A stretch of DNA of 64,000 bases from Apostichopus japonicus (lineage: Eukaryota > Echinodermata > Holothuroidea > Aspidochirotida > Stichopodidae), in contig NC_092579.1 of the NCBI RefSeq assembly GCF_037975245.1, positions 15,634,178 to 15,698,177 of the forward strand. The letters are read 5' to 3'. Shown here one piece after another: positions 1 to 64,000 of the stretch (position 1 is the first letter of the stretch; each line of letters begins with the position of its first letter). Under the pieces are notes generated by a model. The model had not been told where the DNA came from. It made no database searches and saw only the letters and a list, made by a program, of their open reading frames with translations. Both the position numbers and the translations under genes were made by a program.

Positions 1-1190
1 AACATAGCTACTGGAATAGACTTTTCCATATGTGTGGCTGAATTTCACTCGTCAAGAGTAAAGATATGATGCATCTAACTCTTTGCAGGTTCCAATAAGA
101 AGGTTCTTATAGGAAATCTGGTTCTTTTAGAAAGAAAACAAAAAGACCTAATACATTCAGTTTGTAGCAGTCCAGAAAAGCTTTGACAGATATTAACGAA
201 CTGATAGAATGTAAAGATGAATGATTAGCCTTTTGTTAACAATGACCTGCTGGGCTCTGACATATACATGAGAAGAAAAGTTTGAAATGTGAGTGGTCGA
301 ACTATTCTATATAACCTATTTTTCTTTCTTTCACAACAGAACTTTACATACAAATATTCTATGATAGGGGTTTAAGCATGAGAAACATGATTTTGTGGAT
401 GAAAGTCATATGTTGCAAAAAGAAACAAGGAATTTGCTTAATTTTGGCAGCAGTTGATCAACGTACAGTAATTATCTCTATTCACATTTTACGTCTGTGT
501 CTGTTCCCCATTTATGGTTCCTACATTGTTAAAAATGAAACTTGGCCAAGCAACCAGAGAATCACACACTCTTTAATCTGGAAACTACAACACTTCAAGA
601 AATTCCCTTCCTTATTCAAATGAAATGTTATCTCTTACAAAGTTTCCATAGAGTCAAACATCTTCCATTGATTTCAGCTTGAAATTTTATATGATAGACA
701 TTGGAGTTATTTTATAATCTTTGACAAAATGACTGGAGTCTGTACTACCAACTCACGTCTCTTCAATTTTAATACATTCTTAATATTGTTTTGACCGTTC
801 AACACAAAAAGGTTATCGATGGATATTACCACAGATAGTTGCTGATCCGTTTTATATACTTGTTCATAAATGAAAATAAAAAGAAGGAAATGAAAACTCT
901 CTGCAATTTGTTACATCTTTTCATCTTGTCTTTATTTTTGATTTATGAATAATTAAGTTAACAAAGTATCATTCGAGAAAATGGTAAGATATTAAACAAA
1001 AACAATTAGATGACTGAATATTAACATTTTCCCTAAACAGTTACAAACAATCTCTTCTAAATGTAAAGTTCACTTTGTGACAAACTCCTTGCCAACTATT
1101 AAGCAATCATTCAAATAAGGTAATTCAAGTACTAGGCTACAAATATATTCTCCAGTACTTGGGAGATCTCTTGATTAAATCAAGAGTTTA

Positions 1191-1270
1191 TAACATGTCA
1201 ATTAATAATATTTAATGATATTTAATAATTATAACATGTCAATTAATAATATTTAATGATGTTTAATAAT
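1191..1270. repeat. 41-bp tandem duplication
   Basis: Two adjacent copies of an AT-rich unit containing taacatgtcaattaataat, starting at about 1191 and 1232. Confidence 0.7.
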
Positions 1271-2337
1271 TTCCTTGACACCAGCCAAATCTTTGACACT
1301 TTAGTCTCTGTATGTTACGTACGAGGAAAAGTTGACGAACTTCATACAACACTGAATTAAAGCTATATAATAGTGTAGATTGTTTACTTTGGACAAGATT
1401 TGACAGAAACTATGAGTCTTGCTTTCCTTGTACTCGAAATGGTGGGAGAAATGTATGTAGAATTGCTTAAGAGCAGTTCGTTGTCTGACATTGCTACAGC
1501 TACATAATCCAATTCTACTTCCTGTACTAAGATTTCTTGTTTTGATACGTCTTAGTACAATAAACAAGGAAAATCTGAGCTTTTCTATAGCTATTCTGGG
1601 TATTGAAGAAATTTTGATATAAAATATGCGATATCTCTCCTATGCTCAATTGATAATGTAATCAGCTCCTAATTACAGGAACTGACCTCATCGTCTGTGT
1701 GCTACAGTAGACTGAGTAGTTCAGCCACTTCCATTGATTGAGTCTCAGATGTTTAACTTGTGGAGTTGTGGGATCATTTCTGAAAACATAGAAATGTAAT
1801 TGGGATACAACCTGGTCAACCAGCTGTGAGTTTAAATAGTCTATGACATATCCCAATTAATCTTGCACCTAAAGCCATCCTTTAATCATCTTCCACTTTC
1901 CACAAGATTCACTCTATATTTAGGTTACCATGGCAATGACGGTCTGTGAAAATTCTACAGTTTTATCTACTGGTTCAGAAAGCTGTAATACACTAGTAAT
2001 TATCTTCAATAATAATAGTGTGGTGGCAGACGTTACACTGAAAACTACACCTCACCGTTTCTTGCCTATGAAACAGTGGCTTAGATGGCAATATCACAAC
2101 TGGGTGCATTCCATTATTTACATAACTGTTGCTATGGTATGGTTTGATTTTGACAAAATGTTGACCATAGCTTGAATCTATAAATGCTGTTTCAATAGAA
2201 GACTTACAATACATAACATATTGTAGGTTCTATTTATTACCATTTAAATTCAAATGTTTCTTATTCGGCCCAGATTTTTTTCTTTGCATCTTCCTTTTCT
2301 TTTCTTTCCTTTTACAATTCCAACATTTAAAATTAGT

Positions 2338-2400
2338 GCAGGCGCGTAGCCAAGGGGGGCGAAGGGGGCAGCCGCCCCCCCCTTGAGCATATTTTTTAAT
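2338..2400 (-). repeat. Fragment of the G/C-run hAT-like repeat family
   Basis: Contains gcaggcgcgtagcc followed by G-runs and a C-run. This matches the terminal style (CAG.GGCGTAGC plus G-runs) of the elements clustered at 25.1-28.7 kb. Confidence 0.45.
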
Positions 2401-3778
2401 TTTTTTTTTAATGTTTTTAAGATATCGCTAGTATTTTCAAAAGAGAAAATGCTAAGATGCAACAAGGAGAAAATGATCTGCCTTCACCATGACAACAGAC
2501 ATGATATAAAGAATTGTGATTATCTCTGTACAGCAATCATTTCTTGGAACACACTTCTATGAAAAGCAGTTAGGTTGTTATATTTCACTATTTTTCTTCT
2601 TCTTCTTCAAAAGTTGAGTGAAAACATCCTTATTGTTAAAAAAAAAAGTAGCTCTTGGACCTTGATTAATATTTGCTTTTGAAGCTAGGTGACTAAATGA
2701 TAAACCCTGTTCAAAATGGTAACAATGTTTCCTTTGTTTTCACTAATTTATCTCTATCTTTATTCAGCTTTATCTGATTATCAATCAAGTGTTTCATTTC
2801 ATGCATTCAGATTTACATGTTCCATCACACTGCAAGCTTTCTATGAAACTCCTCAAAAACAGAGGATATCAATGAAAGAAAACCCAAGCAATATGTCTGT
2901 AATATTTAGTTGTTTGAGATGAACTGAGCTGAAATATATTTGTAACAATAATGTGCTTTAAATTGAATTGTTATGTGTGATGTCATGGCATATGGTCATT
3001 TTGAAGACCAACATGGTATTGTGCTCATTGTACCATATATTACACAATATTCGAATAAGGGCTCACAAACTAGCACCAGACTTCCACAATGACCAGGGAT
3101 ATATTATGAGTTGCAACAGGAAAATTATGGAAATATGACCAACAACCCAGAATGTTTGTAAAATAACTGCCGTCGTCTTCGATCGTATGCAACAAAGATT
3201 GGTAACGTAAGAAGCCAGGGCTTTGCAACAAATTGTCGAGTTTCATCAGCATGTGTTAACATCGTTGGAAAGTTTGCTAGCTTTTACCTGCAAAAGAGAA
3301 TTTCAAGAGAGGTAAATTGAAGCTTGGAGACACTCCTCCGAAAAATGACAAGAAGGTCTGGAACAAATCCTCTCTGGCTTAAAATAAAATGTGCAAACTG
3401 ACATTGATTTCTAGAATGGAACACTTACCAGAAAACAACTTACCAAATGTATCGATTAAAATCTTCAATATCTTTAATATTTTAGGTTTAATACTTCAAG
3501 GATCTTCTCATAAAATGTGTAATTATTTGCTCAACCAAGGAAGACAGAGATATACTTACTTCCTGTTTCTCAGCCTGTAGTAGTAGTCTGTTTAGCCATT
3601 GTTAAATTTAAAATAAATTCAAGTATACAACAAAGCGCATTGAGTTTGTAACTGACTTGATCACATCCTGTGGCAATGCAACTTTCCAGTTTCATAATTT
3701 GGAAGAATATTTATTTATAATATTCTTTATCGTAAAGCTTTGCGTATTACTCCTACAAGAGACACAGATATTAGTTTG

Positions 3779-3844
3779 ATATTGGATAGATGTGAATATT
3801 GGATAGATGTGAATATTGGATAGATGTGAATATTGGATAGATGC
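3779..3844. repeat. 17-bp tandem repeat, about 3.8 copies
   Basis: Unit attggatagatgtgaat is repeated from 3781, nearly without change. It lies just downstream of the TUG gene. Confidence 0.9.
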
Positions 3845-4132
3845 AAACAAGCAACTGAGTGGTTCCCACCGAAGTCATTAGTTCAGAAAAAATTACTGAA
3901 AAATTCAGGTGACAGTGTTTTTTTATATTTTTTATATTTTAATTTAAAAGAAATGGACTCGATTCCCTGGTATAGTCCAAACCCACAAATTGGACAGATG
4001 CTATACTGCCACCATTGCAAACACTGCTTTAGTTAAAGCACACAGTACTCATATTGTAATTCTCAATTATTTCACAAGTTGACATTTTTCATGATGCACA
4101 TTGTTATTGATCTTCACAATACTAATATCAGC

Positions 4133-7100
4133 CTAGTTAACACTTATACCACCTCCACCACATAACAAGTCTGACAGCTCACCTAGTTTAAACCACTTTG
4201 GTACTTGTCCCTTGGAGTTACTTGATGAGGATGTATTTCTGGACTGAGAGGCAGGTTTCCTTTTACTCTGTGATGGGGTGGCTGTCTCTGATGAAGAACC
4301 GGAAGATCCGGAGGATGGACCCGGCTGACTTAATGATGAGGAGGAGCGTCCGACAGATGTTGCATCAGCTGACGAAGATGACGGACTATAAACGGAAAAG
4401 GAACGAGATGTAGAGCAACAAATAATAATTCGATAGATTCGCATTCTGTGTGTGATCGGATGATGTATTGGGCATTTTGCCAAACAATTAGGCATTTTGC
4501 CAAACAATTGCATTACGAAACCAAAAACCCCTTGAGAGAAACTGTTAGTTTGATTTCATATCTAAGATTAAGCTTTAAAGTAGATTTCTATCATAATTGT
4601 CTGTAATCATAATCTCCCTCAACGATTTGTACTTTGTACTCTGGTACAATTTGGAAATCTAGTGTTAGTGGCTAGGTACAAGATACAATACTTGTACTCC
4701 CTCTTCAAGCCTTTAACTCATACCGAGGTAAATTCTACTTGTACTCATACTCATGCCTTAGTACCCATACGACAAGGCTGGTTCAAAGTTTACACATGTG
4801 TCTATTTGTGACTAATTACAAAGCAAGACAGGTTTATACACAAGTTTACAATTATAGGTTCTACAGAGCAAAAGGCCTGTGAGGATGATAGAATGTGCAC
4901 TCCACAACGACAGCAGAAAAACACAAGATTCATTCTGTGAAGAACTGACAAATAGTTCTCTTCTTCAGGGGATTCATATCCTTCAAATGTTTAATTAGAT
5001 GTTAATTAGGCAATCCACTTTAAATGGCTTTAATAATAAAGATTGAAATGAATTGATTACCTCTCATTGAAGACCGTTGCCACTGCTTCAGCCAGTGTTA
5101 CCTTTCTCTCGAGAGTTCCTTCGGATAAATATTGATCTTTAGGAGAAAAAACAAGATAATTTCATCAGCACCGCATGATTTTCCTTAGTGTTTTGTTCAT
5201 AAAATCTACACTACTGTACTGAAAGGATAACTGTAGGCAGAATTTTAGTCTTGATATATCGTAGTACAAGAAACTCTGAATGACAGTATTTGTTTTGATA
5301 GCCATTCCAGTTGTCAAGATATGATCTTTAAACTATGCTTAGTCTCTAGTACACTCCTTTAAGGCTAAAGAGATGATGACATCGGCAATCTTCGGAGCAG
5401 GCTCAAATTAAACTGTTAATCCATTGTTCTATAGATTATTATAACTTTCATTTTAACCTCATATGACTTTTGGAAAACACTCAAATAACACAAACTTGAA
5501 TAATTGCATTGAATAATTGTATAAATGCATTATAAACATGCTATATCAGGGCATACAAGTGTTACGTTTTTCCTTCTAAGTTCTGTGTTGTATGTGGAAA
5601 AACTGACCAGTGTGTAAGACTGAATAATCTTGCAGGGATCTGTTGTAAGACCATATGGGTCTTCTTGGCTTTCGGAAACTAGTTTTCAACCTTCGAGTTG
5701 ACTCGGGTCGGGTTCATGCATGTCGGGGCGGGCAGTGTGTGGTGGCCTAATTTTCTTCCTTTCTTAGGACATTAAAATACAGAGTCAAACAAAGGCATCA
5801 AATCACAAATACTAACACACTTCTGAAGAATAAGATGAAGTATGACATTACCTTGTGTGCTGTCAGATCCAAAGTAAACTTTGGCAGTTGGGAAGAGATT
5901 AGCCTGTAAACAAAAACATTCAATATGACTTTATTTTTTGTTCACTTATTCCTGTTTCTATCATCAAACACAAATCTCACCCAGTGATAGTTACTACTAT
6001 TAACTCCTGCACCTGTCAGAATCCATCAGAACAAGTAGGGTGTTATTGAACCTCATTAGTAACCTTAAGACAACAGCCAACTACATGTATTGTTAGCTGA
6101 GGAGTGTTAGCTCAGTGGTTAACGCCGGTGCCTTTCAATGGTAAGGTCCCGAGTTTGAGTCACTCCATGATTAATGTATGTCGTCCAGTTACAGAGTTGT
6201 TGACAATTGACAATTCATAATCATGGACGTTAACTATGAATCTAAGTAACTGACTTCGGTCAGCTTGCGGCTTTGAAAAGCCAATGATGGCTTCTTCGCG
6301 AGTTCCTGCTTGCAGGAGTATCTTAAATACATACATACATACATGTATGTAGAAACAGAAGGTCTTATCAAATCCCCAGAAAAATGGATGAAGCTGCATT
6401 TCAGGGAAATTAAGACTTACCTCAAATAAGGTCTGTGTTTTGTTTTTCAAGATGGTCTTGGGTGGAGTGGTATCTAGGTATGAGAGAAATGATAAGTATT
6501 ACATTGATTAAAATGATGTAATCTTTAACCACAAAACAAGAACTTCTCCATCAAGCAAAGAATGTACAGAAATCCTATGCCATCATTCACTACTAAGGTT
6601 GAGCTGAGATTTATTAAAGCTTCTGTTGAAAGCTAAGTTGAAACTGAGCTACATTAAAGGCATTGCAGACTCCCCCCAAACTGCGTGCAGCGCTCTGAAA
6701 AGGTTAACTTTCCGTTGCTTGCAAGTAAAGTTTTCTTCTTGTCGCTACAAGTTGCAGACAGTAATGAAACGTGATACCTTGTTATCTTTTATCTAGACCT
6801 GAGATGTCCATCGCTGCTATGTACATTGTTGTGGGTATTGACCTTAGCTGTATGTATTGACTGTACACTAGTGTCTAATTACCGAACGGTAGCAAGCTGT
6901 GTGTGTATTTTCTGGGATCAATGGTGGTGTCTAACACTTCTGTTACACCTTATTCGAAACTAGGTCAGATTACCGGCATGAGACGTTTCTTTGTGTGCGA
7001 GTCGTCACACCCTTTAAGATACAGATATTGTTTACTACACTATGCAAGACTAAAGCTATCGTTCACCAAAAACTAGGGTGGATCCAAATCCAAATTAAAT

Positions 7101-8768
7101 TGGCACTAAAAGTTACCTCAGCACAAAGTAAACAGTGGAACCATTTAGCACACTTCTTAACCTTTAACCAAAATAAAGTAGGATGTTTTCTATTGCATGG
7201 CTATGTTGGTAATAATTTCATTTTCTACTGATACCAATAAATCATTTAATCAATCAATCAATATGGCTAATGACAATCCTAGTGCTACATGCATTGTAAG
7301 ATCACTTATGTAATGACATGATTATATTCGAAATCCTCTTCCATGTGATATAAGTAATGTTTCATTCACATGACATGATTGTTGTCACATCATGTCATGT
7401 TGTCATGTCATCACATGACATGATTGACATGACCCAGGAGTGTCAGCTCAGTGGTTAATGCCGGTGCCTTTCAATCATAAGGTCCCCGGTTCGAGTCACT
7501 CCAAGATTAATGTATGTCATCCAGTTACAGAGTTGTTGAAAATTGACAATTCATAATCATGGACGTTAAATATGGATGTAAGAGACTGACTTCAGTCAGC
7601 TTGCGGCTTTGATAAGCCAATGAGGCTTCTGCACGAGTTCCTGCTTGCAGGAGGATCTAAGATACATACAAACATGATTTACAAGAACAATTTATTGCCT
7701 TTTGTTAAAAGTTTGAGCTAAGTATATAGACTTACATAGGTAGAATGCTGCTTTATCATGCAGACTCTCTTCCACAAACTGGTACAAGGCTTCAACTGAA
7801 AATGTAAGACGTGTAAATTATTAGTGAGACACAAAGTAAAATAACAATACTTCTTGAAAGTGTCTAAAAGCATTTGTTTTTTTTTTGCAGGAATTTAGCA
7901 TGTGGTTTCTCTACATCAGAAAAAAATTAATATTCTGAAAATAATACCAACAGGACTCACAGAAACACAAACTTTCTTTAAACTTTGAAAAGAAACAGTT
8001 TTACTTGCGAACCACCGAATGGTAGCAAACTTTATGGAAAGAAAAGTTTATGGAATGTTCGACTTTAATTTCAACACCTAGAGATATAAATTTGGCCAGG
8101 CAAGCTATTAAACAAAGATTTATTTTGTTATGGTATTTTGGTTCTATATTGCATTGACAAATCAACAAAAGTCAACTCCAAAAAGCAGCTCTGACTATAA
8201 ATTTTAGGTGAATCAGAAACAGCTAATTTAGGATAAATTGAACAGTAACGCTCTTGGTATATCGATAAGTTCACAACCACAAAACACTTTTCAATTAGAC
8301 CTGAAGACTAACAACCTTGGCATAAGTTGGTATCTGCAATACTTTTTTATTAAAATCATAAGAGTGAATGTTATTAAAGAGTCTTGATACATGTTTCTAA
8401 CTTTCATACCTTTTTTTCTCAATAGATCTGAACATTGACACCCTTTCTATATGTTTATAACCATCATTTCTAACCACTTTCTGAACACTAATGCCCTTTG
8501 CTGCATGTTCATAATTACTACACTCTTCTCCTCTTCTGGTCTGAACACTAAACACCTGTGGTAAATGTTCAGATCTACCATACCTTTTCCGGTATGTTTG
8601 ATCAGTATTATACACACCCTTGGATATATGTTTATATCTAACATACTCTTTATATAGAACTGAACACTAATACCGTTGGTATGTGTTCACAAAAGCCATA
8701 CCTTTCTCTTTAGGCCTGAAGAACACTTGCACAATGTTGTGATCTGGGAAGTGAATCCTGACAGTAGC
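4133..8768 (-). CDS. ASPSCR1: TUG exons 11-16: UBX domain and C-terminal tail
   Basis: Exons 8702-8768, 7736-7795, 6421-6473, 5852-5903, 5061-5136 and 4133-4385 encode residues about 488-673. The UBX fold is visible as RIHFPDHNIVQVFFRP, ALYQFVEESL, TTPPKTIL..KTQTLFE and ANLFPTAKVYFG, the same order as in vertebrate TUG. The last exon adds a Ser-rich stretch and VPKWFKLG. It ends in DLLCGGGGISVN rather than the short basic vertebrate end. Some vertebrate TUG tails carry a PDZ-like or acetylated end; none is obvious here. Confidence 0.9.
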
Positions 8769-11700
8769 CTGGAATAAATATAATGGTATACATTTACAAC
8801 AGTGTTATAAGTTTTGAAGTAATCAATATGTCATTTGCATATTAACTAGTACTGAAATAAACCTTAAAAGCATTATTGCAACACTGCTCTTCCTTGATAC
8901 AATCATAGCATGACAAGAAAGTAGCCAATAGAATGAAAACATTTTATGATTCTGAACAAATTTTCCCATGTCAGACCATATTTACAAGCTCGCTCTACAA
9001 TGTGAAAGACACAGAGTGGTATTATAGCCTGATCTTAGTGGGACGATGACCTGATCTGAGTGGGACTATGACCTGATCTTAGTGAGACTATGACCTGATC
9101 TGAGTGGGACTGTGACCTGATCTGAGTGGGACTGTGACCTGATCTGAGTGGGACTGTGACCTGATCTGAGTGGGACTAAGACCTGATCTGAGTGGGACTG
9201 TGACCTGATCTTAGTGGGACTGTGACCTGATCTGAGTGGGACTGTGACCTGATCTGGGTGTGACTATGACCTGATCTGAGTGGGACTAGGGGCCTTATCT
9301 GAGTGGGACTATGACTTGATCTGGGTGGGACTAAGACCTGATCTGGGTGGGACTGTGATCTAATCTGAGTGGGACTGTGACCTGATCTGAGTGGGACTAT
9401 GACCTTATCTGAGTGGGACTATGACCTGATCTGGGTGGGACTAAGACCTGACTTACCTTAGAATATTTTGCCATTTGTTTCTGTTTCTTTGAATCCCTCA
9501 TTGCTTTGGTTTCTAACGGCCTATCTGAGGACCTACAGGTGTGAAATAGAGGAAATGCATCAAAGCTTGTAACATCACATGAAAACATTTGTATTTTGTA
9601 CAAAAAGAATCCCAGGAAGAGGTTTAATGGGAATTACTAATGATCTGTAATATAACAGCATGTTAAGATGAGTGTTACAATCCAGGGCTAACACAATTCA
9701 TTAGTTATGCTAAAATATAACATAACAGCATGTTGAGATGAGTGTTACAATCCAGGGCTAACACAATTCATTAGTTATGCTAAAATATAACATAACAGCA
9801 TGTTGAGATGAGTGTTACAATCCAGGACTAAAGCAGAATAAGCTGGGTTTGCTTACTGGCGATTCTTTAGATCGGACAAAAGTCTTCGTATATCTTCAGC
9901 TGTTGTGTCGAAAAAGCTGTCTGGTAGATCCTGAAAATCTTCACTAGAGGGCAGTGTATCACTAGCATCGAAGACCAGAACTTTTCTATCACAGGGCTGA
10001 AAGGAAAGTCAGTGGATACAAAGTTAGTACCATACTGACAATTTAAACTCAAGTAAAATTGGATAAACTATGAAAAATCCTACAACAATGCAATGTATAA
10101 TCAAAGATTTCTTTATTGCTTGATAAGTTGCAGTCTTATTTGAAATAATATTCAGGTTTTCAGGTTACCAAATGGAAATGAGTGCTTTTAATGACAAACT
10201 AAACCACTAAAAATTGTGGAAAGAAGGGAAACATACACAACATTATCTTTGTTAGGTCTGCTCAAAATGGGACACTTACATGAATTCACTTAATATTTGT
10301 GCTACCAGAGATAGAACATATCCCTGCCAACTAAGTCAGCGTTGAACTGTGAAACGGTGTACACAAACACAAACAGGAAATGCTAATAAAGTGTTTCAAT
10401 ACAGCAATTTTAATACAAAATGAAAAAACAAGAACATCACCACCAGAAAAAGTATTTACTTCCTTACAATATAATATCGGCAGTATCAAAACTTTTCTTT
10501 ATTCATTCATGGCCAAACTTACTTTGGACAAATCTTCTGTTTCAGCTTGTTGCCTGTGTTTCTTTTTTCTTTCTATTTCCTGCTGTGTTTCTGGGAACTG
10601 GAATGAAAGGGGGAAAATTAATAAGGTTTTGAAAAACTTTCGGGCCACACTTTGACTACCTGTGCTTATAAATATGAAGTCATATTGGACTATTGAAAAG
10701 TAGCAACAAGGAAGTCAGCAAAACTTATCAATGCAAAATTGAAGAATTACTAAAAGGGAAACAAATAGAGAACAACGTGTTTCACCTTGAATTCTTGCTC
10801 TGGCAAAGTCGGAAGGTTTGGATGATTAGTAGCCATAGCAACCTGTTGTGCTCTTAACTGATCAGCTACTTCATTCATTTCCTTCATCATCTGAAAGAAA
10901 AACATCAAAAGTAAATATGAAGCGCTTTTTGAATTCCATCCGAGCAATAATTCTTCTGACATCCTCAGAACAAAATGATGCCACAGCTGATTTTTTACAA
11001 TGTCGTCCTGTGTTCCGAGACAATTTAATTTCTTTTGGAAAGAACAAAGATATTTATCAGCTAGAAATTGGAGTTAGACATCCATCACCTTAGGACTGCA
11101 AGTCCTGTGCTCCACTAACCAGCCCCTTAGTTGATGGTGATCTATATGAACCAGTTTGGTGCTGTTGGGAGGAAGGGGGGAGGGAGGGTGGGAGCAGTCT
11201 GGAGTCACAGTAAATAGGCATGGAAAGGATTTCCCAATCAGCATTCAATTCATGAATTACTTTTACCGGGGTGGATGAAGGATTTTCAAACGAGGGGATG
11301 TGGCCTGAGGTCTTCAAAGCCACTGTCAATATAGGGAGTAGGGTGGGGGGGGGGGGAGTGTACATCCTCTTGCAGATCAAAATGAAGATTTAGAAGCTGT
11401 AAATCTCATTTCAGTACTACCTACCTCTTCTTCTTTCTTCATAAGTAACGCTATTCTCTCTCTAGTCCGTTTGTCTAGAGAGGCCGCTGATGCACCATGG
11501 GACTGCAAGAATGAATCCACAGACGATGTTTCGTTACTGCTCAGTGTTTCCATGGGAACCTCTGATCTCCCAGCAGCGGACGACTCATTTTGCGTTGTTG
11601 CCTTGGGAACTGCACCTGGCGGGGATTGCTTGAAGTCGTCTTCTTTGTTGGACTGACCACTGGCAACAACTTCTGATTTCATTTGTACCTCTTCTGTCTC

Positions 11701-14700
11701 CATTGGCTCTTCCTGGGAGCGATCTCTCTGGCCATTAGTCCCATCTTTCCTTGCTTGTATTTCCGTAGTGTCCATGTCTTCAGCGGGAGTCCTCCGGTAG
11801 CTGTTTGCTGCCCTCTGTGTTTCATCTGTTATCTCAGTGGTATTTTCCAAACTCTTGGCTGACGGTTGTGGAGTTTCACTTACTGTTCTCATTCGTTCTT
11901 CGTCCTTTGAGGAAACAGAAGCATCTAGAGCTGGCTGTTCCTTTGTCTGGGGACAACTTGTGGTAGTTTGTGGTGGGACAGGAGCAGGAGGAAGCTCAGT
12001 CGCCCTGTGCAAGTGTCTGATTGTAAAGAAGAGTGAAACTCCACCAGGTTATAAATGCCTATCAAAATATGTGTTTCGCGCTCACACCTCTTGTGCGCAG
12101 CAGCTAGCTTGCATAGGACACCCAATGTGTGTGAATGACAAGTGTAGCATAAGCAGAAGGGATGGCTTACACATACCGATGATTTTCAAAGTCACACATA
12201 GGCATACAATTTCTAGATAAATCTGATACATGTATACATAACATGAGTGGCGTTGTACACAGAAGAAATTTGATTTTTTAATGTCACTCTCCAGCCACAC
12301 CCAAAATCAACAGAGGGCGTGGTCATATCTGTTCTATCTACTTCTGTGACACTGGGCAAGCTGCAGTCTATGCAGAAACATAATGGCACCATTAGTTGAT
12401 CACTAGTAGTTGTCATCAATTGTTGAAGAAAAGTTTCTTAAACCTGTTTTTCAAGTCAAAGTGAACTGTTTAAAAAACCTTAATTTGCGTTTTCTAAGAC
12501 GCACGTTTCCTTCGGCAAAACTGCACAGTCGACCCATGAACTTCTCAATCACTTCAATTCAGTTTATTTCAACCGGTATAAATTATTTTTAGAAAGACAG
12601 GCGCATCAAATATGCAAGTTCACCGGGCATGTTCCCAGCATGTGAGCTATTTCACCAAACCGTGAATAATTTAATTCAGAGATCATTAAACATTTTGGAT
12701 CACATCCATTTAGGATATGACATTATCGTCTTTGGATTTGAATGTCTGGGAAATACCAGACATGTTCACAGACCTACACAAACTGACATCTTAAAGTACT
12801 GTCTCTTTTTTTTATTTGTAAATCTTTAACATTCTAAAAGTTGTGGAACACTGATAATTTTCCTTAGTGCATAAATGAATTTGAAGATGACAATGGAAGA
12901 TGACTTGTATACTAGTACCTGATGACAGCTTTACCACTGGTTAATCCAAGCGACTTCAGGGAGAGATGCTGCAACCATGGTTGTCCAATAATCTGAACGA
13001 ATTAAAGTACAGGCTTACCAAATTAAAAAGAATTGAAACATGTTACCCCATGTTTAATGTAGTGTAGATAGATAGACATATTTAACGGTTTACTTAATAA
13101 CATTATTAAACAAGAGTTCAATAGTAAACAGTTTTTATAGTTTTGCATAAAGTTATTTAAGTTTTTTTTCAATCCATGTTTGCAGATGAAATTCCCTCAA
13201 TTACGATACAAGTTTATGCAGCCAAATAGACTACTGTATCCAGTAAAGAGACATAATATGTTATAAATGTATGTAAAGGTGAGAATATCATCTAATATTC
13301 ATACTTGGCAAAGTCATTCCTTCAAATTTCTCATCATATAAATATTCAAAGTATTTCTCATCATATAATTATTCAAAGTATAAATACTAGACTACTGTAA
13401 ATGGACTAAACAGTATTAAACAAACTAAAGAGATTTTTATGTAAAGATGCGGTTAACTTTTCACTCTTGTTTTGAAAAGGAATTCCCTTACCTCTCTCCT
13501 CATATAAATACAGACAGGTTGTAGGGTTTGGTTGCCATCGCTTTTCACTTTTGAAAGACCACTGGTTATGATAAAAAAAAATCAAGACAGAACAGAAACA
13601 TGTTTGCAAACTCTTTGCTAATCGCTCTTCTAATCTTACAGAGATTCTTTTCTGAAGCTTCTTGCTTCACAAATGCAATCAGTAGAGAATGTCATAAATA
13701 ATAACATGGTATGCTAAAATACTTTCACATAAAACAGTAATTTAAAGTCTTTTGTCTCTTGAAATGTTGATTTTTGCCTCCTCATTACCCACCCTGGCTA
13801 CAAGTACCCAATGCAACCCCCTCTCTACTGATCCCCTCAAAGTCCCCTGCCTGGTCCCACATCCCCCCCCCCTCCCCCTTTTCTCAGATCAACAAAGGCA
13901 AAGTACTCAGTACTTAAACTATTGTACTAGCTCCAGTTCAAGCAGAAGTGTTACCTTTCCTTTACAGAGTCCCAGTGCAACAGTATATCATAAAGATTGA
14001 CGTCTGACTTAAAATCATGAGTGAGCCTCTCTCCTGAATCAACCTGCAGAGCAATATGTACTTTACTTTCTCCTCTGGGCCTGCTTAACCTCACCATCTC
14101 AAGTTTAGCTAAGTTTGGTATGTTGGCATAGCGAAAAGGTACTGTGACGTCCAAAATTTTCTTTTGGTGTCTGCAATATAAGTAAAATTAAAATAATATA
14201 AAAATCTAACGGCTTTAAAAAGCTCTAGCCAATCCAGTTCTACTGTATAAGAATCTTATAAGTTATGACTGTTCAATGTCAATTCAATCATTATGAATTT
14301 ATTTTGTAGATGTGTATTGTGAAATAAATTCTACAAGTAAATAAGAAGATAGTGTCTCCAACTAATAAAGAAACTGACTCTAATACCATGAATTATTATA
14401 TGATGCTCAACATAGTATCAAACGATAAGAAATCATGAATTGCTTGGCTGAAAATTTTTGTGAACATTTGCAGGATTCCCAATGGAACAACCTGATCTGC
14501 TTCTTCCAATTGTTCAAATGGCACAGTTTTGCTGTACTAGAAGTTCCCTGATTTAAGACCATGACTGGATGCATTCACTCTATAACGGTCTATTGTCCTA
14601 AGTACCACTTGATCGGATACTTCTGATTTTCTGGAAAAATGGTTTGTGCAACACTTATTGAAAACATGATGATAATTATCCTAACTAATAAATGTTGTTT

Positions 14701-15363
14701 GTCAAACAATTTTCCAAATCAGTTCGAGATTATGGTAAGATAACTAGAAAGCCTTATAAATGTAGCTTGGTAACTTTGTGAAGTTGAACAATTTACAAAC
14801 CTTAGGTCATATTCATTGGCAGAGAACTTTCCTTTGATACAAACTTTCTCAAGAACCTGCAAAAACAAATATTAACTTTTCATAGCATAGAAGACATGAA
14901 ATATGATCAAGTTAGAAGTGCCACAATCATCTCTCTGATACCATATACTACAGTAGGAGGTTGGCTAACAAAATTAGTGCACAGACTTAGTAAACCACCA
15001 TGAAGTTGTTGCCAGGAAACTAACCAGGCTAAGTCCGAGGGAATAGCTTAGCAACCTGTCTAAACTACCTTAAACAAACAACATTGAAAGAACCTCCGGA
15101 AAATTATTCACGGTGATTATCGCCTTGAACCATTCGAATGATTCGTAATTTGTAATTAGCAAGTAACATAATTTCGCGTAATTAGGCCAAACTATATAGG
15201 TATCTAGCCTAGTCCGGTTGGATTAAAACTGCGTGTTTCTTTCACTCAGCCAGTATTACATTGAAAAAGGAAGAAATGTATTTACCTGCATTACCGTATC
15301 ATTTGGAGATACTTTAATATTAAACCTTCGCCCGTTCGGACACAAGATATTTACGGTAGACAT
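4133..15363 (-). CDS. ASPSCR1: TUG/ASPSCR1 (UBX-domain tether, UBXN9), complete, 16 coding exons
   Basis: In mammals TUG tethers GLUT4 storage vesicles at the Golgi and binds the p97/VCP ATPase. Coding exons on the minus strand are 15286-15363, 14801-14856, 13955-14170, 13492-13540, 12919-12992, 11425-12016, 10786-10890, 10523-10597, 9857-9996, 9457-9532, 8702-8768, 7736-7795, 6421-6473, 5852-5903, 5061-5136 and 4133-4385. All junctions are GT-AG and all phases agree, giving 2022 nt (673 aa plus TAG). The protein opens MSTVNILCPNGRRFNIKV, the TUG N-terminal ubiquitin-like domain. It continues with EYDLRHQKKILDVTVPFRYA and a second ubiquitin-like segment (LKSLGLTSGKAVIR). DLPDSFFDTTAEDIRRLL is the conserved TUG helix. 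The UBX domain starts ATVRIHFPDHNIVQVFFRP. The tail has the family motif VPKWFKL. It is longer than human TUG (about 550 aa) mainly because of exon 6. Identification comes from remembered family motifs. Confidence 0.93.
6100..6345 (+). mobile_element. tRNA-derived SINE, copy 1
   Basis: Starts ggagtgttagctcagtggtt (pol III A-box-like). A B-box-like gagtttgagtc follows about 35 bases later. The body contains gttacagagttgttga and agttcctgcttgcaggag, and the 3' end is an (ATAC)n tail. It lies in the TUG intron between exons 13 and 14. Confidence 0.8.
6654..7017 (+). mobile_element. MITE with TTAA ends, copy 1
   Basis: Bounded by TTAA on both sides, with inverted ends TTAAAGGCATTG.AGACTC and, reversed, TTAAAGGGTGTGACGACTCG. 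The same ~365-bp sequence recurs inverted at 42471-42840. TTAA ends fit piggyBac- or Kolobok-type elements. No transposase is encoded. It lies in the TUG intron between exons 12 and 13. Confidence 0.85.
7368..7430. repeat. (catgacatgattgt)-type low-complexity tract
   Basis: Runs of catgacatg/tcatgtcatg form overlapping inverted repeats directly before SINE copy 2. Confidence 0.6.
7437..7673 (+). mobile_element. tRNA-derived SINE, copy 2
   Basis: Same family and orientation as the copy at 6100. A box tcagctcagtggtt, B box ccggttcgagtc (closer to the tRNA consensus than copy 1), shared body, and a degraded (ATAC)n tail. Confidence 0.82.
8225..8700. repeat. ASPSCR1: ~60-bp degenerate tandem array resembling the TUG exon 11 splice-donor region
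   Basis: About eight diverged units, each with the pattern catac(c/t)ctttnnnnntaga(t/c)ctgaacactaacaccnttggtatatgttcata. The last unit runs straight into exon 11 (cataccttt...taggcctgaagaacac), so the unit contains the exon 11 end and its donor. On the gene strand several units carry a GTATG or GTATGT donor-like string. Confidence 0.7.
9028..9450. repeat. 22-bp minisatellite, about 19 copies
   Basis: Unit cctgatctgagtgggactgtga with single-base variants (t/g in ctgatcttag, a/g in actatga). It lies in TUG intron 10 and stops 6 bases before exon 10, so it almost touches the 5' splice site. Confidence 0.95.
9457..10890 (-). CDS. ASPSCR1: TUG exons 7-10: helical region before UBX
   Basis: Exons 10786-10890, 10523-10597, 9857-9996 and 9457-9532 encode residues about 356-487. 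Exons 7-8 are charged and probably coiled-coil (MMKEMNEVADQLRAQQ; FPETQQEIERKKKHRQQ). Exons 9-10 carry the TUG-specific block DLPDSFFDTTAEDIRRLL and PLETKAMRDSKKQKQMAKY, matching the family pattern LPDEFFE..DDVRRRL and PL.TKA.RE.Q. Tandem arrays sit only 6 bases from exon 10 and about 20 bases from exon 9. Confidence 0.9.
9648..9835. repeat. 70-bp tandem repeat, about 2.7 copies
   Basis: Units begin at about 9661, 9731 and 9801 (tgtt(a/g)agatgagtgttaca), nearly identical. It lies in TUG intron 9 and ends about 20 bases from exon 9. Confidence 0.92.
11425..12016 (-). CDS. ASPSCR1: TUG exon 6: long disordered linker
   Basis: A single 592-nt exon encodes about 197 residues rich in S, T, E, P and Q (PPAPVPPQTTTS, EEPMETEEVQMKSE). 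It ends in a charged helix, TRERIALLMKKEEE, which runs on into exon 7. Vertebrate TUG has a shorter low-complexity linker at this place. Several S/T-P sites could be phosphorylated, but this is inference. An overlapping plus-strand frame (11837-12220) is a shadow. Confidence 0.88.
12919..15363 (-). CDS. ASPSCR1: TUG exons 1-5: N-terminal tandem ubiquitin-like region
   Basis: Five exons (15286-15363, 14801-14856, 13955-14170, 13492-13540, 12919-12992) encode residues 1-157. Exon 4 is only 49 nt; its acceptor was chosen by phase and by its product SDGNQTLQPVCIYMRRE, which parallels the vertebrate segment around TPVCVYTRDE. A nearby upstream AG would break the frame. The start codon is the first ATG of the conserved domain, at 15363. 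Confidence 0.9.
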
Positions 15364-18065
15364 TCTTACTTTTCCGTCTGTTTTGTAACTGTAATTCAAC
15401 AATGACTTGTCCTGTGAATGTTCACGAGGTTGCACATAAGAAATAACTCTTCTACTTCGTCTTAACGTGGTAGAGGATCAGTTGGTCGCAAGTGGACTCT
15501 AGTAAAGTATTCAACACAGGGCGTTAAATTGGTACAGTGACTTGTATTATTGTAACATTTTTCGCTTCTTTCATAACACAAGAAGTAAACATTGACAGAT
15601 GCATTTTTCGATTCTACAGAGGACCATAAACATGAAAGCAACCTCAAGTTCTGAAAATAGGCTCTGCAACCGGTACCCGACATTGTATGGACTAGGGAAG
15701 ATAGAATAATCACTGTGTCTGTATGAATTCGGCATCGCACCAAAACCTTCGCGCTAACTTCAAAAAGTTATCATATAACATCGGGGGAGGGGTGTTATCC
15801 CCTTGAGAAAAAATCCTTGGAGCTCAGCCCACCCGGCCCCCCCCCCCGGCCCTCCCCCACTGGCAGACGGAATATTACCCAAAAAATCCTAGTTTACGGT
15901 ACATAAATATATAAAATGTATATATACGTATAACCCTACAGCCCAAAAATTCTTCATATTTGTTCAAAAGTTGTAAAATATAGCATCATGTTCCATCTAA
16001 GCACTATCGATTTTACCAAACTTCTTAAATGGGGGCGGCGGGTCTTTTCCCTTAGGCAAGTCCCTTGGGCGACGTAACATTTGGTGCTATCTTCGTCCGA
16101 GGCTCCGCATGTTTCAAGGCTCCAACACCTGCCGTTAGTTCCCTGAGTCGGTAGTATTTTTTCCCTCAATTCATTCCTGGGCAAACAGTTAACTGCAAAT
16201 GTTCAAATGCGATCTGCTAAGATTATACTAGGCTGAAACACCCATAGATTATTTTGTTTTCGTTTTAGTTTTACTACAGCTATATAAAGCTCGCCTTGGC
16301 TAATTCCATGTCGTTAGAAACAAAGATATGATTTTCTTTCCAAGAGAATAAATTAAAATAAGCCATGTACTAAGCATTTCGCGAGACTTGCAGTTTCGAG
16401 AGGGAACTGGGATCCACCCAGTACTGCAAATATCTCGGAGACAGAGGGAGAGATGAAATGCCCTGGCACTCTCCAACTCTTGGGACCCTTCACATTGTAG
16501 CCTGGGCAAGTTATGGTACCTTTTTCCTATCCCTGCATTTTTTGGAAATTTTTCAGGGTGCCAAGTTAGCTACATTCAGTCCATAGCGAAATGATATAGT
16601 TTACAACTTTTGATGTAATTTCTGTCCAAGACATTTCCACTTTTTCACAATTATCGGCAACTTCTTTTACTTCCGAAATTTGATGGCAACTTTAAAAAGC
16701 CTCACGACCCACACTTTGAAGGTTTGTAAAGTACCGTAGTTTTAACCCAATGTAACATAGGCATGCAACTGTAACAATGATGTTAACGTATATTATGTGC
16801 TGCGTCTTACAAAACAGTGCATGTGCGACTCTTTATTATGTGATCTAGTGGCATATTATCAAACAAAAATCAGCTATTTGACATGCGCATAATGAAGTGA
16901 GTGGAATTGTTTTGTAAATTTTCAATTAATAGCCGCAGGCGCCTTTATGCAGTATATAACCAGGTGTTGCATGAATATGCCCTGAGCCTATTTATTATTC
17001 CCAACTTGCAAATTTCCGCGGTACTTTTTAACCATGTTATTGGTATAAATTAGAATAATTACCCAAGGGCAACAGTATATCAAATGAAAGTAGTGATTGT
17101 ATATACTGCGGTATTTCGCTAGTAAAATTTCAATTCCAATTTACACACTTAATTATTCGCCCTATCGAGACTGAATATTGTTGTTGAAATCTCAAATTGC
17201 CCTGCAGTTGTTTAATAAACGATAGCATATGCCTATGCCGAAAACGAATACGTGATAACGTGATACCATATGAGGATATATGCATGTATTTATTTTCTTT
17301 CAACGTATATGGATAAACAGTCAAAGTGGGCTAATGACAATTAAATTTTATATACAAGCTTTGTTGTGTTAACTGGTGTCATATTTTCCCGCCACAATTG
17401 CAACAAGGACTTGACTATTATCATTCGTCTCGATTACAAAATCTCCTGTTGGGATGCTACGAATTTAGTGTGTAAATTAGTGGAACAATTAAGTGTGATT
17501 CGACACATTTATGTGACCGGATGCGAATCAACAACCCGTTTCCCTTCACAGCCACTTCCCTTTCCTCCAAGCACTTTATCTGAACAATCAAACGGTCCTG
17601 GTTAAGTGGGCGTTGGCTCTGTAATAATTTCTCTAAAAAGATATTACAATTATCATTATAACTTACTGAAATTAACGTTGACATAACATTATATTGAAAT
17701 AACCTATTCTGTGTTTGAAACCATTATATTCATAGGCGTAGGAGCCCAATTTGATGTGTGGGGGAGGGGGGGGGGGCTGTAACGACTTGCCCGAAAAATA
17801 TAACCGCAATTTTTTGTTAATGTATATATCATATAGGCATGCATCGGTTGTTACATCGCATGCCAATTAGGCTACATACAATCATTTGCCGTGTTACTAC
17901 CCTTCCATATTAGTTATCATTTTTGGGGAAGTCGTTACAATAATAATGATAAAAATAATATAAGTTTAACCATTGAAAAAACACATTGCAATTTATTCAA
18001 AAAATATTATATATATATAATATATATAAATATATATAGGCCCTATGTAACTATAAAAAATATAA

Positions 18066-18069
<4 letters not shown>

Positions 18070-18113
<44 letters not shown>
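18070..18113. repeat. (AT)n microsatellite
   Basis: Uninterrupted alternating TA over about 44 bases, in a wider AT-rich stretch. Confidence 0.95.
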
Positions 18114-18116
<3 letters not shown>

Positions 18117-18344
18117 GTACCATATGTACCAAATTTGCCGGATATTCATATAGGACAACGCCTGCAGCTTAATATCACTTCAATTATCTATGTTATCTTA
18201 ATCTTCGGTTAAGTCTAATTCAAGGACACTTTCGACGGTAACGAATACGCTGGTTTTCGTCGCAAAATCATGGCAGGAGAATAATATACTTGCCTTGAAC
18301 GGCAAACGTACATAAAAAAGTATTTCAGCTGTAGGGTGCAGGAG

Positions 18345-18537
<193 letters not shown>

Positions 18538-20057
18538 CCTGTCAAGCCTTCTAAACAGCCTGCCATTGCTAACATATCGGCTTTAGTCAACACGAACTGG
18601 TTTGTCTTGTATTACTGTAAAACAAAAAGTAAGACTTAAATCTGTTATAAACAATCAGGAATTAAATAATTATAACTGATTTTAATCTTAAATTTGATCG
18701 TTCGTTTTATTATTTTTGACAGATAGCTCATTCCACAGGAGTATCATGCGATCCACAATTTTAAACGTACTAACGAATTCATATAGTTATGTGCGTGGCA
18801 ACAATATTCACTTTGTATTCCCAAAGCTGATGCAAACCTTTAGTTGTTTGGACAAACAAGATAAATACATACATCGTTACCTTCTATGTCTCTTACAGCG
18901 TGATATTTGTCAAGTCAAGACGAAGCTTGATTTTCTTTCTCCAAGTTTTAAAACCATTCAATAAAGAAAAAAAACTCGGACTATGACCTAGGATGCCATA
19001 TGAATTTGTCTCCTAATAGGCTATGTTGCTACATGATTGTATTACAATAAATTCTTTTAGGACATAATACTCGCACAGAGGCTGCAGTACGGAAAATGTG
19101 TTAATAGTGTCAAGGATTTGCGTTGTTCCTGTATAAGTTACGATGTGATGGCTCAGTTGTTATCAGATGGTAAGAATTAATGGGGGAAAAAATCCATTGT
19201 TGAAGTACGGTCCTTGGAATATGCTGACAATTAGAGAAATATTCAGCGAAATAACGAGATAGGGTATAATAAGCCAGCGACGGTAATCAGGTCAGGAAAG
19301 TAGTATTTTACGAAGGACTATTTTGCCTTTAAATGCAGCAGTTTTTATTTAGTTCATTTCCATTAATTAGAAAGGCACGTGACCTGACGCTGCAACGATT
19401 AAAATTAAACTGTATACATGCATAACCGCTCTCATGGGAATATAAATGCTTTTGACCTGAGCCTTTGAGCTTACACTTTATGCAAAATAATGGAATAGCT
19501 TTTAATTATCGACACGAAGCTCCAAATTTTGCTGTTTGTGTCATGTGTAGCAGAGATTTCTAAAAGGCAATTTAATGGCTAATTGCGGTGTTTTGTAACA
19601 TGGAAATTATATTGAAGGGATCAATATTCCACAATGCTAGCTAGAAACCACGTCAATATTCCACACTCTTCAGTTTAAAACCGCGTCTCGAAATCTCGTT
19701 CCCTAACTCGAAATATTGTTGATTGAGTTTAATTATTTGGATTGGCTAAACCTTCTCCTACTCTAGGATGTCATCTGGACAGATAAACTTCTATTTGATT
19801 TCTCCTTGAAACCCGATACATTTGGAATGATTTTCTTATCTGCCAATGTTCTCTGTATACTTAAAAAATTTCACAATTTGTTGTATAGGAGCATAGTTTT
19901 TCCTCCGTGAATGATTGCAATATTAGAAACGAAAGAAAAAGAGACATTTCAGCTCAATTGCACTAATGATATCGCACACTCTCTGCTGTTGTCACATGTA
20001 TAAACGAAATATCACTAATTTACAAAAATGATATGAGGATGTAGTTTTACCTAAAGA

Positions 20058-20118
20058 TGCAGACCCCCTCCCCCTCCCCTCTGCCCTCCCCTCCCCCTCC
20101 TCTCCCTTCCCTTCCTAA
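20058..20118. repeat. Polypyrimidine tract
   Basis: Nearly all C/T on the plus strand (runs of ccccctcccc). It could form triplex or G-quadruplex structures on the purine strand. Confidence 0.75.
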
Positions 20119-20149
20119 AGCAACTGGCTTCATCCACCATATACTTTCA

Positions 20150-20520
20150 TTAAAAGACACGAGAAGATACCGGAAGCTACTACAAGGACAATAGAACACA
20201 TTAGAATACATAGGATGACAATAGAAGTCATAGGAAGACGTTAGATAATGAGACACTAGAGGCAATAAAAGACACTAGAAGATATCAGAAGACATAATAA
20301 GACACTATAAAGCATACAAATACATAGAAGACACAGGAAAATATTAAAAGACAAAGGAAGAAGTATAAGTCTTTAAATGACACGTAGAAGACACTAGAAG
20401 ACATACAATGACATTAACAGACGTTAAAATACATAGAAAGACACTAAAATGCATAATAAAGACATTAAGCAACACAGGAAAACAGAAAGAAGTAAAAGAC
20501 ACACGAAAAGACACTAGTCG
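20150..20520. repeat. Degenerate short tandem array (gacactagaaga-type)
   Basis: Many irregular copies of words like agacactagaaga, aagacattag and gacaatagaa, spaced roughly 10-14 bases apart. Purine-rich on the plus strand. Confidence 0.7.
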
Positions 20521-20811
20521 TGTCAGGCGCTGGCATGCCCCATGTTCGCAGTTTTATTAATATTTTTATTAATCCCATGTTGTGTATGAATATCCTGTCA
20601 CCAGGTTCTTTCTTTCTTTCTCTAATTTTTTTTTTCTAAAAAGTTTTTTTTTTTACTGGATTTAATTCAGTTAGCTTTTTTTTCTTCAAATAACCCATTT
20701 GCTTTACGATGACAATTTCGTTCTTTAATAACAGCTAATCAATTGGTATTTGTTCTCGGTAGTTACTTTGTGACATGGAAGTATGCTACCAAAACTCTCC
20801 ACGAAGTGTCG

Positions 20812-23671
20812 TCAATCATGCACTTTACACACTCTCACGTCGACCGTGCCAGATTCGGTGTTGATCTTGTCAATTGGTTCCGTTTTCATGCAATCTTCAG
20901 GACACAAACTGCCATCCCAAACTCGAATCTCGCTTTCGTTTCTTATTTTGAAGCCTGTCTTAGCTGCAGTATAACATTTTAATTCGGGTGTTACTTTCAC
21001 GTGGAAAGGAAGCATGGATGTTGGACAGTCATAACAAACTTGAAATTCTCGATTGTAATCCAACCTCGGAATACTATCAGGTTTGAAGTGATCGAGAGAC
21101 CGTCTCCAATTCTTCTTTCCATTCGGCGCAATCGCTTTTCCTAAGAGCATCTGAGCGATCATTTCGGTGGGATTCCCACAGACTCTCATCTCACCATCCA
21201 GTTCATTACACCATCGATGGAAGTGATTTGATTTTATAATCAACGGCGACGACTCTGTACAGTGTCGCATGCCCGCCCCCAGCCCAAATCCATTCAAAGT
21301 GTGAACACGGGGGTCTACCGATGCGAATTCGTTTATTTTTTGCATACTTTCAGCATGTCCTTTGATTGTGTAAAATACGCCAACGTTAGATCTAAAATTA
21401 TGAACCGGATATATCGTTCCATTCCAATCATCGGGTATTTCATTAACCATTAATCGTAGCTGATTGGCATTTTTCACGACAATAAGGATAACGTCTGGAT
21501 AAAATCGGGGGTCTTCAAACAAAAAATTCCTCATAAATTCTTTGGCATCAGAGAGTAACTTCAAAGAGTCCATACTTGCCATTTTCTCATCATTGCATGT
21601 CATTGACTTGTCTTTGGCACTTGAAATTTTGTATATTCTGAAATCCTGATAAACGAATGATAAGCTTCCAAAACTCACTCTGGCATATCCCCAACACTTG
21701 CCAACGTCGGAGTCCTTCAAGTTGGTTTCATCCTTACCATCGATGGCCAGATCTAGCATGGAGAGAAAGATCCCCCTCTCCGTGGAAGTACCAAGGATTG
21801 CTATAGTCGTAGATGTATCGGAAGCAGCCGCGGCAGCTAAATCGTCTTTTGTAAAAATATCAAAACTGCAGAGTTTCGGCCGAAAGACCCAACCGCTTCG
21901 TAATGTTCCGCGCGCGTCTCCTGCGAAAATTCTGGTAGTCCAGTCTCCATCAAGCCAAGAATAATTCCCTCGTGGTATTGTCTGACAAGATGGCTTATTA
22001 TTCGATTCGGCTCTTATCATTTCAGCTGTGATATTTGCTCCTGTCACTCTCAGTCGAAAAGGACTACTTGAAATTTGTCTCTGCACCCTCTTACCTATTT
22101 CTTCAACGTATAGATCATAGCTACCAGGTATAGATGGCACGTAGGAAAAATCAACCTTCAAACCCTCAGTCGTTCTTGATTCGTTAAACGAATTCACTAC
22201 AAAGATGTGATTCCTACCGACAGCGAGAACACTGACGTGGAAATTTATATTGAACTTTGACATCGTTGCGTTATCGATGTTGACAGCAAAATATGCGCGC
22301 TTACCCACGACTGCGTAGCGCAGCCCTTTTCCAGAGGCTGTCCAGTTGCTCAGATGACTGGTAACCTCGGTCATATGTCGTTCTCGAAATATTGGGCCTA
22401 AAGACGTAGAACTCACATTGAAGACCGTAGAGTTAACTTGAATGACTCTTGATAAGCTGTGGTCGTGGTGTATACTTTGCTTGCCGAGAATCATTTCTGG
22501 GAGAATAGAAGAAAGTTTGTTTTCAAGCAGCATTCATTATTTGATTGCCAATGATTATTTTCAAGTTATGTCAGTCAGTCCAGCGACATCACTTGTTAAC
22601 AAATGTTTAGACACGAGAGCAGCATATCGTTTCGCTCATTCTACTTTAAAGGTCTTGTTTACGAGGCCAAAGTGGATCAAGTCTTCAAGATAAGAACCAC
22701 TTTTCTTTTAAATCATCTTTAAAGGCTCTGTACTACAATGAACATCTCCGTCTACCAAAGGGGAGAGAATTCTAAGGAGTTCGAAAAGCCCCTCCCCTCC
22801 TTCCACAAAAAAAGCATCAGCCCATTTCCATGTTTAATTATTTTGGTCGTTCAAATCACTTGAATTCATTATTCAACAAGATATAAGCTGGGGAGGATTT
22901 TTAGGAGTTCTAAGAGACTCCCCCCCCCCCCCCCACTGCTAAAAGAAACAACCCATTTCCATGTTTACAGATTTTGATCGTTCAAACTACTTGAATTCTT
23001 TACTTCAACAATCTATAAGCTAGGGGGGGGGGGGATTCTTAGGAATTTGAAGATCCCCCTACCACCAAAACAATAAAACAATAATAATCAACCCATTTCC
23101 ATGTTTACAGATTTTTTGGGTAAGATAATGGAATGCGTGCATATGCAAAAGTAATTTAGGTTTACTGGATAATGTAATTGGGCAAAATTATGCACTTGAA
23201 CAATGGGCAAGCTCAATTTACTGAGTGGTCAAGATCATTTTTTGGTGAGCAATTGCCCATGCAATTGTTAGTTACTCCCCTTAGACATAACATCAGTAGT
23301 TATTAGAGAAAATTGACTTGCAAATGGAAATGCTTGTAAATCTGCTGATCACCAGCAAACCCCGCAACGTTTAATCCCTGAGTGGAAGGCTCTCAGAGAG
23401 ATATTGAGGGGGGAAAAACGGTCCTAACACAGAACCTTGCGGAACACCAAAACATACATTAACATAGGCCTAATTAGAATGAATACCATCGATGCATATT
23501 CTTTATTGTGATTCGAAACCGTCTGAAGGAGGCGGATCGCGCAAAGTGTTACTTACTTTTATACAAAGATCGCTGATTATAACTTTTCCAATCACTGGTG
23601 TCGTTACTTGACCACATAAAGAAGAATATAATTCCAACGAGAAACCAAAGCGTTAGGTAACGCGATGCCAT
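20812..23671 (-). CDS. NXPE-like type II membrane glycoprotein, two exons
   Basis: Exons 23557-23671 and 20812-22496 join in phase 1 (donor AAAA|gtaagt, acceptor ttctattctcccag) to give 599 aa. Exon 1 supplies a signal anchor (TLWFLVGIIFFFMW, residues 7-20). Residues about 98-191 look like an immunoglobulin/filamin-type domain ending SSPFRLRV, as in the neurexophilin-like half of NXPE proteins. Residues about 206-250 contain GNYSW..GDW and GWVFRPKLCSF. A GTSTERG motif at about 274-280 sits where PC-esterase relatives have GDS. The C-terminal part is Cys-rich, and several N-glycosylation sequons fit a secretory-pathway protein. The start at 23671 was chosen because the frame opening inside exon 2 lacks the membrane anchor. 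Function is unknown, and the esterase-like motifs are altered. Confidence 0.72.
22750..23115. repeat. ~150-bp tandem repeat in the NXPE-like intron
   Basis: About 2.5 diverged units share caacccatttccatgtttac, gatcgttcaaac.acttgaat and tataagct, then a G-run and a C-run. The poly-G/poly-C parts vary in length between units. Confidence 0.8.
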
Positions 23672-25117
23672 GGTTGTTGCTGTGATTTTGACCGTGTATA
23701 GTATAATCCAGTTGCATAGCATAGGTGTGAATAGGCTAATATTAAAATATAAAAAATACGTATTATAAATTAATAATACTTTGTATAGGATCATATAGCG
23801 TAGCAGGCCTCATTTATCGGTACAGTGGTTTCCTTAACCAATACGATGAAAACTTAGATATGATAATGCTTTCATATTGTGATGCATTGTTGACAGCAAC
23901 CAAACCATGAAACCGCGTGAATAAATTTAAAAAATATATATATAAACTACTGATTGAAAAGCAAACACAACGAATTCAAAGTCCCGTGTTTCTTTGGTGA
24001 TTCCAGATATAACACACAAAAACAGGGGTTTGTTTCTGTTCTTCACTTGGTTTCGAAACAACTTTGTACGTCATAGCTGCACTACGGTGATGTCGAATGG
24101 GGTGCCTTTGCCTACCTCAGTATTTGAGAAAGTGGTCAGATGTTGGGGTATACACTCTCGTCCGTCGGATGGGGACGTTTAATGGCGGTCACGGGAGCAG
24201 GAATGGGAGCGAATTCACACCCCTGCCTCGTTATCCTCTGAACACTTAATCGAAAAGAGAAGGCTTGAAATAAGCCGGTGTTCATCCACGATCTAACACG
24301 GATAGCCTGGTGCCAAATAAGCTACTGTAAGGCTTCCTGATCTTTGGGTCTCTAAATTAAACTACACCATTCGTCCTTGATTTTTTAATTTTTAATATAT
24401 CGTAAACATGTTTTTGGCGGAAGTAAAAGTGTTGTTTTCCTATAGAGATGTATGTTGCATCTGACAAACAGATCTGATGGTATTTGCGTTAGATTACGTA
24501 ATCAAGCCAAAAGGCTTAACACACCACTCATTGTATAATATTTCATTTAGTGGGGGAGGTGGAGGGGGCAAAGCATAAATTTAGAAAGGGGATGTCCCCC
24601 CCCCCTCGTTGTTCCCCCTATTCTTTACCAAAATTGCCCCTTTTTATAAACATTAGCTCCCCTGTTTGCTGATGAAAAGTATCCCTGTTCCCGTTTTTGT
24701 AATAAGTGTAATGCTGTTATGAAACAATTGAACAAAATGGTAATTCAAATGTGTAATTTTGTTTATTGCCCCTCAAATCAAAGTTACATGTCCCGTGCAC
24801 CTCCTCCTTAGCCCCGTGCACCATTCCAGATTTAACCATCTTCCGTCGCCTCTACATTCAACCATCTAAATTTTATCTACGACTTCTCTATACTTTCTTA
24901 CTTTCGATCCCTAATCATTTGCTACTTATAAACTCTTTTGAATTTATACTGGAATAAATAAAAAAAAACTAGTAACAGCTTGATGTCCTTTGTTATGCAC
25001 TCTGTTACCTTAATATTTAAGAGCAGCCATCTGTAAGAGAGAATTAGTTCCTTGAGAATTGGGCAGATCACACAACTCTATATACAGTGCCAACGACCGT
25101 ACAGCATCTACACTAAC

Positions 25118-25300
25118 CAGGGGCGGACCCAGGGGGGGGGGGCCCGGGGGCCCGGGCCCCCCCTTTTTGAAAATCCTGATTTTTTTTTTTACCGCGTTCG
25201 AGGGAAAGGGCCCCATGCGTGATCAGTGGCGTAGCTACGGGGGGCCTGGGGGGCCGAGGCCCCCCATGAAATAGGCTGGCCCCCCACTGGGAATGGGGTA
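25118..25300 (+). mobile_element. Two adjacent hAT-like G/C-run element ends
   Basis: CAGGGGCGGACCCAGGG at 25118 and CAGTGGCGTAGCTACGGGG at about 25224, each followed by a G-run/C-run hairpin. CAG.GGCG starts are typical of many hAT-family inverted ends. Matching outward ends (ccgcccctg, acgccactg) occur at about 26664 and 27751, so the elements are probably nested. Confidence 0.55.
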
Positions 25301-25647
25301 AAAAAAAATGTTGTAAAAAAATAAAAATAAGTGCGATTCACTTATATTTTTTGTTCAATAATTTGGGAAATAGAGTTACACAATTATCTCGTCTGCATCT
25401 GGCAGAATAAGAAAATACAATATTTGTAGTAATCATAAGAATGGTCACACAGCATGGCATGGCAATGGTCGATGCGACGATTGCGACCATATACCACGAA
25501 CCTTGTTGTGCTGCGCGATATCGATATCTGCTGAAAATATGTTCAGTGCTTCCACCTAGCGCAACAATCTATCAAAAGATTGGCTCCGTTTGTACTGAGC
25601 CGAGGTATCAGGTTTTCATATATTGCCTCGAGTCAAATGAATATATG

Positions 25648-26027
25648 CAGGCGCGGATCCAGGGGGGGGGGGTCCAGGGGGTCCGGACCCCCTGCTCTTG
25701 GCCAAAAAAAAAAGAGAGAAAAAAAAAGAGAGAAAAAAATAATTAAATTAAACGCCAATTTTAAACATGTAGGACGTCAGAAAAGCGGTTATACTCACAA
25801 GTCAGCCAGGTGTGTCTTTTCCGTCAAATGAACTATAGTGTGCACGCGTGCTACACGTGCCAAAAATGCCTAACGATCTCAATTTTCAGACCGAAAAGTT
25901 TCAAACTTGAGGTGGTGTTCGAATTTTTTTGGGCGGTGAGGTTACAGAGCGGTAGGCTGCTAGGATGCGCTAACGAATTTTTCATGAGCAAACCCCTCAC
26001 CCTTCCAGAATCCTGGATCCGGCCCTG
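25648..26027. mobile_element. Non-autonomous hAT-like element, about 380 bp
   Basis: Ends are CAGGCGCGGATCCAGG and, reversed, CAGGGCCGGATCCAGG, a 16-bp inverted repeat with two mismatches. No clear 8-bp target duplication remains. The interior is non-coding. Confidence 0.6.
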
Positions 26028-26106
26028 CATCAAACAGTGGTGACGGAACGGGAGGGGATTGGGGGCTAAAGGCATTATGATTTTTGTATCATCTCAACTC
26101 ATCTGA

Positions 26107-26363
26107 TATGTATGTATGTATGTATGTATGTATATGTGATCTTCCCGCAAGCAGGAACTCGCGAAAGAAGCCATGGAGGCTTATAGACTCGCAAGCTGAC
26201 CGAAGCCAATCTCTCGGCACACATCCATTTAACGTCCATGTCGGGAAGTTGTTATTGAACAACACCCTTGCCAGACGACACACCTTGCTGTCGGCGGGGA
26301 ATCGAACCGGGGATCTCATGACTGGGAGACGCCGGCGTTAACCACTAGGCTATACACTCCGCC
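26107..26363 (-). mobile_element. tRNA-derived SINE, copy 3 (diverged)
   Basis: On the minus strand it starts ggagtgtatagcctagtggt and has the B-box-like cggttcgattcc. It shares the gacatggacgtta and gagttcctgcttgcggga blocks and ends in (ATAC)n. It differs from copies 1 and 2 in the middle. Confidence 0.82.
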
Positions 26364-26413
26364 GTAATGTAATATGTAATATGTAATATGTAATATGTAA
26401 TAATATGTAATAC
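26362..26413. repeat. (taatatg)n tract
   Basis: Seven-base unit gtaatat repeated about seven times, directly after the SINE head. Confidence 0.9.
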
Positions 26414-26889
26414 CATATTTCATAGATTGTTTTTTTCTCATCAATTGAGAAATTGCAGACATGAGATCCATATTTTCAGGCTAGGTACATGCTGCTTAGA
26501 ATACTCGGAAAGTGCCGTTTCCGGCCATCTGGGGGTTTGTAAAGCCACAAATTTTCTTGTACGCTCCGCGCCAACCAATGATGGCGCTCCGCTTAGATAG
26601 TCTTACGTTCAGGCGCGGCTGGACCAGTCAGACCCCCCTGTCACAAATCCTGCATCCGCCCCTGATATGTCATTGAATATTCCACAAAACAACTTTTTTA
26701 TGCCCACGAAACTGTCGAAACATGATTTTCACTACTGGTAGAGATATAAAATATTGGGAATTCTGAATTTCCTGCAAACATGTGCCTGTTCAATACTCAC
26801 TACTGTATCGCCTTAAAAAATGATGAGTGGAAATAGTTTCTCCAGGCCCGTATCGTATCGTGGGTATCGAGTGCGTCTGATATACGAAC

Positions 26890-26915
26890 GTACGTAGTAC
26901 GTACGTACGTACGTC
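26890..26915. repeat. (gtac)n tract
   Basis: Self-complementary cgtacgtagtacgtacgtac run. Confidence 0.85.
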
Positions 26916-26942
26916 TATGATGATATGCACTGTACTGTACTG

Positions 26943-27163
26943 ATAAAAACATAGGTGAATTTCACTCCATGGGAGTGATCACTGAGCACATTCCGGTATA
27001 AGAGTGAATTTCCACTCCATTGGAGTAAATCTTAACTCCTAATAGAGTTATATTCACTCATATTAGGAGTGAGGGTTAACTCCAATAGAGTTAAATTTCA
27101 CTCTTAATTTGAAGTGCGCCGAGTGATCACTCCAATGGAATGAAATCCACTCATTTGTTTTTA
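26943..27163. mobile_element. Small foldback MITE
   Basis: Left end aaaaacataggtgaatttca and right end (reversed) aaaaacaaatgagtggattt, both followed by a Ca/gTTCC..GGAGTGATCACT block. The interior contains more palindromes (aactccaatagagtt, actcctaatagagt), so the whole ~220 bp can fold back on itself. Confidence 0.75.
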
Positions 27164-27654
27164 GAGTGTTGCTAGATATATGAAGAAGAAATTTACATAC
27201 CAATACATGTTATCGGTCATCGATTGGCACAAAAAGCCAGATTCTGATGACAGCTGCCTCAAGAAACCCCCAAAAATGGCCTAATTAGCACCGAGCCACC
27301 AATGTGGACCATTACCGAGACATTGATGCGTGTTAGTCTTCCATCCCCTTCCTCTAATGCTATTTAAGTCCACATGTGGGCATATCCTGCAAACCTACCG
27401 GTCGCCCACAGGGGTTTGAGTTGGGAGAAAGGCCTTGACACCTTGAAACGACAAATGATGCCAACTTCCCTCAAGTTAAAAGTCTGGCTGAGTTGGCAAG
27501 GTCAGTCAGCATGAAAGAGAAAAAACTTTTTTTGCATTTCTGTCACCAAAGTTGCACATCTTTTTGGTTGCTATTTTGCCTCACAGGTGCCATCTCCTGC
27601 GATCTGGGGGGTGCTGAAATCTCAAATTTTCTCTGTACGCTCCGCGCCAACCAA

Positions 27655-28650
27655 GGTGGCGCTCCGCTTAGATAGTAACCTACGGCCCCCCCACAAGAAA
27701 GAACAGCCCCACATGCCCCCCCCCCACTCAAAAAATCCTAGCTACGCCACTGTGCGTGTAATTTTTTGTAAAATAAATTTGCAAAAAGAGAACACCATCA
27801 TTCTGATAAAGTGGTAAGGTGAGAGGGGCACTCTGACTGCATCAATAGTCTCCATCTAGAAGGGGGCATCCAAGATGAAATGGCCTGGAGTAGCCTGGTA
27901 AAAAGTAGTTTGCATCACCACCTACTCCCCAAAGACGTAAATCCCAGCTCATTGCTCGAAATTGCAAATATATGCACGGCAAACCATGAATACATGATTT
28001 ATTGGAAATAAATTTTACTCCAAACTTTCACGAAAAGTAGCACCAGATTGCACCGAGGACCTCCATATTTTGTGAAATGTTCCAAAAGGGAGGGGGGCAC
28101 CCACTCCCCTTAGACCCCTCCCCCAGGACGACGATTAGGCATTTCCCATCTGGGCCCCCCTTCGGCGAAATCCTGGATCCGCCACTGCTAACAAGTCAAG
28201 TGCGCAGCCTGTGACGGGGAACAAGGGGGTGGGGTGGGGGAGGGAAGGCTGGAAGTGTTCACGATTCGCATGATGGGCTTTATTGTAGCCAGTGGCGTAG
28301 GAAGGTACTTTTGAGTGGGGGGCTGAAGACTGATGGCCGGCCTGGGGGAGGGGTTTAAGGGGAGGGGGTGTCCCCCTCCCCTTTGGATTTTTTTTTGCAT
28401 TTCCAGGTGGCCTCAGATGCAATTTGGTGCAATATAGCACACTTCAACACCCACTCCATTTTGTAAATAATTTTGCATTTTCACCTGGCCTTAGATGCAA
28501 TTTGGTGCTCCAAATGAGCTTTTTTTCTCATTTGGAAATGAAAAAGGGGTTTTCTGACTTGCGAAGCGGGGGGAGGGGCGGAATGATACTTCCGCCCCTC
28601 CATATTTTTCACTGGGGGGGCTGGCACCCCCAGCCCCCCGGTTCCTACGC
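27655..28650. mobile_element. Cluster of G/C-run hAT-like fragments
   Basis: Ends such as agctacgccactg (about 27740), ggatccgccactgc (about 28175), agtggcgtaggaagg (about 28291) and ttcctacgccc (about 28642), each beside long G or C runs. Short frames translated here are Gly/Pro-rich artefacts. Confidence 0.5.
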
Positions 28651-30750
28651 CCTTGATTGTAGCCCTGCAGTCATCAAAGCTGACTCTCTCGTAGGGTGGG
28701 AGGGGTACTCGCTGACCCAGGAATAAACTTTAACCGTGATTTAGACGTCAAAATGTGCATTCTGAGGTATATTTAAACCACAACTTAGGCATTATAATTA
28801 GGTCTTACATGCAAGGTTGTGCTATTAAAAAAATCTTTATCTACTCCATGGATTGGGTTACACCCGTGTGTAAAACCATTTATTTGAGATCAACTTAACT
28901 GATATAGATTTTGGGACCAACTTGTGATTTTCAACTCCTCTTGTTAAAAAACACACCATGTGTTATGCATAATGTAAACCAGAGCACCAAAACTGATTGG
29001 GGAATTATATATAAGTAGATGATGAAAGGGCAAAGAAATTATATGTATTCATGAAATCTTAAATTTCATCTAATATATAATACGTTGCTGAAATAGAAAT
29101 TTAGTATCATTCAAACAAATTTTGTGTAATTTCCAATTAACTTTATCAAAATTCCTGTTGTTTTCTTTTCTCGATTCTGAGTGAATTTGAATACAGAAAT
29201 GCTACTATGCATTTTATACTCAATTCATCCGTATTCCGCAAAATTTGTGGTTTTCTTCTTTTTCATAATATTTTGCATTAGGCTTTTTTTAGGACAAGAA
29301 TGTTTCTTCTGAAAGTAATTCTTGTTTAACATTTTCATTTCACAAGTTTCATAATATTTTATAATATTCACTGAAGACTTTACAAGTGCATGAATTCTAC
29401 TGCTGCAATTACTACAAAAAAAAAACAAAAAAAAAGCCTTGGGGGATATCACATATCTAGCATTTAAGTCCTCAAGCTTACTTAGTGCAATAAGCCGTAA
29501 GAATAGAGAAAATAAATGTGTAGTTGTAAAGAAGTATGAACTTGAAGAGTCTTAAGGTTTCTTTTTTTTTTTTTTTAAGATTAGAATTAAACCCAGTCAC
29601 CTCAGGAGTTCAAGGACTATAGAGATATTGAGGTCTCTGGTTTGACGATGATCAACATAGTCCTAAAATATGCTAGGAAGACAAATAATGGTCACCCAAA
29701 CCATGATTTTTTTTTTTAATTTCACTCTCAAAGCATCTGCATACCTTGGAAGTCTCTTTTAATAATTAACATCAATGATCAATGCGTGGGATCAGAATGT
29801 CGACCCAAATTTTACTCGAGAACTTTATATACTTTTTGAGTAAGTTACAAAATCTGTATTGCATCTGAAGACATCTGAAGACATTTTACAAGCTGTCTTT
29901 GAATTGAAAACACTGTCCAGTTATGAACAAATCTAAGAGGGATTTGAAGATGTTGAGATCGTGTCCATCATTTACACTAACCAACCTCATATTAAAATAC
30001 TTTATGAGACAAAGATATACATCATGGAAGGGATGTCAAAATCACAACAAAACTATAAATATGTCAATCATTTAAGTTTCAGAAATATCTGTTTAAACTT
30101 TGTTTGCTATACATTTCTCAAAATTACAGTACATGAAGAGTTATGACTGTCCTTTCACATATAACCATACAGCTTTTCTCAAAGAAGATAACGTGACCAT
30201 TATTGGAGTTTCTAGCATATTTTGGGCAATTTTTGATGGGTCTACAAAAGCTCTCACAAAAAGCTTTAAAGTTAAACCAAAAGGCAAGGATTTTTTGAGA
30301 TAGAATTATTTATTCTCATAATTTGCTCCAGACACTTTAAGGGGGGGGGGAGGGAGGGGTAGAATGAAAAGGAGGGTGGTAGACTAGAATGGACCGCATG
30401 TATGCGATGGAGTATGCAGTGCTAAAAGATTACCATGTGCGCTTATATACTGTACACCATAGAGTAACAGTGCCCTTGTTGTAAAGAGACAACAAAGTGA
30501 GGAGCAAAGAAGTAAATATGTCAAGTTGAATTTTTAATGATAATCCTTTTAAATGCATTAAACATTCATTTATTACAATTTGAAATGATGAATAAAAATT
30601 TTAAAACTATTTCAATTTTGTGGACATATACAAAAATTCAAATTTCTTATTAATTCAAGTCATTCAAGATATCGTTTTGCCATTTCTCTTCCTTTATTCA
30701 ATTTTACTTACAACAAACTAACATATCCTGATACTGTATGTACTGCTCCA

Positions 30751-31329
30751 TTAAAGGATTGGTTCAGTTGTCATACATGGTTATGTTATTATGAAAGAGG
30801 ACAATAAAACAAACACAATGGTGAAAAAACTGTTCAAATATCTTTTTCGGTTAAAGAGATATTCAAGTGTAAAGTTTTATCAGATTGTGTAGAAACTGCT
30901 GAAATCTGACTAGCTGTGATGTCACATCCTCACATTCCTGAAAAGTCTTTGTTTTTTTCTCTAAATATTTTGTGAGATTTCATGACTTTCAACCAAAAGA
31001 TATGTCAGGAGATCTCATATTTGTCAAAGGAAGTATTTGAGATAAAACATCTGAAGAATTTTTGATTATATTATTTTCAAATGTGTTAAAAAATGTAAAT
31101 AATTTTTAAAGAAATATATACACAAATGTTAAGGAAGTGAGGATGTGACGTCACACCCTCACAGTTAGTCTTTCTACACCAGTCGTTTTCAAAGAAATTT
31201 TGATATCTTCAAAGTGTCATATCTCCTTAACAGAGCATGCTATCATAGTAGTTTCTTCACTAATCTTTTTGTGTTTTTGTGCTCTTTCATACAAAATAGA
31301 CATGTCAAACACCTGAACCAATCCTTTAA
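30751..31329. mobile_element. Palindromic MITE with TTAA ends
   Basis: TTAA on both sides. Ends TTAAAGGATTGGTTCAG occur in inverted orientation and the complementarity runs inward for more than 100 bases (tatgaaagag..aca, agatat). A central gatgtgacgtcacaccctca/gatgtcacatcctca pair extends it, so nearly all 579 bp forms one imperfect hairpin. No protein is encoded. Confidence 0.85.
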
Positions 31330-31956
31330 GATTTGTCTTGGTGTTTGTTAGACTTCATGAACCAGCTCTCCAAATATAGAAAAAAAAAATAAACAAATTA
31401 TGTTTCCCAAATGGCAGACAAAAAGTTTCTGTGTACTCTGCTATCTTCTTTTAATAAAAATACTCAAATATACCTTAAGAGTAAATGCAAAATTCCACCA
31501 CTCATCAACTCCTCTCACTCCCTTCCCTCTGACTCCCCTCTGCCCCTGCCCCCTGCCATCAGTAATGAATTTGTGGGTTTCTTTGTTTGAACTCATAACC
31601 TCTATAAATTCAAGTGGTTATTATGGCACTTATATGGTTCCTTCTATCAAATGCAGACCAGCTGTGACAAAACTAAAGAGGAATAACAATAAATTAAGTC
31701 GGTAAAAAAAAAATTCTGATTCCATGCTTTAGTTACAAATGTATTACATAAATGACATTAAATATATTACAACACAGTGATTGCAAATGACATGAATGTA
31801 AAATTAGATTTACTGGCTTTCTCTCTGATAAATAACAAAATAGTTGCAAATAAAATAAGATTTACCACTTAAATTAATTGCCAGTGAGGTTAAATTTTTA
31901 ATTGAGTTTACATTTGGGTTTTCTTTCTGTCAAAGACAAAGAAGCCCCATTAGAGC

Positions 31957-32047
31957 TTAACGAACAATTGAGTGAAGGCAAGATAATTTTTCGGCATCAG
32001 AGGCGGTATTCATCCAACCAACCAAGGTCGACCTTCCAATTTGTTTT
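31957..32047 (-). CDS. Ankyrin gene, putative terminal exon
   Basis: Acceptor tctcttgcag at 32048 opens a frame of 29 codons to TAA at 31957, in phase with the 33639-33753 exon. No homology is recognised, so confidence is lower than for the ankyrin exons. Confidence 0.55.
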
Positions 32048-35000
32048 CTGCAAGAGACAAAGAAGAGAATATCTTTGGTGATTATCAAAGTTTCAAAAAA
32101 GAACCATCGTCAATGAATTAAATCAAAAATATTTCGTTATTAAGCAGATTAATTCAGAATTTGATTCCCAATATGACATGACAATATTCTGCATGTGTAT
32201 TGTTTTAAGATGTAACGAAAAATGACAAATCCAACCTGCTCTGTCTGTATTCTGTGCTTCTGTAACGTTCTATGTTCTGTTACTGTGTTCCACACCACAT
32301 AAATCTCTTTATTAGATTTATTAGAATTATGGCTCTGGCAGATGATGATGCAGTTACAACCAGGGCCTTAGCTACATGGTAAGGGGATTTTCAGACTTTC
32401 ACTCAAATGGCTAACATGTGATAACACCTGCATGTGTCTTTACTGGTTTCATTCTCCCCCCCCCCCTCTTTTCTTAGTCAAGGAGTAGAAAGCTGTAGAA
32501 ATCGTAGAGAATCGGGCAGTATTCATGTCTTTAATTCGTCGAGATCCAGATTTTGCTCAGGTTGAGAAAACTCAACATGTAGGGTTTTCCCCACTGGCCG
32601 TTTGGCAGTGTGTGGTGGCGGTTCACCACTAAAAGAAATGTAACCCACAGCAGGAAAATAATTTAGCATGTGACACAAAACAAGAAACCTGTCATAAACA
32701 GAATAGTCGTTGTGTGAGCTCGTCAGTGGCTGAGCGTGCGGGCATCAGTTGTAAGACTACGTACGGGTCTTCGCAAATACGTCAAAAAAATTAAACTAGG
32801 TCACCACGGTTGAGTTGAGTCGACTCAGGTGACATTCTATCAGGGCAGAGTCTGCGACTGGTTTTATCACCTCAATTCTGTTTAATAATGTAACTCTTCT
32901 CCTTCCATTTAAAATACTAACTGAAGGCACTTGTTGAATCGTTGTGAAACAAACAATAAACAATAGACAATAAATAAGCAAAGCACTGAGAGTACCTTCA
33001 CTTGTTGCTGACAATAATAAAGATGATACTAATTTAATATACATTATGAATATGATACTGTTACAGTATAGGTACAGTGAGACAGCTAGACTCCTTCAGA
33101 AAACTTAAATACCAGTCTAGGTTTACGATATATACCTAGAATATCTTCTCCCGAAGGGCACCATAAATTATTCAAATTTGTAAAAATTATGAGCCAGAGA
33201 GATGGCTTCATCTTGAGCAGTGTATTAATCGGCTTTATCTAAAAGCAGCTATACGTCGTTGGCGATACGGATGTTTTATAAGGTACCGTTTACTGCATTT
33301 ATGATTTATTTACCTCTTGCTGTTAAATTCTCATACATATCTGATAAAAGTTAGAAATGTCACCAAGCTTTAAGCCTAATCATTGGCAAATCATTGGCAA
33401 ACCAAAAAGGGGTAAGGGGTAGGGAGGGGACACTGCCATCTGATAATAAAGTACTGAATATTTAATGACATGCTAAAGTAGAAAATCTTAATAAAGACAG
33501 AATATTCATTTACACATACGTGCATATGCATCACATACATCCCAGTACTGTTATATATATATTCTACAGTAACTTCACATGCCTGCATACTCACTTTACT
33601 TTCAACCTAAATTCAAGTACTGTCATATTTAAAATTACCTTAGAAATGACATAACAACATCTTCAAGCTGTTGCAGTACAAGCCAATATTCTCTACATAT
33701 ATTCTCTTTTAAGAACCATAAACATTCATCAGTTTTTCTCGCAGCCTTCAAAGCTGGGGAAACTAGGTTGTTGAAATTACCGAGATTCGACGATAAGATG
33801 TATACTTTATTTCCTGTTAGAAATATTACTACGTTCACAAGTTACACAGGAAATGACAACCTTGCAGCTAATACCGCTCAAAACCAAGAAATATTTAAAG
33901 CAAAAAAATATGTTTATTGAATTTCATATAACCAAGCGACGAAAAATGTGTGGGGACTTTAAGAACCAAAACCGACAGACGTTCTTCTTGTGTTTTTAAT
34001 TATATTTCAAACTTCTTGAGAGCTACTGTACTGAAAATAAAGAACCAAACCAGCATATGAACCATTTGACAACAGCTTGAAATTGTCAGTAATGGACAAA
34101 CCAGAGCTTATTAATGTCGAGAGCGATATCAAGCGATTATAGTTTGGAATTATTTAGCAGCAAAAAAATTCTTCATCATAGAGTAGAATTCATCGTCATA
34201 GAAGGAGCATTAAAGGAAAAAGATGTTTGTCTGCCCTAGGATAATGACGATATGAAAATACTTTTAGAGCATTTCAGCTGGTTACCGAGAGTGAACTAGG
34301 AATTCAATTTAACAGCTCTTGCATGGGATAAATGCTTTGCAAAATGAGCAACTTGATATTAGAAACTGTGCAAAAGGTGTAACTAGTAGTTTTTATGTAC
34401 ACAAAACCATAAAAAAATTCTAACATTCTAAATTCAGAGCCATAAAAACTGCCATTTAACAAAATTTGAACACTAAAATATTCCCTGAGGCGAGGAGTAG
34501 AGACATGATTGGCTTCAGCAATGAAAACCTTAGATTGCTTTTAAAGTATGATACTAAACCTACATATGTGCTGGTATTAATTTAAGTGACTTTGATATTA
34601 GGTAAAGACAATTAAAGATAAACGAAAACTGGCTACATATTTCATTTTAGTATTAACGGGATGTCATTTTGTGCTCACATTTTGAAAATGTATTGGAAAG
34701 AGGGAAAGTTGTCAACAGAGCAAATGAGGTATACAAATTAATTATCAGAAAATAAAATAGTTTTAATGATTATTTAATTTTAACAGTTAAAAATTGAACT
34801 GAATTACCTCCCCATTCCCCCTCCCCCTTCTTGACAGACCTTATCAAATAAAATTCAGAAGATAATTGGTTGGAAGTGACTGCAGACTGTATAGAATAAT
34901 CAAAGCTTTCAATCTGGATAGGGTGGGATGGAGAATGAGAGCAAGGAATATGTGTGGGCAGAAATCGGTTTTGTAACTAACTCCCAATTGCCTACAGAAA

Positions 35001-38000
35001 GTATAATGACTGTATCGATATAACTTTCACAAATTAGCATCAAATCATAATCCTACACTACCCAACTCCCCCTCCCCTCCCCTCCTACCCCACCCATAAC
35101 TTCGCCACCACCCATCCAGGTATTCACTCTAATAATTGCCAGCAACTATTAAATTTAACAATTTTCTAGAAAAATATGCAGCTCTTCTCCTCCAAAAGAT
35201 AAAATTAAAAAGGACACCAGAAACAAAAATGTTAACTCAAATCATGGGAAAAAAAGCCAAATACAAATTTACTGTTTTGTTTAGGCAATTGAGCCTGTTT
35301 ACGTGGGTGGGAATTGTGTTGGTTCGTAATTTGTTACAATTTGAGTCTCTTAAAGGAAAATTAGGGAGTGGAACGCAGTAAAATGATCCCAATGTTTTTA
35401 TCAAGGCTGAGCAACATAGAATGGTTGAAATCAAAAGTTGTTTAGGGAAAAACAAAACACCAAAAGATGTCAAAATGCTGTCTAGCCAGACCTCTCAGAC
35501 CTCCTCCGACCAATGAAATTTGAAAAAAATGCCAAATTGTCATCTTTGTTGCATTGAAACTGGCAACGCTGGTTCCTGTTGTCATTTGGTTAATAGATCC
35601 CAATGCTTTTAACACGCCCCGGAGTCAGACTGAACAAACTAGAATGGTTGACGTCAAAGTTCTTTGGGGAAATTTAACAATTTCAGCTACCATTTCTCTT
35701 AAATTGTTAGACTGGTTAACAAAAACCCCAAACAATGTCAAAATGCTCATTTTCTCATAACAGAGGCTAGTATGAAACATTGTAACAGATCTGAGATTAT
35801 TTAATCCAGTAGGGAGAACCTCCAGGTTTCGTTTCTCTTTATCGAGTTACAATCTCTCCTGTGACAATTCTAATAATCCAAAGCAAAGAATAAAGAATAG
35901 ACTCAAGAAAGGATTTTAAACTTTCCAATTGCTTTTCATGAGTGTTTTTATGTATATAGTTCTGGTTGTCAAGGCAACAGAACCTTCATGATCAAATCAA
36001 AATCAAATTCATTAGTTACCCTCTGATTAACCTTCATTCTGTGAAATGGAACCTACTGTACTGTACGTACTTAGGAGGGGTGTATTGGTTTGATCAATTT
36101 AAGTAACATCTCGTTAGGATCAGGTAATTAAAATTGAACAACCAAATGCTGAAAGCTGCTTTAATGTGGGAAAGATAGCAGATTGCAAAATAAAGAGTTT
36201 TCTTAAAGTAATGTGTCATAAAATTCTCCTTCGATGTGCAAAGAATGATGGTGAATACTAACAAGAATAAAAATAAAATTATTTATTAGAGTGCTAACAG
36301 AAATGTATCTAGGTAAAATTTGTTTACCCTAATTTCTCATGAAAAAAAGTTTGCCCTAATTCTCATGAAAAGCATACAACTGCTACTTTACCCTGTGATT
36401 ATATTAACATTGTGCCTTCTATTTTAAATTGGTTGTAACATTTCACCCACACTTAATGTAATTTTGATATCGTTCAAAACAACTACTGTATAGAACTTGA
36501 AGGAGAATCTTTATCAGACCTGTATGTATGCTTTCCAATCTGCAAATCAAGTACGAATCTTTTCTTCAACAAAGAAACAGGTGGTCCCCATTCTGTTTAA
36601 AGAGACCAACTGATAACAATGGGTATTGTTTTGATCTACTGCATGCATAAATTAAAAACCAGTAAACAATAGACACTTTCATATTTTTGATACACACAAC
36701 ATCATTTACTCTGTATGAACAGTCATCATCACATTATTCATCACATTATTCATCACATCACATCACATTCATCACATCATTCATCATCACATTTTCCATC
36801 ATCACATTCATCACAGTCATTATTCATCATTTCTAGAACTTAAAATGTTTCATTTAAACTGATTTATTCCAGATGATTTGGTTGAATCCCCATGTCATCA
36901 AAAATGTAACCACGGATTCCAAAGCATTCTAGAGAGTAAAAGCTTTGACACTGAGTTCTCTTGAAGGTAGGACACAACTGGGACCCCCTAGGGAGACGTC
37001 AGAGAAACTGTACCTTGTTTGCTTCACCCCCTTATCCACCAATACTCTTAATATCTGTATGGGATAAACAGAAATGTCCAATTGTATGTACAACATCCTT
37101 ACACTCTGTTACTGCAGGCGATCTGTAGTTCTGTACAATAATCCTCAAGGCTTAGAACATTCATTTCATACGTTTTAGAGGCTTTAACTAGATCGAGTCA
37201 ACATTCCGGCCTAATTGACTATTTCCTAACGAGTTAAAAATAAGGCTGCTGTGCAATAATAAGAAGCACTTCAAGCGACTGATACAATCTCCCCACATTT
37301 TCTGATTATGGAGATTGACAGGAATATCATGGCATGCTAGTTTCACTTCCAGAGAAAGCTACTCTGAGTAAAATGTTGGTGAACAAGCAATGACTTAGAT
37401 TTGAATAAGACAAATTTCAAAAGTGGAGGGAGGAGAATTTGGAGAAATCAAAGAGGGGGCGATAGGGAGGGGTAGCAAAATGAAAAGAGGGGGTGAAACA
37501 ATGGAAGAATACCTACAGTCTTGCAGGCTCAGTCAATTGGCTCATTTGGTATAAAATCGACATTTAAATATAAATACTGACAAATGTCACTCCCCCTTGA
37601 AACAATAGTTTTGCTTGATTTGATTAAACCCACTCGTCCACCTCTTTACTCACAAGTAACCGTAGGGCAATGTCCATGTTTCTGACGGGTATTTGTGGAG
37701 GAAATAAGTTCTTTTCATCACGGAAATGCATTTTTCCTTTAGACATTCTCATTACATTTACAGTAGGGTCTTACTGACATTATAATCAGGTAAGTGCATT
37801 TAGTGTTATTTATATAAAGCCGTAGCATGATTTATAATCGTGCGTTCATGTGTGCCTCAATTTCACAGAAGAGGGGGATGCCTTCCCTCATTTTGGAATA
37901 ACTTTGAGTCACCCAGAAACAAAGGCCAAAACAAAAATAATAATAATAAGAAAAGAAAAGTCAAATTTGATGGTTCATCTTTCTAACGTCTATCACCGCA

Positions 38001-41000
38001 AAACAGATTGTCTTGTTTTTCTTTTCCTGGTTACAATTTTCTGAATGAGCTACTTGTATATTTGATATATAAAAGAATATACTGTGCTAGAATTATTCAT
38101 TATTTTCTACAACCAGCAGTCAATGCTCTGTTTTTCAGGGGTACTTCCAGTCGTCGACTCTGGTGCAACGAGACGTTTCAATATTTGCAAAAAAAACAAA
38201 AATCTTGTAAGTTAAAACTACAGTACAGTAGCCAGCTATAGCAAAAGTTGTATATTATGCGTGATAATGCGTAATTTCAAATTATTATAATAAGATAGAC
38301 TTGATGAGCTACATTATTGTCTTGAATATTTTATTTTATGTCTTTGATGGTATACGATCCTAGACCTTGAAGAGAAATCCCTTGAAAATATGGCAGGAGT
38401 TAAGGGGATATTTCAGTGGCTGAAGTGGATTGCTTAACAACCAGAAAGCCAACAGGCTTAGAGATTCCTTGCCAAATTTTGTATGACGTCATTTAGTGTG
38501 AACTGTGCACGCAAGGTTCTTTTTACTTAAGTTTGTAGATTCACATACCATCTGTAAAGTTCATCCAAGTTTTTTCATTTGGGAGTTAAATGTGATTACA
38601 AGGGTTTCAGACTTTGATCTTTGTCAACATCAAATGACCATTGAGCACAAAAACAATAGCATTGTTGTGCTCAGTAAGTGTGGACTCAGTAAGTGTGGAC
38701 AACTTATCACACTCTGATTACTGTTGACCTTGCATGACCTTTCACCTTCACAGAAAGCAATAATCATCTTATATTCACTTAGTTAGATGCACATAGCAAC
38801 TGTTGAAGTTCATCCAAGCTCATTCCTTTAATTGTCCAAAATTTGTCTTTTCATGGTTTTCAGATTTTGACCTGACTACTCAGTATAAAGGGGTATCTAT
38901 ACACAGTATGAACTTCAACCAACATGAGCCATCATGTTTATAAGGTTTTCAGAATTTAACCTCTTTTCACCTCAAATGACCTTTGACCTCCACAGGAACA
39001 ATAGGGGTCTTGCATTCACTAATTGGTATCAACAAACTAAGTATAAAGTTCATCCAAGGTTTACTTTTTCGATTTGTCCAGTTTATAGAGTTGGCAGGCT
39101 TTCCCATCTGTTGAGCATAAATGACCTTTGACCTCCACTGAAAACAAAACAACCTACAGTACAACTGTCCTACCATTACTCTTGGTTGTAGACCAAATAT
39201 CACGTCAAATTTACGAGTGATAAAAAAGCCGAAATAAAACTACCCCACTATACTATGCAAATTTTTTAAGAATTTGTGGGCACTATATAAATATCTTAGG
39301 TTGGTTTGGAAGTGATAAGCTCAACTACACAAGGGGATTTTGCGACATGCAGCAAATGTCAAGCCATTTCCTGCTCTTAAAAGCCCTCGAGCATCCAGCA
39401 TCTGGACAGACCACAGCAACACTTCCAAATGTCCCACTACCACTTAGCTCTTCCTTGGATGAGTAATTAAATTTGCACTAGCTCCAGTATTCCTCTAATT
39501 CCTCCTCTCCATTCAGGTCATGATTTAAATATATTTTTTTTTCTTTTCTTGGAAGAATGTTTGATGCGACGACTTCATGCGCCCGACAGGTTTCTACAGT
39601 AAACAAGCTGCAGAGCAAAGGCAACTCTTTTCAATCTCAACGTATCCACGGCAACAAGGAAGATTATTACTATTGGATAGAGGATTAATTAACTTTGGGC
39701 AGATGTTGATGGAACTATGAAATGGACATATTGAGTTTCAAAATTAACACAAATATTTTCTATTTGAAAGTTGGCGATGTGAACTTTCTGTAGATCTAAG
39801 AGATTTTTTTTCATTAGTGACATCATTGGGTTTTAATGAAAAACACCTGATTATTTTCCCATGTTATGGACTACAATTGCATGGAGTTATGATAAAACTT
39901 AGGGAGTAATTAAATTTCTATTGTTAATTGAAAAGACTTATTTTCTTTTCTGTTTTCTCTTGTTTCCTCTCTTCTTCAAGATTACTCCGAACAAAACCAC
40001 AACAACAAACAGAACTTTACCAATCTTGCTTGATAGTACCACTCAAGATGGTTTAATTAGTGAGGCTATATTCTCAAGAATATTTCAAGCATCAAAATCA
40101 AGATTACATGCGGTACACTCTTTACTGTAACGTAGAAAGGTTTTCGAAGGCATTTCGACCTGACACAACTACACAAATAACATCAAAATAAAACTATGTA
40201 GCAATCACAGAGAATTATTAACTGGTTAGAGGGCACCCTTCGAGTCAGCTTGGTATTATTTAGTCGTGGACGTTTAAATTAACACAAACACCCCTGGACG
40301 CCCTCGTTTTGGGTTTTTATGAATGAGGGTATGCTTGCCGACTTGTACATCACATATAGATTCAGGTCTACCTAAATGACAAAAATATGCCACAGATTGA
40401 CCATCTTGCTTAAATTTTTTTTACAATACCATAGAAACAATTGACGCATATTGAAGTAAAACTTGTTATTATTATAATTATTATTATTATTATAATTATA
40501 ATTATTATAATTATAATTATTATTATTATTATCATTATCATACCTACCTATTTCTCCTAAAAAGAGAGCGACTTTGTTATGACCGTGTTTCTTGGCATAG
40601 ACTCTTGGAGTTCGTCCTTTCTTACTGGTAACCATGGGACTGGCATCCAAGTCCTCGATTAACCACTTGACAACCTGTAGATAGCCATTGATGGAAGCAT
40701 AGTGGAGAGGAGTCAGACCTACAATAAGAAAAAAAAAGAAGGAAAAAGCAAAAATAAATAAATAAATAAACAGTTTCAAATCAGTACATAATGTCACTGA
40801 AACACATGAACACATGATGTAATGTACACTGCTGTCAGATTTTAAGTAGTAAAATTAAGACTTTAGAACTGGTTGTTAAGGTAGTGGATTAGTGTGTACA
40901 TAACCGCATAGTGCATACTGCTCTACTACAGTACCAACTCACACTTCCACACAGCAGTAAGTTCTACAGTGTATACTGTATATGTATACTAACTGCAAAC

Positions 41001-44000
41001 ATTGAAAGTTGATCATACCATTTACCTCCATGATCATACAGGCCTCTTCACTCTGTAGAGAACATTCCTCTCCCATCTACTACATCGCTAATTAATTTGA
41101 CCAATTATCTCCTCTCACTCAGAGATCGCCTGGAGGCATGCAGACTACAGATATCACTTGTAGCCAATCATTGGGTTAATGCTGACTTCATAGGGTAGAA
41201 CCATCTTACAGTTAGTACTGTGCAGTCATTTAGATGAGGTTCTAGTCGAGCTACAGTATGGATGTATCCTTGGGTAAGAAGTTTAATTTACAGTGAGGGT
41301 AAACCTGTACTACTGCTGCGGTATGTGTGATTTGATTACCGTCCTCATGCAACGATTTTAAAGTAATACATTATACCTCCATGAGGGATACTGTACTCAC
41401 CTACAAATTTCCCTCCACTAATATAGAAAGACTTGGAAATTACACCAGTACAACTACTACAACAGCATGAGTACCAGTACAAGTACAATTCCTCTTGGTA
41501 TGAGTACAAATTAAGAACTAAGCATGTGTTTGAGTACGTAATCTTGCACAAGTGCCATATATAATTAAATTTCAAAAATGCCCAAAGAACAAGTGCGAAT
41601 GCAAGAGGACAAGTGGGAGTAAGGTGAACTGAAGAACTGCTAGATTGTGAGTCAACAAATGGTCATCTTGGTGTCTAGTGGTCACTGTTACCATCAACTT
41701 TCCAATATGTAAATACAGTACTGTGAAGTAGTAACTGTAATAAGTCATTTTACTGTACACAGATGTATGACAGGAAGTCCATAGATAAAAAAATCTTTGA
41801 GCCGAAGAAATACAGCTCATCACTGTATACGTCATGAAATATGATGCACATGACCTAATTACAAGTAATATGACTTTCTAAAGTGTAGGTGTGCCCTGCC
41901 CCTCACCCCCCCCCCCACCCCCATGAATACCAGGATACATTTTCTGAAGGTTTTTCAAACTGTTCAAGTAATTGATAGTGCAATGGCCTTAAAGAGACGG
42001 GTACAGTAGGTAAGGAACAGGGAATAATTTATTCCGTATCGCAATGCAAAATTCTTTACAAAATGCTATGCAAAATGGGTAAATTGCTATGCAAACTGTG
42101 CAAAGATGCATTTAGCGGTTTTTGTACACAGTAAAACATGTAGCATTTTATTTTATACAATCAAACAAAAGTTCAGAGCTATCAACACTGCTATGCAAAA
42201 TGTAGACACTAAATAAATTACCTGAGGAAATCAATTCAATATCTGATTTCCTTTCCCAACCTCTCATTATTTGGAGATTTTATCTAGAAACTGAATTTAC
42301 TGTACCGTAAATTATACGAAAGTACTGTACCGTAAATTCCGTAATACCGTAAAATACAAGTAAAAGGAAGACAATCGGTTTTACTTAAAAGCTGATGAAT
42401 GTGTTTATGTTCTTTATCCACTATCTTTCTAGATTGCATATATAATACACTAAATTGAGTCATCATAAGATTAAAGGGTGTGAAGACTCGCGCAAAAAGA
42501 AATGTCTAATGCCGGTAACCTGACCAAGTTTCGAATGAAGTGTAACAGAAGTGTAAGACACCACCATCGATCCCAGAAAATACACACACAGCTTGCTACC
42601 GTCGGTAATTAGACACTGGTGTACAGTCAGTACATACAGAGCTGCAGTCAATACCCACAGCACAGTGTATAAACGATACAGCGATGGACATCTCAGGTCC
42701 AGCTAAAGATAACAAGGTATCACGTTTCATTACTGTCTGCATTTTGTAGCAACACGAACAAAACGTCACTTGCAAGCAACAGAAAGTTAACTTTTTCAGA
42801 GCGCGGCACGCGGTTTGGGGCGAGTCTTCAATGCCTTTAAAGCATGCAGGTATGCTCGACAAACCTTTCTCATCTTCCAAGCTACGGTAGATATAGCCAA
42901 CATTCCTATGAAAGAGAACTAAATAAAATGTTGTGTTTTTCTTCTTTTTTTTCTTGCAACATTTCAATGGTACTAATGATGACTCATGTTAAAGTTTGCA
43001 TGTGTTATTAATGCATTAAAATGTACATCAATTCGTGGTGCTGAATTGCACATTAAGTTTAATATCTACTCTAAATATGATTCCAGCGTACAAATCTAGC
43101 ATTCGTTGTTGTTGCTAACGTCATCAATAAATATACAGTAGCCTTTAGCTGAGTACATTCAGTAATATGGCTAGATAAGCCTTTGAAATAAACCACAAGG
43201 CCATCCGTCTTTACCGCTAATCTGGATAATGAATCAACTACAGTACTACATCCCTCAAGGGGGTTGTTCTTACCTCCCTTCCAATATTACTTGTGTTTGT
43301 TGGTCGACCAAACTGCAAGGCTGCCTTGCGATTTTAGCATCGCTTACTCATGAATAGTACCTTGGTATATAGATTTAAAGCTTCTTCTGTTTATTCAGTC
43401 ATTTTCAAATTTTAGTGAACATTCCTGGTGTGTTTTCAGTAGGTTAAATTAAAACAGAATAGTACGAACGAACTGCAGCAGATATGCAGTTAACTTTAAA
43501 TATATTTTCTTTTCATATGATCACTCACATTCTATATGGTACGACTCTTACGACCCGTGTGGCAAAGTCAGGTTAACCAGCAACTTAATGCTGCATTAAA
43601 TGCGTTTCCATAAGGTTGTCTATACAATCGGGGTTTTTTTGGTACTAAATATGCGTATTAAATAGTCAGAAAATTATGAGGATATACCATTTCTTATATT
43701 TCTTTTGTATGCAAAACTTTTGGCCCATTCATAGAAATCTTGCAAATGTAAACAAAGGCCTTTGTTTACCTTCCTTTGTTAAATCATCAATTAATCACAT
43801 ATACAGTACTGTGTACGCAGTGCGATTAATACGGCTTGCCGATTCAGTTTCATACAGTATCTTTACATACAGTAACTGTACAAGACTATAAGTATACAAA
43901 GCTACAGCTCAATTAATCACTACGTCTTGCACCAATATTACATAATGTCTGTTCCAGACTTCACGAATTCACCATAGATGCAACCTTGGTCAAAAGTTTG

Positions 44001-47000
44001 TAGTCTTGAAAAACATGTACCGGTAGTTGCTTCTTTGAATGGTTAGATTCCAGAGGAGGAAGTGGACGGTGCCCAGAAGAGCAGTGCTAAAATGTTCCAA
44101 TCATATCGCTTAGATAGATAGGAAAGTGCATATATATGTAGACGGGGAGACAGGTAAGAGAGGAGCTAAGTTAATTTCACAATTCTCAAATATGTATTGA
44201 TCGATTTCAATACCCTTGAGTCATTAATTGCATTGTCCATGGAGGTCAGTCCGAGGAGGTCAGTCCGAGGAGGTCAGTCCGAGGAGGTCAGTCCGAGGAG
44301 GTCAGTCCGAGGAGGTCAGTCCGAGGAGGTCAGTCCGAGGAGGTCAGTCCGAGGAGGTCAGTCCGAGGAGGTCAGTCCGAGGAGGTCAGTCCGAGGAGGT
44401 CAGTCCGAGGAGGTCAGTCCGAGGAGGTCAGTCCGAGGAGGTCAGTCCCAGGAGTTCAGTCCCAGGAGGTCAGTCCCAGGAGGTCAGTCCCAGGAGGTCA
44501 GTCCGAGAAAGTCAGTCCGAGGAGTCAGTCCGAGGAGGTCAGTCCGAGGAGGTCAGTCCGAGGAGGTCAGTCCGAGGAGGTCAGTCCGAGGAGGTCAGTC
44601 CCAGGAGGTCAGTCCCAGGAGGTCAGTCCCAGGAGGTCAGTCCCAGGAGGTCAGTCCCAGGAGGTCAGTCCCGGGAGTCAGTCCGAGGAGGTCAGTCCGA
44701 GGGGGTCAGTCCGAGGAGGTCAGTCCGAGGAGGTCAGTCCAAGGAGGTCAGATCAGCCAGAAGTCGTGAAGAATATAAACACAAATATAAATCATCAATC
44801 AAAAAAAACAATCAGTAACTGTATGCAGGATATAAATATATTATCGGAATTGCAAATATTATTGGTGCTTTTTCGATTAATTCCAGGAAACTGAAGTGAT
44901 AAATTTGAGTTTTAGCAAGTATATTTTCTATGCTCTGGCATACTGTATATGTTTTAACAAGTGGCTGAAATTGTGAATTCTAGGCACGGAAGTACAGTAT
45001 CACATAGAATTAGAACTATTTAGTAATTAACAAATTGTACAGTACCCAAAATGGACCAACATTGCAATCCTATCAAATTTCATAAAATAAGAACTTGTAA
45101 GTGAGCACTTTAAATGAATTCACACACACTCTCTAGTGAACCCTCTCCCTCTCCCCCCCCCCCCCCTTCCCATTGTAAGCACAAAATTTGCCCCATACTG
45201 TACCAGCCAGGTATCATCCTCTGACTCAGCAAATAGAAGTATTATAATTTGACAATGTTGACATCACATACATGCGAGGCAATCATGAAGCTACAAGTCA
45301 ACAGTTTATACAGCAACAACATTTGTTGAAATTTTACTAAAAATAGCATTTATAAAAAAAAATGTTTTTCATTTCATTTGTCCAAAAATAAACCTATCAT
45401 CAGAACTTGAACATGTATGACACAGTTCATTTGCTGACCCAGAAAATACAGACAGAACTCTAAAGTAATTTATTTATACTTTTTCCTTTCTATATTCGAC
45501 TTTAATTTGGATACGGTATATTAAATATCTTGTTAACACAGTATGCCGAGAGCTCTTTGTATAAAGACAATGACAGCTTAATATCTGTGGCACTGTGACA
45601 GTACTACTTACAAACATTTGTATTATGCTCCAATTACGTAAAAAGTGTCTATAGCATGAGCTGCAGAAAAGCTCCGATTTAAATGGACACAGAAGTCTCA
45701 GGTTTCACTCAATTTACACAATGATGGGGAAAAAACAAAGAAAGACTAATTTCCAAACTTCCCCATCATTCCAATCATTTCTATCGATTACTCGGCAGCT
45801 CGACAAAATTAGTTGAAATCTATAGGTACTGTTTCCGAGGGCCCTTCAGTCAGACTTAACATCATTTGTAGATCGAACAATACTTGTACGATCCTGTTGT
45901 CCTCAATTCGGTGTGTTCATCTGAAGCAATTTGAATAATTTCAGCCTTTTTTTCCCCGAGAAGATTTGCGAACTTGAGACAACCTCTGTCCCAATTCTTA
46001 TAGTGGAATGTAAGCAACGATACAGTTGGCAAATTTGCTAGCAAAATTGTAGCGGCCTGAGGCTACTGTACAAGTGGATGTTTTCATGCGAAATGGAATT
46101 CAGACCTTCTAAAGATTTGCCAGATTTATAGGCTTCTACGATACTGACGAAATCTGAAAGCAGCAGGGTACAGTTTCTAATTTTAATGGTGACAGACGTC
46201 CATGTTTATATCTACTGCAGAACGATGTTCCCCCAAGTTAAAGACCAATGACCCTTAGACGACCCACCAGATATCCACCCATTGGAGTCAAAGCTCAGAA
46301 TCTATGACAACTAGCTTGGACTATGGCTGTGCGCTTGCAGCTAAAAGCTGCAGATAAATTTGCCGAAATGTGGAAAAATTCTGTGACCTATTTCTTAATT
46401 GTTTGAGACCCACTTAAATTGGGTCTTAAGTTGTAGAATGGTATTCAATTGCAATTGCAGAATAAGCCTAGTTGCCTTGTACACAGCTGGAAACGCACAG
46501 TATGTACCAGATATTGTATGAAGCACTTTGATGGTTTCATTTACAGTAAATTCTGTGGTTTAGTAAACAATTTAATAATTTAAAAGCAAATACCCCTACC
46601 GAAACTATATATTATTCCATAAAAGTGTTTGTGCAAAATTATGCAAATGGATGTTGTAAACTTGTTTCATCATACATTCATCCATACATTACTTTATATT
46701 GTACATTAACACACAATCTTGCAAATACATACAGTACATACATGCACCAACTTACAGAACGCTAGAAAAACATTAAAAATGTTTATCAAAGGTAGCAACG
46801 TCAAAGGAAAGAGAAATGGGGAACACAAATGAAAATAGAGTGATTTGCTATTAAGAATTAAATATTGGAAGAAGTAGACAAAAGCACATGTCGAAAAAAA
46901 AAATGTATCCAAAGAATCTAATCAGAGCTAGGACTTACAGTAGAACAAAAAGGCAGACCCTTTGAATATTCATGTTAAGAACTGCTCATGTTTTGGAGTG

Positions 47001-50000
47001 TGTGTTATTTCATTCGGAAGCAATTCAGTTTCTCTAACGACTCGAATACCTAGAAAATCAATCTCTGAGCTTGCCAGTAAAACTGATTTCATGATTATTA
47101 TTATTATTATTATAATTATTATTATCATTTTTATTATTATTATTATTATTATTGTGTGCAGCAATAACCAGCAAGTCTTGAATCATGACCAGTATAGTTT
47201 AATCAATTTGCAGCGAGATTATTATTTTTTATCGGTCATCCTTGAATTACAGACTGATTTTTGAGTCTTCAGGCCATAGATCAAATTACTATTTGGTCTA
47301 TAATAGCTCTATGTTCACTGTGTACCACCCTACAGCCAGGGACGGTGGAAGAGTGGTCAATCTGGAGGGGCATCATAGGGGGGCAGGTGTAATATAATGT
47401 GACTTTCATTTCAGTGGGAGGGGGGAGCAAGCCAAAAAGGTACCTCAAAAAGTTTCCAACAAAATGGATCCTCTGGGCATTCTGTACCACAAATTCCAGT
47501 TTTTTCAACAATAGGGCACACATATGCGTTTTAATCATTTTTTTCTCTCTTAATATTGCAACAACAAGGCACGTTTTTCCAACAAACTTGACGAAGCAAA
47601 TAAAGCCAAAGGGCACATACTGCTGTATAATTTACCAAAGTGGAAAACAGAAACTTTTCGTTATCAAAACAGGGCCACTTGTAATTTTATGACATGGGGC
47701 AATTTTAAGGGTTTTTTTCACACTTGTATTAACTGGGTATTAGGCACATGCCTCCTGTGCATCTCAACTCCCCTCCCCCCCGGATGCACCACCCCTTACT
47801 AAAGCTTATCTGACTTTCCAGATGAGATTCTACCTTTATCATTTCGTTTATGACAGGTCTAGACCATCAAACCTAACACTCCTCTGACTTTGCCAGATCA
47901 GATTCTACGATTAAAACTTATAATCTCCTCATGATAATGGAAGCAGGAAGTCTCAGGGTCAGCGTTAAATACTTTCAACCTGGTAATTTCATTCTTCCAG
48001 ATTTGAGCAATAATTTTGCATCGAAACATAAACAATTCGAACGATTGTACCCTAGACTAATAACGTTTAGTTCATTAACCTGCCAGCCATTTGCCGGAAC
48101 ACAGCTGCATGTCGTTAACAGATTTTGCAGATGATTAAAGCAAAACGCATTTCTGCTAATTCAAGTGCAGTGTATGGCAATGTATGGACAAAACCACTTT
48201 AAAAATAAACTGTTTGATGAAGGAAGATTTTGAGCTGCAGTAATGACATGACGAGCAATCTGCTGATATTATTAAGCATCAAACTGTCGACACTGTTTAT
48301 TGGCATTCACCAATTAAAGCCTTCCAACCTTGATAAATATTCAATTCTACCGAAGTAAAATGATACGAGACAGCATATGGCCTATATATCATCACTGAGG
48401 ATGTAAGTCACTCTGAAATTATTTATTAGAAAACGTTTGCGATATGTAGAAAAAATTGGGTAAACTTAATTCTGTAAGCACAACTTGGGAGTTCCTAGGA
48501 AGGGGCAGGGAGGCGCTTAGAGGAGAGTGGATTGGTGTGGGTATTTACGAGCAACGATACTTACCTGTCTCTACTCTACATCAGCACTTTCAAAATCAGT
48601 TCCAAAAGATAAAATATCCAAAACTGATCTCCAAAATGTAAGAAAGTGATAGAAACAACGGGATGAATATTCCATGGAAAATGCACATAGCTTCACTTCT
48701 GGATGGTGGATTTGAACGGTTGAAAAATTGGGGGGGGGGCGGTTGGGGTGGATACCAGGGAACTATGAACAGTGGGGCAGTGCTTAAAACTTTTCCAGTC
48801 ATGTACAGTAGCTTAGGTAGTAGAAAGAAAATTGCTAATGTAGAATGGAGAGAGACCTGTAAGAGAGGAAGCGAAGTTAATTGTACCCTCCTTTCCAAGA
48901 GATCAGAAAGACCAAATCAGAATAATTGTTGATGTACTACGTACCAGCTGCATCTACAGACTCTACGTGTGCTCCTTTCTCTATCAGAGCCTGTGCACAC
49001 TGGAGGTTTCCATTCATGCATGCACTATGTAATGGAGTCAGGCCATGATGAATGGTTAGGTTCGGATCCTGTTAAAGAAAGGAAAACAGAAGAATACATC
49101 AACACATACTGTACCATACACCCCTGTCTGGTTACTCAAGCGTTTTATCTTGGTGACCCCGATATTCCTCTGCATCCTCTTGGCTACTCTCCAGTGGCAA
49201 ATGTTGGGGAAAGCCCAGTCTTCGGGGAGGCGGTATCCCCCTCCCCCTCCCATGTCCCTCTTTGAGAAATGTTCAACACTTTTCCAATTTTTTCCCACAA
49301 ATATTGGCATTATCTTATTTTTATCCAAAGTTTTTAGTGACCCTAGAAACAGTTTTAGGGATCCTAAAAATTGGCTGCACTCACCCTGCCAACCCTTAAT
49401 ATGCAGACCATACACAACCACGCTCATCTTCTCAACATCTAAGAAAGGACAGACTTAAAGTCTGTTAACAGCATCCCCTCTAATGAAAACGATGCAATTA
49501 GGATATACTGTATGGTGGAATGGTGACAGTGGTAGTTAGTGGTAGGTTTTTACAGTTCACTTCATATCTTTCCTTCATTCAAAATACAAGTTTCAATTCC
49601 TTATTTATAATACTTGTAAATCTTCTTACAAGCATATATTAGAAAATTTATCCTAGATGAAGCCAGGGTAATAAATATCACAGATTACTTCATCAAATTT
49701 ATCTCCTTCTCAGCCTCACAATTCTCTTGCGTTGGAACTGCAGCAATACAATTTCAATTTTTTTTTTCAATTTCTTTATTCCAGTATAAATGATAACATT
49801 TATAAATAGGACACATAAAAATGATACATAAAAGACGTAAACATGTACAAAAATGAAAGCATGAACAAAAACAAGAAATAAGATAGAGGAATAGAAGTTT
49901 TAAAGATTAAAGATTAAAAGTATTATAACAGAGATTCTAACAACCCATTTTGAATATAAATGGCTGCTCTGTAGATAAATGAGTTCTTAAAAAGCATAAT

Positions 50001-53000
50001 TCTAAAAGATGGCAAGATAGTAGGATTACGTAGATTGTACTTGCTGGTTCTATTGCACAGAGAGATCAACTCGGAGTGAAGTGGGTGATCTTTAGAACTA
50101 TGTATATTCTTAGCTAGTCTTATGAATTCATTTTTAGCAGCAGTGTTTACTTTACCAACAAGGCTTTCATAGTCGAGATTAAATATTTTGGAGCAGTATT
50201 TCAAGAAACTTCTAATTCTTTTCTTGTCCTTTTCAAGTAGAAAGTGATACCAGACAGGAACTGCATACACAATCACTGGCAGAATTGATGAGCTGAAAAC
50301 CTTATCTCTTACATTAGAATGAAAATAAGGAGTAATATATGCCAACGTTGATACAATATAATACACCTTAGACATCGATTTAGATATATGTTTAGTAAAG
50401 GTTAACTTGGCGTCAATATCAACTCCTAAGTACATAGTATGAGACACCCGCTCAACAATGGAGCCTTGAACATAAGTTTTCTGATCCCTGGTCTGAATGA
50501 GACCTTGATGTTTAATGTTAATGTTTTCAAAAATTATTTCTTTAGATTTCTTTGGATTAAGTAAGAGGTTCTTCTGCTCACACAAATTGACCATATTATC
50601 AATACAGTATTTATAGTCATTTTGATTTTCAAGGTGTGTCCGCTTTGAAATGTTACAGGATATGGCTGTATCATCAGCGTACTTAATTACATCACACCCC
50701 ATTGAAGAACGTATATCATCTGTGTATATTGTAAAAAGTAACGCAGATAGAGGACCTCCCTGGGGGACTCCCACTGTAATATTTGACTCCTCTGAATAAC
50801 CTTTCTGTAGCTTGACTTGTCGAGACCATCCTTGTAAAAAATTAGCCAACCAATGTATAAGCCAAGGCTCATTGATAAAACTACACAAACTTTGGATTAA
50901 CCGATTTGGTAAAACCGTATTAAAAGCACTTGAAAAATCTAAGAATAAAACTTTAGTGACTGTTGTGTCACTCTGATTTAAACCAGAAACAACACAATGT
51001 ACGAGCTTGAGTATAGCATCTGTGCAGGACACGCCTTTTTTGTAGGCAAACTGATTTTTATCACCGTGTGATACGATGGCCTGCGTCAAGTATGGAAATA
51101 ATAATTTTTGCATACAGTTAAAACCAATGCTGGACATGTCAATTGGTCTAAAATCGTTTACAGATGTTGGAATAGAGATTTTAGGCACAGGTGATGTTTT
51201 AGCATGCTTCCATAGGGACGGAATTGAATTCTCATGTAAACTTACATTATATAAATTAGTGAATATGCCAGCTAATTCTTCAGAGCAATACTTGTACACC
51301 CACCAGGGAATTTGATCAAAACCAGACGCAATTCCTATCTTAACAAGTCCAAATTGTCTTTTTACATCTTTCTTTAGTATTACTGGTGGTTCAGCAGTTG
51401 ATAGGTCTGGTAGTATAAATGAAATATCTTTGCTCGAAGCATCATTAAAACGTCCGAAGTGTTGACTTAATTTTTGGCCAAACTCATCAGTTACCAAGTT
51501 TCTTTGCTGTTCATCTGGTTTCCGTATTGATTTGAGTAGATCCCACAGAGACTGTTTGTCTGTTGTTACCTTTTGAAAGTATTCATTCCTCCTCTTGAAC
51601 ACATGTTTGTTTATTTGCCTCTGTAACCTGTTCCGTAGAGTAGTGTCACCATCATCAATTGCTTCCTTTTTCTCTTTCTCCAACTGCTTGATCTTATCAT
51701 CGGCTGGCAATCTTTTCATAACTTCTGAGTGTGACATTGTCCTATAAGGAATGCAGATATCAGTTGTAAAATTGATGTAAGATGATACTACTTGTGTCAA
51801 TTCATCTAAGGTGTCACACGTATCTGTAAAAACCCTCCAATCTGTTGAATCCAACATCACTCGTAAATTGTCAACATTACTCTTCCTGGTGTCTCTTTCC
51901 TTTGGTCTTGGTATCTTTTGAACTTCTCGATAACGTTCTGTGTATCGTGGCATAATTAGAACACTGAAATGATCTGATGTAGCTATAGGATGCATTTTCT
52001 TGACAGTGAAGTAACTCCAACCTTTAACGTACACAGCATCCAAAATGGTGTTAGATCTTGGGAAGGTGACAAAATTTACGAGGTTGTTGTAGCCCATTGT
52101 TTCGAGGAATGGTAAACGGTCCCTGTTGAGATCCCCAACAATAATGATATATGAACGCGGATTCATGTGATAAAGCACTGTAGTACCTGTCTAGTGAGGT
52201 ATTGTGCAATGACGACATATATAGCTAAGTCTGTAGGCCTACTGTACATTAAAATGATCTTTGCCAAAGAGCTGAGGAACCAAGAAATAACAGCAATTGT
52301 AACAATTGATGAAGGCATCGCTTGCTTTCTACAGTGACCTGGTTTTCAAATATGCAGTTGCTAGATAAACTTCACTAAAACCATCACCAGATGCAATTTA
52401 TACTATAAATTCACTGTGGGGAGTTTCAAATACATTATTTAAAATGGTCTGGAAACAGAGCTCAGGGATCTATAGATAACATAGCAAAATGTTATGTACA
52501 CAAAATGGCCACATTGCTACACAAGTGCACATAGCACTTACATTTCCAATTTTATGCAGAGAACCAGGTTTCAGTTTTTTATGAGTTCTGACAAAAGTCT
52601 TAAACCTCTAAACTGCTATAAATACAATTATGAACACTAAACTACAGTATCTCCTACAAAGATATTCATTTTAAATCCATCCACCCCCAATTTATGGCAT
52701 GTTTAAAGGCTTACTTTACTTAGAACAGACTTCTGTAAGACTATGTAACATTTCCAAACTTTATACTTATTAGCCTCTAAGCATAAAAAGGTAGACTTTT
52801 CTATGGAGATATGAAAACAAAGAGGCAAATATATATAAAAAAAATTATATTATTATATTTATTTATTCACATGGGACCCGGCCTAATGCAACAGAATTAT
52901 TAAACATGTACTCTGCGAAGTTAATCTTCCTTTTACGATCTAATCCTCTTAGCATAATTTTCAAATGGAAAAACAGCCTTTAATGTATTCTTTCTATAGG

Positions 53001-56000
53001 ATAGGAACTCAACTATGGTCATAAATATATAAAGAAATCAAGACAAATGGTAAAATTAGATTCATTCAATGTACAGTATTGCAATGCAACATGGTTTCTA
53101 AATGAATTTTCAGGGAGGATAGGAAGAGAAAGATAGGAGAAAACTTGGCAGGAAGCCAGAAAGAACTAAATTCTCACTACAACTAGATTGCACAACATGT
53201 ATGGGAGGCCGGTGGCCCGGAAGCCAGGGGGTGCTCAATGCACAGCCATATTGAAACCATTCAGGGCCAGATTTGGCCCATGGGCCACCAGTTAAGAATC
53301 CCTGCAATACCATGGCTTGCATACATAAAGTGCATTGTGAATTCCAGTACATAGGCTACTGTACTGTAGGGTTACTTACATACATATCAAAAGCCAAACC
53401 CATTCAGGTAGCAGCATTCCCTGCGAATCAGGCTGTTCAATTATATAATAAAGAATGGTCTCTGATTACACTAAAAGCTAGAAGGGTCATAGTGATTGGC
53501 ATTTTCCTCTGTTTTCCTTTTAAATCAATACAATTTAGTTACTGTACATCATAGACATCAGATGAGTCATTTGAAGCGTATGCAACTAAAATCATATATA
53601 TTTCTCAATTTAAATTAGCTACTGTAACTGTACAGCGAGAGGACGATAATTATGAAACTGAACACCTTCAAGAAATCTCTTTGATATTGAAATAAATTCT
53701 TTGTTTTATGTACCAACCTGTCCGTCCCCAAGAAGCTTCTCTACCAGTCTACAATCTCCACGAAAAGCTGTAAAAACGACAGAAAAGACATAAACATTCA
53801 ATAAATCTCGACATTTTTCTGAAAGAGGCTTGCACGTATATATCTCCCAAAATAACTCACTGTGACGTACCATTATTTACTGCCATTTTTTTTATTAATT
53901 TTTTTTCCATAAAGTTTTTGTCATTTCTTTTTCTGGATGACATTTGAAGCAAGATTAGTAGGTAGAGACCTGTACAAAACAGCGTAGGATGTATTTTTTA
54001 CCTTAGAAGCTCGTTCATCAACAAATTATTGGTGACCATAATGACCTTCTTTAGGATGAAGAGTATATATAGTACTGTACAGGTGTACTATACATGATCA
54101 GTGAAAAATTTAAGGGTTGTCTGGTAGTAGAGTGTACTTAGGTGAAAATTGGATTCAGAAGATCCCAAATGACAATTTAATAGAATTTATCAAGTATTGA
54201 TTATTGAACACTGTTGATATTGGAATTAAATTGGAACTTGCCATTGGAATTGGGAGTTTGGGCTTAGAAGTGGAATTGATAAGTGCTATAAATTATAAGT
54301 GCAAGACTCTTGAAGGTTCTATGATGATCTCTTAATAACTACTGTAGATACATGCACAATACGACAGTGTTGTTGGAGTCTTGAATCATTACACTGGGTC
54401 CTCAAGTGTTGAATCCATGTCAATGGGCCGACAAGTTTTGAGTCATAGAGCACTATAAAAGGTCTTGAGTCATTGCACTGGAACTTGAGTGCTGAGCCTT
54501 TGCAATGGGAATGCAGTGTACAAATGTCTGGATCATATATTACACAGGCCTCAGGTCTTCAGTTATTGCACTTGTCAGTGAGTTAAGGCCCAATCATGTC
54601 ACATAGGCCCTCAGATCTTAAATCATGTCAAATGAACCCTAAAGTATGTCAAATCATGTAGTGATGTGTCCTATAGTCTTCAGTCACAACTCTATGCCCT
54701 GAAGTCTATGAGCACTATTGGACAACAACTATCATATGGGCTCATGTCACTGGTCTCTCAAATGTTGACTCATATACCAGGACTCTCATGTACAGTATCT
54801 TGAGTAATGTCAAAGGGCCCTACAGTCTTAAAGCTATGTCACTTTGGTCTCAAAGCTTTTTGGATGCTACTCTTATATCTTGAATAATTTACTGGAACCT
54901 AAATGTATTGACTCACGTCATTGGCCCCTAAAGTACTACACAGTGACAAGTGAAGTCACTGAAGTATTGACTCATATCACAAGAGTACAGGACCCTCAAC
55001 TCTGTACAATTAAAATGTAGCTGAGCCCATCGTGTATGTCAAGTCAATGGGCCCCAGTTTTTAAGACATGTCACTGGGTCCCAATGACCTCAAATCGTGA
55101 GTAAACCAGGACCCTAAATTGTACTGAATCATCATTCACATCAACAGGTTCTTATATGTACAAGACTTATACTGCAGAGTCATGTCACAGATTCTAACAT
55201 ATCAACTAGCATCACCTGACCCTGAAGTCATTGGGAAATGGGCCTTCACATCTTGAGTCATGCATATCTGCCCTATTTTGCTAAGTTGGGTCAATTCTAT
55301 AATTATAGTGGTAATTCTTTAATTGATCATGAATCAAAATATCACTTGCTCTACTTCATTAGCTTGAGTTCAATCATGTATCCATGTCATAAGGTCAAAC
55401 TGGCAAAAACAATTCGGTCAGTCAAATAAAACACTAACATGGCAAAATATTATAAAAGAATCATTTTATGCTATTTTATGCATAAACTGTATGCTCCCTT
55501 ATATGCATACACAACCTTATCACTCTTTGTGAATATCAATGCTATTGTGTTCGTTTCCCAAAACAAACCTTCTCCTACTGTATTAATTACAGTTATTTTC
55601 CACTGTATTATTCAATAATTCTAGTTTGCTTTTTGATCGTAGACAAAAATGTGTTCAGATAATTCCAAGTATCTTGTAGCTTGGTGCAATACAAATTTCT
55701 ATGCCAGCAGGACTGTGCTTTAAAATTATCAATTATTAAAATTAAAATTTAACTTTTAAGTTATTGATACTGGCCTAATAAGTAACTTACTTAGCCTCCA
55801 GCTGTTAGGACTGCTACTGTACAGTATGCCATGACTTGCATACATGTACAATAGTTACAAAACACTTGTTTTGTAAGGAGTCTAGCCAAATTATTAAGCA
55901 ATGAAACAGCAACAATAATATGAGTTTGAGATACTTTGTTCTATTTAATATCCTTGAAGTTCCGATTGGTGTGAATGTTCAACTCTGCATAGGCTAGCCT

Positions 56001-56307
56001 AAGTTTGACCATATGCCTAAAACGTAGTCCTTCATGCTCAGATGGCATAGCCGCAAAGCATAGGGCAAACTTAAATAATTTTGCCATAATTAGCTGACAC
56101 AAACTTTATCATGTAACTAGACACTTGTGGATAGTTTTTACACTAAACAATCGACCTCATGTTTATAACTGTTACAAATACAAGTTAGGTACTCGGTACC
56201 CGTGCCACTATATAGGCTAATTAATATGTTACCTGCTTCGTACAGCACACCTTCTGATGGCATCGCTTCTATTGTTTCCACGATTAAGTCCCGAAGTAAA
56301 ATCTGAA
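31957..56307 (-). CDS. Ankyrin-repeat protein, six linked exons, 5' end not found
   Basis: Minus-strand exons 56233-56307, 53718-53767, 48945-49068, 40548-40718, 33639-33753 and 31957-32047 join with GT-AG junctions and matching phases, giving 208 codons plus TAA. The product runs QILLRDLIVETIEAMPSEG, then an ankyrin series: EAAFRGDCRLVEKLLGDGQ, GLTPLHSACMNGNLQCAQAL, GLTPLHYASINGYLQVVKWL and GRTPRVYAKKHGHNKVALFL. A helical C-terminal part follows (YWLVLQQLEDVVMSFLRKQI) and it ends LHSIVR. About four ankyrin units suggest a small protein-binding scaffold. The first exon here enters in phase 1, so an upstream start exon is missing or repeat-masked. The two last exons rest on splice sites and phase only. 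I do not recognise the orthologue. Confidence 0.72.
32580..32840 (+). repeat. Possible SINE-like dispersed repeat
   Basis: ttgtaagactacgtacgggtcttc and gagttgagtcgactcaggt resemble 5640-5720 (ttgtaagaccatatgggtcttc, gagttgactcgggtc). The phrase ggcagtgtgtggtggc also occurs near both. The head (gagctcgtcagtggctgagc) is loosely tRNA-like. Confidence 0.35.
33639..33753 (-). CDS. Ankyrin gene, putative penultimate exon (helical)
   Basis: Acceptor gtttccccag and donor CTAAG|gtaat bound a 115-nt open stretch encoding LKAARKTDECLWFLKENI and a following amphipathic helix. Only the reading phase set by the ankyrin exon stays open. Confidence 0.55.
35384..35752. repeat. Diverged ~215-bp duplication
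   Basis: gatcccaatg...agaatggttga..tcaaag and aatgtcaaaatgct recur in the same order in 35384-35480 and 35597-35752. Confidence 0.5.
36718..36830. repeat. (catcacatt)n tract
   Basis: Irregular catcacattattcatcacat units over about 110 bases. Confidence 0.9.
38480..39160. repeat. ~245-bp diverged tandem repeat, about 3 copies
   Basis: The phrase aagttcatccaag recurs at about 38557, 38806 and 39046. Tttcagattttgacct and aaatgacctttgacctcca blocks sit at matching positions. Copies are well diverged. Confidence 0.7.
40466..40531. repeat. (att/ata)n microsatellite
   Basis: Attattataattattatt pattern just inside the intron that follows the ankyrin exon. Confidence 0.9.
40548..40718 (-). CDS. Ankyrin gene exon with two ankyrin units
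   Basis: Encodes GLTPLHYASINGYLQVVKWL and GRTPRVYAKKHGHNKVALFL. The TPLHYA signature and spacing are diagnostic of ankyrin repeats. The donor was placed at 40547 because the alternative 4 bases further on breaks the downstream frame. A (TTA/TAA)n tract at 40466-40531 begins right after the donor. Confidence 0.88.
42471..42840 (-). mobile_element. MITE with TTAA ends, copy 2
   Basis: Inverted copy of the element at 6654-7017, bounded by TTAA with ends TTAAAGGGTGTGAAGACTCG and TTAAAGGCATTGAAGACTCG on the two strands. Mid-element blocks such as gcagacagtaatgaaacgtg and gtgtgtattttctgggatc are shared almost unchanged. Confidence 0.87.
44238..44753. repeat. 14-bp minisatellite, about 37 copies
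   Basis: Unit gtcagtccgaggag, with a variant gtcagtcccaggag grouped in two blocks and a few one-base-deleted units (near 44524 and 44676). Because 14 is not a multiple of three, any open frame cycles through all three phases. The 190- and 196-residue frames across it are artefacts. Confidence 0.97.
47095..47155. repeat. (att)n microsatellite
   Basis: Attatt run with a few interruptions, open in several frames as poly-Ile. Confidence 0.9.
48945..49068 (-). CDS. Ankyrin gene exon with one complete ankyrin unit
   Basis: Encodes DPNLTIHHGLTPLHSACMNG and LQCAQALIEKGAHVESVDAA, a textbook 33-residue repeat. Acceptor ctttaacag, donor GCTG|gtacgt. Too short to show as a long open frame. Confidence 0.9.
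49753..52190 (-). mobile_element. 5'-truncated LINE (jockey/CR1/L2-like non-LTR retrotransposon)
   Basis: Contains the end of an AP-endonuclease domain, a full reverse transcriptase and a ~165-base 3' UTR. It ends ggaataaagaaattgaaa plus an A-run and a short ATTG repeat at about 49753-49785. The 5' side stops inside the endonuclease at about 52190. No target duplication was found by eye. It lies in an ankyrin-gene intron, same strand. Confidence 0.88.
49923..52190 (-). CDS. LINE ORF2-type polyprotein fragment: endonuclease C-terminus and reverse transcriptase
   Basis: The frame is open from 52190 (just inside a TAG at 52191-52193) to TAA at 49923, about 755 codons with no break. Counting from the GTG at 52178, VGDLN (14-18) and TSDH (67-70) are endonuclease motifs. 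The reverse transcriptase follows: FRPIDMSS near 343, FLDFSSAFNTV (412-422), GVPQGGPLSALLF (470-482) and the catalytic YADD (500-503). The C-terminal part ends LLESLL. There is no true start codon because the 5' part is missing. The intact frame suggests a fairly recent insertion. The exact LINE clade was not determined. Confidence 0.92.
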   Translation of the reverse strand, partial: TGTTVLYHMNPRSYIIIVGDLNRDRLPFLETMGYNNLVNFVTFPRSNTILDAVYVKGWSYFTVKKMHPIATSDHFSVLIMPRYTERYREVQKIPRPKERDTRKSNVDNLRVMLDSTDWRVFTDTCDTLDELTQVVSSYINFTTDICIPYRTMSHSEVMKRLPADDKIKQLEKEKKEAIDDGDTTLRNRLQRQINKHVFKRRNEYFQKVTTDKQSLWDLLKSIRKPDEQQRNLVTDEFGQKLSQHFGRFNDASSKDISFILPDLSTAEPPVILKKDVKRQFGLVKIGIASGFDQIPWWVYKYCSEELAGIFTNLYNVSLHENSIPSLWKHAKTSPVPKISIPTSVNDFRPIDMSSIGFNCMQKLLFPYLTQAIVSHGDKNQFAYKKGVSCTDAILKLVHCVVSGLNQSDTTVTKVLFLDFSSAFNTVLPNRLIQSLCSFINEPWLIHWLANFLQGWSRQVKLQKGYSEESNITVGVPQGGPLSALLFTIYTDDIRSSMGCDVIKYADDTAISCNISKRTHLENQNDYKYCIDNMVNLCEQKNLLLNPKKSKEIIFENINIKHQGLIQTRDQKTYVQGSIVERVSHTMYLGVDIDAKLTFTKHISKSMSKVYYIVSTLAYITPYFHSNVRDKVFSSSILPVIVYAVPVWYHFLLEKDKKRIRSFLKYCSKIFNLDYESLVGKVNTAAKNEFIRLAKNIHSSKDHPLHSELISLCNRTSKYNLRNPTILPSFRIMLFKNSFIYRAAIYIQNGLLESLL
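53718..53767 (-). CDS. Ankyrin gene short exon
   Basis: Fifty nucleotides encoding AFRGDCRLVEKLLGDGQ, the second half of an ankyrin unit. Acceptor gtttttacag, donor ACAG|gttggt; in phase with both neighbours. Confidence 0.82.
54300..55390. repeat. Highly diverged ~35-45-bp tandem array
   Basis: Dozens of irregular copies of a phrase like ctcaagtcttgaatcatgtc + actgggcc. Examples are near 54380, 54460, 54600, 54780, 54895 and 55080. It fills much of the ankyrin intron between 53767 and 56233. Not coding. Confidence 0.7.
56233..56307 (-). CDS. Ankyrin gene, most upstream exon found
   Basis: Encodes QILLRDLIVETIEAMPSEGV and LYEA between acceptor acatttcag and donor GCAG|gtaaca. It enters in phase 1, so it is not the start exon unless translation begins at the internal Met. 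The region between it and the foldback element at 56993 shows no obvious start exon. Confidence 0.65.
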
Positions 56308-56989
56308 CTGAAATGTGGCAGGTTTTGATTAGCAAGTGAACAACGGATTATTACTCAGTCTGTCACAATTTTTGTTAGTATTTCTGATCTAATCGAGAGA
56401 GCTTTCCTCCGTTCCTTAGACTGATTCGGAGAGTTTCGAATTTGCCGTCTGCTGGCTGCACCGTTATTCTAAATTCCCACCAAAGGCTTTTTCCAACACT
56501 TCCAATATTGTTATGTTATAATGCTGTATGTGCTTTACTTATGTGAAGTACTACTGCACATGCACAATGGAGTTTTCAGATTGTTTACAACTTTCTACTG
56601 AATGTCTTCCGCGTTTCTCGAGGAAATAGTGGCGCTCGACAAAATTACAACTGGGGGAGCTACACTTCCAAGACTTAAAAGTTGCATCAGGGTGTCGCTG
56701 CAACGGGGACACCTCAAAGGCCCAGCCTGGATTTAAATTTGTCTGATGTCTATATATTGCAATGTACTATACCCAGGGAAATGAATGAACATCTTGAGAG
56801 CCAGTGGAACTGTTTACCAATACTTGGAGATCTAAACTTCCCAGATTTCGTGTTGATGTACATTGTACACGGCCCTTAGGCATGGCACAGATATGTTGCT
56901 ACTCCTTAGTTAGAATAGCAATATGAATGCACATAAATGGATATGGGAAAACGATCGTCGAGTTCTATAAGAGTAGTTTCTACCTGTTA
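56308..56989. other. Short non-coding stretch before the foldback element
   Basis: Might contain the missing first exon of the ankyrin gene, but no ATG frame ending at a phase-1 donor was evident. Confidence 0.4.
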
Positions 56990-56992
56990 TAA
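56990..56992. repeat. Target-site duplication TAA (left)
   Basis: TAA directly before the inverted end TAGCCCGGCAGCCC; repeated at 61056-61058. Confidence 0.6.
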
Positions 56993-58030
56993 TAGCCCGG
57001 CAGCCCAGTGCACTTTGATCAAACGAACGAGGTACCAATATCTGAGTATTGGAACATTTGTGGAAAAACCCAGTATATCCAAAAGTGGATCATTGCCGTG
57101 GTCCCTCTGCTGCATGTGGCCCCTGGGGCCGGTTTAAGGGGGGCCAAAAATGCATCTGATCAAACGAACGAGGTACCACTTGAAACCAATGTCAACTTAA
57201 TGTATGAATGCCACAAAGTACTGAATGGCCTATGCCAGACAAATTTTCCGCTGCTAAGGGCCTGCCAGACGCCCCCAAATATGGCCCAAATGCCCATTAG
57301 GGTAGCATTGACCCAAATTAAATATGCAAGGTACCCCTCAAAACCGGTTTGGAATGTTCGGGTTGATCTTACAGACTATGACAGAATATGGCCCAAATGC
57401 CCATTAGGGTAGCATTGACCCAGATTAAATATGCAAGGTACCCCTCAAAACCGGTTTGGAATGTTCGGGTTGATCTAACAGACTATGGAAATCATCATGC
57501 CAGACAAATTTTCAGCTACAAAGGGCCCGCCAGGCGCCCAAAAAGGGCCCCTTAAAAAAATGCATCTGATCAAACGAACGAGGTACCACTTGAAACCAAT
57601 GTCAACTTAATGCATGAATGCCACAAAGTACTGAATGGCCTATGCCAGACAAATTTTCTGCTGCTAAGGGCCCGCCAGATGCCCCAAATATGGCCCAAAT
57701 GCCCATTATCGTAGCATTGACCCAGATTAAATATGCAAGGTACCACTCAAAATCGGTTTGGAATGTTCGGGTTGATCTTACAGACTATGGAAATCATCAT
57801 GCCAGACAAATTTTCTGCTACAAACGGGCTAACAGACACACTAAAAAAGGGCCCCCATATGGGCTATGATCAATCACAGTTGGTACCACACAAAACCAAT
57901 ATTAAATGCAAAGGTACTTTCCACAGAGTAAAGAACTGCCAATGCAAGACAAAATTTCTTCTGCATAGGTCCCACCAGATAGAAAGAATAGGTGGCCCAA
58001 TGCGGCCCTATATGGGCCTAATGAATTGTA
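56993..58030 (+). repeat. Left inverted arm of the foldback element
   Basis: Outer modules are well conserved with each other and with the right arm. Each ~150-bp half-module ends with gccagacaaatttt, gctgc.aagggccc and gccag.cgccc. The innermost ones (from about 57870) are diverged and shortened. Open frames here (57008-57412, 57618-57869, 57733-58059) are repeat artefacts. Confidence 0.88.
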
Positions 58031-59804
58031 TATTGATGCAGACTATATGTGCCTTGTGACATGATATGTGTAGCATTCCACAGAGTAAAGAAATGCCAAT
58101 GCAATACAAATTTTCTTCTGCAAAGTGCCCACCACATGTAAAAAAAAATTATGAAGTTTAAATAGTTAATATACCACAAGAAACCAATCTATAACAATCA
58201 AGAACATCCTGAATTATTCAAATTCCTTCCCGCTGCATAGGCCAATGCAATAATGAGATTAGTATACTAGTAGGTGTATCAATTACTGAACATTTCATTG
58301 AGCAAAACTAAAATGACGCGAACTCAGTCTTCGAGGGAGATCCTGGCAGTTATATTGCATTCTCAAATCCATTCTTTTTCCTTTTATCCATTCTTTTTCC
58401 TTTTATCCAGTCAGTACTTTGTATCGTGAGCAGTGTTTAACTTGGCAGTTACTTTGTTTCGCTGGAAACACTGGAGCAGATTAAAACCAGTTTATGTATT
58501 GTAAATAAGAAACCCAAAATCATTTTGTATCTTAACACACTGCGTTTACGTTAGCATTGTAAATCTACAAAGTTTAAAATCTTGAGAAAGAACGCTTAAG
58601 GGTCATCTTAAGACATACATGTAGTCGAACAAAAGAGATTGTTTTGTTTCTTAAGCTCAGACAAAGAAACAAAAATCAAACAATAGTGAAAATGCTTTAT
58701 AACGTGTACTTAACGATAAAGGTTTGGGTTGAAACTGTCCAATATGGTTTTATAAAGATACATAATTGAAGCATAGAAATGTCAATGTACCTTTATGCTA
58801 GGTACACTCTTTAAAGGACTTAAAATGCTAAGATTGAACAAACAGATACTGATATCACCTTGTATGACTCCATTCCTTGATACAAAATATAAAATGATTA
58901 ATTGGCCTATATTACTCCATCTTGGTCTTTTAGAACTTCCATCATTACACTAATTCAATTCGAATAGCTTGTAACAAGTCCAACAAATAGATGTGGCATC
59001 CATTTTTCAGAAATATGAATGCTAGATGAGGGTTTTTGTTTTCATCTATGAAGGAATCTTTTACCTTTCAAGAAAGTCATCTTGCTAGTTTAAAATGTAC
59101 TAAAATCATAATTGGCAAAGATAGTAACAAAAGATCACTATGTGATTACTCTGAACATGACACATGTTAGGTTCGAAGTATAAGAACTGCAGAATTCATG
59201 TCTCTTGACAGTGATTAAACACTGGAGTGTGTGCATTGTAAAAAGACACTGCATTTGCCATTCAGAAAAATCTCAAAAGAATAATTAGTAAGTTTATGAA
59301 AATTAAGTATTTCCATGAACTTGATTCTAAAAAGACAATGGAAGCTCAAATCTATGTTTCATTGTCGGAGTCATCACTCCAAGATGATTCAGTACTTGAA
59401 TCATCGGCATCAAACTCGGAAGCCACGTCTGGTCGGCTACTTTGAAAATCTTTGCTCAGTTCCCCCTCTTGGAATAGATGATCTGGGAGAGCCGGTCCCT
59501 CAAACCAGTCAGGGCTGTAGCACCCATTCTTGCTCTTCCAACCGTAGTTCTGTGGATCCAAGCCAGGCAAGACTTTTCCTCAGAGTGTTAGAATTATAAT
59601 GTGGGCAACTGTAATTCTTGCCCAGACCAGCAAATCCCAAAATATTTAGAGGCTTAGGTGAAAGTGTTATCTTTATTTTGCTTAGAGCGGCGAATAGCTA
59701 AATACGATAAAACACTGGTCTTAAAACACTGGTCTTGTGTAGAGTAACTCCAATTTATGCTGGAAATAATATAATCATGAGCTTGAAATGTCATGTTACA
59801 AGGC
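58031..59804. other. Spacer of the foldback element
   Basis: AT-rich, single-copy within this window. It contains one noteworthy minus-strand frame at 59352-59579; nothing else was recognised. Confidence 0.6.
59352..59579 (-). pseudogene. Fragment of a GW-motif protein with acidic tail
   Basis: An open stretch bounded upstream by TGA encodes LDPQNYGWKSKNGCYSPDWF and GPALPDHLFQ, then an acidic tail DADDSSTESSWSDDSDNET and a stop. The pattern (D/P..YGW, then W..GPALPD.L) recalls the C-terminal part of uncharacterised metazoan proteins linked to mobile DNA; this is memory-based and unsure. It has no start codon. It may be the last exon of a gene carried by the foldback element, or a remnant of one. 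Confidence 0.4.
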
Positions 59805-61055
59805 ACATATATCCAATTCCTTAGACCCATATATAGGGCCACCTATTCTTTCTATCTGGTGAGACCTATGCAGAAGAAAATTTGTCTTGCATTGGCAGTT
59901 CTTTACTCTGTGGAAAGTACCTTTGCATCTAATATCGGTTTTATGTGGCTCCAAACCGGTTTTGAGTGGTACCTTGCATATTTAATCTGGGACAATGCTA
60001 CGATAATGGGCATTTGGGCCATATTTGGGGCATCTGGCGGGCCCTTAGCAGCAGAAAATTTGTCTGGCATGGGTCATTCAGTACTTTGTGGCATTCATGC
60101 ATTAAGTTGACATTGGTTTCAAGTGGTACCTCGTTCGTTTGATCAAATGCATTTTAGGGGCCCTTTTGGGGCCTCTGGCGGGCCCTTTGTAGCAGAAAAT
60201 TTGTCTGGCATGATGATTTCCATAGTCTGTAAGATCAACCTTAACATTCCAAACCGGTTTTGAGTGGTACCTTGCATATTTAATCTGGGTCAATGCTACG
60301 ATAATGGGCATTTGGGCCATATTTGGGGGCGTCTGGCGGGCCCTTAGCAGCAGAAAATTTGTCTGGCATGGGCCATTCAGTACTTTGTGGCATTCATGCA
60401 TTAAGTTGACATTGGTTTCAAGTGGTACCTCGTTCGTTTGATCAGATGCATTTTTTAAGGGGCCCTTTTTGGGCGCCTGGCGGGCCCTTTGTAGCTGAAA
60501 ATTTGTCTGGCATGATGATTTCCATAGTCTGTTAGATCAACCCGAACATTCCAAACCGGTTTTGAGGGGTACCTTGCATATTTAATCTGGGTCAATGCTA
60601 CCCTAATGGGCATTTGGGCCATATTTGGGGGCATCTGGCAGGCCCTTAGCAGCGGAAAATTTGTCTGGCATAGGCCATTCAGTACTTTGTGGCATTCATA
60701 CATTAAGTTGACATTGGTTTCAAGTGGTACCTCGTTCGTTTGATCAGATGCATTTTTTTAAGGGGCCCTTTTTGGGCGTCTGGCGGGCCCTTTGCAGCAG
60801 AAAATTTGTCTGGCATTGGCCATTCAGTACTATGTGGCATTCATGCATTAAGTTGACATTGGTTTCAAGTGGTACCTCGTTCGTTTGATCAGATGCATTT
60901 TTGGGCCCCCTTTAACCGGCCCCAGGGGCCACATGCAGCAGAGGGACCACGGCAGACATCCACTTTTGGATATACTGGGTTTTTCCACAAATGTTCCAAT
61001 ACTCAGATATTGGTACCTCGTTCGTTTGATCAAAGTGCACTGGGCTGCCGGGCTA
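59805..61055 (-). repeat. Right inverted arm of the foldback element
   Basis: Modules recur with junctions at about 60140, 60440, 60740 and 60890 (spacings about 300, 300 and 150 bases), so the longer unit is a dimer of the ~150-bp half-module. The innermost part (59805-59945) pairs with 57890-58030. Confidence 0.88.
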
Positions 61056-61058
61056 TAA
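61056..61058. repeat. Target-site duplication TAA (right)
   Basis: TAA directly after the inverted end GGGCTGCCGGGCTA; matches 56990-56992. Confidence 0.6.
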
Positions 61059-62323
61059 GTTATGTTTAAAAGTATCAAATCACATGTGGGTCCATACAAA
61101 CTTCCAAAAGGAAAACATATTAACCTTTCGGCCAACAGCCCGGATTTACAGAGCGGCAGGTTCGTCTTTCACATGTAACATGAATGTAGATCCCGTAAAA
61201 GGGTCTTTGAAAACCTGTCACGGGACACACAAAAATTTGCCCATATGTGCACTAAACAAGCAAGATATGGTTACATTTCGGGGCGAGTGTATCACTTCCA
61301 TGTCACATTTGGCAGTGACGTGGTCAGGCGGTATCTTGGGGACATCGGAGTACATGAGGAGATGCAGGTTCCTAATAGACAGGACCAGTGCATGCATTTC
61401 TATATTTTTTTTCTATTCTCATTTAACCCGTCTCAGTCTCCTTCATTACCTGTGCATCACAGAGGTGAACTAAACTTTTCCAACCTTTTTAATTGAACTT
61501 CCTTTACCTATGTAGACATTATATTAATATCACAGGCGTAGGTGGAAATTTCTGATTGAAAAGAGGGGGAGGGGAGGGAGGGGAGGTTCAAGGTTTTTCT
61601 CAAAAGGATTTTCAATATATCACAAAACTAGTAAGTCAGAAAGAGGAATTATTCTGAACTTCCTTTCGATTTTAGCAATCTTTCTGCTTGTTTGACAAAT
61701 TATGGGCAAAGTGAATATCTCTCCCACTTCCACTTCTCCCTGTTCCCCGGTACTCATATTCACAAGTGATTTACGTAGGTAGTGACTGAACATATAAGGA
61801 AGAGTCAGAGGCAAATGAAAGATTTTATAAAGGAGGAATGCATTATAAAAGAGTAGGGAGTCACCCTGGGGTAGTTGGAGATGACTAGCATGAAGGGGCA
61901 AAGAGTAACAATTTAGATATCATCTGGTGCATGTTGAGGCATATTTAAACTATAAACTAGATCTTTGATTTTCTCTAAATGTAAGTTGTGCTAATATGTA
62001 CTCATAATATATATATATATATATATTCGTCCCTGGCTGAATTTGGGAAGTCCCCAATTATAACACTCTTCCCTGACTGAATGCAGAGATGGAGGCCAAC
62101 CCCCCCAACCTTCCCCTCCCTCCCTCCCTTTTGCACATGCCTCTAACTGTATCAGAAAAGTCTCCAAACATGGCATTCCACTTTAATTATTGTCAAAGTA
62201 CCTCACGAAAGAAGAACATTACAACAGTATAAAGAAGAAAATATGGATGAGAAATGTTTTATTGTTTTTATCAATTTATCTGGTCTTAACGAAATCGGTG
62301 AAAATTAAACTTCTTTCATGATG
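61059..62323. other. Intergenic stretch
   Basis: 61100-61400 is less AT-rich than its surroundings and open in frames on both strands, without a recognised product. 61560-61590 is a G-run, 62010-62028 an (AT)n run and 62098-62130 a C-rich tract. Confidence 0.5.
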
Positions 62324-63537
62324 CTAATTCTCCTCTTTTTGCATCGACTTCCATATATCTTCCCAATCCCATTTCTTGATTGGTTTCTTGAAATCTTCAA
62401 GAAATTTGATAGTTTCTGTTAAATCACCCACATTGTCAATATCCACGTTCTCTTTTCCATAGTCTGAGATTGTATCGTCGTCTTCCATGAAGTAAATCTC
62501 CGAGTCAAAGTCTTGGACGAGTCTCTTCGGTAGAGCTATCGGTTTGCTGACATCTTCTCCCTTGGCTTTCTTCTCTTGGTAAACCAATTCTTCCAGGAGT
62601 GGTGGCATTCTCACATACTTTGGAACCTGCTTGAAGTCTTCTGCTTTAGGTGTGTAAGAGCAAAAGTCTTCTTCTTCACTTTTCCTGATAAGTTTCCATT
62701 CATTCAAATGCCACTCTTTGATTTTCACCTCTAATCCATCTTTGCTGTACCCTTTGAATCATGAAGAAAATGAAACAAGAACCAAGAAAGAACATTCTTG
62801 CGACAATTTTAGATGTTGGTTATTGGCCAGTGACATACAATGAGATACTTGTGCTCAGTAACATGCCCAGAATTTCCAAGTTGGTGAGGTAGGGTTGGGG
62901 GTGGTGGGGAGGGGGGGGTTATGGGCAAACCCTAAATCTCCCAACTGATTTAGGTCAAGGCATGAACATTTATGACAGGACATATTTAGCCTGAGAAGTG
63001 GTCTACCTCTTTCCCGACTGAATTGAAACACCCACCAACAAAACATTCTTCCCCTGACTATCGGTGTGGCCATGGCCCATTGTCGAAAAAACATACTACA
63101 CACTGCTGTTGAAACATGACACAATCGCTGTCTCATAAATCTAGACAAGTTGTCTGATGATAATTGCTTGGTTTTGGCCAGTGACTCACAATTTGTCCAT
63201 GTGACGTTTTTGGTGTTAAATCAAATGAAAAGTTTAGTACTAACCATGTTCTTTAGAGTGAAAATTGCTAGGTAAAATAAATAGCATGTATGTCATTGAA
63301 GAAAAAAGAGGATATAGTTATCAATTACTTGATTCATTGTGCTAATAATTGCAAGCAGTTTTTGAAATGTGCTGTACCTTCCTAGAAGTCTTGAACCATG
63401 AATGACACTTGAGGAAAGATAAACCTGGACTTTTAAACATCAATGCAAGTAAATCCTCACTGTGATTTATAAGTTACACAAACAGCAAATTTACCTTTAA
63501 TAGTAGGGACTCCCCAAGCTTCACCATGATTGAGATT
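62324..63537 (-). CDS. Unrecognised acidic protein, last two exons (5' part beyond the window)
   Basis: Exons 63495-63537 (donor TAAAG|gtaaat) and 62324-62751 (acceptor gattcaaag) join in phase 1. They encode NLNHGEAWGVPTIKGYSKDG and LEVKIKEWHLNEWKLI, then about 120 more residues to TAG. The product is Lys/Glu/Asp-rich, with a proline stretch YVRMPPLLEELVYQEKKAKG, an acidic patch MEDDDTISDYG and a Trp-rich end KKWDWEDIWKSM. No membrane segment or known domain was recognised. It looks like a conserved cytoplasmic or ciliary-type protein by composition only. Acceptors and donors are good and the last frame is long and clean, so the gene is probably real; further exons should lie beyond 64000. 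Confidence 0.7.
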
Positions 63538-63822
63538 CTGGAATACAAAAAAGTAAATAGAAGGAAACATGAGTGCATGACCTATATTTAAACTGACCGT
63601 CACATGAACAGTGCTCACCAGAATGTCAACATGACAAATGCAACTTTAGTAGACAGGCTGGGTGATTGACTCATGGCTCCATTTACTTCACAAAAACAAC
63701 CATAAAAGTGCTAAAATTGGTTGTTTTGCAATGCAACAATTAGATCAGGTTTTAAAAGATCAACACAAATTTATGAGAATACTGTGGTGGGAAGTATGCA
63801 GTACCATACATAACAATGAAGA

Positions 63823-64000
63823 CAATTTTCAATTTCCTTATTCCAGTATAAATTATAAAATTTATAAAAAGGACACATAAAAAAAAATGATACATAAGAG
63901 ACGTAAAAATGTAAAATCATGAAAGCATGAACAATAAAAGAAATAAGATGGAGGATTAGAAGTTTTAAAGATTAAAAGGATTATAACAGAGTTTCTAAGA
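63823..64000 (-). mobile_element. Second copy of the LINE, 3' end only (runs off the window)
   Basis: Matches the 3' UTR of the copy at 49753-52190 almost base for base (cttattccagtataaat, ggacacataaaa, gatggaggattagaag). The same stop codon is at 63981-63983, preceded by codons for LETLL where copy 1 has LESLL. It is in the same orientation as copy 1, about 14 kb away, and lies upstream of the exon at 63495-63537, probably in that gene's intron. Confidence 0.92.

Follow-up and report, generated by a model that had tools for sequence, protein, structure and literature searches.

A foldback element with regularly spaced arm repeats, a probable deletion derivative of a gene-bearing AcademX-like transposon

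The stretch of DNA analysed here, 64,000 nucleotides long and referred to as the window, contains an insertion of 4,063 bp at positions 56993-61055, which is a complete non-autonomous element. The 3-bp target-site duplication TAA borders it at 56990-56992 on the left and at 61056-61058 on the right, so that the boundaries proposed in an earlier note on this DNA were exact to the base. The left end is TAGCCCGGCAG, at 56993, and the right end is CTGCCGGGCTA, at 61055. The terminal sequence TAGCCCGGCAGCCCAGTGCACTT (56993-57015, plus strand) reads TAG(A/C)CCGGCAG in other copies. Both arms exceed 1 kb, lie in inverted orientation and consist of monomers some 142 and 158 bp long. Their outermost parts, 56992-57279 and 60769-61056, are 95% complementary across 288 nt; the longest inverted match among 10 mononucleotide shuffles of a 5-kb stretch was 18 nt (E up to 10). 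The final 98 bases are identical, in line with the 100 or so announced in that note. Two kinds of monomers of about 150 bp, A and B, alternate and are paired as units of about 300 bp (the repeat period measured was 302), and the description of the arms as inverted arrays of 150/300-bp modules is thus upheld. With inverted arms of about 1 kb or more made of tandem modules and a flanking target-site duplication, the element belongs to the foldback structural class.

The arms contain two shorter conserved sequences. The core TGATCAAACGAACGAGGTACCA occurs in eight exact copies in the window, every one within the element, and in none of 100 shuffles. A constant core of 20 bases had been claimed for the modules; the core is real, but it comprises 22 bases and is restricted to alternate monomers, namely the terminal units and the A monomers. 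On the left it is found on the plus strand at 57016-57037 (element position 24), 57157-57178 (element position 165) and 57567-57588. On the right its five copies are on the minus strand, from the terminal copy inwards at 61011-61032, 60870-60891, 60725-60746, 60423-60444 and 60124-60145. The heptamer AGGTACC is present in A and B monomers alike, six times in the left arm (plus strand, 57030 in the terminal unit, 57171, 57329, 57436, 57581 and 57738) and eight times in the right arm (minus strand, 59968, 60125, 60266, 60424, 60568, 60726, 60871 and, in the terminal unit, 61012). The left terminal unit (56993-57133, plus strand) has a 141-bp register and is followed by the A/B monomers of the left arm (57134-58146, plus strand). 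This arm shows a 107-bp irregularity at 57278-57487, and its AGGTACC spacings are irregular: 141, 158, 107, 145 and 157. The innermost monomers of the element are degraded, on the left at 57867-58146. The right arm (59788-60914, minus strand) is made of A/B monomers with a period of about 300 bp and leads to the right terminal unit with the inverted terminus (60915-61055, minus strand).

The centre of the element, 58147-59787, is AT-rich and mostly unrepeated. It contains on the minus strand, at 59352-59579, a frame of 75 aa plus stop, most probably the relic of the C-terminal exon of a transposase-nuclease gene. Searching the genome with this frame gave 95 matches, of which 61 are full length and the others partial, split or distant. 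Selection was examined on the 25 loci with indel-free near-full-length matches, representing 12 distinct sequences, after three matches with indels had been dropped. Among singleton changes, 12 were nonsynonymous, 4 synonymous and 2 stops, for a no-selection expectation of 72/23/5%; of the changes shared between copies, 3 were nonsynonymous and 1 was synonymous. For the 270-aa frame found in a second family presented below (10 distinct copies), the nonsynonymous/synonymous/stop counts were 35/11/3 for singletons and 3/1/0 for shared changes. Since these singleton patterns are like the no-selection expectation, both frames look like relics. We rejected the idea that the 75-aa frame is coding, as its singleton changes show no sign of selection. 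A Pfam search with the 75-aa exon gave nothing useful.

The window element is a real mobile DNA element and a member of a large family. In the genome searched (671.6 Mb, 35 contigs), its 41-base terminus was found at 209 places with up to three mismatches, versus none for the reversed control. Used as query, the first 308 bases gave at least 131 genome matches (40 of 219 candidates scored). The genes of this host genome, among them one with an MRP-S34 exon, point to an animal. Perfect 3-bp target-site duplications flank 18 of the 19 copies of this family (family 1) with two ends read, i.e. the window element, 14 of the 20 stretches fetched, L041, L042, L061 and a long copy designated the C12 element. 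The remaining six stretches, with a single end each, were left out of this count. All of the first 15 copies have perfect duplications, being TAA, TTG, GTA, GTT, TTA, TAT, TGT or ATA; those of the later copies are ATA for L041, GAA for L042 and TAT for the C12 element. The sole exception is L061, whose flanks TAT/TAA form an imperfect duplication. L009 and L013, the flanks of which are nearly identical, may correspond to one insertion that was later duplicated. The copy L014 is located within a 52-53-bp tandem repeat, and an empty site with a single TTA is present in two of the three repeat units found next to it (...GGTCCTTATGTGG... and ...GGTCTTTATGTGG...); the third unit, ...GGTCATAAGTGG..., is without TTA.

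These copies agree with the earlier proposal of a mobile family with common ends. They contradict its second part, according to which the spacers would differ between copies: a centre of 1.55-1.73 kb is common to 12 of the 15 copies examined, with about 85-99% identity depending on the aligned piece, and has been lost in the three others (L012, L013 and L021). In L014 the centre also contains an insert, mostly of low complexity. Between 2 and 7 of the 22-bp cores lie in each arm of these 15 copies, except for the left arm of L021, in which none was found. Amplification appears recent, as L041 and L042 are 99.2% identical across 3,894 bp and 16 of the 95 genome matches of the 75-aa exon share exactly one score. 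Over the outer 150 bases, the two ends of one element differ by a mean of 0.0153, versus 0.0272 between ends of different elements, a value as low being reached in 0 of 10,000 permutations (17 elements, L021 left out). This suggests that the two arms of an element are homogenised. L061 is again exceptional: in 31 of 32 comparisons with ends of other elements the likeness is closer than between its own two ends.

Over element positions 504-2573 (window 57496-59565), the sequence aligns at 91% identity with the 3' portion of a gene-bearing element found in the stretch L060, which also holds one of the 95 matches of the 75-aa frame. The right end in L060 could be paired with a left end, which delimits the C12 element at positions 1395451-1416809 of contig C12, 21,359 bp (21.4 kb) long with TAT on both sides. 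Both of its ends are exact at the level of the 41-mer, and the right end finishes in GGTCAA in place of GGTCTA. The portions read were 1.85 kb at the left end and 10.2 kb at the right end (L124, L063 and L060); the left arm carries a 1.2-kb interruption. The gene in L060 is split into frames of 188, 296, 218, 469, 172 and 140 aa. One stop divides the 296- and 218-aa frames and frame changes divide the rest; these breaks could be either introns or damage. The search with the 469-aa piece found itself once at 100% and 52 other matches at 20-53% identity, the C12 element being the sole long-gene copy of family 1 found in this way. The same piece matches frames of 1,551-1,572 aa with E values of 9e-29 to 2.5e-21, and one 1,552-aa frame with 3.5e-7. 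To judge from this sequence comparison, the window element is a deletion derivative of a far longer gene-bearing element.

What the long gene may encode was approached through an alignment of 10 relatives, selected from a wider match list, in which three blocks stand out: HEEADT, SPDTDV and FTGCDSvSsFYGKGK. The L060 pieces carry all three, and the family-2 frame only FTGCDSvSsFYGKGK. Comparison with hhalign of an 8-relative profile with one built from 14 archaeal FEN1 proteins (out of 53 loci) gave a score of 33.7 and an E value of 0.0013, with a probability of only 18.8%; the scores of 20 column-shuffled controls were at most 22.5 and that of the reversed control was 14.6. In this comparison SPDTDV (the DTDV block) is paired with SQDYDS, and TGCD with GTDYN. 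Pfam and PDB sequence searches, which included the L060, L062 and L043/L044 frames, gave no XPG/FEN match, and for this reason we go no further than to infer, from the profile comparison, that the element protein has a C-terminal domain resembling FEN1/XPG nucleases. On L062 Pfam gave only weak hits; the lone one over the presumed transposase region is DUF6589, with an E value of 0.0074, below cut-off. A CXC-like tail is present in 2 of the 10 relatives (best E 1.5e-6). The termini of the L062 element were sought without result, and a search of viral contigs with A2 gave 66 pattern stretches, none of which was confirmed.

The second family (L043, L045 and L046) came to light through distant matches to the 75-aa frame. 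Its members are foldback elements with ends TAGTCCGGGAGCCCAG, arms of modules of about 300 bp, and 3-bp duplications, CTA and TTT, in both copies with two ends read; no right end could be located for L046 within the stretch fetched. Their frame of 271-285 aa corresponds to the 3' portion of the protein family to which the L060 gene belongs. With blastn no relation was found between L043 and the window element. When L041 and L046 were aligned globally over their first 640 bases, 370 of 617 aligned positions (about 60%) were identical and the score was 311; 50 shuffled controls had a mean of 123.8, a standard deviation of 12.5 and a maximum of 161.

The two families share the spacing of the hexamer AGGTAC. 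In the left arms of the three family-2 copies it is found at positions 36, 177, 319, 477, 619, 777, 919 and 1077; L041 and L042, which are regular copies of family 1, have it at 38, 179, 321, 479, 621 and 779 in both arms. The spacings counted from the end are 141, 142, 158, 142 and 158 in the regular copies of both families. Across 18 family-1 copies, the spacings met most often in the arms are 158 (49 cases), 141 (36) and 142 (35), followed by 144 (9), 52 (9) and 174 (8), with 145 and 107 also seen. Some family-1 arms are without one site, giving a spacing of 299-300, and most family-1 left arms start with 141, 158, 142 and not with 141, 142, 158. When one dimer per family was compared without gaps, identity was 36-39% in register versus a mean of 25.6% over all shifts. 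Such low ungapped identity despite equal spacing indicates that bases have been gained and lost without change in spacing. A random-sign test on the inter-family gaps, with P values between about 0.001 and 0.008, was discounted as partly circular: alignments anchored on AGGTAC necessarily have net-zero gaps.

AcademX elements possess a nuclease of the XPG type. Duplications of 3-4 bp are ascribed to AcademX, and the two Academ lineages are described as encoding a helicase and a nuclease (PMC10045372); PMC10799480 and PMC3627910, in their available parts, deal only with helicase-bearing Academ. The duplications observed here are of that length in 18 of 19 family-1 and 2 of 2 family-2 copies. 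On the basis of the 3-bp duplications, the nuclease-like domain and the description in PMC10045372, we place the element with AcademX. This membership is probable but not proved, and we hold it with moderate confidence. The element might instead belong to another superfamily with 3-bp duplications, such as CACTA/EnSpm, PIF-Harbinger or Zator, or to an unnamed one, its gene merely resembling that of AcademX. We regard this as unlikely, though worth keeping in mind. The termini of CACTA/EnSpm elements are CACTA or CACTG, whereas TAGnCCGG is found here. PIF-Harbinger elements duplicate TWA, and here TTG, GTA, GTT, TAT, TGT, ATA and GAA were observed in addition to TAA and TTA. The nuclease-like C-terminal domain of the element protein also speaks against other superfamilies, but the below-threshold DUF6589 match is all that Pfam offers for the presumed transposase region, and Zator likewise makes 3-bp duplications (PMC10045372).

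It could also be argued that the C12 gene is an unrelated transposon or a host gene trapped in a foldback, the arms of which were moved by something else. That the C12 copy is the sole long-gene copy found, and that there is a 1.2-kb interruption in its left arm, would fit such a history. We find it improbable, because the window element holds the C-terminal exon of the same gene, collinear over 2 kb, because this exon occurs in dozens of copies (over all 75 residues in the 61 matches mentioned above), and because the 3' portion of this protein family also lies inside the arms of the second family, which follow the same plan. Mutator-type foldbacks, such as Drosophila FB and Tetris, have a similar arm plan and make duplications of 8-11 bp. 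Described foldbacks have mostly been assigned to Mutator (PMC4079207). For the present element this assignment was rejected as very improbable, since the duplication length contradicts it: 8-10 bp for Tetris (PMC4079207) versus 3 bp in 18 of 19 copies here, and a single TTA in the units neighbouring L014. A satellite-type inverted repeat or an assembly artefact, which arms of tandem repeats with a satellite-like higher order might bring to mind, was rejected as hardly credible in view of the 209 dispersed termini, the target-site duplications and the empty site.

We consider it likely, then, that the window element is a non-autonomous cut-and-paste transposon, internally deleted from an element encoding a fusion of a transposase and a FEN1/XPG-like nuclease, most likely of the AcademX lineage, and that its arms are arrays of spaced sites. 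Internal deletion of a much longer element would have produced the window copy. A large transposase fused to the FEN1/XPG-like nuclease and supplied in trans would act on the TAGnCCGG ends and on the array, and the element would be excised and then inserted with a 3-bp stagger. Each arm would offer an array of putative AGGTAC sites, placed inside the 22-bp core in alternate monomers, at spacings fixed from the end (141, then 142/158 bp). Several transposase subunits may bind along the arm, and this could be why the arms are retained and their spacing is conserved. Repeated sites at fixed distances would permit a multi-subunit complex, as proposed for Galileo (PMC3688188). Arm length would vary as whole 300-bp units are gained or lost, probably through unequal exchange. 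A more tentative idea, about which we are rather doubtful, is that the AGGTAC spacing is itself a selected feature, a ruler for a multi-subunit transpososome surviving about 40% divergence between the sites. Equal spacing could partly come from common descent and homogenisation instead of selection.

The reason why foldback elements retain kilobase-long arms is unsettled. For Galileo, extra binding sites have been shown and, in the available part of PMC3688188, no spacing rule is stated. Here, two diverged families and a gene-bearing copy coexist in one genome, with spacings equal to the base in the regular copies, and this makes the question of arm retention testable. The AcademX assignment would put the foldback architecture into a further transposase lineage, favouring a repeated origin of such arms. 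The ruler, if true, would point to a lineage of nuclease-bearing transposons with long phased-array ends.

The earlier note presented the element as something other than an ordinary transposon with terminal inverted repeats, and as a candidate for an undescribed family. The arms are indeed unusual, but the enzyme side resembles a known, AcademX-like kind of cut-and-paste transposon. An undescribed family is plausible: neither such a family nor a foldback with a conserved spacing rule in an AcademX-like lineage was found in the openly accessible literature searched, in which none of the papers listed paired 'Academ' with 'foldback' in this spelling. The families may already have names in Repbase, and the foldback plan itself, with tandemly repeated arms that hold additional binding sites, is already known from Galileo and Tetris. 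The sea urchin TU elements are also foldbacks of a marine invertebrate, with repeated outer domains, short outer repeats of 15 bp and 8-bp duplications. Galileo, a Drosophila element of the P superfamily, differs from the present element in its duplication length, which is not 3 bp, and in its P-type THAP transposase, and no sequence relation is claimed. The likeness lies in long, internally repetitive inverted repeats; those of Galileo hold extra transposase binding sites, its arm repeats being bound by its transposase domain (PMC3688188). Tetris of Drosophila virilis is similarly a non-autonomous foldback with tandem arm repeats of about 220 bp in variable number; its duplications are of 8-10 bp and no autonomous copy is known (PMC4079207), in contrast to the 3 bp and the gene-bearing copy found here. 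With AcademX, the element shares short duplications (3-4 bp there, 3 bp here), and its FEN1/XPG-like domain may correspond to the nuclease of the published account (PMC10045372). The gene-bearing copy spans 21.4 kb, interruptions included, compared with an average of 5,565 bp for curated bivalve Academ elements (PMC10294476). A possible difference from AcademX lies in the arms, which here exceed 1 kb and are built of phased 142/158-bp monomers.

Of the 95 genome matches to the 75-aa relic C-terminal exon frame of the foldback element, 16 share a score of exactly 157.0 (for example those at C1:1352084, C3:4904520 and C7:4110552) and are spread over 13 different contigs. Two family members are 99.2% identical across 3,894 bp. 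Together, these equal scores and this high identity suggest a recent burst of the foldback family. Two other copies on contig C11, L009 (7.49 Mb) and L013 (11.04 Mb), differ in length (3,456 bp versus 976 bp). Their flanks are nevertheless near-identical, and they may represent a duplicated insertion, of which one copy was probably shortened later.

Window positions 49923-52190 hold, on the minus strand, an open frame of 755 aa in which a reverse transcriptase domain is recognised (RVT_1, E 5e-25); this is probably a copy of a non-LTR retrotransposon whose open frame is long. A mitochondrial ribosomal protein S34 exon (window 62324-62758, minus strand, E 9e-15) is located about 1.3 kb from the right end of the element. 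The window also carries two tandem arrays, with a 22-bp unit (about 20 copies, 9014-9451) and a 14-bp unit (36.6 copies, 44241-44751); all three plus-strand frames of the latter are open. Two dispersed repeat pairs are present as well, one inverted (6654-7017 and 42471-42840, 88% identical) and one direct (49764-49940 and 63826-63998, 86% identical).

Among gene-bearing relatives, a transposase-nuclease-type open frame is located at L062:1502-6154 (contig C20), and no foldback arms were seen within the 9.9 kb read at this locus. L062 and other matches comprise several open frames of 1,551-1,572 aa, of the same kind as the predicted, AcademX-like transposase-nuclease of the gene-bearing family copy.
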